Assembly: GCA_024276695.1 (NCBI GenBank)
Contig: JAJRWR010000008.1
Span: forward strand, 1-64,000
From: an archaeon
Lineage (GTDB): Archaea > Thermoproteota > Nitrososphaeria > Nitrososphaerales > Nitrosopumilaceae
Reading direction: 5' to 3'
DNA length: 64,000 bases
Position numbers and translations under genes: made by a program. Every line of letters begins with the position of its first letter. The first letter of the stretch is position 1. Positions 1 through 64,000 of the stretch are shown one piece after another. The notes below the pieces were generated by a model that saw nothing but the letters and a program-made list of their open reading frames with translations, made no database searches and was not told the origin of the DNA.

Positions 1-136
1 AGCTCCAAAGAGAAAAGCAGCAGCAAAACGCAAAGCAGCTCCAAAGAGAAAAGCAGCAGCAAAACGCAAAGCAGCTCCAAAGAGAAAAGCAGCAGCAAAA
101 CGCAAAGCAGCTCCAAAGAGAAAAGCAGCAGCAAAA
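1..136 (+). repeat. 36-bp perfect tandem repeat
   Basis: A 36-base unit is repeated about 3.8 times without a mismatch and runs off the left edge. Its length is a multiple of three, so changes in copy number would keep the basic protein tail in frame. Perfect identity between copies implies recent expansion or homogenisation. Confidence 0.95.
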
Positions 137-145
137 AGACGATAA
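2..145 (+). CDS. C-terminal end of a Lys/Ala/Arg/Pro-rich repeat protein (partial)
   Basis: Only the 3' end lies in the window; the frame is open from base 2 to a TAA at 143-145. The 47 residues are almost entirely Ala, Lys, Arg and Pro in a 12-residue period (unit APKRKAAAKRKA). This is the composition of eukaryotic histone H1 tails and bacterial HC2-like nucleoid proteins, so a nucleic-acid-binding tail is a reasonable inference, but the folded part of the protein is outside the window. The reading frame could be questioned because repeats keep several frames open; this frame is preferred because it gives a strongly basic tail ending at a clear stop. No function is assigned. Confidence 0.55.
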   Translation, partial: APKRKAAAKRKAAPKRKAAAKRKAAPKRKAAAKRKAAPKRKAAAKRR

Positions 146-200
146 TCTCGTTAGTAAACTAACAATCGTCATAAAGACGACGAATTGTTTTCATTTTTCT
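146..200 (+). terminator. Possible stem-loop/T-rich terminator after the basic repeat protein
   Basis: Directly after the stop codon there is an inverted repeat (GTTAGT-AA-ACTAAC, 150-163), then a second one (CGTC-ATAAA-GACG, 167-179), followed by T-rich sequence near 187-200. The position suits transcription termination, but archaeal termination mostly depends on T-runs and the hairpins may be incidental. Confidence 0.35.
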
Positions 201-367
201 AAATTTTAAACAGTATTAACTATGAATTTCTTTTTGAAAATATTCATGATATAATGATCAAAATAACTTTGAAAGAGACAAGATCATTTCTAAAACTAAC
301 AACATAAAGACAACATGATAATTAAATAAGAAATTTCCAAAAAAAATAATTAAGAAATTATAATTAA

Positions 368-2032
368 TCAGTAAAGATAACTCATTAATTTGATTTGTTC
401 TTCAGTTGTAATTATATTTTTAGTAGTTAAAATTTCTAACAAATCTTTGAAAATTGCTTTTTGTTCAGAAGATATTCCTCCTGATGGGCCTTTTTCTCCG
501 GGCGGACCAGGTGGACCTCGTGGACCTGCAGGACCAACTGGGCCTTGTCCTCCAACTGGACCTTGTTCACCTATTGTACCAATAGGGCCTGTTGGACCAC
601 GTTCACCTTGTGGGCCTTGAATTCCTTGTGGGCCTTGTGGGCCTTTTTCTCCGGGCGGACCTGTTGTTCCACGTTCACCTTGAGAACCTTGTGGGCCTTG
701 TGGGCCTTTTTCTCCGGGCGAACCTATTGGGCCTGTTGGGCCTTTTTCTCCTATTGGGCCTGTTGAACCTTTGTTTCCTTTTTCTCCTTGTGGACCAGGA
801 ACTCCGGTTAATCCTTTAGAACCCGCAGGACCTTGTGGGCCTTGTGGGCCTTTTTCTCCGAGAGGACCTTCAACACCTTTGTTTCCTTTTTCTCCCATTT
901 GACCAGGTGGACCTATTGGGCCTTTGTCACCAGTTGGACCTGTTGGACCAGTTAATCCTTTATCTCCATGCGGACCAGGTGGACCTATTGGGCCTTTGTT
1001 GCCTATTGGGCCTGTTGGGCCTTTGTCACCTTGTGGACCAGGTCCTCCTTGAATTCCTTTTTCTCCTTGAACACCAGATAATCCAGTAGGACCTTTTTCT
1101 CCGAGAGGACCTGTTGGACCAGTTAATCCTTTATCTCCAGTTGCTCCTTGAGGACCTTTGTCACCTTTTTCTCCAGGAACACCTCTTAATCCAGCTGCAC
1201 CTTTATCACCAACAGAACCTGTTGGGCCTTTTTCTCCTTTGTCACCAAGAGGACCTTTCAATCCTGTTGGACCTTTTTCTCCGAGAGGACCTGTTGGACC
1301 TTTTTCTCCTTTGTCACCAGGTGGACCAGTAATTCCTTTATCACCTTTATCACCTTTATCTCCAGTAATTCCTTTATCTCCAGTAATTCCTTTATCTCCA
1401 GAAAGTCCTTTGTCACCTTGTGGACCTTTGTCACCAGTTGCTCCTTTGTCACCAGGTGGACCCATTGGACCATCAGGTCCTTTAATTCCAATTGGTCCTT
1501 GTTGGCCAGGTGGACCCATTGGACCTTTGTCACCAGGTGGACCCATTGGACCTGGTGCTCCTTTGTCACCAGGTGGACCCATTGGACCATCATTTACTTT
1601 TGCAGCACATTTAGGTTTTGTACTAGTAGAAATTTTTTTTAATTCAGGTTTTGATTCAGGTTTTGATTCAGGTTTTGATTCAGGTTTTGATTCAGGTTTT
1701 GATGTTGATTTAGATAATGGAACATCAAAAACAGTATGTAATGAAGAAAATAAATCAGTAACAACGATCCAAACTTTATCAAGATTTGCAATTGTTTGAG
1801 GAAGTGGATTTACAGGGGACCCAAGAGTTTCAGAAAATATACCATCTTTTACTCGAAGATGGAAATTTCCCTTCCATAAAGATGAAAATTGTTTTGTTCG
1901 AATGGCATCATCAGATGGCTTACTATCAGTAACGGCAATTTGAGCTTCATATACACCAGATTGTTTGAAAGGTGCCTGTCCTTGAATCTCTAATTGTGGC
2001 TGAGATGACACAATCGTTTGTGTATATTTCAA
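368..2032 (-). CDS. Collagen-like Gly-X-Y repeat protein
   Basis: This 554-residue protein has three parts. Residues 1-108 are a globular region without recognised family. Residues 110-133 are an SKPE-repeat linker. From residue 149 to about 518 there are roughly 123 uninterrupted Gly-X-Y triplets rich in [12 protein letters not shown] and GPQ. A 36-residue non-collagen tail closes it. Such repeats form collagen triple helices in bacteria and viruses; the GDK/GEK charge pairs suit helix stabilisation without hydroxyproline. No signal peptide or membrane segment is visible, so export, if any, is not by an obvious Sec signal. The start used is TTG at 2030-2032. It could be a structural, surface or phage-derived fibre. 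The collagen identity is sure; the role is unknown. Confidence 0.9.
1647..1703 (-). repeat. 12-bp tandem repeat encoding SKPE units
   Basis: Five near-perfect copies of a 12-base unit encode the SKPE linker between the N-terminal domain and the collagen region. The period keeps the frame, so this is a likely length-variable spacer. Confidence 0.9.
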
Positions 2033-2135
2033 GTATTTCTGTATTTAGATCGCTTAATTCCATTCAAGTTAAGATTGGGCAGTAACAGGCTCAATTAAGG
2101 TTGGTATTTATCTAGATAAAATGAATAAATGAGCT

Positions 2136-3254
2136 GTGAAGAAACTATTTGCCAGAAAAACAAAAGAGGTAAAAACAGATGCCGAGGATATAATTCCCAA
2201 GGAACGAAGTTTAGTAGATGTAGACTATAATCGTAAAAAATTATTTAAAAAAGGAGTCAATTTGATGGCAGACGAAAAACTGGAAGACGCCATTGAGATG
2301 TTTGAGCAAGCATTAAGAATTGAACCAGGCAATGTTGAAACTTTAATGAAAATAGGATATGCAAGATTTCACCTAGATGAATATCCAGAAGCACTAAAAG
2401 TATATGATAAAATTTTAGAAATTGATGTTACAAATCCTGAAGCTTGGAATCTCAAAGGATTGGTACATTATGAACAAAAAAATTATGCTAAAGCATTAGA
2501 TGCGGCTCAGAAAGCAATTGAATCAGATCCAACATATGGAATGGCATGGTACAATCAAGCATGTTTCTTGTCACTTCTAAATCAAGTTCCAGAATCACTA
2601 GAAGCATTAAAACGTTCTATTGAAATTGATGTTAAGAATGCCAGAAGATCAATTAGAGATAAAGATTTCATGAATGTAAAAATTGAAGAAGGATTCAAAA
2701 GAATTGAAGAAGTCGTAGTTTTAGAATCAATTAGACAAGGATACCATACGATAGGTGCAATTGTATGGACAACATTTCTAGATAAAGTTGATGCAGTAAC
2801 AGCTTTGAATAAATTATTAGAAAAAGGATTGATTGTACAAAATGAAAAACGCGATGGTCTAAGTAAAATTCCAATATATGATCTTGCAGACAATATTGCA
2901 GAGAAAATTGGAAAAGAAAAGAAAGGATTGTTTGGAATAACCAAAAAAACATTACCAAGACCAATTAAGAGTTTGAAAGAACTTAGTCAAGCAATTCAAT
3001 CAGTTAAAGAATCAATTGAAGAAGAAGATGTCGATAAGACAATTGAAATTTTTGATGTTTTCATAGACCCAAAAAAATCAGGGGAACAAATGATAGAAAA
3101 TTTCTTTGATGAACATAGAGAAATCAGATTATGGAAAATTAGACTAAAAGATAGAGGAGTAGACTATCTAATAGACAACAAAGAGAAAATGATTGTTTTA
3201 TTTGACAACATCGAAGGAACAGTAACAAAGAAACTTAGAAGTAAAATTGCCTAA
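2136..3254 (+). CDS. TPR-repeat protein
   Basis: This 372-residue protein starts at GTG 2136. After a basic N-terminus, residues about 35-150 hold at least three tetratricopeptide repeats with the usual A/G/Y/P spacing (for example EALKVYDKILEIDP-like helices). The rest is a helical C-terminal region with a possible winged-helix-like segment around residues 205-265 and a charged tail. TPRs are protein-binding scaffolds; no catalytic motif is visible. It stands alone, with its stop codon immediately abutting the stop of the convergent rhodanese gene. A partner cannot be named from context. Confidence 0.85.
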   Translation: MKKLFARKTKEVKTDAEDIIPKERSLVDVDYNRKKLFKKGVNLMADEKLEDAIEMFEQALRIEPGNVETLMKIGYARFHLDEYPEALKVYDKILEIDVTNPEAWNLKGLVHYEQKNYAKALDAAQKAIESDPTYGMAWYNQACFLSLLNQVPESLEALKRSIEIDVKNARRSIRDKDFMNVKIEEGFKRIEEVVVLESIRQGYHTIGAIVWTTFLDKVDAVTALNKLLEKGLIVQNEKRDGLSKIPIYDLADNIAEKIGKEKKGLFGITKKTLPRPIKSLKELSQAIQSVKESIEEEDVDKTIEIFDVFIDPKKSGEQMIENFFDEHREIRLWKIRLKDRGVDYLIDNKEKMIVLFDNIEGTVTKKLRSKIA

Positions 3255-4061
3255 TTATTCTGCAGACAAATCCCAGTAACTAGCATCTTCTTGTTTTTCA
3301 GTTGGTTTTTCAAGATTTTTCCATTCTTTGAAAGAACGAACATATAATTTTGTATTAGATAATCCTGCAGATTTTAATGCATAATATGCCAATCCTGAGA
3401 GAGTCCCTACACTACCACAATAAGTAATGATTTCAGAGTCACCAGTAATACCTCGATTTTCCAATAATCTCTTCATATCTTCTTTTGAGCGTAAAATTTT
3501 ATCATCAGAAGCCAAAGTACGATAAGGAAGACTGATCGCCCCAGGAATATGTTGTTCAAGAAAATTTAACCTCTCCCTATTATCGATTAAAATTACATCA
3601 TCCTTAGTTTTTGCAGTTTCCAAATAATTAGAAGTTGCCAATATATCAGGTTGGAGTTTCATTGAGTGTTCTTTAGATTGAATTTCAGGAACAGTTGAAT
3701 CATTTTCCAAACCAAGGGATTTCCAATGATCATAAGTGGTTTCAAGTAAGGTCACATTAGAGTGTCCTACATATTCCAGAGTCCAAGCAACTCTAGATGC
3801 TAAAGCACCAAATGTGTCATCATAAACAACTACATGTGTTTCATCATCAATCCCCATAGAGTTTACAAGTTTCAAAACTCGTTCAGGACTGTCATCAGAC
3901 AATAGATTTGCAAGAGGTAAATTTACAGCCGTTGGGATATGATCCTGTTTGTAATCTCCTTCTCTTCTAACATCGATTACCCTAACACTTTTGTCTCTAA
4001 TTTCTGAACGTAAAGAGTCTACATCAGTTGTGACATTACCAGAGTCTGTCAAGCAGCACAT
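3255..4061 (-). CDS. Two-domain rhodanese (sulfurtransferase)
   Basis: Two rhodanese domains are in tandem in 268 residues. The first has Asp at the position of the catalytic cysteine (VVVYDD around residue 80), the usual inactive N-terminal domain of thiosulfate sulfurtransferases. The second has the active loop ITYCGSVGT with Cys215. The enzyme would move sulfane sulfur from thiosulfate or 3-mercaptopyruvate to an acceptor. The gene follows the sulfite/nitrite reductase gene and overlaps it by 13 bases (4049-4061), so the two are probably co-transcribed and linked in sulfur assimilation. Exact donor specificity is not readable. Confidence 0.88.
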   Translation of the reverse strand: MCCLTDSGNVTTDVDSLRSEIRDKSVRVIDVRREGDYKQDHIPTAVNLPLANLLSDDSPERVLKLVNSMGIDDETHVVVYDDTFGALASRVAWTLEYVGHSNVTLLETTYDHWKSLGLENDSTVPEIQSKEHSMKLQPDILATSNYLETAKTKDDVILIDNRERLNFLEQHIPGAISLPYRTLASDDKILRSKEDMKRLLENRGITGDSEIITYCGSVGTLSGLAYYALKSAGLSNTKLYVRSFKEWKNLEKPTEKQEDASYWDLSAE

Positions 4062-5860
4062 TCACCCTTTCCAGTTTTTGTATGATAGCTGGAATCACTT
4101 CCATAATCTAAGTAAAAATCAGGATCTTCCTCGATAGTCGGAGGAGTAATCAATGGCTCCAATATTTTTTTAATCTCGACAATTGATTTTATTTCAGAAT
4201 CCTCATTACCATTTACAACTCTGTGAATCCATGTTTTCAAAGTGTCATCAGATTTTTTGTTTTCTTTGAAAATTTCAATTATTTTTAGAAGTACAGGTAT
4301 TACTCTTTTTGCAGGAACTCTAAGAAGGGTTTGTCCCAACATAGTATCGCCATCAGAACGTCCGCCTATAGACATCTGATAATTAGCATACATATCTTTT
4401 CCAACACGCCCACCACCTCCAAAGAATCCAATAGTTGCAATTCCATGTTGTCCACAGGAATTAGGGCAACCGCTAATCTTGATAGAAGAATCACTAAGAT
4501 CATCATCTTCATCAAGTTTTAATTCAAGGAATTTTCTTTGAATTTCTTTTGCAAGTCTATGGGAATTTGTTAGTGCTAAATTACAAGAAGTGGTTCCAGA
4601 ACAACCAATTGGAGCAGTCATGGTTAAGGCACCAGATTTTGCCAATCCAACCTCAATGAGTTTAGAATACAAACGTGGTAAATCATCTTCATGAACATAT
4701 CTTAAAGCAATATTTTGAGCAAAACCAGATCTAGCCTTACCTTCTGAGGAAAAATTACGGATAATATCAGCTAATGCATATAGTTGACTAGCAGTAATAT
4801 CACCTGCCTCAAGAGTAAGAAATACTGAACGATAATCAGATTGGGTTTGTTTTACAGTATTTGTTTTGAGCCATCTGGCAAATCCATTTGGAGCAGTATC
4901 ACTTCCACTTTCATCAGAAATTCGAATTGGACGTTTAATTTCATTTGGAGTATGATCAACATCTAATTGAGTAATAACGGATTGTGTTGCTCTAACTACA
5001 GATCTTTCCTTAAGAACAAGATTTTGGAATTTCTCCCAACCCATATCGTTTACAAGATAACGCATCCTATTTCTCGCAAGATTTTTTCTATCACCCAATC
5101 TATCAAAAATTCGCATTACAGCGATTGAAGTGTAAAGTAAATCCTCTTCAGGAGTAAAATCTTCGAGTTGGTGACCTACAAAAGATTTGTTTCCCAACCC
5201 ACCACCAAGGAAAATTTTAAATCCTCTTTGAGGGGAACCATCAACATCTCTAATTTGAGGGATCAATCCAACATCAACCATTCGTACCATCCCATGTTTT
5301 TCACAACAAGTAAAATTAAATTTGAATTTTCTAGGCAAGTTTTGAGCCATAGGGTTTCTCAAAAAGAATCTAGCAGTTGCTAGGGCATAAGGAGTCGAAT
5401 CAAATTCTTCATCAGGACAAACACCGGACAAAGGACTACACATTACATTTCTAACAGAATTTCCACATGCTTCTCGAGATGTTAATCCAACTTCTGCAAG
5501 AGATCTAAATATTTCAGATACATCTTCAAGGATTATCCAATGAAGTTGAATGTTTTCCCGAGTAGAAAAATGCGCACTACCTATAGAATATTGTTCACTT
5601 AGTTGAGATATCTTTTCAATTTGATCAGGATAAATTTCTCCTGCAGGAAGTTTGATTCTCACCATTGCATAATCACTAGTCATCCTAGTTCCATATGCAC
5701 CATGTTGAAGTCTAAATCGTCTAAAACTGTCTTCATCATATTTTCCCTGACGGAATAATTTCACAGTTTTAGCAAAATTGTCAGCCTCCTCAACTTTACC
5801 CCAGTTTATTTTAGATTTTACAGAATCAGGTGGAGATTGTTTAAGATCAGAGATGGTCAA
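4049..5860 (-). CDS. Siroheme [4Fe-4S] sulfite/nitrite reductase
   Basis: The 603-residue protein has the two-fold repeated architecture of ferredoxin-dependent assimilatory sulfite and nitrite reductases. The cluster/siroheme ligands are clear: a CSGTTSC motif followed by a GCPNSCGQHG motif near 4440-4475. An early ACGNSVRN segment is also typical. It performs a six-electron reduction to sulfide or ammonia. Because it is directly followed by a rhodanese gene, and cysteine synthase and a TusA-like carrier lie 9 kb away, sulfite reduction for cysteine synthesis is more likely than nitrite reduction; this is inference. The start is TTG at 5858-5860. No reductase flavoprotein is adjacent. Confidence 0.9.
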   Translation of the reverse strand: MTISDLKQSPPDSVKSKINWGKVEEADNFAKTVKLFRQGKYDEDSFRRFRLQHGAYGTRMTSDYAMVRIKLPAGEIYPDQIEKISQLSEQYSIGSAHFSTRENIQLHWIILEDVSEIFRSLAEVGLTSREACGNSVRNVMCSPLSGVCPDEEFDSTPYALATARFFLRNPMAQNLPRKFKFNFTCCEKHGMVRMVDVGLIPQIRDVDGSPQRGFKIFLGGGLGNKSFVGHQLEDFTPEEDLLYTSIAVMRIFDRLGDRKNLARNRMRYLVNDMGWEKFQNLVLKERSVVRATQSVITQLDVDHTPNEIKRPIRISDESGSDTAPNGFARWLKTNTVKQTQSDYRSVFLTLEAGDITASQLYALADIIRNFSSEGKARSGFAQNIALRYVHEDDLPRLYSKLIEVGLAKSGALTMTAPIGCSGTTSCNLALTNSHRLAKEIQRKFLELKLDEDDDLSDSSIKISGCPNSCGQHGIATIGFFGGGGRVGKDMYANYQMSIGGRSDGDTMLGQTLLRVPAKRVIPVLLKIIEIFKENKKSDDTLKTWIHRVVNGNEDSEIKSIVEIKKILEPLITPPTIEEDPDFYLDYGSDSSYHTKTGKGECAA

Positions 5861-6049
5861 TACAAAGAAATTTCTTTTAGTTTGGATATAAATTTTTGAT
5901 ATTTGGAGTTTTTAGGAGAAATGTTTTCCCATAGATACAAAATTTTCCTATTTCCATGTAGAAAAAATGATAGAGTTCAATTAGTGTCACCTAATTTTTT
6001 GAAAAAACATGTGGCAAAGTATTAATTATTAACAAAATTCATCTTTTTC

Positions 6050-6868
6050 ATGCAAGAAGCAACTGTTGCAGTACAATCAGAAAAAATTTTTACTGACATA
6101 CGTGAAGTTGAAATTACACGTGCAATTGCAAATGAATTTCATGATGTATTAGTTGATAGAGCAGAATCAGATGTAATCATTATTGGTGCAGGTCCTGCAG
6201 GATTAACAGCAAGTAGAGAATTATCCAATATGGGTTACAAAGTTTTAGTTATTGAACAAAACAACTATCTCGGAGGAGGTTACTGGTTAGGAGGATATAT
6301 GATGAATCCAGTTACAGTTAGAGAGCCAGCTCAAAAAATTTGGGATGAATTGGGAGTACCATACAAAAAAGTACAAGAAGGATTGTATTTGACACCAGGT
6401 CCACATGCAGTTTCAAAATTAATTGCTGCAGCATGTGATGCAGGAGTAAAGTTTCTTCAATTAACAAAATTTGATGATTTAGTACTAAAAAATGGAAGAG
6501 TTGCAGGAATTGTCGTTAATTGGATGCCAGTTTCAGCATTACCACGAAACATTACATGTGTTGATCCAGTTGCATTTGAAGCAAAAATTATCATTGATGC
6601 ATCAGGTCACGATTCAGTTGCAGTAAAAAGACTGGTAGATAGAGGTTTAGCTAAATGGAAAGGGATGGAACCAATGTATGTCAACGATGGAGAAGAGCAT
6701 GTTGTTCATAAGACAGGGGAAGTTTATCCAGGATTAGTTGCTGCAGGCATGTCAGTAACGGAAACGCATGGACTAGCAAGGATGGGTCCAACATTTGGTT
6801 CTATGTTATACTCAGGCAAAAGAGCAGCTGAAATAACTGCACAAAAAATCAAAGAGTTAGAAAGATAA
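6050..6868 (+). CDS. thi4: Thiamine thiazole synthase (Thi4 family)
   Basis: A 272-residue FAD/NAD-binding-fold protein of normal Thi4 length. The dinucleotide motif is IIGAGPAG (residues 44-51), followed by the Thi4 signature around residues 72-90 with GGGYWLGG. The protein makes the thiazole moiety of thiamine from NAD, glycine and sulfur. The residue just before the VDP motif is Cys170. In yeast Thi4 this position is the cysteine that donates its sulfur in a single-turnover reaction, whereas methanogen enzymes have histidine and use free sulfide. This archaeal protein is therefore predicted to be the suicidal type. The gene is monocistronic or leads the next gene 21 bases downstream. I see no TPP riboswitch upstream. 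Confidence 0.92.
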   Translation: MQEATVAVQSEKIFTDIREVEITRAIANEFHDVLVDRAESDVIIIGAGPAGLTASRELSNMGYKVLVIEQNNYLGGGYWLGGYMMNPVTVREPAQKIWDELGVPYKKVQEGLYLTPGPHAVSKLIAAACDAGVKFLQLTKFDDLVLKNGRVAGIVVNWMPVSALPRNITCVDPVAFEAKIIIDASGHDSVAVKRLVDRGLAKWKGMEPMYVNDGEEHVVHKTGEVYPGLVAAGMSVTETHGLARMGPTFGSMLYSGKRAAEITAQKIKELER

Positions 6869-6889
6869 GCCATCAAGTCCTTAGTTTTC

Positions 6890-7666
6890 TTGTTGAAAAC
6901 ATCCAGAATTATTCTATATGATGAACCCACAGTTCCACAAATTCAATTAAAAAAATTAGAAGAATTCATTATAGATACATTTCCAGTTAAAATTGAAATT
7001 AGAGATAATTTCTTTCACAATTCAAATCAAAACATGTGTGAGAAAATTGCAAGTACTAGAATTTTTGATTTAAGAAAACCATTCAAAATACACACCCCAT
7101 CAACAGAAGAGATTCAAATTGAAACTCAAAACAAAGATATGTCAAACAAAGAAGAAATGACTTTGTATGACGGATTTGAGTTCCAAAAAATAATATCAGA
7201 ATTTATTTCAAAAAATGAGAGTGACGAAAGTACGTTACACATAATTTTTACAAATAAATTAACATGTACATTTGATGAAAGTGATTTTAGATACCATGCA
7301 AGATCTTTGATAGGTTCAAACCCCATAATAATATCCACCACAGGCATAATAGAAGCACCTGCAAAACCAAAACAATACTATATTGATATGATGACAGACA
7401 TTACCAAAGAAAGAATTAATGAAATCAAAGAAAAATACAAAGGTGAATTTTTAGAATATAATGATTCAAGAATCTCAGAAATAATTAAAGGATATATTTT
7501 GCAAGCCGTCATGTATTATGAAACAGGAGATGCATTTTGCGAAAGCAAAGAATGCAGACTATATAATGCCCATTGGCAAAAAGATCTTTTTTATTCACAA
7601 TTAAAAAATAAAAAACTTTGTAACAAACATCAAGAGAATCTCAAAAAATTAATAAATCAAGTATGA
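6890..7666 (+). CDS. Uncharacterised protein with C-terminal Cys/His cluster, possible metallopeptidase-like
   Basis: A 258-residue protein starting at TTG 6890 or 6893. The body has alternating beta/alpha segments and is rich in Lys, Ile and Asn. The C-terminal 45 residues hold FCESKECRLYNAHW and then CNKH, a Cys-Cys-His-Cys-His arrangement that could bind zinc and recalls the tail of archaemetzincin-like proteins. No HEXXH motif is visible, so a peptidase role is not shown. It closely follows thi4 and overlaps the end of the convergent dehydrogenase gene by 10 bases. Confidence 0.7.
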   Translation: MLKTSRIILYDEPTVPQIQLKKLEEFIIDTFPVKIEIRDNFFHNSNQNMCEKIASTRIFDLRKPFKIHTPSTEEIQIETQNKDMSNKEEMTLYDGFEFQKIISEFISKNESDESTLHIIFTNKLTCTFDESDFRYHARSLIGSNPIIISTTGIIEAPAKPKQYYIDMMTDITKERINEIKEKYKGEFLEYNDSRISEIIKGYILQAVMYYETGDAFCESKECRLYNAHWQKDLFYSQLKNKKLCNKHQENLKKLINQV

Positions 7667-8559
7667 ATAGATTGAATGTAATTACGAATCTTTTCAGAGG
7701 ATTTTTTCAGAGAAGATGATTCGATGTCATCAAGTTTCACTTTTTGTATTTCAAATATACCGTTTTGATCAATTTTTACAGGTACACCCATAGAAACATC
7801 ATTTTCCCCATATTCACCTTCAAGAACGACAGATGCAGGAATGCTAATTTCTTTTTTGTGTAATATAGAATCGATAACATCAAAGGTATTTTTGGCAATA
7901 CCAAATTGTGATCTACTCTTAAAGTTTCTCAATTTTTTCCAATAACTTCTGACATCTTCAGTAATAGATTCCCTACTGTCAATCATAGAAAAAAGAGGAT
8001 TGCCACCAACCAAGACACCAGAGAAAACAGGAACCATGGAATCACCATGTTCTCCTAAAACAAGAGCGTTAGAAATAGAAGATTGTGGAACAGATAATGT
8101 TTCAGATATGCAATAACGGAACCTACTAGTATCAAGACTAGATGCAATACCAATGACTTTGAATCTAGGAACATTACTTTCTTTTTGGAAAAAATATGTT
8201 AAAACATCAAGAGGATTGGAAACTATCAAAAATATTGCAAATGGGCAGTGTCGTTTAATTTTTTGTGCAATTTCTTTTATCATCTTTACCTGTAATTCCA
8301 TATTTTCAGTTCTATCTTTCATGTAAACACCAACACTTGCAGTAATCACAACAATATCAGAACCAGATAGTTGAGAATAGTCATCAGTTCCCCTAATAGA
8401 AAATTCAGAATTTGCAGGAATTGCACTTGCAATATCCAAAGCCTCACCAATTGCCTTGTCCTTGTTTCTATTAACAAGTAAAACATCATCTAATCCATTA
8501 GATACACAAAGAAATGCAACTGACGCGCCAACTCGTCCACTACCTACAATCGAAATCAA
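7657..8559 (-). CDS. Malate/lactate dehydrogenase family protein
   Basis: The 300-residue protein has the Rossmann motif VGSGRVGASVA (residues 5-15), SNPLD (114-118), LDTSRFR (142-148) and the catalytic GEHGDS motif with His171. The family oxidises malate or lactate with NAD(P). The mobile specificity loop (about residues 74-89, ASVGVYMKDRTENMEL) lacks the RKPG or QKPG sequence that fixes malate or lactate specificity, so the substrate cannot be assigned by rule; malate is most likely in an autotroph with a TCA-type cycle. The start is TTG at 8559, right before the first strand. The next gene downstream on the other strand overlaps it by 10 bases. Confidence 0.88.
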   Translation of the reverse strand: MISIVGSGRVGASVAFLCVSNGLDDVLLVNRNKDKAIGEALDIASAIPANSEFSIRGTDDYSQLSGSDIVVITASVGVYMKDRTENMELQVKMIKEIAQKIKRHCPFAIFLIVSNPLDVLTYFFQKESNVPRFKVIGIASSLDTSRFRYCISETLSVPQSSISNALVLGEHGDSMVPVFSGVLVGGNPLFSMIDSRESITEDVRSYWKKLRNFKSRSQFGIAKNTFDVIDSILHKKEISIPASVVLEGEYGENDVSMGVPVKIDQNGIFEIQKVKLDDIESSSLKKSSEKIRNYIQSIHT

Positions 8560-8575
8560 CTAAACCACATTCTGC

Positions 8576-9013
8576 TTATTTGACAATCAGAACAGGACAT
8601 CTAGTTTTCTGAGAGACTCCATTTGCAACACTGCCTAAAAGTAATTTATCAAAGCCAGTTCTACCATGAGAGCCAATTACTATCAAATCATATTTTCTAG
8701 ATTTTGCATAATTTACAATATCATTAACGACGGATTTAGATGTTAGAATTTGTGATTTGACGGAGACATTATTTTTTTCTGCTAAAGATTCCAATTTTTC
8801 AAGATGTTTTTTTGAAACCTTTTTTTGTTTTTTAATTAATTCAGAATCAGCTCTTGCATCATAGTATTTGTGATGCCATGCATCACCTTCAAGACAAGTA
8901 AGTAAGGTTACTTTAGAATCCCGACATTTAGCGATGTCTAATGCAACTTTGAATGCCCTAGTAGAGGGGGTCGAAAGATCAAAAGGTACAAGAATATTTT
9001 GGAACAATCTCAA
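8576..9013 (-). CDS. Universal stress protein (UspA family)
   Basis: A 145-residue single-domain Usp. The ATP-binding motif G-2X-G-9X-G-S is complete near the C-terminus (GSHGRTGFDKLLLGS), followed by the CPVLIVK strand. Family members bind ATP and dimerise; targets are rarely known. It starts at TTG and overlaps the HPF-like gene by 4 bases, so the two are co-transcribed. Together with two more Usp genes at 10.3-11.2 kb and two CBS proteins it forms a stress/energy-sensing block. Confidence 0.93.
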   Translation of the reverse strand: MRLFQNILVPFDLSTPSTRAFKVALDIAKCRDSKVTLLTCLEGDAWHHKYYDARADSELIKKQKKVSKKHLEKLESLAEKNNVSVKSQILTSKSVVNDIVNYAKSRKYDLIVIGSHGRTGFDKLLLGSVANGVSQKTRCPVLIVK

Positions 9014-9351
9014 TATTCCTTTTTACGAATACTATCTCTTTGTCTCTTATCATCATGTTTAGGTAATTCACGTTCTAATTTTCTAGATAATTCATCAGCA
9101 ATTTTCAGAATATCCCATCCAGATTCAGTGTAAATAAGTTGATTTTTAGAGGTTTTTACAGTAGCCGTAACATCATAGTGAGTTCTAGAACCTTCAGGGT
9201 TTTGAGACTCTACTGCAATTTTTGCTTCAATAATATGAGATAATACTTGTTGAACTTTTTCTAAAGCACCGCCAAATTTCGAGGATAATATTTCGTTAGC
9301 AGGTTCGTCTTTAGGTAAACCAATTACAAATAAAGGAACTTTTTCAGCCAT
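9010..9351 (-). CDS. HPF/RaiA-like ribosome-associated protein (tentative)
   Basis: A 113-residue protein using ATG 9349-9351; an upstream TTG/ATG would add 16 hydrophobic residues that look non-native. The layout resembles the S30AE/HPF fold: strands with an E-A-K pattern, a VTATVKT strand, then a long helix with ADELSRKLERELPK and a basic tail. HPF/RaiA proteins bind idle 30S subunits. Similarity is by pattern only, and the protein is short and diverged. The overlap with a universal stress protein gene supports a stationary-phase or stress role. Confidence 0.6.
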   Translation of the reverse strand: MAEKVPLFVIGLPKDEPANEILSSKFGGALEKVQQVLSHIIEAKIAVESQNPEGSRTHYDVTATVKTSKNQLIYTESGWDILKIADELSRKLERELPKHDDKRQRDSIRKKEY

Positions 9352-9460
9352 AACTAATCCAAGCAAACTAGAACTAAATAGCTTTCTAATAATTATCAAT
9401 TATGATTTTCAATGATGATTTTGCTGAAAGACATTTATCAAATTATAAGTAATCATATTC

Positions 9461-10315
9461 ATGGATGTAAAAAATTTAAAATTATCAGGATTAATCGCAA
9501 AACCAATAACCGTAAACCCCAATACGACACTAATGAAAACTAGGGAATCAATATTGAGTAATAAAGTAAAAAGAGTCATTGTCACATATAAGAAAAAACC
9601 AATTGGAATAATCACTGAAAAAGATCTAGCAAAGAAAATTTATGATTTAGGAACAAAGCCAATAACATCTGTAAAAGCAAAAGATTTCAAACCAAAGAAA
9701 TTATTCACACTAACCAAAGAAAACACTGTAAAAGAATGTGCAAAATTAATGAAAAAACACAGAATTAGTCTAGTAATCATTCTAAAAAAAGACAAAACAC
9801 TTGAAGGGATAATAACAAAAACAGATCTTGCCACAGTATTTCTTACAAAAGGTTCAGATTCAATCAAAGTTTCAAAAATTATGAAATCAAAAGTGATCAC
9901 AGCAGCTCCCAGTGATCCAATATTACATGTAGAGAGTTTGTTGTTAAGATATGGAATCTCCAGAATCATCATCAAACGAAATCAAAAACCAGTGGGCATA
10001 ATAACATTCAGAGATTTTGTGCCTGCAAAAATCCCACAATGGATTGCAGAGTCAGCTGATCCTAAAGAAGTTCAAGAATACAAATTCAAAAAAGGATTAG
10101 AAGAAACCCACTCAAATCAAATGAGTTATCTTTTCCCATTTCATGCAACAGACATAATGGCAACAAATCCAATTACAGTGGAAGCAGATAAAGAAGTTAA
10201 ACTGGCCATCACCAAAATGATCAAACATGACATCAGTGGTCTACCCGTTGTAAAAAAGGGAAAGTTAGTTGGGATAATTACAAAATCAGATGTGGTAAAC
10301 ACATTAGCAAATTAA
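9461..10315 (+). CDS. Four-CBS-domain protein
   Basis: The 284 residues hold four CBS motifs, recognisable from repeated GIIT-K/R-D segments (GIITEKDL, GIITKTDL, GIITFRDF, GIITKSDV). Paired CBS domains form Bateman modules that bind AMP, ATP or S-adenosyl compounds. No catalytic domain is attached, so it is a stand-alone sensor. It is divergent from the HPF/Usp operon and its stop lies 2 bases before that of the convergent Usp gene. Confidence 0.92.
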   Translation: MDVKNLKLSGLIAKPITVNPNTTLMKTRESILSNKVKRVIVTYKKKPIGIITEKDLAKKIYDLGTKPITSVKAKDFKPKKLFTLTKENTVKECAKLMKKHRISLVIILKKDKTLEGIITKTDLATVFLTKGSDSIKVSKIMKSKVITAAPSDPILHVESLLLRYGISRIIIKRNQKPVGIITFRDFVPAKIPQWIAESADPKEVQEYKFKKGLEETHSNQMSYLFPFHATDIMATNPITVEADKEVKLAITKMIKHDISGLPVVKKGKLVGIITKSDVVNTLAN

Positions 10316-10317
10316 TT

Positions 10318-10746
10318 TCATTTCACGATTAGAACGGAACACAAAGACAATTGAGAAATTTTATTTGAAATACTTCCGAGTAAAAATCTAGCTACAGATC
10401 CAAGACCTTTATTTCCAACAATTATAAGATTACATTTTTCTTTTTTTGCAACTTTTTCAATTTCATTTACAATATTTCCTTCTTTTAAGAAAGTTTTTGC
10501 AGGTATTCCTCTTTTGGATAGCGTGCGCTTAGATTTATCCAAGATTTTAGTTCCAAATTTTTGAAGTATCTCCAAGTATTCTTTACGATCCAATAAATTA
10601 ATTGGAATAGATTTTTCAACAACATATATCAAAATAATTTCAGAGCCAAACGCTTCAACAAAATCACATGCTCGTTTTAATGCCTTTTCAGAATATGAAG
10701 AACCGTCGATTGGAACAAGTATTTTCTTGAAACTATTTACAGTCAT
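10318..10746 (-). CDS. Universal stress protein (UspA family)
   Basis: A 142-residue Usp with the complete nucleotide motif GNKGLGSVARFLLGS and a terminal SVLIVK strand; the N-terminal strand ILVPIDGS carries the usual Asp. Its start codon overlaps the stop of the next Usp gene by 4 bases (10743-10746), so both are translated from one transcript. It differs clearly in sequence from its neighbour, so the duplication is old. Confidence 0.93.
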   Translation of the reverse strand: MTVNSFKKILVPIDGSSYSEKALKRACDFVEAFGSEIILIYVVEKSIPINLLDRKEYLEILQKFGTKILDKSKRTLSKRGIPAKTFLKEGNIVNEIEKVAKKEKCNLIIVGNKGLGSVARFLLGSISNKISQLSLCSVLIVK

Positions 10747-11174
10747 TTTACAACTAATACAGGTTTTTTAGATTTGTGTAAAACATAGTTAGAAACACTA
10801 CCTAAGAAAATTTCTTTGGCAGAACCTCTTCCACGTGCACCAACAACAATCAGGTCAATTCCATTTTTTGAATTGTTTGCAAATCGTGCAATATCATACC
10901 CAGGATCTCCAGCAATTGCTTTTCCAGTCAACTGAATTCCTTTTTTTGCTGCTCGTAATTTTGCATCAGCAAGTAATTTTTTTACTTCCTTCATAGAATT
11001 AAAATCCAAGAATCCTAGTGGGTGAATTGCATATATTCCAGGAACCGTTTTAACGGCCAGAGCAGTAATTGTTCCTTGAGATCGTCTTGCAAGATGGATA
11101 GCCATATCTAATCCACGAATGGAATTTTTGGAACCGTCAAGAGGAACAAGTATTTTCTTTGTTTTAATTGTCAT
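10743..11174 (-). CDS. Universal stress protein (UspA family)
   Basis: A 143-residue Usp, first gene of a two-Usp operon. ILVPLDGS opens the domain and GARGRGSAKEIFLGS is the ATP-binding motif. The start is ATG at 11172-11174; the upstream 110 bases separate it from a divergent CBS gene and probably hold both promoters. Confidence 0.93.
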   Translation of the reverse strand: MTIKTKKILVPLDGSKNSIRGLDMAIHLARRSQGTITALAVKTVPGIYAIHPLGFLDFNSMKEVKKLLADAKLRAAKKGIQLTGKAIAGDPGYDIARFANNSKNGIDLIVVGARGRGSAKEIFLGSVSNYVLHKSKKPVLVVK

Positions 11175-11285
11175 ATATTAATAAAATATCAAAGCTAGTT
11201 TAAAGACTTATGTGATTATCTTTATTGATTTTCAATCCTGATAATTTAGAATTTATATCTTATAATTGAAAAGAAGAGTTGAATT

Positions 11286-11723
11286 ATGAACAGTACGTTT
11301 GTGAATGAAGTAATGAATAAGGATGTGCTAACTCTAGATAAATCAACATCACTACAAGAAGCAGCAGAACATATGAAAAAATTAAACATAGGTTGTGTGA
11401 TTGTTACAGAAAATGACAATCCAATTGGAATTGTTACTGAAAGAGATTTTGTGACAAAGATTGCTGCAGAGGGAAGACCACTATTTACCGAAATTAAAGA
11501 AGTAATGTCATTACCATTAATTACAATTAATTCAGAAGAAACGATCTGGGAGGCATCGGAATTAATGAAAGAAAAAACAATCCATAAACTTCCAGTTACA
11601 GATAATGGAAAGATTATTGGGATTATTACAACTTCAGATATTGTAAGAATATCTAGCGTGGGATCAGATTCAGAAATGAGGAGAATTTGTGATCAAATTC
11701 TTTTGAGAATGAAAAACGAGTAA
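11286..11723 (+). CDS. CBS-domain pair protein
   Basis: A 145-residue protein of two CBS domains and a short helical tail. GIVTERDF and GIITTSDI mark the ends of the two repeats. It should form a single Bateman module that senses adenine nucleotides; no effector domain is fused. It is divergent from the Usp operon, which fits a common stress/energy theme. Confidence 0.92.
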   Translation: MNSTFVNEVMNKDVLTLDKSTSLQEAAEHMKKLNIGCVIVTENDNPIGIVTERDFVTKIAAEGRPLFTEIKEVMSLPLITINSEETIWEASELMKEKTIHKLPVTDNGKIIGIITTSDIVRISSVGSDSEMRRICDQILLRMKNE

Positions 11724-11771
11724 TCAAAAGGGATATTCACTTAAATTATTGAAACAAAAACCACTAACATC

Positions 11772-12773
11772 ATGATGGCAGGAGATGCAGGTACAGCAGT
11801 TCTAGAAACTCATAATGATGAACCCATAATATCAGATAAAAATAAAACAAAATACGATGTAATTATTATCGGTGCAGGTCCTTCTGGATATACTGCTGGA
11901 ATTTATTGTTCAAGAGCAGGATATGATACTTTAATTTTATCAGGATTATTACCAGGAGGACAGTTAGTCAACACTACAGAAGTGGAAAATTATCCAGGAT
12001 TTGAAAACGGCATCATGGGTCCAGATTTGATGATAGACATGAGAAAACAATCACAAAGAATGGGCACGACAATTATTGATGATGTAGTGGTAGATGTGAA
12101 TTTTAGACGTAAACCATTCAAAGTTCTCACATCTTCAGAAGAATACGAAGGACGTGCAGTGATAATTGCCACAGGTGCAAATCCCAGAAAACTCGGCATA
12201 AAAGGGGAAGAAACATTTGCAGGTAAAGGAGTATCATATTGTGCAACTTGTGATGGTCCGTTTTTTAGAAATCTAGAGATTATTGTTGCAGGTGGTGGCG
12301 ATTCAGCAATTGAGGAAGCAACATTTCTTACTAAATTTGCAACAAATGTTCATCTAGTTCATAGACGAGACGAATTACGTGCAAGCAAAATCATGCAAGA
12401 AAGAGCACTAAACAATGAAAAAATAAAATTTCATTGGGATTCAGCAATCATGGAGGTAAAAGGTGATCAAAAAATGCAGCAAGCAGTTTTAAAAAATCTA
12501 AAAACAAATGAGGAAACCACATTAGATGCAGGGGGTTTGTTTATAGCAATTGGACATGATCCCAATACACAATTGTTCAGAGACCAAATAGATTTAGATG
12601 ATAAAGGGTACATTGTGTTAAAGAACAAAACACATACCAACATAGAAGGAATTTTTGCAGCAGGAGATGTACATGATAGAAGTTACAGGCAAGCAATTAC
12701 AGCAGCAGCATTTGGGTGTATGGCAGCAATTGATGTTGACAAATATCTCACAGAAAGTGCAGATAAACAATAA
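11772..12773 (+). CDS. trxB: Thioredoxin reductase
   Basis: The 333-residue flavoprotein has the FAD motif IIGAGPSG (residues 32-39), the redox-active CATC (Cys157 and Cys160), the NADPH motif GGGDSAIE and the C-terminal FAD motif GIFAAGDV. It is the usual length for low-molecular-weight TrxB plus a 27-residue N-terminal extension. It passes electrons from NADPH to thioredoxin or a glutaredoxin-like carrier. Its TAA overlaps the ATG of the next small gene by one base, so they are translationally coupled. A second ATG at 11775 is equally possible. Confidence 0.95.
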   Translation: MMAGDAGTAVLETHNDEPIISDKNKTKYDVIIIGAGPSGYTAGIYCSRAGYDTLILSGLLPGGQLVNTTEVENYPGFENGIMGPDLMIDMRKQSQRMGTTIIDDVVVDVNFRRKPFKVLTSSEEYEGRAVIIATGANPRKLGIKGEETFAGKGVSYCATCDGPFFRNLEIIVAGGGDSAIEEATFLTKFATNVHLVHRRDELRASKIMQERALNNEKIKFHWDSAIMEVKGDQKMQQAVLKNLKTNEETTLDAGGLFIAIGHDPNTQLFRDQIDLDDKGYIVLKNKTHTNIEGIFAAGDVHDRSYRQAITAAAFGCMAAIDVDKYLTESADKQ

Positions 12774-12988
12774 TGAAAAATGCTCAATGCAAAAAATGTC
12801 TGAATAAATTTTACGAGAAAGAAATCTACACAATTCAACAATTTCAATACAGAGAGGAGCCGTCATACAAGTGGTCAATGAGATTTTTTGAAAAGTTAGG
12901 AATTAATGAATGGGATTCATTATGTGAGAAATGTATGTTATTTTATTCAAAGGAATCAGATAAAAAATGGAAAGAATCAAAAATCTAA
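12773..12988 (+). CDS. Small two-CXXC zinc-binding protein
   Basis: A 71-residue protein with two CXXC pairs (CKKC near residue 6 and CEKC near residue 51), likely a single zinc site. It is coupled to trxB by a TAATG overlap. A redox or zinc-handling role next to thioredoxin reductase is only inferred. Confidence 0.75.
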   Translation: MKNAQCKKCLNKFYEKEIYTIQQFQYREEPSYKWSMRFFEKLGINEWDSLCEKCMLFYSKESDKKWKESKI

Positions 12989-13020
12989 ACTCTTTATTGT
13001 GAGATAAAAAACTGAAAACA

Positions 13021-13494
13021 ATGAGTCAAGATCCAGAAAAGCTGAAAAAATCAGCAAAAGAGCATAGTGATAAACTGGCAAAATTAGGAATGGAATTAGG
13101 TGAAATTCAATTCAGTTATAAAATTGAAGAAAAAGTAACTAAAGAATATTGGCAACAAAGAATTGAAGATTTTAAAAAATACAATGAAAAAGGTTTTAGA
13201 TATTACAATCAAGTACACGCCATGATGAATTTAGTAAACAAAGAAGAAGCACAAATATTTCTTCTACATGTAAGTCAATTTAGGCAATTAAGTAAAACAT
13301 TATTAGAAACAATGGAGAAAATTAAAGAAAATCCATCAATCATAGATTCTAAAGACAAACAACAGAGCCCATGGAGTAGAGAAATTAAAAGTCAAATTAC
13401 AGAACAGAGCAGCAAATGTCTTCGACATGAAATGGATATGAATTCTTCATTTAGAGAATTTTATGATAAATATTTGAAAAGTATTCTTGAATGA
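13021..13494 (+). CDS. Hypothetical helical protein
   Basis: A 157-residue, strongly charged and mainly helical protein with no signal peptide, membrane segment or known motif. It lies 32 bases after the zinc-binding protein and may belong to the trxB transcript. The convergent cysteine synthase gene ends one base further on. No function can be given. Confidence 0.7.
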   Translation: MSQDPEKLKKSAKEHSDKLAKLGMELGEIQFSYKIEEKVTKEYWQQRIEDFKKYNEKGFRYYNQVHAMMNLVNKEEAQIFLLHVSQFRQLSKTLLETMEKIKENPSIIDSKDKQQSPWSREIKSQITEQSSKCLRHEMDMNSSFREFYDKYLKSILE

Positions 13495-13495
13495 T

Positions 13496-14488
13496 CTAGT
13501 AAGATAATTCAGACAGATATTTTGCATCTTTAAGAGAATTTTCAAATTCTTCCGCAGTCATTACATTTTGAGAGGCATAAACACTTTTGAATTTCCTTCC
13601 ATCGTCGGCAAAAATTCCAACCACACATGCATCTCCTTCAATAGGATATTTTTTCATGCATGCATATACTGCTGCAGAAGAAGGACTGATCAACAGTTTG
13701 TCTTTTGCAAATACTTCTTTAACAACTGAAAATGCTTCATCATTGTCTACAGATACCCAATCATCAACAACATTTTCTCTTTTTAAGAATAAATCAGGTT
13801 TTGCAGATTCTTCAAAATTTCTCCATCCTTGAATCAAATGGTTTTGTTGTGGTTGACATCCAATGATCTTCACATCAGGATTTTTTTCCTTAAGAAAAGC
13901 ACCAATTCCAGTAATAGTGCCGCCAGTACCAACACCAGTAAAGAAGTGAGTTACTTTACCCTCAGTTTGTTTCCAAATTTCAGGTCCAGTTCCAACATAA
14001 TGTCCCTTAAAATTTGCTTCATTAGCATATTGATTTGGAGAATAGTAGATATCAGGTCTAGAAGATGCAATGGATGTAGCAAGTGCAATACTTTGATCAG
14101 TTCCAGCACCTACTTTTGGACATAGGTCATCGCTAGTTTCAAACACTTTAGCACCTAGATTTCTAATGATATCTTTAGTTTCATTGCTTGCTTTTTCTGG
14201 AATTACAATCTCAACTTTGTAACCCAAGACATTTGCAATACCAGTTAATGCAATTCCAGTGTTACCTGAAGTTGGTTCAATGATAATGCTTTTTCCTTTT
14301 GTCAAAATTCCTCTTTCTTCACCGTCTTTAATCATCCAATATGCAGCTCTATCTTTTACAGAACCAAACGGATTGTGACCTTCTAATTTAGCAAAATATT
14401 CAATATTGTCATGAGAAAGAGAACCTAATTTTACAAGAGGGGTATTGCCTACACGATTCAAAACATCAGTATCAGTGACAGTGGTCAT
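13496..14488 (-). CDS. cysK: Cysteine synthase (PLP-dependent, CysK/CysM family)
   Basis: A 330-residue fold-type II PLP enzyme. The Schiff-base lysine is Lys45 in GSVKDRAAY, followed by the substrate loop PTSGNTGIAL and the phosphate-binding GTGTGGTITG. It makes cysteine from an activated serine (O-acetylserine or O-phosphoserine) and sulfide. The C-terminal region is the ordinary catalytic domain without CBS regulation, so cystathionine beta-synthase is less likely. It lies 8 bases downstream of the TusA-like gene, supporting a sulfur-supply operon. Confidence 0.92.
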   Translation of the reverse strand: MTTVTDTDVLNRVGNTPLVKLGSLSHDNIEYFAKLEGHNPFGSVKDRAAYWMIKDGEERGILTKGKSIIIEPTSGNTGIALTGIANVLGYKVEIVIPEKASNETKDIIRNLGAKVFETSDDLCPKVGAGTDQSIALATSIASSRPDIYYSPNQYANEANFKGHYVGTGPEIWKQTEGKVTHFFTGVGTGGTITGIGAFLKEKNPDVKIIGCQPQQNHLIQGWRNFEESAKPDLFLKRENVVDDWVSVDNDEAFSVVKEVFAKDKLLISPSSAAVYACMKKYPIEGDACVVGIFADDGRKFKSVYASQNVMTAEEFENSLKDAKYLSELSY

Positions 14489-14496
14489 GATTTGGA

Positions 14497-14733
14497 TTAT
14501 TTCACCTTTTTAATTTTGAATGTAATAGTGTCACCATCTTTAGACAAGTCTAACAATTCATGACCATTTCTTGTAACCCATCTAGAAATGTCATCTTCTG
14601 CAGCAGGATCATCAGCAGATACAATTATGATTTCTCCAACTTGCATTCTTTCAATTTCAATTTTTGTTCTAAACACAGGTTCAGGACAAAATAATCCAGT
14701 GGCATCTAACTTTTTCTCATTTGATTTGGACAT
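14497..14733 (-). CDS. TusA/SirA-family sulfur carrier
   Basis: A 78-residue protein with the family signature GLFCPEP near residue 15, whose cysteine carries a persulfide. It probably hands sulfur between rhodanese-type donors and acceptors such as cysteine or cofactor synthesis. It is the first gene of a two-gene operon with cysteine synthase. The true tRNA-thiolation role of TusA cannot be assumed in archaea. Confidence 0.92.
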   Translation of the reverse strand: MSKSNEKKLDATGLFCPEPVFRTKIEIERMQVGEIIIVSADDPAAEDDISRWVTRNGHELLDLSKDGDTITFKIKKVK

Positions 14734-14943
14734 TAGTAACTGTTTGATAAAGATCGATTTGTCATATTAAAATCTATTTGAGATTAACTTCAAGAATAGC
14801 TTTAGCTAACAACAAATTTTTCAGTAATTTTACAATGTTTTGAAGGAAATACAGAATTTACAAATGTAAAATGGATTTGAATTGAGAATTAATTGTGTTC
14901 CAACAACTACAATCAATACATTTTACTTGATACAATAAGGATT

Positions 14944-15465
14944 TTATTTCATCATATTGTCGTTATTCAAATTTACTTTGCACCCCTTTCTCATCCCCTT
15001 AATCATGACAAAGTATGTACCAGACAATATCGATATAGAAAGTAACCTAATTGGAATTTCATATTCAGTTAGAAACGATAAAGAAGCAGCTCCCATAACC
15101 CCAAACGTAGAGATGATGGAAAACCCTATTTGCCCACAACTAGTGCAAATTCCTGCACCCACACCAATAACAGAGCCAACTATTCCTGTTCCAGTTTTCG
15201 TAGAATTTGCTTTTATCGTTCTAATTTGAAAAATAGCTAAACTAGTCACCAATGCGATAAGTCCTGAAACTATTATAATTAGAACAAAGCTTAGAATCCA
15301 ATCTACGGGAAGCTGAAACGCAAAAAATGGTTCAAAGAACAAGAAACCCCTAGCAGATATCATGAATATGAAAAGAGTTGAGAATAACGAAACAGAGATG
15401 ATCCAAGAAAAAATATCAGAATAAACTGATTTGAGGATTTGTTTATGCAAAATTATCACATCCAA
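14944..15465 (-). CDS. Membrane protein with an intramembrane CTSC motif
   Basis: A 173-residue protein with about four hydrophobic segments (residues 18-45, 55-80, 95-125, 140-160). A CTSCGQ motif sits inside the third, Gly-rich segment. A cysteine pair at this place suggests metal or thiol chemistry in the membrane, but I do not recognise the family. The 5' end overlaps a possible Cys-rich mini-ORF by 10 bases. The tail is basic, then asparagine-rich. Confidence 0.75.
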   Translation of the reverse strand: MDVIILHKQILKSVYSDIFSWIISVSLFSTLFIFMISARGFLFFEPFFAFQLPVDWILSFVLIIIVSGLIALVTSLAIFQIRTIKANSTKTGTGIVGSVIGVGAGICTSCGQIGFSIISTFGVMGAASLSFLTEYEIPIRLLSISILSGTYFVMIKGMRKGCKVNLNNDNMMK

Positions 15466-15641
15466 CAGTTATAGTTACTACTATTGCTCTTTTTAAGATT
15501 ACATATTTCACAATCTAATAGACATTCGTTCTCAAGATAATAACCACAGAGTTGTTTTTTATTTAATTCCAAGTAACAGGTTTCATCTACACTGGATATA
15601 ATTATTAGAAAGACTTTACACCTTGGTGAGGACAAAAACAA
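15456..15641 (-). CDS. Possible small cysteine-rich protein
   Basis: An open frame of 61 codons (TTG start) upstream of, and overlapping, the CTSC membrane protein. Six cysteines lie in the last 41 residues, including CEIC. It is not a shadow of another gene and could encode a metal-binding partner of the membrane protein, but the start is weak and the composition is AT-driven. Confidence 0.35.
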   Translation of the reverse strand: MFLSSPRCKVFLIIISSVDETCYLELNKKQLCGYYLENECLLDCEICNLKKSNSSNYNCWM

Positions 15642-15869
15642 GATATCATAATAACGGTCATTGATGCAGAAGAGAAACTAATTAATTTATCCACCTAAAA
15701 TCATCTCAGAAAGATTACAATTTCATTTATATTTGACATCTATAATTTAATACAGAAAATATGGATTATTTCTTTCAATGAGTGATTTTTAGATTACCAC
15801 ATTTAACGTCACATGTATTCATCCATAAAATTAAAGATAAATATGTGTAAAAGGAAAATTTTAAAAACA

Positions 15870-16595
15870 TCATCTGAAAAGATCTTCATGTTCAGGACGA
15901 ATTAAATCATCAATAGAATGATTTTCAGATTCAAATGAATAATCACGAATAATTGCAATTGGGCATTTCAAAGATTTCCCCATTACTAATTCTGATGCGG
16001 AGGATAGTTCATCAGCAATAGCAATAGCAGTAACGTGTAAAATTTTATCAAAAGAATCAAGAGTTCCTTCATAATCTAAGATTGGGTTCAATCCAGAAAT
16101 GCCGATTGCATGATTTGTTTGTCCCATCCTAAAAGGACGTCCAAAGGTATCAGAAATTATAACTGCAATGTTTTTTCCAGATTGTTCTAAAATTTTATTT
16201 TGGATTTTTTGTGCAGACTCGTCAGAATTTAACGGCAATATAGTTGCAAATCCTTTTTGAATATTACTTTCATCTACACCTGCATTTGCACAGATAAATC
16301 CATGATGAGTTTCCACAATTAAAATTCCATTAAACATCCTAACAATTCGTTTAGATTCAGATAAAATCAACTCAACAATTTTAGGATCTTTTTGATAATG
16401 TGAACTGATTCCTTCAGCCAATAAAGATGGAGAAATATCAGACAAATCAATCAACCGCCCTTCTTGTTTTGAGATGATTTTTTGTGCAATAACTAGGATA
16501 TCTCCATCGTTTAATTTTTCTGATTTTAAAATGATGTCAGAGATATCATCAATGGGTTCGATCTCTTTTTCTACATGAATTGGAATGATTTGCAA
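15870..16595 (-). CDS. cofE: Coenzyme F420-0:L-glutamate ligase
   Basis: The 241-residue protein matches CofE across its length: DILVIAQKIISKQEG near residues 33-47, THHGFICANAGVDESN near 98-113, and SDTFGRPFRMGQTNHAIG near 148-165. The enzyme adds glutamates to F420-0 using GTP. The FbiB-type C-terminal nitroreductase domain is absent, as usual in archaea. The two preceding-step genes, cofD and cofC, lie at 46.4-48.0 kb, so the window codes for most late steps of F420 synthesis. Start TTG at 16593-16595. Confidence 0.95.
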   Translation of the reverse strand: MQIIPIHVEKEIEPIDDISDIILKSEKLNDGDILVIAQKIISKQEGRLIDLSDISPSLLAEGISSHYQKDPKIVELILSESKRIVRMFNGILIVETHHGFICANAGVDESNIQKGFATILPLNSDESAQKIQNKILEQSGKNIAVIISDTFGRPFRMGQTNHAIGISGLNPILDYEGTLDSFDKILHVTAIAIADELSSASELVMGKSLKCPIAIIRDYSFESENHSIDDLIRPEHEDLFR

Positions 16596-16629
16596 GTATA
16601 ATACCTGATTATGAGGAGTAAAAAATTGT

Positions 16630-17280
16630 TTATACAGTAGGAATAGTTTGTAATTCTAATTTGTAATGCTTGTTAATGATATCCAAAATTTTAGAAAGAT
16701 CTTTTTCTTCCAAGGTAGTAGTAGCCAAGTCTTTGACTATATCTTGAGCACGATAAGCAATTCCCAATCCACAAATATCAAACAATTTAACATCATTTGC
16801 CCCATCAACGACACAGACAATATTTTCTTTTTTCTCACCCCATTCTTCGATTTTTACTCTTGCAGATTTTGATTTATCAGAATCTACATTGATTATGACA
16901 TCATCTAGTTTTCCATCTTTGAATATCAATTCATTTGAATAAACATAATCCAGATCTAATTCTTTTTGTAATCTATGCATCATCAAAGTAAACCCACCAG
17001 AAACAGCCATAAGTTTCCATCCTGCAGATTTTAATGCTCGACAAGCTTCCTTTGCACCCGTCATGATTGGTAATGCATCAGATACATCTTGACATATTTT
17101 TTCATCCAGTCCTTTTAGGGCTGCAACTCTAGTTCGAAGTCCTTCCTCCCAATTTATTTTACCTTGAATTCCTTGCTTTGTAATTTCCCAAATTTCTTTT
17201 TCTTTGTGGAGTTTTTCGGCCAGAATTGGGAGATATTCTTCATCATACAAAACTCCCTCAACATCAAAAATTACTAACAA
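16630..17280 (-). CDS. SerB-like HAD phosphatase
   Basis: A 216-residue HAD phosphatase with the phosphoserine phosphatase layout. Motif I is FDVEGVLYD (nucleophile Asp6; the usual second Asp is Glu8), motif II is VSGGFT and motif III/IV is VVDGANDVKLF. The probable product is serine, feeding cysteine and glycine pools. Glu in place of the acid/base Asp is an unusual variant but probably still active. It ends 34 bases before cofE and may share its transcript. Confidence 0.85.
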   Translation of the reverse strand: MLVIFDVEGVLYDEEYLPILAEKLHKEKEIWEITKQGIQGKINWEEGLRTRVAALKGLDEKICQDVSDALPIMTGAKEACRALKSAGWKLMAVSGGFTLMMHRLQKELDLDYVYSNELIFKDGKLDDVIINVDSDKSKSARVKIEEWGEKKENIVCVVDGANDVKLFDICGLGIAYRAQDIVKDLATTTLEEKDLSKILDIINKHYKLELQTIPTV

Positions 17281-17383
17281 CAGATTTCTGATTTGGAAAA
17301 AAATCGCTAATTATATTAAAGTTTAAACCTTGTTTGGATCAAAAAAACGCTAGTAATAAATCACCGAGTATAGTGTATTAGGT

Positions 17384-17674
17384 ATGGCAGACGAATTAGA
17401 ACGTAAATTTGATGTAAAAATTCAAACAACTGAGGAAAAAGTGAAATTTCCTGCCGAGCTCAAAGAGAGATTAAAAGAGTCAGGTTTAATGGATGATAAA
17501 GGAAAATTAAAACTCAAAGGAGTCAGTCCAAAAATGCTCAAAAGAATGAAACAAGAATTTGTAAATTGTCCAGTTTTAAAAGAAGATATTCAATTTGTTC
17601 AATGTTTCATATGTCCAAATTTCCAAAGCAGAGTTATGGGTGAAGTATTATGCAAAGGCGACCCACTCAAATAA
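17384..17674 (+). CDS. Small conserved-looking cysteine protein
   Basis: A 96-residue protein, ATG at 17384, with a charged N-terminal half and four cysteines in the last 40 residues (CPVL, CFIC, LCKG) that could form a zinc site. It precedes proS by 65 bases on the same strand. I do not recognise the family. Confidence 0.75.
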   Translation: MADELERKFDVKIQTTEEKVKFPAELKERLKESGLMDDKGKLKLKGVSPKMLKRMKQEFVNCPVLKEDIQFVQCFICPNFQSRVMGEVLCKGDPLK

Positions 17675-17739
17675 TATAATTTTAAAACTGAAATCATCAC
17701 GAAAGGCTCATTAGTTAATTTAATTCTTAAAAAAATAGT

Positions 17740-19182
17740 TTGGGAAAAGAAGACGTAGGAATTACAATTTCAAAAAATGATGATTTTAGTGAATGGTATA
17801 CTCAAGTAGTACTCAAAGCCAAACTTGCAGATTATGCTCCTATCAAAGGACTAATTGTTCTCAGACCAGATGGATATTCCATTTGGGAGTCATTAAGAAA
17901 TACATTTGATAAGAAATTTGCTAAAAATGGAATTAGGAATGGATTTTTACCAATATTAATTCCAGAGTCACTATTAGGAAAAGAACAGAAACATTTTGCA
18001 GGATTTAATCCAGAAGTATTTTGGGTAACTCATTCAGGAACCAATGAAGTAGGGGATAGGCTTGCATTAAGACCAACTTCTGAAACATTAGCATATACAC
18101 TATATTCAAAATGGATTCAAAGTTGGAGAGATTTACCATTAAAAATCAATTTTTGGAATACAGCTTTAAGAGCTGAAATCAAAGCAACAAAACCATTTCT
18201 TAGGACTTCGGAATTTTTATGGCAAGAAGGACATACAGTACACATTACACAAAAAGAGGCAGAAGAAGAAGTAATGAAAATTTTAGATATTTATGAAAAG
18301 ACTGTAGAAGAAGAGCTTGCAATTCCAGTAATCACAGGAAAGAAAAGTGAAAAAGAAAAATTTGTTGGGGCAGTGTATACAACTACCATGGAATCAATAA
18401 TGCCGGATGGAAAAGCACTACAAATGGGCACATCTCATTTCTTGGGACAAAACTTTTCAAAGCCATTTGAGGTTAAATTTGCAGACAAGGATAACGTAGA
18501 ACATTTTGCATGGCAAACTTCATGGGGAGTTTCTTGGAGATTGATCGGTGCAATGATCATGACTCATGGAGATGACAGAGGTTTGGTGTTACCTCCAAAA
18601 GTAGCTCCAATACAAGTAGTAATTGTACCAATTTACAGAAATGATGAAGGCAAGGATATTGTACTATCCAAAGTAGAAGAAATTAGAAATGAATTAGAAT
18701 CAAAAGAAATTAGAGTTTATGTGGATAACAGAGAAGGGCTATCACCAGGATACAAATTTAATGACTGGGAATTAAAAGGAATACCTTTACGAATAGAGAT
18801 AGGACCTAAAGATATTGAGAAACAAAGCATAGTTGTTGCAAAAAGATACAATCTAGAAAAAGTAAGTCTGAGTTTTACTGAAATTGATAAAATATCCATA
18901 ATTCTAGATGAGATCCAAATAGAAATGTTAAGAAAAGCCAAAGAGCAAGCTGAAAACAACACCCTAAACATTTCAGATTATTCAGAGTTTAAAGCCAAAA
19001 TTGAGAAGGGAGGATTCTTCAACTCTCCATGGTGTGGAAAATTAGAATGTGAGGAAAGAATCAAAGAGGAGACAGGAGCAGAAATCAGAGTAATTCCATT
19101 TGGAAATGAAAATACAAATAAAAAATGTGTGTACTGTCAAAAACAGAGTGTCTCAGTTCCAATTTTTGCAAGAGGATACTAG
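17740..19182 (+). CDS. proS: Prolyl-tRNA synthetase
   Basis: A 480-residue class II aminoacyl-tRNA synthetase of the archaeal/eukaryotic type. Motif 2 contains LRAEIKATKPFLRTSEFLWQ near residue 147 and motif 3 is GDDRGLVLPP. The anticodon-binding domain follows, and the C-terminal zinc-like domain ends with CGKLECEE and CVYCQKQ, typical of archaeal ProRS. The start is TTG at 17740. No editing (INS) domain is inserted. Confidence 0.96.
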   Translation: MGKEDVGITISKNDDFSEWYTQVVLKAKLADYAPIKGLIVLRPDGYSIWESLRNTFDKKFAKNGIRNGFLPILIPESLLGKEQKHFAGFNPEVFWVTHSGTNEVGDRLALRPTSETLAYTLYSKWIQSWRDLPLKINFWNTALRAEIKATKPFLRTSEFLWQEGHTVHITQKEAEEEVMKILDIYEKTVEEELAIPVITGKKSEKEKFVGAVYTTTMESIMPDGKALQMGTSHFLGQNFSKPFEVKFADKDNVEHFAWQTSWGVSWRLIGAMIMTHGDDRGLVLPPKVAPIQVVIVPIYRNDEGKDIVLSKVEEIRNELESKEIRVYVDNREGLSPGYKFNDWELKGIPLRIEIGPKDIEKQSIVVAKRYNLEKVSLSFTEIDKISIILDEIQIEMLRKAKEQAENNTLNISDYSEFKAKIEKGGFFNSPWCGKLECEERIKEETGAEIRVIPFGNENTNKKCVYCQKQSVSVPIFARGY

Positions 19183-19229
19183 GTAAAATACCCACAAACA
19201 TAATAGTGGAAAAATATAATTTTTTAATA

Positions 19230-20537
19230 ATGACCTCAAATCCAGAATTAGCACCAACGTCATTGTTAGTGCAATTTAGAGAAACAAGAAATAGGACACT
19301 GGAACTGGTAAAGACTCTGGAAAAAGATGATTTTGTTGTTCAAACTGCATTTTTTATGAGTCCACCAAAATGGCACATTGGTCATGTAAGTTGGATTTAT
19401 GAGGCGATCATGAGTAAAATAGATAAAAATTATGAGTTTTACTCTAAAGAATTCTCAGAATATCTTAATTCCTATTATCAACAATTTGGAGTGCCACATG
19501 ATAAAGGATTACGAGGGGTTGTATCACGACCAACAACCGATCAAATTTTTCAGTATTTTAATACAATTAATCAAAGAGTTGAGAAATTTATTGCATCTCA
19601 AATGTTGAGTGATGATGCAAAGAGAATGATCATTATGGGATTTCACCATGAATGTCAACACCAAGAACTCTTAGTGTATGATTTACAACATTTGCTTGCA
19701 GAACAATATAGACCTGTAAAGAAAAATGAAATGATAACACCGGTTAACACTGAAAAAAGATCCAATCATATCAAAGGAGGCATATACATGATTGGAAACA
19801 ATGGGAATGGATTTTGTTACGACATTGAATTACCAGAACACAAAGTTTTCTTAAATGATTACAAAATAGATGTGTTCCCAATAACAAATCAACAATATCT
19901 AGAATTTATGAAAAGTGGAGGATATGAAACATACAAGTATTGGTTATCAGATGGATGGGAAAAAGTCAAAGCAAACAAATGGAATTCTCCAATGTATTGG
20001 GAAAAAATTGATGAGAAATGGCATGTAAGAGACTTTTTAGGAATTAGAGAAATCAATCCGAATGAACCTGTATGCCATGTTAGCTACTATGAAGCAGATG
20101 CATATTGTAAATGGGCAGGCAAAAGACTCCCAACAGAAGCAGAATGGGAAAAAGCTGCATGTTGGAATGAAAAAAAACAAGAAAAGTCAACATATCCATG
20201 GGGAAATGAAAACCCAACATCAGACAAATGTAATTTACTTGAATCATATCATTGGGGATGCTCAGAGATAGGATCATACCCAAATGGTACTAGTTATTCA
20301 GGATGTCAACAGATGATTGGAGATGTATGGGAATGGACATCATCAGAATTTACAGGATACCCAGGATTCAAATCAGGTTTTGACGAATATAATGACAAAT
20401 GGTTTACAAATCAAAAAGTTTTGAGAGGAGGATCATTTGGAACTCCAAAAATGTCAATCAGGGGAAGTTATAGAAATTTCTTCAGATTAGATGAACGCTG
20501 GTTGTTTTCAGGCTTTAGATGTGTAGAAGATATTTAA
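19230..20537 (+). CDS. egtB: EgtB-like sulfoxide synthase (ergothioneine pathway)
   Basis: The 435-residue protein has two parts. Residues 10-160 are a DinB-like four-helix domain with the iron ligands in KWHIGHVSW (His49/52) and FHHECQHQE (His140, His144). Residues about 190-435 are a formylglycine-generating-enzyme/sulfatase-modifying domain ending in SIRGSYRNFFRLDERWLFSGFR. EgtB joins hercynine to cysteine or gamma-glutamylcysteine with O2. The ATG at 19230 is chosen because a longer frame would overlap proS. Its stop overlaps that of egtD by 4 bases. Specificity (EgtB versus OvoA) is not certain, but no methyltransferase is fused, which argues for EgtB. Confidence 0.9.
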   Translation: MTSNPELAPTSLLVQFRETRNRTLELVKTLEKDDFVVQTAFFMSPPKWHIGHVSWIYEAIMSKIDKNYEFYSKEFSEYLNSYYQQFGVPHDKGLRGVVSRPTTDQIFQYFNTINQRVEKFIASQMLSDDAKRMIIMGFHHECQHQELLVYDLQHLLAEQYRPVKKNEMITPVNTEKRSNHIKGGIYMIGNNGNGFCYDIELPEHKVFLNDYKIDVFPITNQQYLEFMKSGGYETYKYWLSDGWEKVKANKWNSPMYWEKIDEKWHVRDFLGIREINPNEPVCHVSYYEADAYCKWAGKRLPTEAEWEKAACWNEKKQEKSTYPWGNENPTSDKCNLLESYHWGCSEIGSYPNGTSYSGCQQMIGDVWEWTSSEFTGYPGFKSGFDEYNDKWFTNQKVLRGGSFGTPKMSIRGSYRNFFRLDERWLFSGFRCVEDI

Positions 20538-21556
20538 TTTTTTGATACTAACGTTAATGAAAAATGAGTATTATCATCTAACCAGGTATGATTAATTTTG
20601 AATCCAGTATTTTCAAGCAGAGTACGGATTTGGTCTAATGTGTATTTGTGAGAATGTTCAGTATGAATAAGTTCATTTTTTTCTAAATTCAATGAAAGAT
20701 TGGATTTTGAAATAATAACCGATTGGTTAACCAGAGATTTTAAATACATTTCAATTCTTTGATCTTCCTTATTGTAAATTGAATGGTGTGAAAAATTATT
20801 CAAATCAAAATCAGCATCAAGTTCGTCATTGATTCTAGATAGAACATTAAGATTGAATTGTGCAGTTACACCTTGCGTATCATCATATGCAGATTCTAAA
20901 ATTTTTGAATCTTTTACCAAATCCAAACCTATCAAAAATAGATCACCAGATTTCATTGTAGAGTTAATTTTTTGTAAAAAGTTTTTTCCATCCGATGGGG
21001 AAAAATTACCAAAACTAGAACCCAAAAATATGATTAGGTTTTTCTTATCGTCATAATTTTTTATAAATTCTAATCCACCTTCGTAGGTATCAATAATACC
21101 TGTAATGTGAAGAGAGTCATAATCCAAAAGTAATTGCTCGGAACTCTCAGTAAGAATTTCAGATATATCAATTGGAAAATATTCAGTAGATTTCTGCAAG
21201 TTTATAAAAATATCAAGAATCAATCGAGTTTTTATGGATGAGCCGCTCCCAAGTTCAACTAGACGAAAGGTGTCATCAATAAACGAAGGTAATTCAGTTT
21301 GCAATTTCTTTAAAATGTCAATTTCAGTTCTTGTAGGATAATATTCAGGCAAACTACAGATTTTTTCAAATAAATCAGAACCTTTTTTATCATAAAAAAA
21401 TTTAGGCATGATAAATTTGGAATCCCTATTCAAACTAAAAGAAATCTCCTCAGCAAATGTTTTTTCAATTTTACTTGCATGGGGTTTAAAGTACTGAAGT
21501 TTAGAATCAACAACATATTTTTTATAATTTAGATTTTTTTGGATTGTTTCGTTCAA
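20534..21556 (-). CDS. egtD: Histidine N-alpha-methyltransferase (EgtD)
   Basis: The 340-residue protein has the EgtD signature: FFYDKKGSDLFEKICSLPEYYPTR-like segment near residues 53-77, the SAM-binding VELGSGSSIKTRLIL near 98-112, and FLGSSFGNFSP near 176. It trimethylates histidine to hercynine. The convergent EgtB gene overlaps it at a TTAA where both stops meet. The C-terminal HTEHSHKYT segment contains conserved substrate-binding residues of the family. Start TTG at 21554-21556. Confidence 0.92.
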   Translation of the reverse strand: MNETIQKNLNYKKYVVDSKLQYFKPHASKIEKTFAEEISFSLNRDSKFIMPKFFYDKKGSDLFEKICSLPEYYPTRTEIDILKKLQTELPSFIDDTFRLVELGSGSSIKTRLILDIFINLQKSTEYFPIDISEILTESSEQLLLDYDSLHITGIIDTYEGGLEFIKNYDDKKNLIIFLGSSFGNFSPSDGKNFLQKINSTMKSGDLFLIGLDLVKDSKILESAYDDTQGVTAQFNLNVLSRINDELDADFDLNNFSHHSIYNKEDQRIEMYLKSLVNQSVIISKSNLSLNLEKNELIHTEHSHKYTLDQIRTLLENTGFKINHTWLDDNTHFSLTLVSKN

Positions 21557-21648
21557 TTGTTAAACGGGTCTTTATTTAACATAAATGCTTTATCCCAAAT
21601 TTTACGCATAAAAGATGTTTCTTATACTTCATAATTCACCAGTGTTTG

Positions 21649-22614
21649 ATGGGATACATACTAAGAGTAGAGCATTTAAAAAAATATTTCATTAAAAAAG
21701 AGATGTTTGGTTCAAAATCAATCACAGTTAGAGCAGTTGATGATGTTTCATTTTCACTAAAGAAAGGAGAAGTTTTTGTTTTGGCAGGAGAGTCAGGTTC
21801 TGGCAAATCTACAATTGCAAAATTAATTTTAAAATCAATTCAATCAGATTCAGGGAAGATATTTTTTGAAAACCAAGAAATTGATGATAAAAAAGAAAAC
21901 TTAGCAAAAATTAGAATGAATTGTCAAATGATCCATCAAGATCCATATGACTCTATTAATCCAAGAATGAAAATAGGAGACATTGTTTCCGAACCGCTGG
22001 AAATCCACAACATTGGAAACAAGGAAGACCGAAGAAAAAGAGTGATAGAAGTATTACAAGAAGTCAAACTAGAACCTACTGAAGAAATTGTAAAAAAATA
22101 TCCCCATATGTTATCTGGAGGACAAAGACAAAGAGTTGTTTTAGCTAGAGCACTTGCACTAAAGCCCAAAGTAATACTGGCAGATGAACCAGTTTCAATG
22201 TTGGATGTTTCAATTAGAGCTGAGATGCTGGAATTGATGCAAGAATTACAAAAAAAATACAACATTTCTTTTATCTACATTACACATGATTTAGCAACTG
22301 CCAAATATTTTGGTCAAAGAATAGGCATTTTGTATATGGGTAAAATTGTAGAAATAGGTCCAATCAACCAAGTATTGGTAAAACCAAGACACCCTTACAC
22401 TCAAGCACTAATTGATGCAATTTCTGAACCTGATCCAAATAACCTACACAGCGAAAGAAAAATCAGAATTAACGAGCCTGCCGATGTTGATGTGTATCAA
22501 GGATGTAGATTTAGAGCTAGATGCCCATATGTTATTGAAAAATGTATTAACGAGCCAAAGCTAGAAAAAATATCTGATGAATATTTTTCCGCATGTTATG
22601 TAAAACTAGACTAG
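21649..22614 (+). CDS. Oligopeptide ABC transporter ATPase (OppF type)
   Basis: The 321-residue ABC ATPase has Walker A GESGSGKST, signature LSGGQRQR, Walker B VILADEPVSMLD and the H-loop YITHD. The C-terminal oligopeptide/dipeptide extension is clear (RHPYTQAL and the Cys motif CRFRARCPYVIEKC). It energises import of peptides or nickel-type solutes. No permease or OppD gene is adjacent; a peptide-binding protein gene is 35 kb away. The ATG at 21649 is preferred over TTG 21646. Confidence 0.92.
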   Translation: MGYILRVEHLKKYFIKKEMFGSKSITVRAVDDVSFSLKKGEVFVLAGESGSGKSTIAKLILKSIQSDSGKIFFENQEIDDKKENLAKIRMNCQMIHQDPYDSINPRMKIGDIVSEPLEIHNIGNKEDRRKRVIEVLQEVKLEPTEEIVKKYPHMLSGGQRQRVVLARALALKPKVILADEPVSMLDVSIRAEMLELMQELQKKYNISFIYITHDLATAKYFGQRIGILYMGKIVEIGPINQVLVKPRHPYTQALIDAISEPDPNNLHSERKIRINEPADVDVYQGCRFRARCPYVIEKCINEPKLEKISDEYFSACYVKLD

Positions 22615-25600
22615 GATGTTTTCATAGAAGGCATTCGTTTATCTTTGTAAGTAACAACATGAGATACACCATTCTTTGGGAATACACCGTAGATCAGTTT
22701 TGCTTTTTGTATAACAGAATCTTTTAGAGATACCATTATGAATTGGCTTTCTTTAGATCTTTCTTCCAATATTTTTGCCAACCTTTCAGAGTTTGGAGCA
22801 TCAAGGTGAGCATCTACTTCATCAAACAAGTAGAATGGCGAGGGTTTTAGTTTTTGTAATGCAAGCACAAATACGATTGCAGCTAATGTTTTTTCACCAC
22901 CACTGATTGATGTAGACTCTCTTTTTGGTTTATTTGGAAATTGAATCAAATATGAAATTCCAGAATTGAAGATATCATCTTCATTTTGTAATTCTAACCA
23001 AGCATTACCATCAGTCATTTTATTAAAAATTAATCGAATTTCTTTATCGACTTTATCAAATGCATCCAAGAAAGTTTGTCGTTTGTCTTTTTCAATATCT
23101 TCAATGAATTTTACAATAGAGTTTCTTTCTGCTTCAAGAGAATTCTTTCTTGTAGACATAGAACGATAACCATAGGATACTTCCAGATATGTTTCAGGAG
23201 CTTTTGCATTTAATGCGTTTAGTGAAGATAGTTCAGTAGTTAATCCATGTACAATAGATTCAACATCAAACGTTTCCATGTTTTTGTCAAATCCAAATGC
23301 AGACAGTAATTGTTGTAATTTTGCCTCATTTTCAATTAAATCATGTAAATCACGATTAAGAGAGTCAGTTTGACGTTCAATCATGTTGATTTGTTTTGTT
23401 AGGTCTTTATCTTTTTCAGATAAGACCTTAAGTTTATCATCAAATTCTTTTAGATGACCAATGGAAGAACCAGAAGTAGATATGAGTTCTTGTTCTTTTT
23501 CTCTCAATTTTACTAAAACTTCATTTTTTGATTGCTTTTTAGTTTCTAATTCCTTAATTTTAATTTCTAATTCTTCTTGCTCTAATTTCAAAGAGTCCTC
23601 TTCGTCATGTAGACGATTAGATTGAGATTTCTCCTTATTATCTTGAGTTTCCAAGGTTGTGAGTTGGGAAGATTTATCACGATATTCATTCATCATCGAG
23701 GTATGTGATTTTTCAATTTCTGTTTTTTTGAGATTAATTCTTTGTAACTCACTTGCAATACGAGATTGTTCTCCATCTGCATAGTTTTCTTCAACGATTA
23801 TAATTCGATCATTTAGAGATTCAATGTGAGATTCAGTAATACTAACTTCAGATTCAATGATATTATTTCTAGAAATCAACTCAGAAATTCTTTTTGTTAG
23901 TTGTTCTTTCATGTTAAATGCAGAAGAAATTCTAGATTTCAAATTAGAATAATTTTCAGTGGCAGATGACAGGGATTTTTCAGATAATGAAAGTCTATCA
24001 GTGTTTATCTGAATAGCATTATCCAATTTTTTAATTTCTTGTTTTCTATTCAACATCACCTTTTTGACCAAACTGATAGATTGGAATAAACCGTCAATAT
24101 CACTACTCAAAGAAATTAATTTTGTAAGTTTTGAAATTTTGGAATTATTATCAATTATGACAGTACCGCCCTTAGATTCAAAAAACTCACCACCAATAGT
24201 TACAGCCTTGTAACCAGATTGAGATAGATTGTAAGCAGATTCTCGAGTTTCAGTGAGCACAATATTTCCAAATAGGAAGGTTTTGAGCGCAGAATAGGCA
24301 GGATTACATCTCACATTATCAGACAAGATGCCCAAAACTCCAGGTTCTTTTGGAAGAGTTAGTTTGAATTTCGGAATAGCGTCAAGTGGAATGATTTTTA
24401 GTTTTGGGAGTTTTTTGTCTCTTGCAACTTCTGCAATCCCAAGTAATGTTGCAAAGTCTTTAACTACAATTGCTTTAATCCAATCAGAACTAACTGCTAA
24501 AACAGAGCGTTCATATTTTTTATCCCATGAAACCATTTCATATACTAGTCCTTCAATACCAAGACTTTCTGCATCTTCTTTTAATTTTGCAGCAGTATAA
24601 TCTTCATGCATAAATCCTTTCACAGTTTTAATTTTTGATTCATAACGTGTTGCTTGTTGATCTGATTTTTCAATGATTTGTGCCCATTCATCCACATCAT
24701 TAAGAATGTGAGATTTTTTTGTATGGTATTTTTTAATTCTAGATTTTAATTCAGTGATGGTGTCAGTACTATTTTTCATCAGAGATTTTAATTGAGACTT
24801 TGCTTCAGTTAGATCTTCAATACCAGATTCCAATTTATTTAATTTAACAGAGTTAGATTCAATGATTTTTTTAGATTGTTCTTTTTCATGTTGAATTTTA
24901 GAAAATTTTAATTTTGCATTATTTAGTTGTGCGTTAAGTGCTTTAATTTTTTCATCAATTTCAGATTTTTTAGTAGCAGCTTCTGATTGTTCTGTTAAAA
25001 CTTTTTGTCTTTGAGAATCTACTAGTTCTAATTCTTTACCAATACGATCCTTCTTTTTAGTTGTTTCTTGTATTGATTCCTTTATTTTTTGAATTTGAAT
25101 TTCGATGTCACTTCTTGCACCATCAATTGATTCCAATTCCATTTTAAGTTCAGGGATTCTTGAAGTAATTCGTTCAATTCTTTTCTGAGATGCAGATATT
25201 GCACTGTTATCAATTTCATATTGCTCCATTGCAGAACTTATTTCGGCATCTAATGCAGATTTTATTTGATTGTAAGCATCAGCCTCACCCATTAATTTTG
25301 ATTTTTCAGTTTCTAAAGCACCAATTTCCATCCTTAAAGCATTACGTTCACCATCAAATGTAGTGATTTTTGCAGTCAATTCTCTCAATGTAGATTCTTT
25401 TGCAGTTTTTTGGCTTGAAATGACCTTCATTTTGTTGGCCGCAGCAATTGCTTTGTATCTATTTAGTTCCCTTTCCAAGATATCATGACGTAATTTTTGA
25501 TTTCTTTCTTCTTCAAGTTCATCAATTCTTTTTTTAATTTCACCCATTTTAGCAAGAGCAATTTCTAATCTTCTATCTGCCTCATCTAGTTGTTTGATAG

Positions 25601-26135
25601 ATTCTATTTTTTTATCATCAAAGTAAGATAGGCCAATCAAATCTTCAATTGTTTTTCTTTTTTCTTCTGAAGTGAATTCGGAAATTCTAGTGACGGTTCC
25701 TTGTTGTACCGCATTAAGCTGCCCCAAACCGGCATTTGCCATATCAAGTAAATCAAGAATATGACTTCGATTTGTTTTCTTTTTATTTAGATAGTATGTA
25801 TTTTCACCATTACCATCCATCTCTCTTGTGATTTCAACAAGATCAGAATCTACTGGAATTTTTCTATCAGAATTATCAAAGTGAACACTTGATCTTGCCA
25901 TTTTGGGTCCACGACGATTTCCCTCAATATCATGAATTAAAGATCGCAGCTTATCAACTCGCATTACTTTGGGTTTGTTTTCCCCCATTGCAAAAATAAT
26001 AGCATCTAAGATGTTACTTTTTCCAGAACCGTTTGGTCCAGATATAGAAACTAGTCCAGGTTCAAACTGAACAGTAGTATTCTTAAATCCAAATGATTTG
26101 AAACCAAAGATCTCAACTTTTTTAACATGAACCAA
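22611..26135 (-). CDS. smc: Chromosome segregation SMC ATPase
   Basis: Full-length SMC of 1174 residues. The N-terminal Walker A is GPNGSGKSN near residue 34; two long coiled coils (about 170-500 and 670-1010) flank the hinge near residues 510-640; the C-terminal domain has the signature SISGGEKTLAAI and Walker B FYLFDEVDAHLD. SMC dimers extrude or tether DNA loops. No ScpA/ScpB gene is adjacent. It uses a TTG start and shares its stop with the convergent ABC gene at a CTAG. The gene is intact over 3.5 kb, which argues against pervasive sequencing errors. Confidence 0.97.
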   Translation of the reverse strand: MVHVKKVEIFGFKSFGFKNTTVQFEPGLVSISGPNGSGKSNILDAIIFAMGENKPKVMRVDKLRSLIHDIEGNRRGPKMARSSVHFDNSDRKIPVDSDLVEITREMDGNGENTYYLNKKKTNRSHILDLLDMANAGLGQLNAVQQGTVTRISEFTSEEKRKTIEDLIGLSYFDDKKIESIKQLDEADRRLEIALAKMGEIKKRIDELEEERNQKLRHDILERELNRYKAIAAANKMKVISSQKTAKESTLRELTAKITTFDGERNALRMEIGALETEKSKLMGEADAYNQIKSALDAEISSAMEQYEIDNSAISASQKRIERITSRIPELKMELESIDGARSDIEIQIQKIKESIQETTKKKDRIGKELELVDSQRQKVLTEQSEAATKKSEIDEKIKALNAQLNNAKLKFSKIQHEKEQSKKIIESNSVKLNKLESGIEDLTEAKSQLKSLMKNSTDTITELKSRIKKYHTKKSHILNDVDEWAQIIEKSDQQATRYESKIKTVKGFMHEDYTAAKLKEDAESLGIEGLVYEMVSWDKKYERSVLAVSSDWIKAIVVKDFATLLGIAEVARDKKLPKLKIIPLDAIPKFKLTLPKEPGVLGILSDNVRCNPAYSALKTFLFGNIVLTETRESAYNLSQSGYKAVTIGGEFFESKGGTVIIDNNSKISKLTKLISLSSDIDGLFQSISLVKKVMLNRKQEIKKLDNAIQINTDRLSLSEKSLSSATENYSNLKSRISSAFNMKEQLTKRISELISRNNIIESEVSITESHIESLNDRIIIVEENYADGEQSRIASELQRINLKKTEIEKSHTSMMNEYRDKSSQLTTLETQDNKEKSQSNRLHDEEDSLKLEQEELEIKIKELETKKQSKNEVLVKLREKEQELISTSGSSIGHLKEFDDKLKVLSEKDKDLTKQINMIERQTDSLNRDLHDLIENEAKLQQLLSAFGFDKNMETFDVESIVHGLTTELSSLNALNAKAPETYLEVSYGYRSMSTRKNSLEAERNSIVKFIEDIEKDKRQTFLDAFDKVDKEIRLIFNKMTDGNAWLELQNEDDIFNSGISYLIQFPNKPKRESTSISGGEKTLAAIVFVLALQKLKPSPFYLFDEVDAHLDAPNSERLAKILEERSKESQFIMVSLKDSVIQKAKLIYGVFPKNGVSHVVTYKDKRMPSMKTS

Positions 26136-26314
26136 TGTTAGTGTTTTCGCAACACGTAGGATAATCGATGATTAACAAGTTTAGTTGACAGAATTGCATA
26201 ATTTTTCTTGTTGTGTTATAATATTTTTCGTAGCGGTCATAATGAAATGAATAATTTTTTTAAAATTAAACAGGATTACGCCTACTATAAGTAGTCTCAA
26301 AAGATTGTTAAAAC

Positions 26315-27052
26315 ATGGTTAAGCTCGGGTTAATTCAAACTACATCATACAGCAATAATCAAAAAGGAATTTCGCAGGTTTCAAAAATTCTAAAAAAACT
26401 AGGAAGAGAAAATACAGACATTGTATGCCTGCCAGAACAATGGCTCAAAAACAACGAGATTAAAGATTGGGATTTGGAGTTTTTAGACTTTAAGAAAATC
26501 GCAAAAGAATTTGCCATGACAATTATTCCGGGCGCATTTTATGAGATTACAAAGCAAAAAACATCAATCATCTCTCCAATTATTGGTCCTAAAGGAGAAT
26601 TTGTAGGAAGGCAAGAGAAAATCCATCCATATGACTATGAAAAAGACAATGTAAAGCCAGGAAAAGAGGCCAAAATTTTCAATACTTCCTGTAAATTTGG
26701 AGTAATGATTTGTTATGACATAGTATTTCCCAAGGTTGCAAATACATTTGTGAATAAAGGGGCTCAAGTGTTATTTTCACCATGTAAAATAGTCAGGAGA
26801 GGAATGGAGTCTTGGCAAATGTATGTTAAAGTAAGAGCGCTAGAAAATAGAATACCCATCTTGGCAGCAAATGTTGAGAATTATAGATTTGGAGGCAATA
26901 GTCTCATCATAGATTTGACCGAAAACAACAAGGTAGTGACAACTAAAGTCATGAAATTAAATGGAGAATGTGGAAAAAGTAAAGAATTCGATTTACACAA
27001 ATATGAAAAGAGTAGAAAAGTAAGATTTCTAGATTCAAATAAATTTCAATGA
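26315..27052 (+). CDS. Nitrilase-superfamily carbon-nitrogen hydrolase
   Basis: A 245-residue single-domain hydrolase. The catalytic triad is visible as Glu41 (CLPEQW), Lys102 (QEKIHPYD) and Cys133 (VMICYDIVFP). The substrate is an amide or carbamoyl compound that cannot be specified; omega-amidase-like or NAD-synthetase-independent repair functions are possible. The convergent inositol-phosphate synthase gene begins its stop at the next base. Confidence 0.9.
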   Translation: MVKLGLIQTTSYSNNQKGISQVSKILKKLGRENTDIVCLPEQWLKNNEIKDWDLEFLDFKKIAKEFAMTIIPGAFYEITKQKTSIISPIIGPKGEFVGRQEKIHPYDYEKDNVKPGKEAKIFNTSCKFGVMICYDIVFPKVANTFVNKGAQVLFSPCKIVRRGMESWQMYVKVRALENRIPILAANVENYRFGGNSLIIDLTENNKVVTTKVMKLNGECGKSKEFDLHKYEKSRKVRFLDSNKFQ

Positions 27053-28147
27053 CTAGTCACCAGCAACAAATTTTTCACACGCAGTTTTTGCTTTAACATC
27101 AGAAGTTTGTTCTATCGGATGTTTCATCAAATAAGCACTGGCAGGTTTGATTGGCCCACCTACGCCTCTATCAAGTGCTATTCTTGCCAATCTAATTGCA
27201 TCAATCACAATACCTGCAGAGTTTGCTTTATCATCTACTTCTAAACGAACTTCCATATTGTAAGGAATGTTTGCCCATTGGCGACCTTCGATTCTCATAA
27301 ACATTAGTTTGGTGTTACCTAAGAATGGAATAAAATCAGAAGGGCCAACATAAATTTGATCATCATCCAATCTTTCTTTAAGTTGACTTTGAACACTTTC
27401 GGTTTTAGAAATTCTCTTTGATGCTAGTCTATCTTGTTCTTTCATATTTAAGAAATCAGTATTTCCTCCAACGTTAATCTGATATGTTTTTTCAATTTTT
27501 GTTCCCCTATCGCTACAAAGTTTAGCCAAAGTTCTATGAACAATTGTTGCACCAACTTGACCTTTGATATCATCACCAATACAAGGAATGTTTGCATCTT
27601 CAAACTTTTTAGCCCATTTTTCATCTGATGCAATAAAGGATGGAATGCAATTTACAAATGCAGTGTTAGTATCAAGACAAATTTGAGCCCAAAACTCAGT
27701 TACCTTATCAGAACCTACAGGCAAATATGACACAATTATTTCTACGCCTCGCTCTTTAATGATTTGTTTTACTTCTTCGGCAATTTGTTCAGTAGTTTTT
27801 GTGCTGACAATAGGTTTTATTCTATTTTCTACCCATACTCCGACTCCATCTAAAATTGGACTTTCATATACTAGAGCATCATTTTTTGGTAAATCGTCTT
27901 TTGCAATCCAATCAACCATGTTGGGGTACTCATAAATTGCCTCATGCAAAAGTTTACCAACTTTATTTTCACCAACATCAAATCCACAAACAAAATCAAT
28001 ATCATGGATTCCATATCCTGCTAATTTATCATGAATAATTCCAGTAACTTCTTGAGAAGGGTTTTTTTTATAATATTCAATTCCCTGAATTAGGCCAGAA
28101 AAACAATTACCTATACCAACTAAACCAACTTTAATTCTATCTGACAT
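27053..28147 (-). CDS. ino1: Inositol-3-phosphate synthase
   Basis: The 364-residue protein begins at ATG 28145-28147; a longer TTG/ATG frame is open but adds a non-matching leader. The NAD motif is GLVGIGNCFSGLIQG, and later segments GDDIKGQVGATIVHRTL and NVGGNTDFLNM are diagnostic. It turns glucose-6-phosphate into inositol phosphate for archaeal phosphatidylinositol-type lipids. It is of the short prokaryotic class. The 104-base gap to the divergent deoxyhypusine synthase gene should hold both promoters. Confidence 0.95.
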   Translation of the reverse strand: MSDRIKVGLVGIGNCFSGLIQGIEYYKKNPSQEVTGIIHDKLAGYGIHDIDFVCGFDVGENKVGKLLHEAIYEYPNMVDWIAKDDLPKNDALVYESPILDGVGVWVENRIKPIVSTKTTEQIAEEVKQIIKERGVEIIVSYLPVGSDKVTEFWAQICLDTNTAFVNCIPSFIASDEKWAKKFEDANIPCIGDDIKGQVGATIVHRTLAKLCSDRGTKIEKTYQINVGGNTDFLNMKEQDRLASKRISKTESVQSQLKERLDDDQIYVGPSDFIPFLGNTKLMFMRIEGRQWANIPYNMEVRLEVDDKANSAGIVIDAIRLARIALDRGVGGPIKPASAYLMKHPIEQTSDVKAKTACEKFVAGD

Positions 28148-28251
28148 TCGAAATCTGGTATCATTGGACGGGTTTAAAGTTTTCTTAGATAATAGAAAGA
28201 AATTATTTCGATGAAGGCAGAATTTTATACTTGGCATCAACTCACAAATTC

Positions 28252-28563
28252 ATGGTAGAGCCAGGTCGCCCAGTAAAAGACATAGCAATTGATTCAAACA
28301 CATCATTAGAGGAAATTTTTGAGGAATTATCTCAATCAGGAGGATTCGAATCAGTAAATCTATCAGACGGATTAGAAATTTTGTCAGAAATGATTTCAAA
28401 TAAACAATGTTTAAGATTTGTTTCATTTGTAGGAGCAGTAGTATCTACAGGCCTAAGAGGAATAATTAAAGACATGATCAAAAACAAATGGTTTGATGTA
28501 GCAATTACTACATGTGGGGCATTAGACCATGACATTGCCAGACATTTTTCACATTACAAATAA
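28252..28563 (+). CDS. dys: Deoxyhypusine synthase, N-terminal part (ends at in-frame TAA)
   Basis: This 103-residue frame covers the N-terminal part of deoxyhypusine synthase: VKDIAIDS near the start, then FVSFVGAVVSTGLRG and TTCGALDHDIAR of the NAD-binding fold. It stops at TAA 28561-28563 right after HFSHYK. The same frame continues without interruption as GSFTMNDMELANQ and joins the second ORF. ATG 28252 is the best start. Deoxyhypusine synthase modifies initiation factor aIF5A with spermidine and is normally essential and one chain of about 310 residues. Confidence 0.88.
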   Translation: MVEPGRPVKDIAIDSNTSLEEIFEELSQSGGFESVNLSDGLEILSEMISNKQCLRFVSFVGAVVSTGLRGIIKDMIKNKWFDVAITTCGALDHDIARHFSHYK

Positions 28564-28575
28564 GGGTCGTTTACA

Positions 28576-29193
28576 ATGAATGATATGGAACTTGCAAATC
28601 AAAATATCCACAGGTTAGGCAACGTATTAGTTCCTATGAATAGTTACGGTCCACTAATTGAAGAAAAAATGCAAACATTCCTAGAAGAAGAGTATCAAAA
28701 TGGAATTAAAGAAATGAGTACCGCAGAAATATGTAAAATGATTGGAAAGCATTTAGGAGAAGATTCATTTCTTTATTGGGCATACAAAAACGACATCGAT
28801 GTAGTTGTTCCAGGGATTATGGATGGTGCAGTAGGAAGTCAAATTTGGCTATTTACACAAAAACATAGTGATTTTAAATTAAATGTGGTAGGAGACGCAA
28901 ACTTGCTTTCAGGATTAATTTTCAAAGCTGAAAAATCAGGAGCTTTTATGATTGGAGGAGGGATTTCAAAACACCATACATTATGGTGGAATCAATACAG
29001 AGAAGGTTTAGATTATGCATTTTACATAACTACTGCACAAGAATTTGATGGAAGTCTAAGTGGTGCATTAGTTAGAGAAGCAATTTCATGGGGGAAAGTA
29101 ACACAAGTAGCAAAACAATCAACGCTTCATGCAGAAGTTACAACGATACTTCCATTCATTTACGCTGCATTGATTTCAAAATTACAAAAATAG
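28576..29193 (+). CDS. dys: Deoxyhypusine synthase, C-terminal part
   Basis: The 205-residue second ORF holds the rest of the enzyme: GNVLVPMNSYGPLIE, the VVPGIMDGAVGSQ active-site segment and GGGISKHHTLWW with the catalytic lysine (Lys132 here). It begins with ATG 12 bases after the stop of the first part, in the same frame; another ATG is at 28585. Without the N-terminal part it lacks half of the NAD-binding site. It could be made by re-initiation or readthrough, or the stop may be a sequence error. Confidence 0.88.
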   Translation: MNDMELANQNIHRLGNVLVPMNSYGPLIEEKMQTFLEEEYQNGIKEMSTAEICKMIGKHLGEDSFLYWAYKNDIDVVVPGIMDGAVGSQIWLFTQKHSDFKLNVVGDANLLSGLIFKAEKSGAFMIGGGISKHHTLWWNQYREGLDYAFYITTAQEFDGSLSGALVREAISWGKVTQVAKQSTLHAEVTTILPFIYAALISKLQK

Positions 29194-29236
29194 AACTAGA
29201 TAAAAGCTATTATTTGATCAATGTAAAAAATAGTCA

Positions 29237-29950
29237 TTGAATCCCATAATTAGAATTAGAGAACTAAGGAAATTAAATTTAGAGAATGGGTATCTCATAG
29301 ATGGATTTCCATCAGTCGGGTTTAGTAGTGCTATTGCAACTGAATCAATGATTCATACATCACAATTTGAGTTGGGGGGGATAATAGATTCAGAAAAATT
29401 TCCACCCATTAGCATTATAAAAGATGGAAAACCAAACTTTCCAACAAGAATATTTGTTAATGAAGATTTGAAAGTAGGAGTTTTTTTGTCATATCTTACT
29501 ATAGACCAATCATTGCATAAAGTTACAGCAAAAACAATGTTATCATGGGCAAAAAAACATAAAATCAAATTAATTGTCAGTAGTGTTGCAATAAAATCTC
29601 CTGACAGAGATGAAGAAATGATAGGAATAGGAAGTACTGAATCTGCAAGAAAAGAAGTGAAAGAAGCAGGACTTAAAGTTTTAGAACATGGAACAGTTCC
29701 AGGGATTCCAGGGATGTTATTAAACGAAGGAAGCATGTCAAACCAAGATGTCATCGTAATAATTTTTCATACAGATGGAAAAGGTCCTGATTTTAAATCA
29801 AGTGCTAAACTATGCATGGCAATGTCAAAATTAATTCCAGGAACATCATGTGATATTCCTTCATTACAAAAAGAGGCAGAAAAAGCTGAAATTGTCATCA
29901 AAGAGGCACAAGAAGAATCCGAATATCTCAAAGACTCCATGTATAGATGA
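29237..29950 (+). CDS. PAC2-family proteasome-assembly-chaperone-like protein
   Basis: A 237-residue protein with the PAC2 layout: LIDGFPSVGFSSAIATE near residue 20 and GIPGMLLNE near 155. Members bind the C-terminal HbYX region of proteasomal alpha subunits or related partners. The C-terminal 40 residues form a charged coiled-coil-like helix. The start is TTG 29237. No proteasome gene is adjacent, so the partner is unproven. Confidence 0.85.
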   Translation: MNPIIRIRELRKLNLENGYLIDGFPSVGFSSAIATESMIHTSQFELGGIIDSEKFPPISIIKDGKPNFPTRIFVNEDLKVGVFLSYLTIDQSLHKVTAKTMLSWAKKHKIKLIVSSVAIKSPDRDEEMIGIGSTESARKEVKEAGLKVLEHGTVPGIPGMLLNEGSMSNQDVIVIIFHTDGKGPDFKSSAKLCMAMSKLIPGTSCDIPSLQKEAEKAEIVIKEAQEESEYLKDSMYR

Positions 29951-29996
29951 TATACTTCAATTAGCTTTATGTCATAATTAGATAATTCAGAGCATC

Positions 29997-30617
29997 ATGA
30001 CCCAAATTCTAGAGTTTGCAATTATAGTAATTGTAATTTCAGCATCAGGGGTCATGGCACCAGGCCCGCTTTTTGCAGCTAATGTATCATATGGATTACG
30101 AGAAGGGACAAGGTCCGGCATTAAAATGGCAATAGGTCATACAATTGTAGAATTCCCTTTAGTTATTCTATTAGGTGTTGGAGTGTTTTCTTTAGAAATT
30201 TTTCCAGAATTTAGAACTGTGATTTCTATTTTTGGAGCAATTACACTTTTTGTATTTGCAATATTACAAATTAAAACAGTGTTGCAGAAAAAAGACAACA
30301 TCACATTAAATATGAAACAAGATCCTCTAGTTACTGGAATTGTACTAAGTGCATTAAACCCATTTTTTGTTATTTGGTGGTTAACTATTGGTTTCAAATT
30401 AATTTCAGACGCCATGTTAATTTGGGCATTTTCAGGCATACTAGCGGTATTTTTTCTTCATATTTGGATGGATTTCGCATGGCTGGGCGGAGTTTCATTT
30501 CTTGCATCAAAAAGTTCACGAATTTTATCTAGTAGAAATTACAAAGTTTTTATGATGGGATTAAGTTTGATGTTGGTATATTTTGGAATAAGCTTTTTGA
30601 TAGATTTAATTCCCTAA
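29997..30617 (+). CDS. LysE-family amino-acid exporter
   Basis: A 206-residue membrane protein with six hydrophobic segments and the LysE/RhtB opening motif APGPLFAANVSYGLREG near residues 21-37. It should export amino acids or similar solutes; the substrate is not predictable. Its stop overlaps that of the convergent small membrane protein by 4 bases (CTAA). Confidence 0.9.
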   Translation: MTQILEFAIIVIVISASGVMAPGPLFAANVSYGLREGTRSGIKMAIGHTIVEFPLVILLGVGVFSLEIFPEFRTVISIFGAITLFVFAILQIKTVLQKKDNITLNMKQDPLVTGIVLSALNPFFVIWWLTIGFKLISDAMLIWAFSGILAVFFLHIWMDFAWLGGVSFLASKSSRILSSRNYKVFMMGLSLMLVYFGISFLIDLIP

Positions 30618-30853
30618 CCACAATCTAAAATTTCTATTTGAGACTCACATTGATCATTATACAAATCAATTTTTTCAAGAATATTTTCGCAAAATTCAGG
30701 ATCTAATGATTTTTCATATGAACTGATCTCATTAGAGATTACAATATGATCAACACTACAAAAATTATTTGTGAATTGTAAAACACCAATCAAAACAAAA
30801 CTTGCAAATAGAATTAGTATAAAATATTTTAAATTAGTTTTTTGTAATATCAA
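30614..30853 (-). CDS. Small single-pass membrane protein
   Basis: About 79 residues from TTG 30853 (a longer start at ATG 30886 lies inside the Alba gene). One hydrophobic segment ([18 protein letters not shown]) is followed by an extracellular-looking part with four cysteines spaced for two disulfides. It overlaps the 3' end of the Alba gene by 20 bases, so it is probably co-transcribed. Function unknown. Confidence 0.6.
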
Positions 30854-31349
30854 TTTCCATTGTAGAAACATTACGTTGTTTTCCATCTTGAGAAGTTAAA
30901 GAATCAGATGAAATTCTCACATCACTAATCACATATCCAACAGAATCCATACGTTTTACAATCATTTGAGATACATCTACAGCTTGTGTAATTCGTTTTC
31001 CCCGTGCTTTTATTGTAACAGTAGTTCTTGTTGAAAGTTGAGTTAAAGTTGCAGAAACATAAGTCATGATTGGTTTAGTGCCAACGAAAATTACATCGCG
31101 TTCTTCTGGAACTTTTCGTGGTTCAGATGAGTTGTTTGATAAGGGTTCAGGTTCAGGAGTTGGTTCAGGTTCAGGAGTTGGTTCAGGTTCAGGAGTTGGT
31201 TCAGGTTCAGGAGTTGGTTCAGGTTCAGGAGTTGGTTCAGGTTCAGGAGTTGGTTCAGGTTCAGGAGTTGGTTCAGGTTCAGGATTAATTCTAGAGTCAA
31301 ATTCAGATAGAATGTCTTCTGCGTCTTTAGATTTTTTATTACTACTCAA
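30834..31349 (-). CDS. Alba-family nucleic-acid-binding protein with PEPEPT-repeat tail
   Basis: The 171-residue protein is bipartite. Residues about 83-171 are an Alba domain: [20 protein letters not shown], then [17 protein letters not shown] with the basic loop that contacts DNA or RNA, and the last strand NVSTMEIDI. Residues 22-69 are eight units of PEPEPT (last unit PEPEPL), an acidic, rigid Pro-rich tail. Alba normally has about 90 residues and no such tail. The tail may prevent cooperative DNA coating or recruit partners. TTG 31347-31349 is the start. Identity of the domain is secure; the tail's role is inference. Confidence 0.92.
31144..31287 (-). repeat. 18-bp tandem repeat encoding PEPEPT
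   Basis: Eight 18-base units, seven identical and the last changed in three bases, encode the acidic Alba tail. Being a multiple of three, the array can expand or contract in frame and is likely to vary between strains. Confidence 0.95.
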
Positions 31350-31390
31350 TTTTAAATTCCTGTTATAGCAAATTTCTCTCTCGCTTTTAT

Positions 31391-31639
31391 TTAATTTTTA
31401 AGATGTTTTCCTTGCATATAGTCCTCAAATAATTTTTCAAGATCGTCATCATTGTCAATTTCCTTAATTTGTTCAACTAAATCAGGTTCCTCAATTTCAT
31501 AACAATTCATAACATCTTGAGAATCTTTGAATACCAACATTGCTTTGTCTTTGAATATACAGTGATAGAGTTTTTCTTTTTCCATTTGTTCAGGTTTAAA
31601 CTTTACACCATCTTCATCTGCAGATACAGGATATTCCAT
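31391..31639 (-). CDS. Small acidic hypothetical protein
   Basis: An 82-residue, Asp/Glu-rich protein (ATG 31637-31639) with no membrane segment. The pattern of strands in the first half and an acidic helix at the end is regular, and the gene fills the space between Alba and the divergent polymerase gene. Family not recognised. Confidence 0.65.
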
Positions 31640-31711
31640 GAAAATACTAAATTTAATTAGTATTTAGATGAATACACAAAATAGTAATAATCAAAACAGT
31701 CTAGAATAGTA

Positions 31712-32806
31712 TTGGAAACCAGAGTAGTTTTCCACATAGATTTTGATTATTTTTATGCCCAATGTGAAGAAACAAGATCACCAGAATTAAAATCAAAACC
31801 TGTGTGTGTTTGTGTTTTCTCAGATAGAGGTAGAGATAGTGGAGCTATTGCAACTGCAAATTATACAGCTAGGAAATACGGGGTTAAATCAGGAATTCCA
31901 ATCACATTTGCTAAAAAAAGATTGCATGAAAGAAGTGATGCAGTTTTTTTACCAGTAGATTTTGATTTTTATTCAAAAATGTCAGAAAAAGCAATGGAAA
32001 TTATGAAAGATAATGCAGATATTTTTGAATATGTAGGCAAAGACGAGGCGTATTTAGATGTAACAAAAAGGGTTGAAGGTGATTTTAAAAAAGCATTTCA
32101 TTTAGCACAGCAAATTAAAAATTCTATCAGAGATAAAATTAAACTAAGTTGTTCTATAGGAATTTCTCCTAACAAATTAATTTCAAAAATAGCATCCAAC
32201 TTTCAAAAGCCGGATGGTTTAACTTTAATATTACCAAATACAATAGATGTATTTTTAGAACCATTAAAAATTAGAACAATACCAGGTATTGGTAAAAAAA
32301 CAGAAGAACGATTTTTAGAAATGAAATTAGAAACGATTCAAGATTTAAAAAAAATAGATATTTTTACTTTGAATAAAGAATTTGGAAGAAAAACTGGAGC
32401 TCACATCTATAATGCAATTAGAGGAATAGACAATGATCCAGTCAAAGAACGTGAAGCGAGTATTCAGTATAGTAAAATTTCAACATTAAAAGATGATTCA
32501 AAAGATTATCAATTCTTATCTGAAAATATCCAAAAACTTTGTAACGAAGTCCATAGGATTGTGAAAAAAAATAATCGAATGTACAAATCAGTTGGGATAC
32601 ATTTTGTTCAATCAGATTTATCAAACAAATCAAAATCAAGAATGCTAAAAAGCCCCACAGCGAGTATTAAAGAATTACAAAAAACTGCTGATACGCTACT
32701 AAAGGAAGCATTAGAAAATCAAACCATAACAATTAGAAGGGTAGGAGTAAAAGTTTCAGAACTTTCTGAAGTTCAAGGGCAAAGTGACATTACATCTTAT
32801 TTTTAA
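31712..32806 (+). CDS. dinB: Y-family translesion DNA polymerase (DinB/Dpo4-like)
   Basis: The 364-residue protein has the catalytic HIDFDYFYAQCEE (residues 8-20), the second acidic motif GKDEAYLD, the HhH motif IPGIGKKTEE and a little-finger domain. It ends in QSDITSYF, a PCNA-interacting (PIP) box, as in Dpo4. It bypasses damaged bases. The start is TTG 31712, and its stop overlaps that of the convergent archaeosortase-like gene at TTAA. Confidence 0.95.
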   Translation: METRVVFHIDFDYFYAQCEETRSPELKSKPVCVCVFSDRGRDSGAIATANYTARKYGVKSGIPITFAKKRLHERSDAVFLPVDFDFYSKMSEKAMEIMKDNADIFEYVGKDEAYLDVTKRVEGDFKKAFHLAQQIKNSIRDKIKLSCSIGISPNKLISKIASNFQKPDGLTLILPNTIDVFLEPLKIRTIPGIGKKTEERFLEMKLETIQDLKKIDIFTLNKEFGRKTGAHIYNAIRGIDNDPVKEREASIQYSKISTLKDDSKDYQFLSENIQKLCNEVHRIVKKNNRMYKSVGIHFVQSDLSNKSKSRMLKSPTASIKELQKTADTLLKEALENQTITIRRVGVKVSELSEVQGQSDITSYF

Positions 32807-33729
32807 GAAGAATTATTTTTTTGATTTTTTAGACGCCTTGATTCTATGAGAACCACAACTAAAATAAAGGCAAAAAGCCAAGGCAAAAACATTATTTCAC
32901 CTGCAATTTTATGATATTCCTCCCAGGCTACAGGATCTGTGGTGACTTTGAGAGCATACCAAGATAATGAGAAAATTCTGATTAAATTAATAATAATCGT
33001 TCCAATAATTCCTAAAATAAAATAAATCGTTTTTCGAGTTCTAGGAATGTTTAGTTTTAACATGAATGCTCCAATCACCAATGAAAATATGATAATACTG
33101 TGAACTCCAGCTGATGGCCAAAACACTTGTAAAGCCATTGAACCATGGTCGCCACGCAAAAACATTACATTGTCACGAGCTACTGCAGTTCCAAGATCAA
33201 GTACTGTAACCAACCATACATTTGCCTGAACAAAATATGGAACGACATATTGTAGTGGACCAAGTGTATCATATGGGAAAAATGCATCAAGTGAAAGAAT
33301 AATGGCAGTTCCAGTTAGAAAAATTGGACCTGCAGGAGCAATCCTAATCCAACGTTTTCCAAAGAAAATACTTAATGCAGCAATGACAAATATTGCCATC
33401 ACAACAAAATCCCACATCCATGTCCAAGAATAAATTAATTGTACATCAAACAATTCTGCAGATTTAATAATATATTCTCTTAGACCATACTCCAATGAAA
33501 TAAGATAGATTATCGTTATAACGGACATAGGAATTACAGCAAGTAATTTTTTCTTAGAAATGACAATTTTCAGTCCAATCAATTCAGCAACAATAAAAAT
33601 AAGAGCAAAAAAATATCCACCTCTCCCCTCATTCCAACTCCAAGCAATAGAATCAGGAAATACAATCATTGCAAAAAGAATAGGACTAGAGATTATCACA
33701 ATTCCAAAAATCAAATTCCAATTCCGCAT
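32803..33729 (-). CDS. Archaeosortase/exosortase-family membrane protein (thaumarchaeosortase-like) with Ser at the catalytic Cys position
   Basis: The 308-residue protein from ATG 33727-33729 has about eight membrane segments. Three exosortase/archaeosortase landmarks are in order: WPSAGVHS (Ser206 where the family has Cys in a C-S/A-G motif), NLIRI (Arg251) and EYHKIAG (His273). Family enzymes cut C-terminal sorting signals of surface proteins at a membrane anchor and attach them to lipid or glycan. Replacement of the nucleophilic Cys by Ser agrees with what I recall of the thaumarchaeal branch. A TTG 33780 would add 17 basic residues. Candidate substrates are surface proteins such as those at 57-64 kb, unproven. 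Confidence 0.8.
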   Translation of the reverse strand: MRNWNLIFGIVIISSPILFAMIVFPDSIAWSWNEGRGGYFFALIFIVAELIGLKIVISKKKLLAVIPMSVITIIYLISLEYGLREYIIKSAELFDVQLIYSWTWMWDFVVMAIFVIAALSIFFGKRWIRIAPAGPIFLTGTAIILSLDAFFPYDTLGPLQYVVPYFVQANVWLVTVLDLGTAVARDNVMFLRGDHGSMALQVFWPSAGVHSIIIFSLVIGAFMLKLNIPRTRKTIYFILGIIGTIIINLIRIFSLSWYALKVTTDPVAWEEYHKIAGEIMFLPWLFAFILVVVLIESRRLKNQKNNSS

Positions 33730-33816
33730 TATGCTAGATCTAAAACAGGCAAATAAATATCTCAACTTTACTTGTCTCAAAATTCATCAGATCACAATAG
33801 AAATTTGGGAGGGATG

Positions 33817-33945
33817 CTAATCGTCAGCATCTTCAATTTCATCGGCTTCTGGATCTCTCCTACTAGGCCTAATTGGGATATAGATGAATGTCACAATAAG
33901 AATTAAAAAGACTTGAAGATAGAGTTCAAGGTTGTAAAAGTTTGC
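33817..33945 (-). other. Short open stretch encoding one membrane helix and an acidic tail, probably a gene remnant
   Basis: Within the 756-base gap 33730-34485 this stretch is open for 42 codons and reads as a hydrophobic helix (LQVFLILIVTFIYIP), a basic RPSRRDP segment and an acidic end. The only start codon is a GTG inside the helix, and a stop precedes it. It looks like the 3' end of a small membrane protein gene that has lost its start. Confidence 0.3.
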
Positions 33946-34274
33946 CTATTTAGTGCATAATTGATACTAAAGTTCACTTTTGAAAATTAAATTAGTTTTT
34001 AGATGAAACTGGTATAATATCAGATTCATACACAGAGATTTGAACTGATTAAACAAAGCCCACACAGGTACATTCATGCATTAGATGAGAAAACAGTCAA
34101 CAGAAGAATAACAAGTATTTCACCTATGGAACTGAAATTAATTTCAAAAATCTAGTTTTCATCTACAAACTCTTTAGTCATTTTTTTTATGTTCTTCTTT
34201 AGCAATCTTTTCCTCAAGGAATTTTCCCTAATACGCTTCTAGTATTCCTATAACAAATATTTTATCTTCTAACT

Positions 34275-34394
34275 CTATCTTAATTTTCTTTTTCGCCAAA
34301 TGACAAAAACAATACCTCCAATGATACTGTCAATAATCACAACAATAATCAAAATTATCATCTGAACAAACCCATAATCATAATCAATTGACAA
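34275..34394 (-). CDS. Possible 39-residue single-pass membrane peptide
   Basis: A TTG-initiated frame ends at TAG 34275-34277. It has a short polar N-terminus, a very hydrophobic helix (QMIILIIVVIIDSIIGG) and a basic WRKRKLR tail, the look of a real single-span peptide. It could also be the end of a decayed surface protein. The rest of 33950-34485 shows only AT-rich sequence. Confidence 0.3.
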   Translation of the reverse strand: MSIDYDYGFVQMIILIIVVIIDSIIGGIVFVIWRKRKLR

Positions 34395-34485
34395 ATTCAG
34401 ATTTGGAACAAAATAAAATTTTCAAATTGCTAGTGCTAAGATAATATATTTGAATTTGAAGATATCAAATGGAACATAAAAACCA

Positions 34486-35148
34486 CTATACCATTGTATC
34501 CAATATTTGTTTAAACACAGAATATGATTGTGCTCCTCTAAGCTGTTGTTGTACATCAGGACCTACAATAAAAAATTCAGGAGTATCACGTATATCGTGA
34601 TTTCTTGCTTGTTGAACATTATACTGGACGCGTTTTGAATATTTTCCAGAATCAAGACAACTCTCAAACAAATCCACATCAAGGTCTAAGATTAATGCAA
34701 ATGCTTTTAGTCGTTCCGAATTTGCCCAACCACTATCAATTTCAGATTCTTGTGAATTGTAAAGAATGTCATGATACGCCCAATACATTTCTTGATCTTC
34801 TGCACAGTATGATGCTTGTGCAGCTTTTGGGGAATCACGGCCTAAAAATGCCAAATCGACAAAAACCAAATTTACTTTTCCAGTTTTAATATAATCTTGA
34901 AATATTGCAGGCTTGGTATCATGGAACCAATTATAGCATTGAGTGCATTGATAGTCCCCAAATTCAACAATAGTAATTGGAGCAGAAGGATCACCTAAGA
35001 TTGGAGAACCCATTGCAGTAGAAATTGTACCATGAGTTCTGCCCATGTCTAAATTAACAGTTTCAGAAGCAGGCACAGAAAGGTATGCCACAACACCAGT
35101 AATGATTACAATGACAATAACGCCCATAATTAGGCCTTTTTTATTCAT
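34486..35148 (-). CDS. Membrane-anchored DsbA-like thiol oxidoreductase
   Basis: A 220-residue protein with an N-terminal membrane anchor (residues 5-25) and a thioredoxin-fold domain of the DsbA_2/Thioredoxin_4 type. The redox motif is CTQC (Cys68, Cys71) and the cis-proline loop is DTPEFFIVG. It should act outside the membrane in disulfide formation or exchange, for instance on cysteine-bearing surface proteins. Nitrosopumilales have many such paralogues. It lies alone with a gap of over 700 bases downstream. Confidence 0.9.
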   Translation of the reverse strand: MNKKGLIMGVIVIVIITGVVAYLSVPASETVNLDMGRTHGTISTAMGSPILGDPSAPITIVEFGDYQCTQCYNWFHDTKPAIFQDYIKTGKVNLVFVDLAFLGRDSPKAAQASYCAEDQEMYWAYHDILYNSQESEIDSGWANSERLKAFALILDLDVDLFESCLDSGKYSKRVQYNVQQARNHDIRDTPEFFIVGPDVQQQLRGAQSYSVFKQILDTMV

Positions 35149-35180
35149 AATTCAAATCAGATAAAATTGATTAAAAAAAA

Positions 35181-35378
35181 TTATTCTAGATTACGTGAAG
35201 ATTTTCGTCTAAACAGATTTACGAATTTTGTAATAGCAGTATCAATTGGACAAACCTCACATGCAATACTTGAAGAATGACTATCAAAATGATTTTCAAA
35301 CTTTTCACGAGATTCAAAAACTAAATCACACTTTTCACAATATACCTTATTTATGTTATTTTTTGAAGATTTTTTCAC
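35181..35378 (-). CDS. Small C2H2 zinc-finger protein
   Basis: A 65-residue basic protein (GTG start) with one C2H2 finger, YCEKC-12X-HFDSH, and a second Cys pair (CEVC). It probably binds nucleic acid. It lies 32 bases upstream of the DsbA-like gene on the same strand. Two other mini zinc-finger genes lie at 35.7 and 44.6 kb. Confidence 0.8.
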   Translation of the reverse strand: MKKSSKNNINKVYCEKCDLVFESREKFENHFDSHSSSIACEVCPIDTAITKFVNLFRRKSSRNLE

Positions 35379-35427
35379 AAATATTTTGCGTAATCAGTGC
35401 TTATAAAGATCTGTTGAAAATCAATAT

Positions 35428-35727
35428 ATGAGAAAAATCTTGGATAGGTGTGTGACAGGATTTTTTGTGATAACATTGGGCACGTTGTGGTATTGTACAA
35501 GATGCTTTGTAGATCCAAATCAATACAAAGTGATCATTTATGATATTTTGGGAAATCAAGTAAATGTTGATGGGTTAAGGACAAGTTTCAACACATTAAA
35601 AGTTACAAATAGTTTTATTTCAGAATATCAAACTAGATTTTCACAGTATAGTTTTTCAGTAGCATCAGAAATGCCAGTGATCAAAAGAAACAAGTTATTG
35701 GAAAATTTGAAAAAGATTCAGAGATAG
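35428..35727 (+). CDS. Hypothetical protein
   Basis: A 99-residue protein starting at ATG 35428, with a hydrophobic N-terminus (TGFFVITLGTLWYC) that could be an anchor, then a soluble basic part. It is divergent from the zinc-finger gene and its 3' end overlaps the convergent zinc-finger gene by 10 bases. No family recognised. Confidence 0.6.
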   Translation: MRKILDRCVTGFFVITLGTLWYCTRCFVDPNQYKVIIYDILGNQVNVDGLRTSFNTLKVTNSFISEYQTRFSQYSFSVASEMPVIKRNKLLENLKKIQR

Positions 35728-36089
35728 TGGATTCTCATATGAACATTCAATTCAACTTGGTATTGAGTTACAAATCCACAATGGGTACATGAAAACAGTT
35801 CATGTTTGGATTTAGTAGTAGTTCTCTCGATTACTTTGCCAGAAATGGATGTGATGTTTATAACATCATTGTTAGAAATGACTGCAAAGTTATGTCCCTC
35901 ATCTATAGAATCCAAATATTCCTTTATCGCGGAAATTACTACAGAGATATCAATGATTTCATCATCATCAAATGAAGATAAAGTAAATTTATGATGTTTC
36001 AGAGTTGGAATCGCAGCTACTTGATCTGCCACATAAACAAGTAACTCATTCTTTATCGATACGACATCCTTACAATCGATTGTGAGCAT
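35718..36089 (-). CDS. Protein with C-terminal C2H2 zinc finger
   Basis: The 123-residue protein has an alpha/beta N-terminal domain of about 95 residues and a terminal C2H2 finger (SCTHC-12X-HMRIH). The acidic N-terminal part is more likely a dimerisation or ligand domain than DNA-binding. It could be a small regulator. The ATG is at 36087-36089. Confidence 0.8.
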   Translation of the reverse strand: MLTIDCKDVVSIKNELLVYVADQVAAIPTLKHHKFTLSSFDDDEIIDISVVISAIKEYLDSIDEGHNFAVISNNDVINITSISGKVIERTTTKSKHELFSCTHCGFVTQYQVELNVHMRIHYL

Positions 36090-36171
36090 AAAATATTACG
36101 ATTAAATCAATATTTTAGTTTAACAGCTGTTTGAAAATGATTATTATGGTTTGATATTATGAGTGTAATTA

Positions 36172-36558
36172 ATGGGAGATTCAGAAACGTTTGGGATTGA
36201 AAAAGGTCATGGAAAAGAAGTAGTTTTATGGTTAAATGAACAGGCCAAATTGCAATCAATGAAATTGGAAGCAAGATTGTATGGGTATAATGTGAGTACT
36301 GAGAACTTTGGGGATTTTGAAATGTTTTCATGGATTGGAAATGTTCAGAGTGCAAGGAAAATGATCATTAAAGCAAGTAAAAGATTCAAAATAAAAGTAA
36401 TTGAGGGAGGATACAAACCTAAAGAAAAGATTATCAAAATGAAGAAATTTGATTTTGCAAAAATCAAGAAAGGTGATAAAACAATAGGACAATTAGAATT
36501 TGTAGCTTCAAGATTTGGGAATAAACATTGGGAAATTCAAAATGAAGAACGACATTAA
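36172..36558 (+). CDS. Hypothetical protein
   Basis: A 128-residue basic alpha/beta protein with no signal peptide or Cys motif. It begins at ATG 36172 and is followed after 24 bases by a dehydrogenase gene on the same strand. No recognised family. Confidence 0.65.
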   Translation: MGDSETFGIEKGHGKEVVLWLNEQAKLQSMKLEARLYGYNVSTENFGDFEMFSWIGNVQSARKMIIKASKRFKIKVIEGGYKPKEKIIKMKKFDFAKIKKGDKTIGQLEFVASRFGNKHWEIQNEERH

Positions 36559-36582
36559 GTTAACATTATTGGAGATATACAT

Positions 36583-37455
36583 TTGCAAAAAATAGGAGTA
36601 ATAGGGTTAGGAATGCTAGGTAATGCAGTAGCATTAAATTTGTTAGATTCAGATTTTAAAGTTACAGCATATAACAGAACAAGAGAGAAAACGACACAGT
36701 TGAAAGAAAAAGGGGCAACCATAGTGGAATCTCCCAAAGAAGTTGCAGAAAATTCAGAATTAGTCATAATTATAGTAAAGGATGCTAATGCAGTAAAACA
36801 GATTTCATTTGAAGACAGCGGAATCATCAAAGGCAATCATGAAAAACTAATTGTTGCAGACATGAGCACCATTGATCCATTAGAATCAAAAAATATTTCA
36901 AAGAAATTTCAAGATTTTAACATTAACAAATTAGACATACCAGTGATGGGAGGTCCAAATATTGCAATTACAGGGGATTTAGTCATGATGGCATCAGGAA
37001 ATAAAGGAAGTTTTGAAGAATGTGAAAAAGTTTTCAAAACAATTGCTAACAAAGTATTTTTCATAGGAGAAAGTGGAGTTGCACACTCTGTTAAATTAGC
37101 TATGAATCTTCAAATAACCATGTTAGCATTAGCGTTAGCCGAAGGAATAACTCTGGTAAAAAAATCAGACGTGGATCCAAAAATATTTCTTGAGATTCTA
37201 AACTCTACATATTTTAAAACTGGAATGAGTGAAAAAAAAGCATATAAAATGATAGATGGAAAGTATGATGCAACATTTACACTAGCAAATCTAAAAAAAG
37301 ATATTACCACTATGACAAATGCTGCAAAATCTTTAGGAATCAAACTGCCAATGATTACCAAAGCAGAAGAGGTGTACGAAAATGCAATCAAGGAAGGTCT
37401 TGGAGATATTGATTATACTGGAATTATAGAATATCTCAAAAAAATTAATGAATAA
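36583..37455 (+). CDS. Beta-hydroxyacid dehydrogenase family (HIBADH/GLYR-like)
   Basis: The 290-residue protein has the NAD(P)-binding IGLGMLGNAVALNL, the substrate-binding PVMGGPNIAITGDL and the catalytic lysine helix GVAHSVKLAMNLQ. The family reduces small aldehyde acids such as succinic or methylmalonate semialdehyde, glyoxylate or 3-hydroxyisobutyrate. A role in the hydroxypropionate/hydroxybutyrate carbon cycle is possible but not shown. It starts at TTG 36583. Confidence 0.88.
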   Translation: MQKIGVIGLGMLGNAVALNLLDSDFKVTAYNRTREKTTQLKEKGATIVESPKEVAENSELVIIIVKDANAVKQISFEDSGIIKGNHEKLIVADMSTIDPLESKNISKKFQDFNINKLDIPVMGGPNIAITGDLVMMASGNKGSFEECEKVFKTIANKVFFIGESGVAHSVKLAMNLQITMLALALAEGITLVKKSDVDPKIFLEILNSTYFKTGMSEKKAYKMIDGKYDATFTLANLKKDITTMTNAAKSLGIKLPMITKAEEVYENAIKEGLGDIDYTGIIEYLKKINE

Positions 37456-37520
37456 AACAAACCAAAATTATGAATAGAATTTAACAAAAATTCTATAAGT
37501 TATGAGTAATATACAAAATC

Positions 37521-38282
37521 ATGCGCTTAAATGAAAAAGTGGTCATTGTTACAGGTGCATCAAGTGACATAGGCAAAGGAATTGCAAAAAGATTTGCCGA
37601 AGAAGGAGCAAAGGTCATCCTAGTTGCAAGGAATTTAGAGAAATTAGAGACTACTAGGAAAGAGATAGGTAACGAAGATTCAACTGCATCAATATCATGT
37701 GATTTGACTGATGAATCCCAAGTTTTACAAGCAGTGAATCAAATTATGGATACCTATGGGAAAATAGACATTCTAGTAAATAATGCAGGGGCAATTAATG
37801 ATCCAATACATTTTCATGAAATGCAAGATTCTGAAATTAAAAAATTAATTGATGTAAACCTGTTAGGAGTATTCCACATGACAAAAACAGTACTTTCAAA
37901 AATGTCTGATGTTAAAAATGGGGCTATCGTTAACATAGGTTCAATTTCAAGTGAAAGGGCAATACCAAGAGTTCATTTAGCAGTATATTCGTCTACTAAA
38001 GCTGCAATTTCGATGTTTACAAAATCTATTGCAGTAGAATATGCTAGAAGAAATATCAGATGTAACTGTGTTAATCCAGGGATTATAAATTCTGGAATGA
38101 TCAAACCATATCTTGATGATCCACAAGCAAGGAAAGTACTTGAAGAAAGATTACCGCTTGCAAGAGTAGGAGAACCAGAGGATGTTGCAAATGCTGCATT
38201 ATACTTGGCTTCTGATGAAGCAAACTGGGTTACAGGAATCATTTTGAATGTAGATGGTGGTAAAACAGCTTCAGAAGGTTGA
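37521..38282 (+). CDS. Short-chain dehydrogenase/reductase
   Basis: The 253-residue classical SDR has [14 protein letters not shown], and the catalytic Ser with YSSTK; the C-terminus NVDGG is typical of FabG-like enzymes. The substrate is unknown; 3-oxoacyl or hydroxyacyl reduction is common. It lies 65 bases after the preceding dehydrogenase and may be co-transcribed. Confidence 0.92.
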
Positions 38283-38347
38283 TTCGTTCATTAATCAAAG
38301 TCAATAATAAAATAAATTCTTAAATCTAAAATTTACGTATAGTTTTC

Positions 38348-38545
38348 ATGGCAACTAGAGAAGATCTAAGAAATGATATTCTTAAAGCGACTGAAGAGCA
38401 ACAGAAATTGATGGACATGAGAAAACCATTTTTGGGTTCCAAAGACAACGAGGATCAAATGAATGCATTCAGAATAACGACTCAAATAATGAAATACGAG
38501 GATTTTATCAGAGATACAGAAAAACAACTAAGAACAATGAATTAA
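38348..38545 (+). CDS. Small charged protein
   Basis: A 65-residue helical, charged protein (ATG 38348), 65 bases after the SDR gene. It looks like a single helical hairpin. Its 3' end overlaps by 18 bases the end of a small convergent membrane ORF. Function unknown. Confidence 0.65.
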   Translation: MATREDLRNDILKATEEQQKLMDMRKPFLGSKDNEDQMNAFRITTQIMKYEDFIRDTEKQLRTMN

Positions 38546-38683
38546 CGCTAATGAAATAAAGAATGATTCAAGATGTAGGATTATGCTTTTTGAATATGCA
38601 CGATAACTAAATCCAGTGACAAGCATGATTATTCCTGTTATTGCAGACCACATCAAAAACGATCCAAGTTCAGATTCATCCAT
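38528..38683 (-). CDS. Small membrane protein (51 residues)
   Basis: A frame of 51 codons from ATG 38681-38683 to TAG 38528-38530. It has an acidic start, a clear transmembrane helix (MWSAITGIIMLVTGFSY) and a second hydrophobic stretch near the C-terminus. It fills a 237-base gap between two plus-strand genes. The start and the composition are good for a real mini-gene, though no family is known to me. Confidence 0.5.
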   Translation of the reverse strand: MDESELGSFLMWSAITGIIMLVTGFSYRAYSKSIILHLESFFISLALIHCS

Positions 38684-38782
38684 AATTTTTTACACATAGA
38701 TAAACATCTAAAGTTTCTGTTAAGAATGAAGTATTCTCAAAAAGCATGAAACATCTAAATAGATTTGATACTGACGGAATTC

Positions 38783-38992
38783 ATGCCTGAATTTACATGT
38801 CCAGACTGTGGAAAACGTCTATTTCATGAAAACGAAACAACATTGAAAATTGAGGAGACAATTCATTCAAAATTCTGTAGAAAAACAGAAGGAGAAACTC
38901 ATAGCTTTATGCACAGAGATTCATCCCACATGGAAACATTTGATTCAGAAAGAGAAAATGATACAGCAGGTACTCCAGTACTAAAAAAATAA
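38783..38992 (+). CDS. Small CXXC protein
   Basis: About 69 residues from ATG 38783, chosen because the protein then begins PEFTCPDCGK. The CPDC and a later Cys/His group (FCRK, HRDSSH) could bind zinc. It precedes the geranylgeranyl reductase gene by 48 bases. Confidence 0.65.
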   Translation: MPEFTCPDCGKRLFHENETTLKIEETIHSKFCRKTEGETHSFMHRDSSHMETFDSERENDTAGTPVLKK

Positions 38993-39040
38993 TCAAATCT
39001 ACCTCAAAATTATATCCTAGGTCATTATGATTGAAATTAA

Positions 39041-40255
39041 TTGCCTAAAGAATATGATTATGACTTAGTAGTTATCGGGGGGGGACCAGCAGGATCTTCA
39101 GCAGCATTTGCTGCAGTAAAAAAAGACATCAAAGTAGCTTTACTTGAAAAAGAAAACTCAATTGCAGAAACAGTTAGAACTAGTGGAGTTACATGGATTC
39201 AAAATATTAAGGAATTTGGAATTCCAGATGATTGTTTTAATCCAATCAAAAACTTTTCATTTTGTTCACCAAATAATGAAGTTACGATTAGCGATACAGT
39301 TCCAAGAGCGGCAGTACTTGATGTCAGAAAAACTTACAGATGGTTAGCAAATGAATCAAGGAAATTAGGTGTAGATATTTTTGTCAAGATGAATATTAAA
39401 AATGTCATCAAAAATGAAAAAGGAGACATTGTAGGAGTAAGTGGTACAGGACCCAATGGGAAAACAACATTTCATTCAAAAGTTGTAATTGATGCTACAG
39501 GTTTTCCTTCAACAATTTGTAAAGCAATGGGATTTGTACATCAATGGAAAAGATTTGGAGCAGGAGCAGAATATGAAATGAAAGTAGAACATGTAGATTC
39601 AGACACATGGTGGTTGATGGTAGGACAGCAATATTCACCAGCAGGATATGCATGGATTTTTCCATTAGGAGATAACATTGTAAGAATTGGGGTAGGAGTA
39701 GGAAAACCAGAATCAGACGTGGATCCTACACAAAGACTGGATGAAATAATTAAGAAAAAATTAGGCCCAATAAAAAAACTCGGTAAATTAAAAAAAATTG
39801 AATTTCATTATGGATTAATTCCAAATGACGGATTATCCAGAAAAACAGTTTTTAACAATTTGATACTAGTTGGAGATTCAGCAGGGCAAGCAAATCCATT
39901 AGTTTTGGAGGGTATAAGATATGCAATAAAGTTTGGAAGAGTTGCAGGGAAAGTAGCAGCTGATGCAATAAAGTCAGGCAACACAAATAAAAAATCACTT
40001 TATCCCTATGAAGCAAATTGGAGAAAAGAGATTGAATCAAAAATTAATTCAGCAGGCAAAGTACAAGACCGATGGTTAGGGTTAACAGATGAAGGATGGG
40101 ATAAAGAACTAGATATCATAAAAGAGTTAAAATCAGAAGAATTTATTGATTTTATCAAAGCAGATTTTGGATTATCAAACATGATCAAATTGGCAACTCA
40201 CCACCCAAAACTTGTAGTTAGACAGCTCTTCAACATAGTAAAAGGTAAAAAATAA
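39041..40255 (+). CDS. Geranylgeranyl reductase family flavoprotein
   Basis: A 404-residue FAD protein with IGGGPAGSSAA (residues 12-22), the family motif SPAGYAWIFP and the second FAD motif GDSAGQANPL. In archaea such enzymes saturate the geranylgeranyl chains of ether lipids or of menaquinone. Thaumarchaea carry several paralogues, so lipid versus quinone specificity is open. The start is TTG 39041. The stop abuts that of the convergent chimeric gene without a gap. Confidence 0.9.
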   Translation: MPKEYDYDLVVIGGGPAGSSAAFAAVKKDIKVALLEKENSIAETVRTSGVTWIQNIKEFGIPDDCFNPIKNFSFCSPNNEVTISDTVPRAAVLDVRKTYRWLANESRKLGVDIFVKMNIKNVIKNEKGDIVGVSGTGPNGKTTFHSKVVIDATGFPSTICKAMGFVHQWKRFGAGAEYEMKVEHVDSDTWWLMVGQQYSPAGYAWIFPLGDNIVRIGVGVGKPESDVDPTQRLDEIIKKKLGPIKKLGKLKKIEFHYGLIPNDGLSRKTVFNNLILVGDSAGQANPLVLEGIRYAIKFGRVAGKVAADAIKSGNTNKKSLYPYEANWRKEIESKINSAGKVQDRWLGLTDEGWDKELDIIKELKSEEFIDFIKADFGLSNMIKLATHHPKLVVRQLFNIVKGKK

Positions 40256-41128
40256 TTATTTTACGTTAAAAAAATCAGTTACCACAACATCATGATATTG
40301 TAGTTGTGTAACATAAAGCCCAGATTCAAATGAACGAGATACAACTTCGGTGAATAATCCGGAGGAATTATCTTTTAGTGCAATCTCTTCAATCAAAGTG
40401 TCTCTTTGATCATAAACATCTACAAAAAGATCTTCTCTAAATGCAAGAGTTTTTTGAACAGCGCCAGAAACAATCAATTTATCACCATCATAAATGGCTT
40501 CAACTACTGCAGCACAAGATCGTAGTGGAAGATATCGTTCAATGATAGTTTTTAATTCATTAAGGTTGTCATCCACATCTTCAATATCTTTGTCTTTGAA
40601 TGCAAATTCAATTTCATTGATTACTGATGCAAATCTAGGATTTGGTGGAGGGCTGTCAGTTGCAGTCTCACTGTTCGTGAGAACTTTCTTCTCATCCACT
40701 CCCTCGGTTTTGATAGCTACCTCTTTGAGAACCTCGGCGTTTGTCTCTTCCATCTTTGCGACTTTGTCGACTTTTGCCTTGATTTCCTCAATTGGTTTAA
40801 CTACCTCAGCTTTGATTGCCTCAATAACAGATGGTGTTACTTCCTTGACAATTGTTTCAATATCGGCGTGTTTGTTTGACCCCAGAAGGACTGCCCGCCT
40901 CATGTTTGCAAACTTTGTCTGGTGCCAGATTGGTTTTAGCACCCTTATTGGTCTGCCGTCCTTTTCCCTCAGTCTTGGGTGTATTACGCCTCCTGCCCAC
41001 TCGAAGAACTTTTCATAGTTGTATAGTGTTTTTTTGTCAGGCAGGAAATCAACCAGTCCTTGCTTGTGACCTGAGAGAAGATGCGAGTATATCTCACTTT
41101 GTGAATATCTTTCTAAGATCATTGTCAT
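40256..41128 (-). CDS. Chimeric ORF: foreign N-terminal part fused to a host beta-rich domain
   Basis: The 290 residues fall into two parts. Residues 1 to about 155 are encoded by G+C-rich DNA (for example 31 of 60 bases at 40921-40980) and look like a mobile-element protein with a long coiled stretch (residues 85-150). After an SPPPNP linker, residues 165-290 are encoded by ordinary AT-rich DNA and form a helix plus an Ig-like beta domain (GDKLIVSGAVQK ... SGLYVTQLQYHD). The same domain occurs in the pseudogene at 42.4-43.1 kb. The fusion is in frame. The most economical reading is an insertion that captured the 3' end of a host gene. Function unknown. Confidence 0.7.
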   Translation of the reverse strand: MTMILERYSQSEIYSHLLSGHKQGLVDFLPDKKTLYNYEKFFEWAGGVIHPRLREKDGRPIRVLKPIWHQTKFANMRRAVLLGSNKHADIETIVKEVTPSVIEAIKAEVVKPIEEIKAKVDKVAKMEETNAEVLKEVAIKTEGVDEKKVLTNSETATDSPPPNPRFASVINEIEFAFKDKDIEDVDDNLNELKTIIERYLPLRSCAAVVEAIYDGDKLIVSGAVQKTLAFREDLFVDVYDQRDTLIEEIALKDNSSGLFTEVVSRSFESGLYVTQLQYHDVVVTDFFNVK

Positions 41129-41486
41129 TTTCTATTATCGCCTGCGATGCTGAGAGATAGTTTGATAGTAATGGCTGCATTGATGTTATCATTGAGAGGA
41201 TCTTGACTTTCTTGTACGGGTCTTCTTCTATGTTGTAGTTCTCCCATGCAAGTGATATGGATAGTTCTATCTGGTCTATTCTTTGTATGTGGGAATCCCA
41301 CAGTCCGTACTTTGCAAGCTCGAACTTTCTTTTTTGTCCCTCGTCACGGATTGCCTTTTTGTCTTTTGAGAGGGTTGCACGCTTGATGTCATGTCCCTTT
41401 GATTTGAGATAGAGTAATGTATCTTTTTCAGACAGTCTCATCACCATTGTATGAAGAACGAAATTTTGCCTGTCAGTTATTGTCAT
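41094..41486 (-). CDS. Hypothetical protein of the foreign-looking block
   Basis: A 130-residue basic, helical protein (ATG 41484-41486). An N-terminal helix-turn-helix-like region (RLSEKDTLLYLKSKGHDIKR) suggests DNA binding, as in small terminase-like or replication accessory proteins. It overlaps the following chimeric ORF by 35 bases, an operon-like arrangement inherited from the element. No family can be named. Confidence 0.6.
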   Translation of the reverse strand: MTITDRQNFVLHTMVMRLSEKDTLLYLKSKGHDIKRATLSKDKKAIRDEGQKRKFELAKYGLWDSHIQRIDQIELSISLAWENYNIEEDPYKKVKILSMITSMQPLLSNYLSASQAIIENDNDLRKIFTK

Positions 41487-41530
41487 AGTATGACTGTATG
41501 GTAGACAAAATGTCTATTGAAGAAGTATTT

Positions 41531-41939
41531 TCAAATGTTATTGTTTGTGGATGTTTTTTTACGAGGTTTCCAGAAAATTATTCTTAGATTACCTCCAGGA
41601 AACCTAGATGCTGCAGAGTCAACTCTTATTTTGAAACCGTTCTTTTTTGCTTTTTCTATGGTATGAATAAATTGTTTGGAATCAAAATAATATGGATAAG
41701 AAATGAACAGATGTGAATTTAGTGGTTATATGATCTCCTAAGGGTTTCTTAGGATACCAGGAGGGTAATGAAACTGTAGATGTTTTTGCAATTTTCAACA
41801 TAGCCTCATCTAATGCAAGAAACGTACTATACACACCTTCAAATTCACTATATTTTGGATCGAGTTTTTTTGCAATTTTCGTTATGCGTTCTAATTGTGA
41901 TTTTGTGAATACTTCTTCCATCCATTCTATACTTGTCAT
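41531..41939 (-). pseudogene. Frameshifted hypothetical gene
   Basis: The frame from ATG 41937-41939 runs 85 codons to a stop at 41682, but the natural continuation is in another frame: from about 41718 it reads NSHLFISYPYYFDSKQF, then a basic SRFPGGNLRIIFWKPRKK region, ending at TGA 41531-41533. Removing one base of the A-run (TTT at 41718-41720 on the plus strand) restores a single frame of about 135 residues. Base composition is AT-rich like the host. The product is unknown. Confidence 0.6.
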
Positions 41940-41990
41940 AATAAATCAAAGAAATACTAGTTTAATTCTTTTATTATTAGATTAATTCTA

Positions 41991-42389
41991 TTAGTTGTAT
42001 TTTTTTGTATCAGTCTCGTTGTATTTTTGAATGATCAATCTCGTCTTCTTTCCCCAAATCATTCTTGCTATGTCTATGGGGTTGAGTCTCTTGTTTTTGA
42101 CTGAATCTGGAAGCTTGATTCTTTTCTCACTCCACCTGAATTTTTGAAATACACGGTCATCTGTTATGTCATGGTATTTTTTCTGGGTTACAATGTTGTA
42201 TCCACAGCCACAGGGACAAAGGTATGATCCTTGGATTTTCATTATTACTGCCTTGGCGTTATTTTCTGGCCAGTGCTCTAACCTTTCCCTGATTCGCTGG
42301 TTCTGTCTTAGGGATACGCCAAACTTTGCTGCCATCTGCCTGTAACCACCATCAGCGTACAGTATCTTGAACATGGCCTTTTGCAGCAA
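41991..42389 (-). CDS. HTH/zinc-motif protein of the foreign-looking block
   Basis: The 132-residue protein (TTG 42387-42389; the frame is open to about 42428) begins with a helix-turn-helix-like region (YRQMAAKFGVSLRQNQRIRE), has a CPCGC zinc-like motif, and a basic C-terminal half. G+C content is high. It fits a regulator or recombination accessory protein of a mobile element. Upstream its frame runs into the broken host domain. Confidence 0.55.
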   Translation of the reverse strand: MLQKAMFKILYADGGYRQMAAKFGVSLRQNQRIRERLEHWPENNAKAVIMKIQGSYLCPCGCGYNIVTQKKYHDITDDRVFQKFRWSEKRIKLPDSVKNKRLNPIDIARMIWGKKTRLIIQKYNETDTKKYN

Positions 42390-42403
42390 GGTTGCAGATT
42401 CCT

Positions 42404-43054
42404 TCAGGTCCTGCTCAAATCGGCATTATTGTATTCATAATCAAATTCTTCTTCAACATATAGGATTTGGGAAGCCTTAGAATCACGATATTGGAACATT
42501 ACAATGTAGAGTCCAGAATCAGTAGGAGCTGTCCATTGAGTAAAAAAGTTACCCTGTTTAGTATCAATGAATTCAAGACTGCTATGGGTAGTTCCATCCA
42601 TATTATACACAGTGACATACAAGTTTTCCCGTCTATCAAAGTTAGATTTTTCAGTTGCACCATTAATCACCTAAATATCTTTTTCAGGATCAAATGAAAT
42701 ATCATAGATTATACTAGCACTATCAAGTACCAAATATTCACTTAGATAATTACCGATTTCAGATGTCTTTAATTCAGCATCAATAAAATTTGCCAATTGA
42801 ATCATTTCATCAGCATCAGCCATCATTTTATTGTACTCGTCAACATATTCTGAAAATCCCGCATTATAGAAAGTTGATACCATATTCGAGAAAGTATCTA
42901 ATTTTTTACGAAATTCAATACGTTTGATTTCATCAGCAGTATAACCAACATCAGAACCTAGTGGATCATCAGCGTATGCTTTTGAAACCATGCTCCATTC
43001 ATCAAATAAATCACGAACTAATTCATCAGTTTGATCAAGATCATTTTTAATCAC
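42404..43054 (-). pseudogene. Host gene with an in-frame TAG and truncated end (helical plus Ig-like domain)
   Basis: One frame runs from GTG 43052-43054 to 42404, broken only by TAG 42671-42673. The first 127 residues are helical. After the stop the frame continues at once with VINGATEKSNFD and an Ig-like domain that ends SGLYIVMFQYRD, matching the domain at the end of the chimeric ORF (SGAVQK ... SGLYVTQLQYHD). There the chain is continuous at the equivalent point, so the TAG is probably a nonsense mutation. The 3' end changes abruptly to foreign-looking sequence near 42425. Confidence 0.65.
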
Positions 43055-43270
43055 AAGATCTCGTACGTTGTCAATTTTTTCGACTTCCTAGAAATCATAG
43101 ATAAAACTAAAGAAATTAGAGTCATTCTGTGACAGTTGTAAGCCAAAATTAGATACAGCAATCTTTTGTTTTCATTATATTGCAATGTGATTTAGTATGA
43201 GATCCAAATCGAGGCTCATGATACTTAACTTGAGTAGCTATGATATGAAACATTTGTTGAATTTCACAAA

Positions 43271-43486
43271 TTAAGCCATGGCAACTATCTGATAGTAGTT
43301 ACCAGACTCAATTGTTGGCACAGTATTGGTTTGATCGGTCTGGTAAGACATACAAAATGAATGGAATTGTTCTTGAGTGCATGTGGTGCAATCATTGCAA
43401 ATCATACTATTTGGTTTAAAGCATTTAGAACATCTAGTATTCTCAGATAATTTTCCACCACAGTTTCGGCATGATTCATCAGGCAA
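43271..43486 (-). CDS. Small double zinc-ribbon protein
   Basis: A 71-residue protein (TTG start) with CRNC, CSKC, CNDC and CTTC-like pairs in the first half, enough for two zinc sites. It ends in a non-Cys tail. Function unknown; similar mini zinc ribbons are common in thaumarchaea. Confidence 0.6.
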   Translation of the reverse strand: MPDESCRNCGGKLSENTRCSKCFKPNSMICNDCTTCTQEQFHSFCMSYQTDQTNTVPTIESGNYYQIVAMA

Positions 43487-43597
43487 TTCTCTTCAAAACG
43501 AATAGCTAAAAATTGAATATAAGAGACACGAAGAAGTCGTTCATATCAAATCTTAGTGAGACGAAGATTATAATGGAAATAAAAAGCATTTTAGAAC

Positions 43598-44227
43598 ATG
43601 GACGGAGTTAGAAAAACTTTTGATAAATGGGCTCAAAATGGAAGAGCGGAATTAATGGAAATAGAACATGGTAAAAATGTTTTAAAATTTTTAAAAACAA
43701 TACCATTTGATAAGCCTTTTACATTTTTAGATGTAGGATGTGGTAATGGATGGGTAATAAGAAAAATTGTAAAAGAAAAAAATTGTAAAAAAGCAATCGG
43801 GATTGATAAAAGTAAGAAAATGATCATTCAATCTAAAAAAAAGACAGGTAGTAAAAAAGAAGAATTTGTTCATACCGATATTGAATCAATGAAATACAAA
43901 AGAAGGTTTGATTTCATTTTTTCTATGGAGTCACTATATTATGCAGAGTCTATTGAAATGGCATTAGAAAAAATATACAAATTACTAAAACCCGGAGGAA
44001 AATTCTTCTGTGGTACTGATTTTTACACAGATAATAAAGCAACAGTCAGATGGGCAAGAATAATGGAAATTCAGATGCACCTTCATTCAAAAAAAGAGTG
44101 GAAAGTGCTTTTCCAAAATGCAGGATTTATAGTCAAAACAAAGCATGTAAAAGATTTGAAAAATAAGAAAAAATGGAAGAGAGAATACGGGACTTTGTTC
44201 ATAACAGGCACAAAACCTGAAAAGTAA
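43598..44227 (+). CDS. SAM-dependent methyltransferase (class I)
   Basis: The 209-residue protein has the SAM motif LDVGCGNGWVIRK (about residues 44-56), an acidic motif GIDKSK, and the motif IV FDFIFSMESLYYAE. The C-terminus is very basic, which suggests a nucleic-acid substrate, but the substrate is not known. It is upstream of, and on the same strand as, RNase P RNA. Confidence 0.9.
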   Translation: MDGVRKTFDKWAQNGRAELMEIEHGKNVLKFLKTIPFDKPFTFLDVGCGNGWVIRKIVKEKNCKKAIGIDKSKKMIIQSKKKTGSKKEEFVHTDIESMKYKRRFDFIFSMESLYYAESIEMALEKIYKLLKPGGKFFCGTDFYTDNKATVRWARIMEIQMHLHSKKEWKVLFQNAGFIVKTKHVKDLKNKKKWKREYGTLFITGTKPEK

Positions 44228-44260
44228 TATTCAAATTCAATAACGAATTACAATCATCAT

Positions 44261-44540
44261 GTGAGCTGGAGCACGATACACTGCTACGGCAGAGGAAACT
44301 CCTCCCTCCAAACAGGAAATGTGATCTGGAGATAGATAATCAGAGATGGTTGGCAACGGAGCAGAAAATAATCCAATATGGCGCACTATGATGGCAAAAC
44401 CTGAGGTTTCCATAAAAGGAATGAAAAAGACGACCCACATGGAGCAAAGCCAAACAGAACTTAAAGTTCCTGTACTAGGTTCAGGTAGGCTGCAAAGCGA
44501 AATATCGTGAAAACAGAAGGAGGGTTACTCCCAGCACACA
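44261..44540 (+). ncRNA. rnpB: RNase P RNA
   Basis: The block has the conserved core elements of RNase P RNA: near the 5' end GGCAGAGGAAACTCCTCCCTCC (first 20 bases around 44285-44306), and near the 3' end ACAGAAGGAGGGTTACTCCC (about 44514-44533), the ACAGAA...TTA hallmark of CR V. The ends pair to form P1 (GTGAGCTGGAG at 44261-44271 with CTCCCAGCACAC near 44528-44539). G+C is higher than in flanking DNA. It cuts 5' leaders from tRNA precursors. The minus-strand ORF across it is a shadow. Confidence 0.88.
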
Positions 44541-44549
44541 TTCTTTTTA
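44541..44549 (+). terminator. T-run after RNase P RNA
   Basis: The RNA's closing P1 stem is followed at once by TTCTTTTT, a typical archaeal T-run terminator. Confidence 0.6.
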
Positions 44550-44599
44550 GAATTGGGCATTAGTTAATATATGAATTTCATAAAAAGTATGAATATAAT

Positions 44600-44697
44600 A
44601 TGGTAAAAAGAATACAATGCCCCATTGTAAAAAACACCTAGCAGGCAAAGGACATCTAGAAAGACACATTAGAACAATTCATAAATTAAAAAGTTAA
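44600..44697 (+). pseudogene. Frameshifted mini C2H2 zinc-finger gene
   Basis: From ATG 44600 the frame reads MVKRIQCP and soon stops; one base further on, the next frame continues HCKKHLAGKGHLERHIRTIH and ends at TAA 44695-44697. Together they make a perfect C2H2 finger (CPHC-12X-HIRTIH), so one C is missing from the CCCC run at about 44620-44623. The second frame alone has an ATG at 44617 but loses the first zinc ligand. Confidence 0.65.
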
Positions 44698-44850
44698 AAA
44701 ATTGCAAAAATTATTTGTCTCTTTTCTAAAATTTCATTTACAATTCTTGAAAAGTTGACAGTTGAAGAAGACTCTTTGATTTTTTGCTTGAAGTGCTCTA
44801 AGTTTTTTTGCAATATCGCTATTCAGCATTATAGTTAGTCTCTCCGACAT
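44694..44850 (-). pseudogene. Frameshifted ribbon-helix-helix regulator
   Basis: From ATG 44848-44850 the protein starts MSERLTIMLNSDIAKKLRAL, a typical RHH/CopG beginning, but then goes out of frame. In another frame it goes on IKESSSTVNFSRIVNEILEK, the second RHH helix pair, and stops at 44694-44696. One extra A in the A6 run (T-run 44780-44785 on the plus strand) explains the break. Such proteins are DNA-binding repressors or antitoxins. No toxin gene is adjacent. Confidence 0.65.
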
Positions 44851-44961
44851 ATCAAAACAATATAGAGATAGATATTGTCAAGAAACAATATCATTTTTTA
44901 ACAAAATGATCAAAGAAAATAGAATATTACCAGTTATGGGAACAAGGATTGAAAAATAGAT

Positions 44962-46326
44962 CTAACTCATTGAGCTAACTTGTTCTTTACAGATATCAGC
45001 GCCACATTTGCATGTTCCATCACAAAGACATGCACCTTGCATTGCACAGTCACATTCAGAACCCATTTCAGCAGACGCTGCACATCCACATGCTGCCTCG
45101 TCCTGAGTAGAAGGAGTTGTTTGTGGGGGAGAGCTCTGTTGAGATACCTCTTCATAAACACTACGTGTTTGTTGATAATCAGAATCATCTTTGAGTTGTG
45201 CCTCACCCCTATTGGTTTGATAGCCACCAGAGGAAGCACTGGTTTGGTAACCAACTAGTCTATTCGGATCAATTCCTTGCTGACCTTGTTGTTCGTTTTT
45301 GAGTGATCTGCTACTAATAAAGAAAAATGCAATACCGGCAACAGCTGCTATACCAGCCATACCGTAAACTATCATTACAGGGAAATCACCAGTTGATGTA
45401 GTCATATAATCAGAAGGAGGAGTTGGAGTAACACCGGCAATTTCTACTCCATCTAAAATATCTAAAGCGCCAAATCCGATTGTGGCCAATTGTGCCTGAT
45501 CAGATGATTGAACACTTCTAATAACATATGGTTGGTCAGCCATGATTTCAGCCTCAAAGACTCTTTCAACTTGTCTTCCTTCTCTAATACTACTTTCACC
45601 CATAGTCCATGAAGATACAACAAATCCTGAAATTTCCTCATTTAGTCCAAATGTTCCAGCATCCACATTGATTCCAGTAGGATCAAACAAAAAGTGCCAG
45701 TTAGTTAATGGTTGTTCTAAAATGAAATCAGCATTAATCATATTACGACTTAAAATTTCTTCAGCCTCAGTTCCAACAACAATATTGTAAAGTATGGGTT
45801 CCTCTTCTTGAAGTAAGTTAATAGGATGATTGATATCAACGCCATCAATTATTATTTTTTCATTTGTAGAAAGACCTCTCCATCCCAAGTCAATCAATGT
45901 TCTAGTTTGATCTTGAGTGATCACATAGTTACTCAAGGTTCCACTCAAAATAACTTTGTAATCAATTGAAGAATTAATACTTCTACCCTTTAGATGAATG
46001 TCATACAAAACATTAAGATCTGAAATTCTTGCTTGACTACCATCATTTGCAATATTTTCATTTAATTTGGACATAAGATTTTGAACCCCAGGATTAGATG
46101 AATCAGCAGTGCCACTCAAAGTCCAAGTTTTTTGGCGCAATTCATCAAACAATTGACCCCCATTGGGATATTCAATGAAAATGGTTTTTTGATAGTTCAT
46201 TTTAAATGGAGATGTTTCAGTATTAGGGTTAATCCTAGCATCTAATTGTGCAGCCCAAACAGGAGTACTTGTACCAACAACAATAAGAGTTGCTAGCAAA
46301 ACAGACACAATTAAAGCTCGAGACAC
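44962..46326 (-). CDS. Secreted/membrane protein with cysteine-rich cytoplasmic tail
   Basis: The 454-residue protein (GTG start) has a signal peptide (residues 1-25, ending VWA), a beta-rich extracellular region of about 300 residues, one transmembrane helix (VMIVYGMAGIAAVAGIAFFF) with a basic stop, then a Gln/Ser-rich cytoplasmic tail. The last 45 residues carry nine cysteines, mostly as CGC, CDC, CLC and CKC pairs, like a metallothionein. The external part could be a receptor or surface-layer partner, and the tail could bind copper or zinc. Family unknown. It is divergent from cofD. Confidence 0.85.
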   Translation of the reverse strand: MSRALIVSVLLATLIVVGTSTPVWAAQLDARINPNTETSPFKMNYQKTIFIEYPNGGQLFDELRQKTWTLSGTADSSNPGVQNLMSKLNENIANDGSQARISDLNVLYDIHLKGRSINSSIDYKVILSGTLSNYVITQDQTRTLIDLGWRGLSTNEKIIIDGVDINHPINLLQEEEPILYNIVVGTEAEEILSRNMINADFILEQPLTNWHFLFDPTGINVDAGTFGLNEEISGFVVSSWTMGESSIREGRQVERVFEAEIMADQPYVIRSVQSSDQAQLATIGFGALDILDGVEIAGVTPTPPSDYMTTSTGDFPVMIVYGMAGIAAVAGIAFFFISSRSLKNEQQGQQGIDPNRLVGYQTSASSGGYQTNRGEAQLKDDSDYQQTRSVYEEVSQQSSPPQTTPSTQDEAACGCAASAEMGSECDCAMQGACLCDGTCKCGADICKEQVSSMS

Positions 46327-46443
46327 GTGTAAAATCCATGAAAATAAGGTAATAAACTTATCCTAATTATTCAGATCGGCAATTTTTGAAAAAGTAATAT
46401 TGAGTGTCAATAATCAGATAATCGGTTTTAGAGGAAATATGAT

Positions 46444-47364
46444 ATGATTACAGTCTTAGCAGGTGGAACAGGGTCGGTAAAACTAGTCAGAGGATTAGTT
46501 GCCCAAGAATCCAAAGTCAATGTTATCAGTAATGTGGGAGATAATTATTGGCTATACGGACTTTATGTTTGTCCAGATATTGATACCATCATATACGGAT
46601 TAGCAGATTTGCTTGATCAAGAAAGGGGATGGGGTATGAAAAAAGACACATTCAACTTTTTACGTCAAATGGAAGTTTTTGGTGAAGAGACATGGTTTAG
46701 AGTTGGAGATAGAGATGCTGCAACTCATTTGATTAGAACTAACATGTTGAAAAATGGAAAGAATCTGAGCGATATTACAAAATGGATGTGTGAAAAATTT
46801 GCAGTTAGTGCAAACATCATACCAGTTACAGATAACAGTATCGAAACAAGGATTACCACAGATAAAGGAGAATTGCATTTGCAAGAGTATTGGGTCAAAC
46901 ATAGAGGCAAAGATCCAGTTGAGGGAATTCAGTATATTGGAGCAGACAAGGCTCGTCCAAATCCTGAAGCAGTAAATGCAATTCATGATGCAGATATGAT
47001 AATTTTAGCACCAGGGAATCCATTAACATCAATTGGACCAATGCTTCAGATTAAAGGGATTAGAAAAGAATTATCAAAAATAAAGAAAAAAGTGGTTGCA
47101 ATTAGCCCATTAATTGGAGATAATGCAATTAGCGGACCTGCTGCAAAATACATGCAGGCTGCAGGAATTGAATCAAATGCTTATGGATTAGCAAAAATGT
47201 ATTCCGATGTATGTTCAAACATTATAGTAGATACCAAAGATAGAATGTTAGTGAAAAAAATTCAAAGTTTGGATATGAAAGTGTTTGAAACAAAAATCAC
47301 TATGAAAAATAAATTAGCAGAGGATGCATTAGCAAATTTCATTTTAAAACAAGTACACGTATAA
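46444..47364 (+). CDS. cofD: 2-phospho-L-lactate transferase
   Basis: The 306-residue CofD has AGGTGSVKLVRGL at the start, NVGDNYWLYGLYVCPDIDTI and the conserved APGNPLTSIGPML segment. It transfers the phospholactyl group to FO, giving F420-0. cofC follows after one base (TTG start at 47366), so the pair is an operon; cofE is 30 kb away. Confidence 0.96.
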   Translation: MITVLAGGTGSVKLVRGLVAQESKVNVISNVGDNYWLYGLYVCPDIDTIIYGLADLLDQERGWGMKKDTFNFLRQMEVFGEETWFRVGDRDAATHLIRTNMLKNGKNLSDITKWMCEKFAVSANIIPVTDNSIETRITTDKGELHLQEYWVKHRGKDPVEGIQYIGADKARPNPEAVNAIHDADMIILAPGNPLTSIGPMLQIKGIRKELSKIKKKVVAISPLIGDNAISGPAAKYMQAAGIESNAYGLAKMYSDVCSNIIVDTKDRMLVKKIQSLDMKVFETKITMKNKLAEDALANFILKQVHV

Positions 47365-47365
47365 T

Positions 47366-48004
47366 TTGAAAATAGCAGCAATTATTCCCGTAAAGACTTT
47401 CTCTAAAGCAAAAACTCGTTTAGATTTATCTCCACAGCAAGTTGAAGATTTGTGCAAAGTTATGTTAGATGAAATTTTACACATATTATCGATATCACCT
47501 CAAATCGAAAAAATAATCATGGTGACAAAAGAAGAAAAAGCAATTAAAATTGGAGAAAAACACAATACAATTACAATAAGGGATGAAAAAGAAGAGAGCG
47601 TCAACAGTGCAGTTGCATTAGCAGACAAATATCTTTTAGAAAATAACTTTGATGCTTCAATCGTATTTCCTCAAGACATCCCATTTATCAAAACTCAAGA
47701 CATTGATTTTATGCTAAACTACAAAATGCATCCAAATTTTGCAATCATAGTACCATCCAGAAGATTTGATGGGACAAATGCATTAGCAAGAATGCCCATA
47801 AATTTGATGAATACACATTATGACGAAGACAGTTACAAAATTCACATGAATACAGCAAAACAGCATACACTCAATGTTGCCATGGTATTTGTGAAAAGGA
47901 TAATGTGGGATGTCGATAATGCAGAAGATTTGAAATTCCTGCTAGAACAAAATGAAAAACCAGAAATTTCAGAAAAAATCAAAAGAATATTAGAATTAAA
48001 CTAA
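47366..48004 (+). CDS. cofC: 2-phospho-L-lactate guanylyltransferase
   Basis: The 212-residue protein begins AAIIPVKTFSKAKTRL, the nucleotidyltransferase signature of CofC, and has FPQDIPFIKTQDIDFML with the metal-binding Asp. It activates phospholactate (or phosphoenolpyruvate) with GTP for CofD. It is co-transcribed with cofD. Substrate preference cannot be read. Confidence 0.94.
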   Translation: MKIAAIIPVKTFSKAKTRLDLSPQQVEDLCKVMLDEILHILSISPQIEKIIMVTKEEKAIKIGEKHNTITIRDEKEESVNSAVALADKYLLENNFDASIVFPQDIPFIKTQDIDFMLNYKMHPNFAIIVPSRRFDGTNALARMPINLMNTHYDEDSYKIHMNTAKQHTLNVAMVFVKRIMWDVDNAEDLKFLLEQNEKPEISEKIKRILELN

Positions 48005-48120
48005 AAAATCAGGAACAGATGATCATAAATATTCAGAATAGATACGAAATTAACAACAAACTTATAAGTAATGAATTAGAAATTCTTAAATATTATCATA
48101 AAAGGTTTTGAGAAAGAAAA

Positions 48121-49029
48121 ATGGTTAAAACAAGCAATCCAAAAGACAAGTGTCCTAGGTGTGGCAAGGGAACTCTAGTTACAGATGCCAACACAGGAGA
48201 GAATTTTTGCGGAAAATGTGGATTTGTCATTACTGACAAAGTAGAAGAATCAGGTCCTGAATGGAGGTCATTCTCAAATGAAGGTGAAAATAAAAGCAGA
48301 GCAGGAGTTCCGACATCACTTGCTATGCACGATATGGGTTTATCCACTGTAATCAACCCACAAAACAGAGACGCCACAGGTAAACCGCTAACTGCAGCAA
48401 TGAAAAGCACTATTGAACGATTACGAACTTGGGATAGCAGAAGTCAAGTTCATGAACCAGTAGATAGAAATTTCAGACAAGCATTTAGTGAATTAGACAG
48501 ATTAAAAGACAAATTAGCTGTAGGGGATTCAGTAATTGAAAAAGCAGCTTACATTTACAGGAAAGCACTCGAAAAAGGACTAGTCAGAGGTCGCTCAATT
48601 TCAGCTTTGATTGCATCTGCACTTTATGCAGCATGTAGAGATACAGAAACTCCAAGAACTCTAAAAGACATAGGTCAAGCAAGTAACATTAAACGTAAAG
48701 ATATTGCAAGGTGTTATCGTTTATTATTAAGGGAATTGAATTTAAAGATGCCAGTTGTGGATCCTGTGAAATGTATTTCAAGAATAGCAAGTAAAGCAGG
48801 ACTATCAGAGAAAACAAAAAGAAAAGCAACAAAGATTCTGCAAACTGCTGAAGAGCAAAAAATTTCAGCAGGTAAAGATCCCATGGGATTAGCTGCCGCT
48901 GCACTTTATGTAGCATGTGTTACAAATGGTGAAAATAAAACTCAGAGAGATGTAGCAGAGGCTGCAGGAGTAACTGAGGTTACAATTAGAAATAGATACA
49001 AAGGTTTGAAAGTAGCATTAAACCTCTAA
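48121..49029 (+). CDS. tfb: Transcription initiation factor IIB
   Basis: The 302-residue TFB has an N-terminal zinc ribbon (Cys11, 14, 30, 33), the B-finger/linker, and two cyclin repeats. It brings RNA polymerase to TBP-bound promoters. The last helix EVTIRNRYKGLK is the BRE-binding helix-turn-helix. It is similar to the TFB at 54.0 kb through most of its length, so the window holds two paralogues. Its 3' end overlaps the convergent CPBP gene by 12 bases. Confidence 0.97.
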   Translation: MVKTSNPKDKCPRCGKGTLVTDANTGENFCGKCGFVITDKVEESGPEWRSFSNEGENKSRAGVPTSLAMHDMGLSTVINPQNRDATGKPLTAAMKSTIERLRTWDSRSQVHEPVDRNFRQAFSELDRLKDKLAVGDSVIEKAAYIYRKALEKGLVRGRSISALIASALYAACRDTETPRTLKDIGQASNIKRKDIARCYRLLLRELNLKMPVVDPVKCISRIASKAGLSEKTKRKATKILQTAEEQKISAGKDPMGLAAAALYVACVTNGENKTQRDVAEAAGVTEVTIRNRYKGLKVALNL

Positions 49030-50007
49030 ATCAGATTCTTTTTTAGAATAAAATCTGTTTACAAACATAATACCTATTGAGAATGCGCCTGAAACTAAGA
49101 GCAGTAATTCCAAAGAAGACATCAATGAATGTGAAAAAGCATCTTCAATTGAAATCATGTTTATCTGAGAAATAAAATTGGCATATGAAAATACAAAATA
49201 GTTAATAGCCCAATGAATCAAGAGTGTTGCAACAAACCCATATCTTAGATATACCCAGCCAAGAATAATTCCACTTGCGGTAGCTTGTGCAAATTTACCT
49301 TCACTCCATGAATCTCCAAAAGCAACATGTGCGAAACCGAAAAGAATACTTACGAAAATAATCAAAATAATAGCTTTTTTTGAGTCATAAATTTGCAAGT
49401 GGTTTGGATTCCACAAACATTTGATTAGATATTTCACTGAAGATTTGTGGGAATAAATGGCAAACAAAGGAATTCCAATCAAAAGAAGACGGAATCCAAA
49501 TTCTTCAGTTAAAGGAGCAAGAGTGACATAAAAAAATTGTACAAGATCGTTATCACCAAGAGGAGGCACGATTTCAATCTCAAATTCTTCCTGTACAAAA
49601 TTAATTAGAGCTGAAATTAAAATTAAAATAGAAAGCCATTTTGTTACGCCAATCATATAGTTTAGCCGAGTATTGTATCTCCCAAATGAGATTATTGGAG
49701 AAAGGGTTTTCAAGAAATCATGTTTCGGACCCAAAATTGCAATTACAAAAATGACAAGATACAAAGACCATAAAATAACAAACACATCACCTATACTAAC
49801 ATCAATTGGCGCTTGGTATAATTCAGTTCCAATAAAAAGATCCAAATGTGTAAAAGGATATTCATAATTAATATCGCCGCCAATATCACTTTCAAAAACA
49901 ACAAAGAGCCCAATTGGAAAAGATACAAGCAATAAACCGAAAATAACTGAAAGTAATGCAGTGAAAGGGATTCCAACTAATTGGAGTAATCTATTTGAAT
50001 TTTGCAA
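49018..50007 (-). CDS. CPBP-family intramembrane protease-like protein
   Basis: A 329-residue membrane protein with about eight hydrophobic segments. The CPBP (Abi/Rce1) motifs are present: EEFGFR (EExxxR), FGFAHVAFG (FxxxH) and HWAIN (HxxxN). These metal-dependent proteases cut prenylated or membrane proteins or immunity peptides. No bacteriocin-like gene is nearby. Start TTG. Confidence 0.9.
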   Translation of the reverse strand: MQNSNRLLQLVGIPFTALLSVIFGLLLVSFPIGLFVVFESDIGGDINYEYPFTHLDLFIGTELYQAPIDVSIGDVFVILWSLYLVIFVIAILGPKHDFLKTLSPIISFGRYNTRLNYMIGVTKWLSILILISALINFVQEEFEIEIVPPLGDNDLVQFFYVTLAPLTEEFGFRLLLIGIPLFAIYSHKSSVKYLIKCLWNPNHLQIYDSKKAIILIIFVSILFGFAHVAFGDSWSEGKFAQATASGIILGWVYLRYGFVATLLIHWAINYFVFSYANFISQINMISIEDAFSHSLMSSLELLLLVSGAFSIGIMFVNRFYSKKESDLEV

Positions 50008-50013
50008 TTCGTT

Positions 50014-50322
50014 CTAGTGTAGTTCAATAGTATCTTCAGCAAATCCCAAATTTATCAAAGTGTCTTTGATAGTATCTCTATGATCACCTTGTAGGAAGAT
50101 ATAACCTTCTTTTGCAGTTCCTCCACAAGCATATTTATTTTTGAGTTCTTTTGCGACAGTTTCTAAATTATTTAGTTTAGGATCCAATCCTTCAATCATA
50201 GTACCCTTTTTTTTAAATCGCCTAGTTTCTAATCGTATAATTATTTTAGTACTATCTTTGGCAAGTTCACCACAAGCACACAAATCTTCTGGAAGTCCAC
50301 AAGTATTACAAATTACTGCCAT
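50014..50322 (-). CDS. Translation initiation factor aIF1 (SUI1 family)
   Basis: A 102-residue SUI1 protein with an N-terminal CNTCGLPEDLCAC metal-binding segment typical of archaeal aIF1, then the conserved core NKYACGGTAKEGYIFLQGDH. It checks start-codon pairing on the small ribosomal subunit. It is the upstream gene of the CPBP protein, 6 bases away. Confidence 0.95.
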   Translation of the reverse strand: MAVICNTCGLPEDLCACGELAKDSTKIIIRLETRRFKKKGTMIEGLDPKLNNLETVAKELKNKYACGGTAKEGYIFLQGDHRDTIKDTLINLGFAEDTIELH

Positions 50323-50426
50323 ACGTTCGAAATCAATTCAATTATTCACACTATTAAGCCTTGTTTGAATATAAATTAAAAAGGAAAAACAATTGGATTT
50401 TTTAGATAGAAAATTAAAGAAATATT

Positions 50427-50759
50427 ATGGCAGAAGAACTTAGGAAAAAAGCTGCAGAAATGCTACTAAAAGGAGCAACATTACTCAGCGAACCTTGCCC
50501 ATATTGTAAAGGAGTAAGAGTCATGAAAGAAGGACAAGCATTATGCATTAGTTGTGGTCGTAAACCAGAGAAAAAAGAAATTCCAAATCAAAATCCATCA
50601 AAAGATGCTGCATCATCAATAGAAAAAACATTGGAAAAAAAGATGGAAATTCTTACAAAAGAATTAGAACAAGAAATAGATCATGAAAAACAGCAGAATA
50701 TTCTCAAAACGATTAATTCCCTATTAGAGACAATAGAGAAAGTAAAGGGAAAGCAATAA
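50427..50759 (+). CDS. Sjogren's autoantigen-1 (p27)-like zinc-ribbon protein
   Basis: A 110-residue protein that begins with a helix (AEELRKKAAEMLLKGATLL), followed by CPYC-...-CISCG, the zinc ribbon of the SSSCA1/autoantigen p27 family, then a coiled coil. Its molecular role is not defined; archaeal members are small and often near translation genes, as here beside aIF1. Confidence 0.88.
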   Translation: MAEELRKKAAEMLLKGATLLSEPCPYCKGVRVMKEGQALCISCGRKPEKKEIPNQNPSKDAASSIEKTLEKKMEILTKELEQEIDHEKQQNILKTINSLLETIEKVKGKQ

Positions 50760-50760
50760 A

Positions 50761-51118
50761 ATTTTTCCAGACAAACAAGATTATTTGAGATTAGATTCAG
50801 ATACGTTGCAAAGTAATTTAGAATATTTTGTAATGTATGATAGAGGCAGAAATATCAAAGGTATTACTATTCAAGATTATCTAAAACCAGTCTTTGTTTT
50901 TAGAGGCTAACAGAAAACAGTATTTTCCTAAATCAGTCAACAGATTAATTCCAAAAGATAAGACAAAGAAAGGTAATAGTAAAGCATTTACAATTAAATA
51001 TATTCAAAAAATGTTGGAGATTTTCAACTTCAGAATATTCTAAAGTATTAGAAGAACATCGTGATGAAAGAATTAGAAAAGACTATCATTGAATGGGAGA
51101 CATAGATCCTAAACTTTA
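50761..51118 (+). pseudogene. Decayed ORF in at least three frames
   Basis: This 356-base gap is not random. Frame one reads DYLRLDSDTLQSNLEYFVMYD to a TAA at about 50908; the next frame continues EANRKQYFPKSVNRLIPKDK; a third ends SKVLEEHRDERIRKDYH. Together they look like an original 110-120-residue basic protein broken by several indels. The last part is reminiscent of the end of a recombinase, but that is too weak to claim. The flanking genes are intact on the left and broken on the right. Confidence 0.4.
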
Positions 51119-51310
51119 GAACAAATTAAACGCCGAATGACTGAGTATCTTTTTCACATTTTGTACACTTTGAGCACCAGTCTTTGCACCACATTTGATA
51201 CAATGAAGATTAATTCCCAAAACATCACGAGAAGGGGTTTTTGTTGCTTTTATAATCAGAATTACCATTATTAGAATACCTACTGCAATACCAATCAAAA
51301 CAAGTACCAT
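51116..51310 (-). pseudogene. Frameshifted membrane zinc-ribbon protein
   Basis: From ATG 51308-51310 the frame has one membrane helix (residues 2-20) and the first zinc pair CIKCG, then goes on with a sequence lacking Cys. One frame over, the DNA reads DWCSKCTKCEKDTQSFGV and stops at 51126-51128, giving the second pair. A one-base loss near the TTT at 51183-51185 explains it. The natural product would be a small membrane-tethered zinc ribbon of about 60 residues. Confidence 0.55.
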
Positions 51311-51345
51311 GCATCATACTATCATGCAAACAAGGATATAGAGCT

Positions 51346-52163
51346 TTGATTTTCTATTATACCTTGTCACATACACAAAATAAAATTATAATTAACAAAC
51401 AAGACGTACATGATCACTTTTCAACCGTTGCCTCAAAATATAGAAATATAAGAACGCTTGACACAGAACCCATTTTACACGTTAAAAATCAAATAAATGG
51501 AAAATCTAAAATCAATATGGCAGATGTTGGTTGTGGTGATGGGCGATATTCCTTAGAGTTTTTGAAGCAATTTAAAGACAGATGTTATTTGCACTGCGTA
51601 GATTACAATGAAAACATGTTAAAATCATTGGAGAGATACCTTACAGAACAAAACATTACAAATTTTTGTACAAGACAAGGAGATGCAAATCGACTCCCAT
51701 TAGAAAATGATTCAATGGATTGTATCGTTACATTTAACGCAATACATCACTTGATGTTCCAAAGTTCCTCTCTGAATCACTAAGATCACTTAACGATGAT
51801 GGACATTTATTCATCTACACTAGACTAAGAAATCAAAATTCTAGAAGCATATGGGGAAAGCACTTTCCATTGTTTACATATATGGAAGAACGTTTGTATG
51901 AAATAGATGAGTTGGAGCAACATATTCAAAATGCAGATATGAATATTTATTCCACCAGAGTGTTTGGATATTCTAGAACATCTAGTCTCGACAGATTAGT
52001 TCATCAAGCTAAAAATAATCACTATTCCACCTTTGCCCTATATGAGAAAGAGACCTTTGATGAATCTCTAAAAATATTCAAACAAAATATCAAGAAAAAC
52101 TTTGATGATTTAGAGAAAATTAAATGGACTGATGAAAACATTATGATAGAGATCAGAAAGTGA
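51346..52163 (+). pseudogene. Frameshifted SAM-dependent methyltransferase
   Basis: The first frame (51346-51783) has MADVGCGDGRYSLEF (SAM motif) and IVTFNAIHH, then breaks off. From about 51753 the next frame continues DVPKFLSESLRSLNDDGHLF, the typical methyltransferase segment after motif IV, and runs intact to TGA 52161-52163. One missing base at about 51752 (CACTTGATG) restores a protein of about 270 residues. Nothing tells the substrate. Other decayed genes lie directly upstream. Confidence 0.75.
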
Positions 52164-52169
52164 TTTGAG

Positions 52170-52265
52170 TTATTTTTTACAAATTTTACAATCACAGTCA
52201 AACATACCTGCTTTTCCCATGCATTGATCATGATATTCCTGATAGCATTTATTGCAAGTGACCAT
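52170..52265 (-). CDS. 31-residue cysteine-rich peptide
   Basis: From ATG 52263-52265 the frame reads MVTCNKC, then CMGKAG and ends FDCDCKICKK. Six or seven of 31 residues are Cys in CXXC, CXC and CXXC spacing, suggesting a zinc or copper site. It is convergent with the broken methyltransferase. The Cys pattern is unlikely by chance in AT-rich DNA. Confidence 0.5.
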   Translation of the reverse strand: MVTCNKCYQEYHDQCMGKAGMFDCDCKICKK

Positions 52266-52423
52266 ACATCACATTTCTAAATTGATTTTAAATCTCTTTA
52301 AATGAAGTTTCTTTGGTTTGATGACTATTTCTGAAAACTTGACAGAAATGAATAATCAGTAGATAATTCTCAAAGGTGAGAATTTACGAAAATTTGTTAA
52401 ATTAATTATTGCATTTACTTGTA

Positions 52424-52900
52424 ATGGCTAAAATAAAAAAACTTGCCAAAAAAAGTTCTGCCATAACTCCATCTTTGATATCAGGCTGGTTTGATATTGA
52501 TAAATCAATTGATAACTTGAAAACAGAAATGGAAAAAGCGTTTTCATCTTTTCCATCAATATCCATGCCTACAATGCCTCATGCATCTTGTGATATTATA
52601 GACGAGGGAAAGCAATTCCGAGTAAAGATGGATGCTCCAGGGTTGAAAAAAAATGAGATAAATCTCAATGTAACTGATAATTCTATTGAAGTTACAGGAG
52701 AGCACAAAGAGGAGGAAAAGAAGAAAAATTTTCTAAGAAAAGAAAGACACAGTATATCATATTACCAAACAATTCCACTCTCAGAAAAAATCATCCCAGG
52801 GAAAGCAAAGGCAAAACTCACTGATGGTGTATTAGACATAACATTGCCAAAAAGCAAACCTACTCCGACGCCAAAGAAAAAATCTGTAAAAATACAGTGA
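52424..52900 (+). CDS. hsp20: Small heat shock protein Hsp20
   Basis: About 158 residues from ATG 52424 (an upstream TTG at 52409 is less likely). The alpha-crystallin domain covers residues 52-140 (DEGKQFRVKMDAPGLKKNEI, then GVLDITLPKSKP), followed by a Pro/Lys-rich tail. It holds unfolding proteins in oligomers. It precedes the TBP gene by a 490-base gap. Confidence 0.92.
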   Translation: MAKIKKLAKKSSAITPSLISGWFDIDKSIDNLKTEMEKAFSSFPSISMPTMPHASCDIIDEGKQFRVKMDAPGLKKNEINLNVTDNSIEVTGEHKEEEKKKNFLRKERHSISYYQTIPLSEKIIPGKAKAKLTDGVLDITLPKSKPTPTPKKKSVKIQ

Positions 52901-52922
52901 TTTTCTCTTTTTTATTCATTAA

Positions 52923-53216
52923 TCATGTAATTTTATTTATTTGATCTTTCTCAAGTATTTTTTCCACCTCTTTTAGATAGGTAAGGCAATACAACCTTGG
53001 TTTTTTACAATCTATACATTTTAGATAGTTATAATAATTAATGAATAAAAATATTTGAATATGTATTAAAAAAGATGTCCAATAATTATATTTGAAGATG
53101 CACATAGTTTTATTTTGACAGTTGAAAATATGCAAAATATTTTCAAAAATACAACATGTAAAATATTTAGATAAATTTGTCATTGATAAACAGGAATCTG
53201 AATGAATAGATTCCAC
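52923..53216 (-). other. AT-rich open frame, mostly non-coding; possible small Cys peptide at its end
   Basis: The gap 52901-53388 is very AT-rich. One minus-strand frame is open for 97 codons; only its last 35 codons (CIDCKKPRLYC, then a charged helix) look protein-like. The rest is Ile/Phe/Asn noise. I treat it as unproven. The sequence just before TBP (53340-53388) is extremely AT-rich and should contain its promoter. Confidence 0.25.
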
Positions 53217-53388
53217 TTTCGCCTACTTCATCGGATCCATGTTTAGATTTACTTTAGGAGGTTAATACTTTGACAATTTAAAATTAATTGAAAAATAATT
53301 ACAATTCAAGGTTATTGTTATTTTAAAAAATATTTTGTTCTTTAATTTAAAATTTAATTAAATGTATAATTATCTAAATTCATATTAA

Positions 53389-53949
53389 ATGACTGTCACC
53401 ACACCAATCGTTGAAATTGTGAATGTTGTAGCATCAGCTGTGATAGATGAAAAATTAGATCTAGATAAAATTCAGAAAAAAATTCCAGGCATAGAGTACA
53501 ATCCGGATCAGTTTCCAGGAGCTGTATTTCGTCTAAAAAACCCAAAAACTGCAACATTACTTTTCAGTACAGGAAAAATGGTGTGTACTGGTTCAAAATC
53601 AGAAGATATGGCAAGAAATGCAGTAAAAACAGTTGTTCAGAAATTAAGAAAAGAGAAAATTAAAATCAAAAAAGATGCAATAGTGACAATACAAAATATC
53701 GTATCCTCAATAAACTTGGGAGGGAAAATTCATCTTGAGAAAACAGCACGAACATTACCCCGAAGTATGTATGAGCCTGAACAGTTTCCAGGAGTGATTC
53801 ACAGGATGGTTGATCCAAAAACAGTGGTATTGTTATTTGCATCAGGAAAACTAGTCTGTGTTGGAGCTAAAACTGAAAAAGATGTGTATCGTTCAGTGAA
53901 CAATCTTCACAGCAAACTTGAAGAACTAGACTTGATGTTGTATGATTAA
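53389..53949 (+). CDS. tbp: TATA-box-binding protein
   Basis: The 186-residue TBP has the two saddle repeats. Each contains a DQFPG/EQFPG element and an L-L-F-(S/A)-(T/S)-G-K strand (LLFSTGKMVCTG and LLFASGKLVCVG). It binds the TATA box and recruits TFB. The TFB gene begins 57 bases after it, an arrangement that may co-regulate the two basal factors. Confidence 0.98.
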   Translation: MTVTTPIVEIVNVVASAVIDEKLDLDKIQKKIPGIEYNPDQFPGAVFRLKNPKTATLLFSTGKMVCTGSKSEDMARNAVKTVVQKLRKEKIKIKKDAIVTIQNIVSSINLGGKIHLEKTARTLPRSMYEPEQFPGVIHRMVDPKTVVLLFASGKLVCVGAKTEKDVYRSVNNLHSKLEELDLMLYD

Positions 53950-54006
53950 ATTATTTCAGTAAAATAATTCATAGTTTATTTATCTAAAAGGATATTGTTT
54001 TAGTAT

Positions 54007-54906
54007 ATGATTCAACAGATTCAAAAAGAAAAATGTCCCAGATGTGGAAAAAATAAATTAATTACAGATTCAGAGTCTGGAGAACTGTTTTGTGGTAAAT
54101 GTGGATTTGTAATTGATGAAAAAGTTTCCAATACAGGATCTGAGAGGATATTTTCTGATTCTACAGTAAACAAATCCCGTACTGGGGATAGAACATCCCT
54201 AACCAGACATGATCAAGGTCTCAGTACAATAATCAATCCAATCAACAAAGATTCATCTGGAAATCCACTATCATCGTCAATGAAAACATCCTTTAAACGA
54301 TTAAGGGTTTGGGATAGCAGAAGTCGTTCTAAAGATTCAGTTGATAGAAATCTTCAACAAGCATTAAACCAACTACTCAAAATGAAAGAGAAATTGTCAT
54401 TGTCGAATTCAGTAATTGAAAAAGCAGCTTACATTTACAGGAAAGCACTTGAAAAAGGACTAGTCAGAGGGCGTTCAATTCCTGCTTTAATTGCAGCCTC
54501 ATTGTATGCTGCATGCCGTGAATCTGAAATTCCACGAACACTAAATGAAATTTCAAATTCAGCTGACATTAGAAGAAAAGAACTTTCGGTATGCTATAGA
54601 ATGCTCTTAAAAGAACTGGATTTGAAAATGCCAGTAATTGATCCAGTTTCATGTATTGCAAAAATTGCAAGTAATACTGAATTACCAGAAAAAACAAAAC
54701 GACATGCAGTAAGAATTCTTAGAAAAGCAGAATCAGGACAACTTATGGCAGGAAAAGATCCCATGGGAATGGCCGCATCTGCATTATACCTTGCCAGTCT
54801 TGAGACGGGGACCAACATTACACAGAGGAGCATTGCAGAGGCATCAGGTGTAACAGAAGTTACAATTAGAAATAGATGTAAAAATCTTAAAACAATTCTC
54901 GATTAG
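54007..54906 (+). CDS. tfb: Transcription initiation factor IIB (second copy)
   Basis: A 299-residue TFB with zinc ribbon (Cys10, 13, 29, 32), linker and two cyclin repeats. Compared with the TFB at 48.1 kb, the zinc ribbon and the SVIEKAAYIYRKALEKGLVR segment are nearly identical, while the N-terminal linker differs. Multiple TFBs are used in thaumarchaea for promoter or condition selection. It lies next to tbp. Confidence 0.97.
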   Translation: MIQQIQKEKCPRCGKNKLITDSESGELFCGKCGFVIDEKVSNTGSERIFSDSTVNKSRTGDRTSLTRHDQGLSTIINPINKDSSGNPLSSSMKTSFKRLRVWDSRSRSKDSVDRNLQQALNQLLKMKEKLSLSNSVIEKAAYIYRKALEKGLVRGRSIPALIAASLYAACRESEIPRTLNEISNSADIRRKELSVCYRMLLKELDLKMPVIDPVSCIAKIASNTELPEKTKRHAVRILRKAESGQLMAGKDPMGMAASALYLASLETGTNITQRSIAEASGVTEVTIRNRCKNLKTILD

Positions 54907-54966
54907 TCTCACAGTTGATAATTGACTATAAATTATATCATTCCCACAGGAATACAGATAACTAAT

Positions 54967-55207
54967 ATGGAAAATGAGATTGGATGTATGTATGTTATGA
55001 TTAACTGTGATGTTGATTTTGAAAAACCAGTGATTAATCAATTAAAATCAAGGGATTTGATCAAAGAAGTTATGGAATCTAGACATACTAATAAAACTAA
55101 AATCAGAAAATTCAGAGGATTTTAAAAATATGATGACTTTAAAAATTCGTAAAATTCCACACATAAGAACTACACTTACTTTAATGGCAATAGAATCTCA
55201 AGGATAA
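54967..55207 (+). pseudogene. Frameshifted Lrp/AsnC ligand-domain (RAM) protein
   Basis: The frame from ATG 54967 has the RAM beginning CMYVMINCDVDFEKPVINQL, then goes out of frame. From 55082 a different frame continues DILIKLKSENSEDFKNMMTL and KIRKIPHIRTTLTLMAIE, the normal RAM ending, and stops at TAA 55205-55207. One or two small indels at about 55071-55081 account for it. Stand-alone RAM proteins sense amino acids or partner with Lrp regulators; it follows TBP-TFB. Confidence 0.7.
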
Positions 55208-55345
55208 CTAAAATTTGATATAAAGTACAGATCATTGATTAATTATTCCCAGATTTAGACTATCTCAAGGTAAAACATAGTTTCAGGGTTAAATTTTGGC
55301 CATAGAATAAAGTTTTTATGTTAAAATCCGTGTTGTCGAATTATA

Positions 55346-55510
55346 ATGGCAGATAAGAAATCAGCACCACTTCCAGCATCAAGTGGAGGTCTCATGAGAT
55401 TCTTTGAGGATGAGACAAAGGGATTCAAAATAGATCCAAAAATTGTAGTATCCATCCCAATTAGTTTAATTGTAGTTTCATGGATAATCGATTTATTTTT
55501 AGCTCCGTGA
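55346..55510 (+). CDS. secG: Preprotein translocase subunit Sec61-beta/SecG
   Basis: A 54-residue protein: Pro/Ser/Gly start (PLPASSGGLMRFFEDET), then one transmembrane helix (VVSIPISLIVVSWIIDLFL). This is the archaeal Sec61-beta pattern. It supports the SecYEG channel. The gene is followed after 7 bases by the DUF2070 gene. Confidence 0.92.
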   Translation: MADKKSAPLPASSGGLMRFFEDETKGFKIDPKIVVSIPISLIVVSWIIDLFLAP

Positions 55511-55517
55511 AGAAACA

Positions 55518-57266
55518 ATGGAACAAGAGATAGACGATGTTTCAAATATACACAATAGATTTTCCCTCACTCTAGTTAATCCATCATCAAAGTATTTTTC
55601 ACTAGTTGTTTCAATGATAGTAGCATCAGTTACAGTTCTTGCAGTGTATTTTGGATATTTAAGTAACTTAGGATTTGAAGAGAATTGGTATAGATTGCCA
55701 ATTGTTTTAGGAGTATTATCTTTAACACAGTTATTAGATACACGATTTGCAAAAAAGAAAGAATATTCAAAATCATTGCATTCATCCCTTTTTGGAAATA
55801 TGTTATGGACTGTCACACTTTTGATGGGAATACTTTCAAGTATAGTTTTGTCAAAAGATTTAGAAGTATTCTTCATTATTTTTGGATTATTACTTTTTGC
55901 AGGTTTTAGAATAGGAATTTACACTACAACTCTTGGTGCGAGTTTAAAAAAAGCTTGGGCCATTTGTTTAATTCAACCACTAGCAATGTTTCTGGTATTA
56001 ATTCCACAAGATTTATGGATTTCAATACTTAGTGAACCAGTTGGATTGGGATATGGGATATCTTTTATCATAATTGCAAGTGTATGGTCGTTTGTAACAG
56101 ATAGAGCAGGAAGACCAGGAATGGAGAGCACACATAAAACAATTCAAGCATATCTTGCATCACAAGGAAACGATTTTGAAGATGCCGAAGTGCTTATGGA
56201 AGAACGCTCAAGTGAAACCAAAATAAGTACATCACAAATAAAATTTTCGACACAGGATGGCCAAAAGGAATTCAGAATAGTCTTACCGGGAATACATCCA
56301 GGGCCATATCACCCCGTAGGAGGAAGCAATATCCCTTATCTAATTTACAAAAATTTTTCGTCATCAGCAATGATCATGCACAGTATTTCAGATCATGCAT
56401 TAAACCTCCCATCAAGAAATGAAGTTGAAAAATTTTTGAAAGATTTAGAGAACAGTAAAGTCAAAGAAGAAGGCATGCAATGTACAGAACCAGTAACAGT
56501 TCAAATAAACAAAGCTAGAGTAACAGGTTTACTTTTTGGAAATAATCCACTATTGTTTTTATCATTATCTCCACATGGCATGGAAGATCTTCCTAATTAC
56601 ATGAAGACAGAAATCGTCCAGTATGCAAAAAATAGAAATTATATAAGAACACTGATTGTAGATACTCACAATGCAATGGGTGAAGAAATTTCAAAAGAGG
56701 ATGGTGAAGATATGTTAAAAGCTGCAAAATCATGTTTGGATACTCTAATTACAAAAAAGAATTTTCCGATAGAATTCGGCTATGCCAATACGGATGAAAT
56801 GGATGTATGGACAGAAGACTTGGGAATGGGAGGATTAGGAATTATTTGTCTTAAAATTAATGGAAAAAAATATTTCCTCGGATGGGCAGATTCCAACAAT
56901 ATGGAAAACGGGGTCAGAGAGAAAATTACAGATATTTTTGCAAAGAGAGATTATCAATTACTTGAAATTTGTACATCAGATACGCATTATGCACCAGTTA
57001 AAGCTAGAAATAGAAATGGATACTATCAATTAGGATTAATTACAAATGCAGATAAACTAGCAAAATGGTTTTTTGAAATTGCAAAAACTGCAGAAAGTAA
57101 TACTGTATCAACAAAATTTGAAATTTTAGAAAATGAATCAAATGTTAAAGTGATGGGACAGGGAATTTATGAAGATTATTCCAAAGCATTAGATAATTCT
57201 CTAAAAATTACCAAAGGGTTTGTGATTGGATGTGTGATATTGTTTGTAACTAGTTTGTTCCTATAG
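55518..57266 (+). CDS. DUF2070-family membrane protein
   Basis: The 582-residue protein has about six hydrophobic segments in the first 190 residues and a large soluble C-terminal domain with conserved FRIVLPGIHPGPYHPVGGSN and DTHNAMGE segments, both diagnostic of DUF2070 archaeal proteins. A final hydrophobic helix closes the chain. The conserved His/Gly cluster hints at a metal or phosphate site. It is probably co-transcribed with secG and is widely linked to it in archaea as far as I recall. Confidence 0.88.
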   Translation: MEQEIDDVSNIHNRFSLTLVNPSSKYFSLVVSMIVASVTVLAVYFGYLSNLGFEENWYRLPIVLGVLSLTQLLDTRFAKKKEYSKSLHSSLFGNMLWTVTLLMGILSSIVLSKDLEVFFIIFGLLLFAGFRIGIYTTTLGASLKKAWAICLIQPLAMFLVLIPQDLWISILSEPVGLGYGISFIIIASVWSFVTDRAGRPGMESTHKTIQAYLASQGNDFEDAEVLMEERSSETKISTSQIKFSTQDGQKEFRIVLPGIHPGPYHPVGGSNIPYLIYKNFSSSAMIMHSISDHALNLPSRNEVEKFLKDLENSKVKEEGMQCTEPVTVQINKARVTGLLFGNNPLLFLSLSPHGMEDLPNYMKTEIVQYAKNRNYIRTLIVDTHNAMGEEISKEDGEDMLKAAKSCLDTLITKKNFPIEFGYANTDEMDVWTEDLGMGGLGIICLKINGKKYFLGWADSNNMENGVREKITDIFAKRDYQLLEICTSDTHYAPVKARNRNGYYQLGLITNADKLAKWFFEIAKTAESNTVSTKFEILENESNVKVMGQGIYEDYSKALDNSLKITKGFVIGCVILFVTSLFL

Positions 57267-57903
57267 TCTTCATTTGATCAATATTTCCATAAAATTCATC
57301 TATAAATGAGGCAAATTGAAAAATAGGAACAACAGGCACATTTTTGATAAAATCAATTTTATCTTGATACAATGTAACAATTACAGGCACAGCAACAGAT
57401 CCAGGAGTTTTTACAACATATTGTTTTGTTCGTTCGATTTGTTTTTTGACAGCAGTAGATAACGCAGATGTACTGTAACGCTTCCAGTGTTTGCAATCAA
57501 TTAGAATAGCAATTCCAAGTCTAATTCCCACAACATCTATCTCCATTCGAGGTTTTGTTAACATCAGATTTTTTAAAACTGCAAAATTTTTTTCAGATAA
57601 TATTTTAGCAGTCAATCCTTCAAAGTCTTTCCAACCTAATCCGATTGAAATTTCATCTATTGGAGAACCTTTTTCAAGTAGAGCAACTGCAATTTTTAAT
57701 TTGTCACCATCTTCAAAATGATATGAATTATCTCGTTTTGTCCCAATATTGTTTTTAATGAATTCATCTAAAATTGTTTTAGATTCATTATGATTCATTT
57801 TTGTAACAGCAGAAAAATCCTCAACAGATACTCCTCCAGAAATAATTCCTTGTAATCCAATTATCATTTTAGGGTGAATTTTCAATTGTGAGTTTTGATG
57901 CAT
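57250..57903 (-). CDS. PDDEXK-type restriction-endonuclease-like protein
   Basis: The 217-residue protein (ATG 57901-57903; a longer frame overlaps the next gene) has a helical/winged N-terminal part and a C-terminal nuclease fold. EIDVVGIRLGIAILIDCKHWK gives the Asp, then D-x-K motif. The family includes Mrr-like and archaeal repair nucleases. No methylase is adjacent, so classical restriction-modification is unlikely. It overlaps the end of DUF2070 by 17 bases. Confidence 0.8.
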   Translation of the reverse strand: MHQNSQLKIHPKMIIGLQGIISGGVSVEDFSAVTKMNHNESKTILDEFIKNNIGTKRDNSYHFEDGDKLKIAVALLEKGSPIDEISIGLGWKDFEGLTAKILSEKNFAVLKNLMLTKPRMEIDVVGIRLGIAILIDCKHWKRYSTSALSTAVKKQIERTKQYVVKTPGSVAVPVIVTLYQDKIDFIKNVPVVPIFQFASFIDEFYGNIDQMKTIGTN

Positions 57904-57997
57904 GTTAGAAATATAGGTTTTAGGAGCTAATAATATCAGGGTATTATAATATAGATTTATGATATAGGTTTTATTACATGGTTTGAAAAGTAATGAC

Positions 57998-60019
57998 ATG
58001 AAAATATTGCTAGTTATCATACTAGCTATTTCAGTATCCATAATCATGTATGATGAATCTTTTGCAGAAAAAAGCACATATTTTGATTCAGTAAAATTTA
58101 TTCAATATTTAGATGAGAACACTGCACTTGAAGAAGTTCGAAATGGGAATCTTGATGTATATTATTATACAGTTTCGCCAGATAGATTAGAAACTAATCA
58201 AGCAAGAGAAGGATTACAAGTTTTCGATTCTACAGGGGGATCATATAGCATCATTGTAAATCCTGCAGAGTCTGAAGAATTCAATCCATTTTCAAATCAA
58301 GAAATTAGATTTGCATTAAATTATTTGGTAGATAGAAAACTAATTGTAAATGAATTGATGGGAGGATATGGGGCACCAATCATTTCGTACTATACACCAT
58401 CAGAACCAGAATACCTTACAGTGATTGGGCAATTAGAGTTATTCAATTTCAAATACAATCCTGGGCTTGCAAACGAAATCATCACCAAAGCACTAAAAGA
58501 AAAAGGAGCAAATAAAATTAATGATAAATGGCAAATGAATGAAAAACCAATTACAATTACAATGTTCATTAGAAGTGATGATCCTGTCAGAAAATCAATT
58601 GGCGAAATTTTGGCAGTAGAATTAGAGAGAGTTGGGTTTACAGTCAAGAAAGATTTTGGAGATCTTAACAAAGCATATGTTGTTGTTTATGGGTCAAACC
58701 CATCTGATTTGAAATGGAGTTTATACACTGAAGGGTGGGGACGTTCAGCATTTGTAAAATATGATTCTATAGGATTAGGGCAAATGTATTCACCTTGGTT
58801 TTCAAACATGCCAGGATTCAATGATCCTACATATTGGAATTACAAAAATGACAAACTAGATGAATTAACTCAGAAAATATACACAGGTGATTTTGAATCA
58901 TCAGAAAAAAGATCAGAGTTAATTCAAGAGGCGGTAATTGAAGGGGTTAATGAATCAGTCAGAATTTTTTTGGCAAGCAAAATTGATCAGTATGTTGTAA
59001 ATAATAGGGTCATTGGGATAGTCAATGATTTTGGTGCAGGAGTTCCAAGTAGATTTACTCCAATTAATGCAAAAAGTGATAATAATGAATTTGTTATCGG
59101 CGTAAAACAAATCTATCAAGCAGCATGGAATCCAGTTATGGGCTTATCTGATAGTTATAGTAGACAAATTTGGGGAATTATCTCAGATCCTGCAACATTC
59201 AAGCATCCATTTACAGGCGAAACATTTCCAATCAGGGCAGAGTGGAAAGTAGAAACTGCAGGACCAAATGGGAAACTCGATGTACCACAAAATGCAAAAG
59301 TGTGGAATCCAACATTACAAAAATGGAGTAATGTGTATCCAAATACTTTAGCTACAAGCAAAGTAGTATTTGATTTTAATTTCAGTAATTGGCATAATGG
59401 AGAAAAAATGGATATGAATGATATTTTGCATTCATTATATTTTACAACAGAATGGGGAACACAGACTGATGAAAACGATAAAACTTTTGATGCAGAATTC
59501 ACTCCAAGGGCAGCACAAAGTATTGAAACAATAATAGGAATAAACCCAATAGATAAGGACACACTTGAGGTATATGTAGACTATTGGCATTTTGATGAGG
59601 GTGAAATTGCTGATTGGGCAGTATTGTGGAGTTCAATGCCTTGGGAGATTACAGTCGCAATGGAAAAAGCAGTAATAGATGGCAAAGTTTCATTTTCCAG
59701 ATCAGGGGCAACAAGCAAAAATGTTAATTGGTTATCATTAATTATTCCAAATGATGCAAATACTATCAAAGATTATTTACAAGAATTCAAAGATAGCAAC
59801 TACATCCCTGAAGCATTAAATGAAAATAATCAAAATTTGAAATATTATCAAAATAGATATGATTCCTCGATAAAATGGATTGAGAAGAATAACCATGCAG
59901 TGATTAGTAATGGACCATTTTATCTCAAATCATATTCACCAGAATCTCGAACTATTACAGTTAATGCGTTTGATGATGACTCTTATCCATTTAAAATTGG
60001 GGAATGGTCAAAATTTTAA
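57998..60019 (+). CDS. Extracellular peptide-type solute-binding protein, truncated by in-frame TAA
   Basis: From ATG 57998 the protein has a signal peptide (first 23 residues, ending SFA) and an SBP_bac_5-like body of about 650 residues in two halves. It ends at TAA 60017-60019 after GEWSKF. The DNA continues in the same frame for 142 codons, which give a strand-rich domain and a transmembrane helix, as in full-length archaeal relatives that are membrane-anchored. As drawn, the protein would be released unanchored. It probably serves an OppBCDF-type importer; an OppF gene lies at 21.6 kb. Confidence 0.85.
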   Translation: MKILLVIILAISVSIIMYDESFAEKSTYFDSVKFIQYLDENTALEEVRNGNLDVYYYTVSPDRLETNQAREGLQVFDSTGGSYSIIVNPAESEEFNPFSNQEIRFALNYLVDRKLIVNELMGGYGAPIISYYTPSEPEYLTVIGQLELFNFKYNPGLANEIITKALKEKGANKINDKWQMNEKPITITMFIRSDDPVRKSIGEILAVELERVGFTVKKDFGDLNKAYVVVYGSNPSDLKWSLYTEGWGRSAFVKYDSIGLGQMYSPWFSNMPGFNDPTYWNYKNDKLDELTQKIYTGDFESSEKRSELIQEAVIEGVNESVRIFLASKIDQYVVNNRVIGIVNDFGAGVPSRFTPINAKSDNNEFVIGVKQIYQAAWNPVMGLSDSYSRQIWGIISDPATFKHPFTGETFPIRAEWKVETAGPNGKLDVPQNAKVWNPTLQKWSNVYPNTLATSKVVFDFNFSNWHNGEKMDMNDILHSLYFTTEWGTQTDENDKTFDAEFTPRAAQSIETIIGINPIDKDTLEVYVDYWHFDEGEIADWAVLWSSMPWEITVAMEKAVIDGKVSFSRSGATSKNVNWLSLIIPNDANTIKDYLQEFKDSNYIPEALNENNQNLKYYQNRYDSSIKWIEKNNHAVISNGPFYLKSYSPESRTITVNAFDDDSYPFKIGEWSKF

Positions 60020-60448
60020 AATACAGAATTTCCAATAATCAAAAAAATAGATTTGGAAAAGGTTGTTCAACGAGGAGATGATTTCAAAATAGGCATAGAA
60101 ACAGAGAATGCAGACTATATTTTGTACTTTTTAACAAATAGTGAAGGAAAACAAGTATCATCAGAAACACTAGAAATAGAAAATAATGACACAGTCATAA
60201 ATTTGCCTTTAGAGAAAACCCAGAATTTGGGAATTGGTGCAAACAATATCAAAATTTTTGCAATTTCAGATTCAGTTCTAAAACCTGATTTTTATGAATC
60301 AAGTTTCATGATTATTGAAGAAAAAACAGAATTGCCAACAAGTTTGACAGAAAATGTAGAATTTTCAGAAAATAAATCAGATTATTCTATTTTTATTATT
60401 CTAATAGTGGCAATTATCGGAGTAATAATTTATCTAAAAAAGAGGTAA
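60020..60448 (+). CDS. C-terminal anchor part of the solute-binding protein, cut off by the stop
   Basis: The first codon after the stop is in frame; the nearest start is TTG 60053. The frame reads FPIIKKIDLEKVV, a beta-rich region, then a Ser/Glu-rich stalk and a membrane helix (SIFIILIVAIIGVIIYL) with KKR at the end. It has no signal peptide, so it makes sense only as the rest of the preceding protein. It could be translated by readthrough, or lost. Confidence 0.8.
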   Translation, partial: NTEFPIIKKIDLEKVVQRGDDFKIGIETENADYILYFLTNSEGKQVSSETLEIENNDTVINLPLEKTQNLGIGANNIKIFAISDSVLKPDFYESSFMIIEEKTELPTSLTENVEFSENKSDYSIFIILIVAIIGVIIYLKKR

Positions 60449-60940
60449 TCATAACAAACCATAATCTTTTAGGATGAGTTCTATTTGTTCTGCATTTTCA
60501 AGTTTTGAATATTCATCTAAAAGATTTTGATTAAGTTCATAGAAAGTATGTCCCCATTTGAATTTGTTAAGTAATTCTAATGCTTGTTCTTTAGAATCTA
60601 AAATAAATAAGGAGGCAGCCAAAGCTTCAACAGTAGTTAATTTATTTAATTTTGAATAATTTACAGGATTACCAGCAAGTAATGGGGGAAGTTTTCTTTT
60701 GATACCAGCAAATGTTTTAGAGAAAGTTTGGTCTACAAGATTCCATGAACAATCAATCCCAATAATAGAATGAATCACTGATTGATCTTTAGGAAGTAAA
60801 GTTTTTTCAGAAAAAGGATCCAACACTAAACCTTTAGAACTAATTTTTTTGATATTTTGTGCGAGACCAAATTTTACCATTTTGGCAGCTGTACATTTTT
60901 TGGGATCATCTTGATAAAACATTAAAACTTGCAATTTCAT
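60449..60940 (-). CDS. tsr3: Tsr3-type rRNA aminocarboxypropyltransferase
   Basis: The 163-residue protein has the conserved IGIDCSWN (near residue 60), RKLPPLLAGNPVNYSKLNKL and TVEALAASL of the Tsr3/DUF367 family. Tsr3 transfers the aminocarboxypropyl group from SAM to a conserved small-subunit rRNA uridine in late ribosome maturation. It stands alone; its stop abuts the stop of the preceding convergent frame. Confidence 0.94.
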   Translation of the reverse strand: MKLQVLMFYQDDPKKCTAAKMVKFGLAQNIKKISSKGLVLDPFSEKTLLPKDQSVIHSIIGIDCSWNLVDQTFSKTFAGIKRKLPPLLAGNPVNYSKLNKLTTVEALAASLFILDSKEQALELLNKFKWGHTFYELNQNLLDEYSKLENAEQIELILKDYGLL

Positions 60941-60974
60941 ATCAATAAAGAATTAAATTCAGAGTATTTTGAAT

Positions 60975-63900
60975 TTACTCTAAAGTTTTGTATGTTACTT
61001 TATAGTAAAATCTTGTCACTTGATCTTCTTTGATCACTTCAATATTCCAATTTGTATCAGGTAAGAATTCAATAGAAGCAGGCAAAATACTGAATTTTTC
61101 TAGACGGACATCAGGGCCACTATACCGTACGTTAAGACTAATTCCATCCACTTCTACAATATCATAAATTTGACCTTGTTTTCTAGTAGATTCTTTCACT
61201 AGACAGTCATCATCAGATCCAATAATACACACGCCAGTTGGCGTGGAGACTTTGAGATTCACATTGGGTTCATCTCCTCTTAAAGGAGTAATCAAAGAAC
61301 CAGAAATTACCCTAGGTGCAATAGTTACATCATCAGAAGTTTTTTCTTCAGTAGTGATTGAGATTATCTTCTCAGAAATTCTATTTTCTTTCTCAATTAC
61401 AGTATTGGATGTTAGGGAGACTGGTTTTTCAATCACATCAAATTGAATAGATTTTGTCTCAAAATCAGCATCAACTGTAACTTCATACGTTCCAATTGAA
61501 GATAAACTGTCAGGAATTACAAATTGATGAGTAAAAGATCCAGATGGACTTGGTCGAATAGTAGTTGCTGCAACAGAATTACTTCCACAAATAAATGAGC
61601 CACATGTAATCTCATCATCTGTTTTAGAAGTTACACTTACGTCAAATGCTTCAAGATAAATTAATTTGTTAGGTTTTCCAGAAATCACTACAACATCACC
61701 AGGATAATATTCCGATTTTTCAATATTCAATAATAAAGTTAAATCATCATCTATACCAAATACAAAGTCATTTGTAACACTAAATTCAGCATTATCAGAA
61801 ATATTAGAATATGATGCTTTTACAGTATAGAGACCTTCACTAAATATGGTAGCAGGTAATTCAAAAAGACTTGAGAAATCACCACCTTGAGTTGGATAAA
61901 CAGAAGATTCATGGATTTGTTTGAATGGGAAAGTTCCATCAAGAATTTTGATTGTTACTCTTTCAGGAATTACAAGGCCTTCATCACCTTGTTGTCGGGG
62001 AATAACATTTCCAATAACTTTTAATTTTTCACCAGCTTTGTACAGAGATTTTTCTGTAGATACAAAGAGTGGTGTAGTAGACAAAGAATCATTTTCAGGA
62101 TCTGCAGAAACTTTGAAGAAGAGATCTACACTCTCAGATGCAATAGAGGCCTTGATTTTATATACTCCAAAATTAGATTTTTTCACATTTCTTTCAGCAT
62201 CATCATCTTTGAGGGTTGCCTGTTTTTCACTTATTGGAGTAACCCAAGACCATGAGAAACGTTGGTTATCAATAGTTGCACCAGAATTACGTATACTGCC
62301 ATCAGGAGAAGTAATTGAAATATCAATTGAATTATCACCAGTAGGAGGAATAACACCATTAAGATACACAGTCTCACCCAAACCATAGACTTCCTTATCA
62401 AGGGTAATTACAGGCCCACCTGTCAAATCAAGAGAATCTGTAATGGAAAATAATTGAGTCGCAGTGTATGACTGATACTCAGATTTCACCACATAGTTTC
62501 CAGTAGTGAAAATATTTTTGGTCACATCAACTTGTACTGAATAACGTCCAGAAATTTCAGGAATTGCAGAAAAGTCATAACCGACAATTACATTGTTATT
62601 TTTTGACAGTGATTCAATTTCCAAAGGAGATCCATCCTCATGAGAAATTGAAATTTTGACGTTCGCACCAGTATTGTAACTAGTATTTCCATAAGGATCC
62701 TGTACGAAACCACTAACCGTCATGGTATCGCCAAATTCATAGACATTCATATCCATCTCAACGGTTAATGGATCATCAGACGCAACAAAATTTTCAGGAT
62801 CATCCACTACAGGAATAATGATTTTGGCAGACCCAACATCTTGAGATACAGAAATTTTGTAATCACCTAATCTAAGGGGATTATCAGGAATTGTAAATGA
62901 ATAAGCGAAAGAGCCATCACCTTGAACAGTCACCCCATCTAGAATTTTAAATCCAGCATCACTGCCAGAATAAGCAATACCTCCAAGACTAGTTTGTTTT
63001 GTTTGAACAATTTCCAAATTCATAGTACCGACAAAAACATCATTTAGTCTACCAGAAATATTTACAACATTACCCAAGCCATATGCTTCTTTATCAGCCC
63101 ACAAAGAAATTGGGACATCTTCTTTGAAATCTTCTACAACTTCAAATGAGGTAGAAGCAGATCTGTCAAAGTATTCAGCATGTATGTTATAAGTTCCATA
63201 TCTGGGATTAACAGTAGTTATAAAAATACTAGTTTCAAAGTCATCACTTGAATTTGGAAAGATATTTCCTTCAGATATGACATTATCTCCATTGTCAGTT
63301 ACAGTAAACTTCATTCCCTCAAAAGGAATAATCTCAGTACCGGATGCAAAAATAGTCACCCATTGCCCTGGAATGTATTGTGATTTGTCAGTAGTAATTC
63401 CAAGTGTTCCATCTTCTTTGATTTCTTTTTCAATTATTTCATATCCTACTGAAAAACTGGTAGCGTCAGTTGCACCTGCATAACTTACAGATACATCATA
63501 ATTTCCTTCGTTAACTCCCAAGACTTGATGTAAGCTAAGTGTAGTTTCATAATTTAAGTTATAATCAGGATACATCGTTAAAGTTTTATCAAAATTTGGA
63601 CCAGATATAGTTATTACAATTTGTTCAGGTTGAAAAAAAGGTTTCAAAACATAAACTTCTTCAGAAACACTTCCAGAAATTACTGCTACATCCCCAAACA
63701 AATAAGAGGATTTTTCAGAATTTACAACAACAGAAACTCCTGCAGATTCTTGAGTTTCAACTAATTTGCCATTAGAGGAACCAGCAGTTGAGGTTACAAA
63801 CTTCCAATCATCAGAATTATCAGAATCAAATCCATCATAGAGTCTCTGCCAAGAAGTAAAATCATTTTGTAAATCTGAAACAACAGGAGTTTTATCAATC

Positions 63901-64000
63901 ACAAGATTGTTTTCATCTCTAAGTTCAACGGATTCATTTAGATCAGTAAACCAAACTTTATCATAAGAATAAGTTAGAAATTGTCCAGATTTAATTACAG
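60975..64000 (-). CDS. Large surface protein with lamin-tail-like and repeated Ig-like domains (5' end outside window)
   Basis: The frame is open from the right edge, at least 1007 residues. Near the edge is a lamin-tail-like segment (VELRDENNLVIDKTPVV and DDWKFVTSTAG). Then at least seven beta domains follow, each with a Y-x-x-G-x-x-V-x-I-x-G core, for example YLFGDVAVISG, YGLGNVVNISG and YYPGDVVVISG, of about 90-110 residues each. This is the make-up of large secreted S-layer-associated or adhesion proteins. Four cysteines occur late. No C-terminal sorting helix is visible at the end. A GTG at 63902 is not the true start. Confidence 0.85.
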   Translation of the reverse strand, partial: VIKSGQFLTYSYDKVWFTDLNESVELRDENNLVIDKTPVVSDLQNDFTSWQRLYDGFDSDNSDDWKFVTSTAGSSNGKLVETQESAGVSVVVNSEKSSYLFGDVAVISGSVSEEVYVLKPFFQPEQIVITISGPNFDKTLTMYPDYNLNYETTLSLHQVLGVNEGNYDVSVSYAGATDATSFSVGYEIIEKEIKEDGTLGITTDKSQYIPGQWVTIFASGTEIIPFEGMKFTVTDNGDNVISEGNIFPNSSDDFETSIFITTVNPRYGTYNIHAEYFDRSASTSFEVVEDFKEDVPISLWADKEAYGLGNVVNISGRLNDVFVGTMNLEIVQTKQTSLGGIAYSGSDAGFKILDGVTVQGDGSFAYSFTIPDNPLRLGDYKISVSQDVGSAKIIIPVVDDPENFVASDDPLTVEMDMNVYEFGDTMTVSGFVQDPYGNTSYNTGANVKISISHEDGSPLEIESLSKNNNVIVGYDFSAIPEISGRYSVQVDVTKNIFTTGNYVVKSEYQSYTATQLFSITDSLDLTGGPVITLDKEVYGLGETVYLNGVIPPTGDNSIDISITSPDGSIRNSGATIDNQRFSWSWVTPISEKQATLKDDDAERNVKKSNFGVYKIKASIASESVDLFFKVSADPENDSLSTTPLFVSTEKSLYKAGEKLKVIGNVIPRQQGDEGLVIPERVTIKILDGTFPFKQIHESSVYPTQGGDFSSLFELPATIFSEGLYTVKASYSNISDNAEFSVTNDFVFGIDDDLTLLLNIEKSEYYPGDVVVISGKPNKLIYLEAFDVSVTSKTDDEITCGSFICGSNSVAATTIRPSPSGSFTHQFVIPDSLSSIGTYEVTVDADFETKSIQFDVIEKPVSLTSNTVIEKENRISEKIISITTEEKTSDDVTIAPRVISGSLITPLRGDEPNVNLKVSTPTGVCIIGSDDDCLVKESTRKQGQIYDIVEVDGISLNVRYSGPDVRLEKFSILPASIEFLPDTNWNIEVIKEDQVTRFYYKVTYKTLE

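Follow-up and report, generated by a model that had tools for sequence, protein, structure and literature searches.

The in-frame TAA that interrupts the deoxyhypusine synthase (DHS) gene in the 64,000-nucleotide stretch of DNA analyzed here (the window) is best explained as a base-level sequence or assembly error at a codon that in the organism itself would specify Glu104 as GAA or GAG. To judge from sequence comparison, the probability of this explanation is roughly three in four. The main argument is that about one gene in 25 is abruptly broken in the same assembly, including indispensable ones. A single error process would then lie behind the DHS stop and the other point disruptions, and the DHS of the organism would be an ordinary single-chain enzyme. 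The source genome is Nitrosopumilus-like, its closest matches among genome contigs being Nitrosopumilus records.

The initial annotation offered four origins for the stop: a one-base nonsense change, read-through, termination followed by restart, and a base-call error. A GAA-to-TAA change is indeed what the alignment displays, and the base-call error, which we infer from the genome-wide pattern of disruptions, is the best supported of the four, whereas read-through and restart gained no support.

The DHS gene and its orthologs

The two parts of the gene share one reading frame and, as first described, are split only by the TAA and four sense codons that precede the next ATG (Table 1). A single full-length match to PF01916 runs through the TAA, covering positions 2-287 of 288 (327 bits), and the separate parts score 118 bits (103 aa) and 300 bits (205 aa) against NF002294. 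The active-site lysine motif GGG-x-x-KHH is present as GGGISKHH; in the alignment, the same motif stands at this place in 8put, and human-type DHS has GGGVVKHH there. The DHS target aIF5A is intact in this genome and carries the hypusine loop KPGKHGSAK. The gene is predicted to encode a DHS, with transfer of an aminobutyl group to aIF5A as its expected activity. The frame itself is broken at codon 104, and this interruption is probably an assembly error. The genes for inositol-3-phosphate synthase (INO1) and a proteasome assembly chaperone flank DHS in the same order in relatives. Further downstream, a tandem repeat at 31091-31300 of the window encodes (EPTPEP)n; in many draft genomes of the genus the contig ends approximately 2 kb downstream of DHS, and this repeat is probably the cause.

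Table 1. Coordinates of the features discussed, numbered from the first nucleotide of the window
Feature	Position	Strand	Description
Inositol-3-phosphate synthase (INO1), DHS neighbour	27053..28150	-	intact, synteny conserved
Deoxyhypusine synthase gene (PF01916, NF002294 type)	28252..29193	+	313 codons plus stop, one in-frame TAA
DHS N-terminal part	28252..28563	+	103 codons plus TAA; NF002294 E=6e-34
In-frame TAA, codon 104	28561..28563	+	GAA or GAG (Glu) in relatives
DHS C-terminal part	28576..29193	+	205 codons; NF002294 E=3e-89; GGGISKHH motif; ATG is conserved internal Met 109
Proteasome assembly chaperone family protein, DHS neighbour	29246..29950	+	intact, synteny conserved
SBP_bac_5 family gene	57983..60448	+	single TAA 60017-60019; GAA in G012 and G007

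Codon 104 encodes glutamate in 93 of the 95 other distinct orthologs with more than 70% identity (GAA in 77, GAG in 16), and none of the 95 has a stop there. The TAA is therefore most simply derived from one base change, GAA to TAA, in agreement with the change proposed in the initial annotation. Of 95 genus members searched, the window's genome is the only one with a mid-gene DHS stop, and about 83 keep DHS without one, so that a stop conserved across the genus was rejected. Two further genomes that were also scored as having one TAA differ at the gene end only: the stop in G109 is at codon 312, and the match in G035 is intact to residue 311. The alignment to relatives is ungapped and proceeds residue for residue, with no inserted or missing bases at the TAA; an intron or other insertion, including a bulge-helix-bulge mRNA intron, was rejected because there is no extra sequence.

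Selection on the gene was measured by pairwise dN/dS and by counts of private differences. The dN/dS of DHS to near relatives is 0.03-0.06, other pairs separated by a similar distance have a median of 0.049, and the protein has no residues unseen in other orthologs. Outside the stop, the gene is under ordinary purifying selection and is not an old pseudogene; it displays neither relaxed constraint nor several disabling changes, only the one stop.

A separate observation concerns aIF5A in G060, a complete genome from another family of the same order. Here (G060:C1, about 949826-950244), 32 nt (TGCAACCTTGCATGGTGTAAGGTTGCCCAGAT) lie inside the codon of the hypusine lysine, and their removal restores KPGKHGSAKAR. 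In the folded transcript, two 3-nt bulges and a 4-bp central helix form a bulge-helix-bulge, and the cut sites expected from it fall exactly at the boundaries that the protein alignment gave independently. The 32 nt are likely to be an mRNA intron of archaeal type, placed in the codon for the lysine that is modified. A narrow literature search found no published description of an aIF5A intron, and the case looks more interesting than the DHS stop and deserves a study of its own.

Disrupted genes across the assembly

We compared 481 kb of the source genome (contigs C37, C35, C25, C3, and C15) with the corresponding parts of the complete genome of a relative, G007. Interruptions were flagged in 25 of 412 genes, and 16 were retained as abrupt single or point disruptions after curation by our own judgement, which removed tRNA-overlapping, antisense, start-extension, C-terminal, and multiply decayed cases. 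The stop in the SBP_bac_5 gene of the window is of the same kind as that in DHS, and so is the GAA-to-TAA change in the histidyl-tRNA synthetase gene (C15:58848). Other stops are found in the genes for pyruvate phosphate dikinase (TTA to TGA, C35:26239, in a protein 95% identical to its counterpart), Hsp20 (TAA at a GAG codon), and a PfkB-type kinase (AAA to TAA). One-base deletions affect argininosuccinate lyase, branched-chain aminotransferase, ribose-5-phosphate isomerase, a glutamine synthetase, Pus10, and others. All net one-base frameshifts in the affected genes are deletions, several of them within or beside short homopolymers.

Core functions are assigned to the broken genes for histidyl-tRNA synthetase and pyruvate phosphate dikinase and to the frameshifted genes named above. 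A viable autotroph cannot be without histidyl-tRNA synthetase. Simultaneous loss of several single-step biosynthetic enzymes, encoded by genes that are mostly about 90% or more identical to intact relatives, is likewise unlikely. Of the 121 genes with at least 93% identity, 4 are disrupted, so that even the most conserved ones are affected. In the reverse comparison, which served as a control, 5 of 418 genes were flagged; these were mostly antisense or start-extension ORFs, and none was convincing. Comparison of G012 with G007 over approximately 58 genes also yielded no convincing interruptions.

Some of the disruptions may nevertheless represent real decay, as suggested by two observations. 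Less conserved genes are disrupted at about 2.0 per 10,000 aa, compared with 0.8 in conserved ones, that is, approximately 2.6 times as often per residue. The ratio of nonsynonymous to synonymous private changes is 0.71 in this lineage versus 0.53 in G007 and 0.46 in G012, a modest excess per gene. Real decay and errors may thus coexist in this genome. Two loci with more extensive damage were noted. On the minus strand of the window at 40256-43141 (pieces 42413-43141 and 40259-40642) lie the remains of a gene related to a 985-aa protein of G007, with several stops and missing parts; this gene is probably genuinely decayed. At G000 C25:17056-19066, a response regulator, a 184-aa ORF, and a 233-aa ORF adjoin each other, all with stops or frameshifts relative to G007.

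These results carry a warning: raw reads are needed before a gene split by a single stop or a single frameshift in this assembly is taken as biology. Checking against one complete relative offers an inexpensive filter of general use for findings of this kind.

Possible loss of DHS and the second PF01916 gene

The explanation ranked second after a sequence error, though unlikely, is that the GAA-to-TAA change is real and recent, leaving a population without canonical DHS, in which aIF5A is either unmodified or modified by a paralogous PF01916 enzyme. A very recent mutation would leave no sign of decay, and selection is slightly relaxed in the lineage, both of which agree with this scenario. Against it stand the intact aIF5A with its hypusine loop, the retention of DHS in most genomes of the genus, and the fact that other genes of this assembly that look essential are broken too, a state in which an autotroph could not live. 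Moreover, the DHS inhibitor GC7 blocks growth in four archaeal species (PMC5178350).

Real loss is also favored by G011, a 96%-complete draft genome, where the INO1 and chaperone genes are only 180 bp apart (C52:1-8143, 6461-6642) and DHS is missing both from the gap and from the rest of the contigs searched. The neighbours are kept, a promoter-like stretch seems to be retained at the locus, and a gene of the NF001980 type is present elsewhere in the genome. G011 is a possible case of natural DHS loss in a Nitrosopumilus, so that members of the genus may be able to survive without the gene. It is also the only genome with an intact locus lacking DHS: absence from most other relatives (e.g., G032, G051, G110, and G043) is uninformative, because the adjacent SMC gene is truncated or has a contig start no more than a few hundred bases away. 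The absence of aIF5A from G011 is equally uninformative, since a neighbour of aIF5A is located at a contig end. In the same C52 region of G011, at 4644-5366, a single in-frame stop (IFNT*CKFG) interrupts a homolog of carbon-nitrogen hydrolases. The broader proposal that canonical DHS is dispensable in some Nitrosopumilus, being lost by a nonsense change here and by clean deletion in G011, with aIF5A unmodified or modified by the NF001980-type enzyme, seems to us quite improbable. If the stop were real, the archaeon behind the window would either lack an enzyme thought essential or have it in split form.

The initial annotation held that a second intact DHS gene elsewhere in the genome would speak against its view. 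An intact PF01916 gene is formally such a candidate (G000 C35:47179-48072), but it is a different paralog: its match to NF001980 (homospermidine biosynthesis protein) reaches 487 bits, above the cut-off of 450, and it lies far short of the DHS models. It is the only other PF01916 member in the genome, in which no second intact gene belonging to the DHS equivalog was found. Most relatives carry both genes, and thus the paralog is not a spare DHS; we rejected it as a backup on these grounds, although it could conceivably act on aIF5A. The NF001980 protein and DHS share the PF01916 fold family and belong to different equivalogs.

Translation at the TAA and comparison with known systems

A very improbable explanation is that the TAA is real and is read through as an amino acid, yielding the full-length enzyme. 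In its favor, both sides of the stop are conserved as one enzyme under constraint, and the same assembly has at least three other Glu-to-TAA cases (60017, C15:58848, and C3:27705). However, a tRNA able to read UAA, with anticodon UUA, is absent from the 43 Rfam tRNA matches, most of which were typed by ARAGORN and the rest by eye; both tRNA-Glu genes have the normal anticodons UUC and CUC. Ordinary genes of the window also end in TAA. In addition, TGA, TAG, and frameshifts occur among the remaining disruptions, so that one suppressor cannot explain them, and frameshifts are not recodable. An ochre suppressor or reassignment of UAA was rejected for these reasons, and the initial proposal of read-through finds no support.

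Still harder to credit is a restart of translation at ATG 28576 after termination at the TAA, with the two resulting chains co-assembling into an active DHS. In favor of this, the gap is only 12 nt, the frame is maintained, and the ATG comes next. Yet this ATG corresponds to the internal Met 109, which is conserved in 98 of 130 aligned DHS sequences. Just upstream of it, the gene can be seen to differ from intact relatives only by the stop and by synonymous changes, and the arrangement occurs in no other relative. Going by the known human structure, the break has residues of the active site on either side, and neither piece should therefore act alone. Restart at an ordinary internal methionine was thus rejected; with nearly identical sequence preceding it in intact relatives, this part of the initial annotation is unsupported as well.

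The two-chain scheme has a partial parallel in trypanosomatids, where DHS works with a catalytically dead paralog, so that two different polypeptides are needed (PMC3663545). That system is a pair of full-length paralogs, whereas in the window one chain is cut in two. The closer comparison is with the single-chain archaeal DHS (NF002294; PDB 8put, labelled probable deoxyhypusine synthase). The window gene matches the same model end to end, contains GGGISKHH, and lies in conserved synteny; it differs in the in-frame TAA at codon 104, which is absent in relatives.
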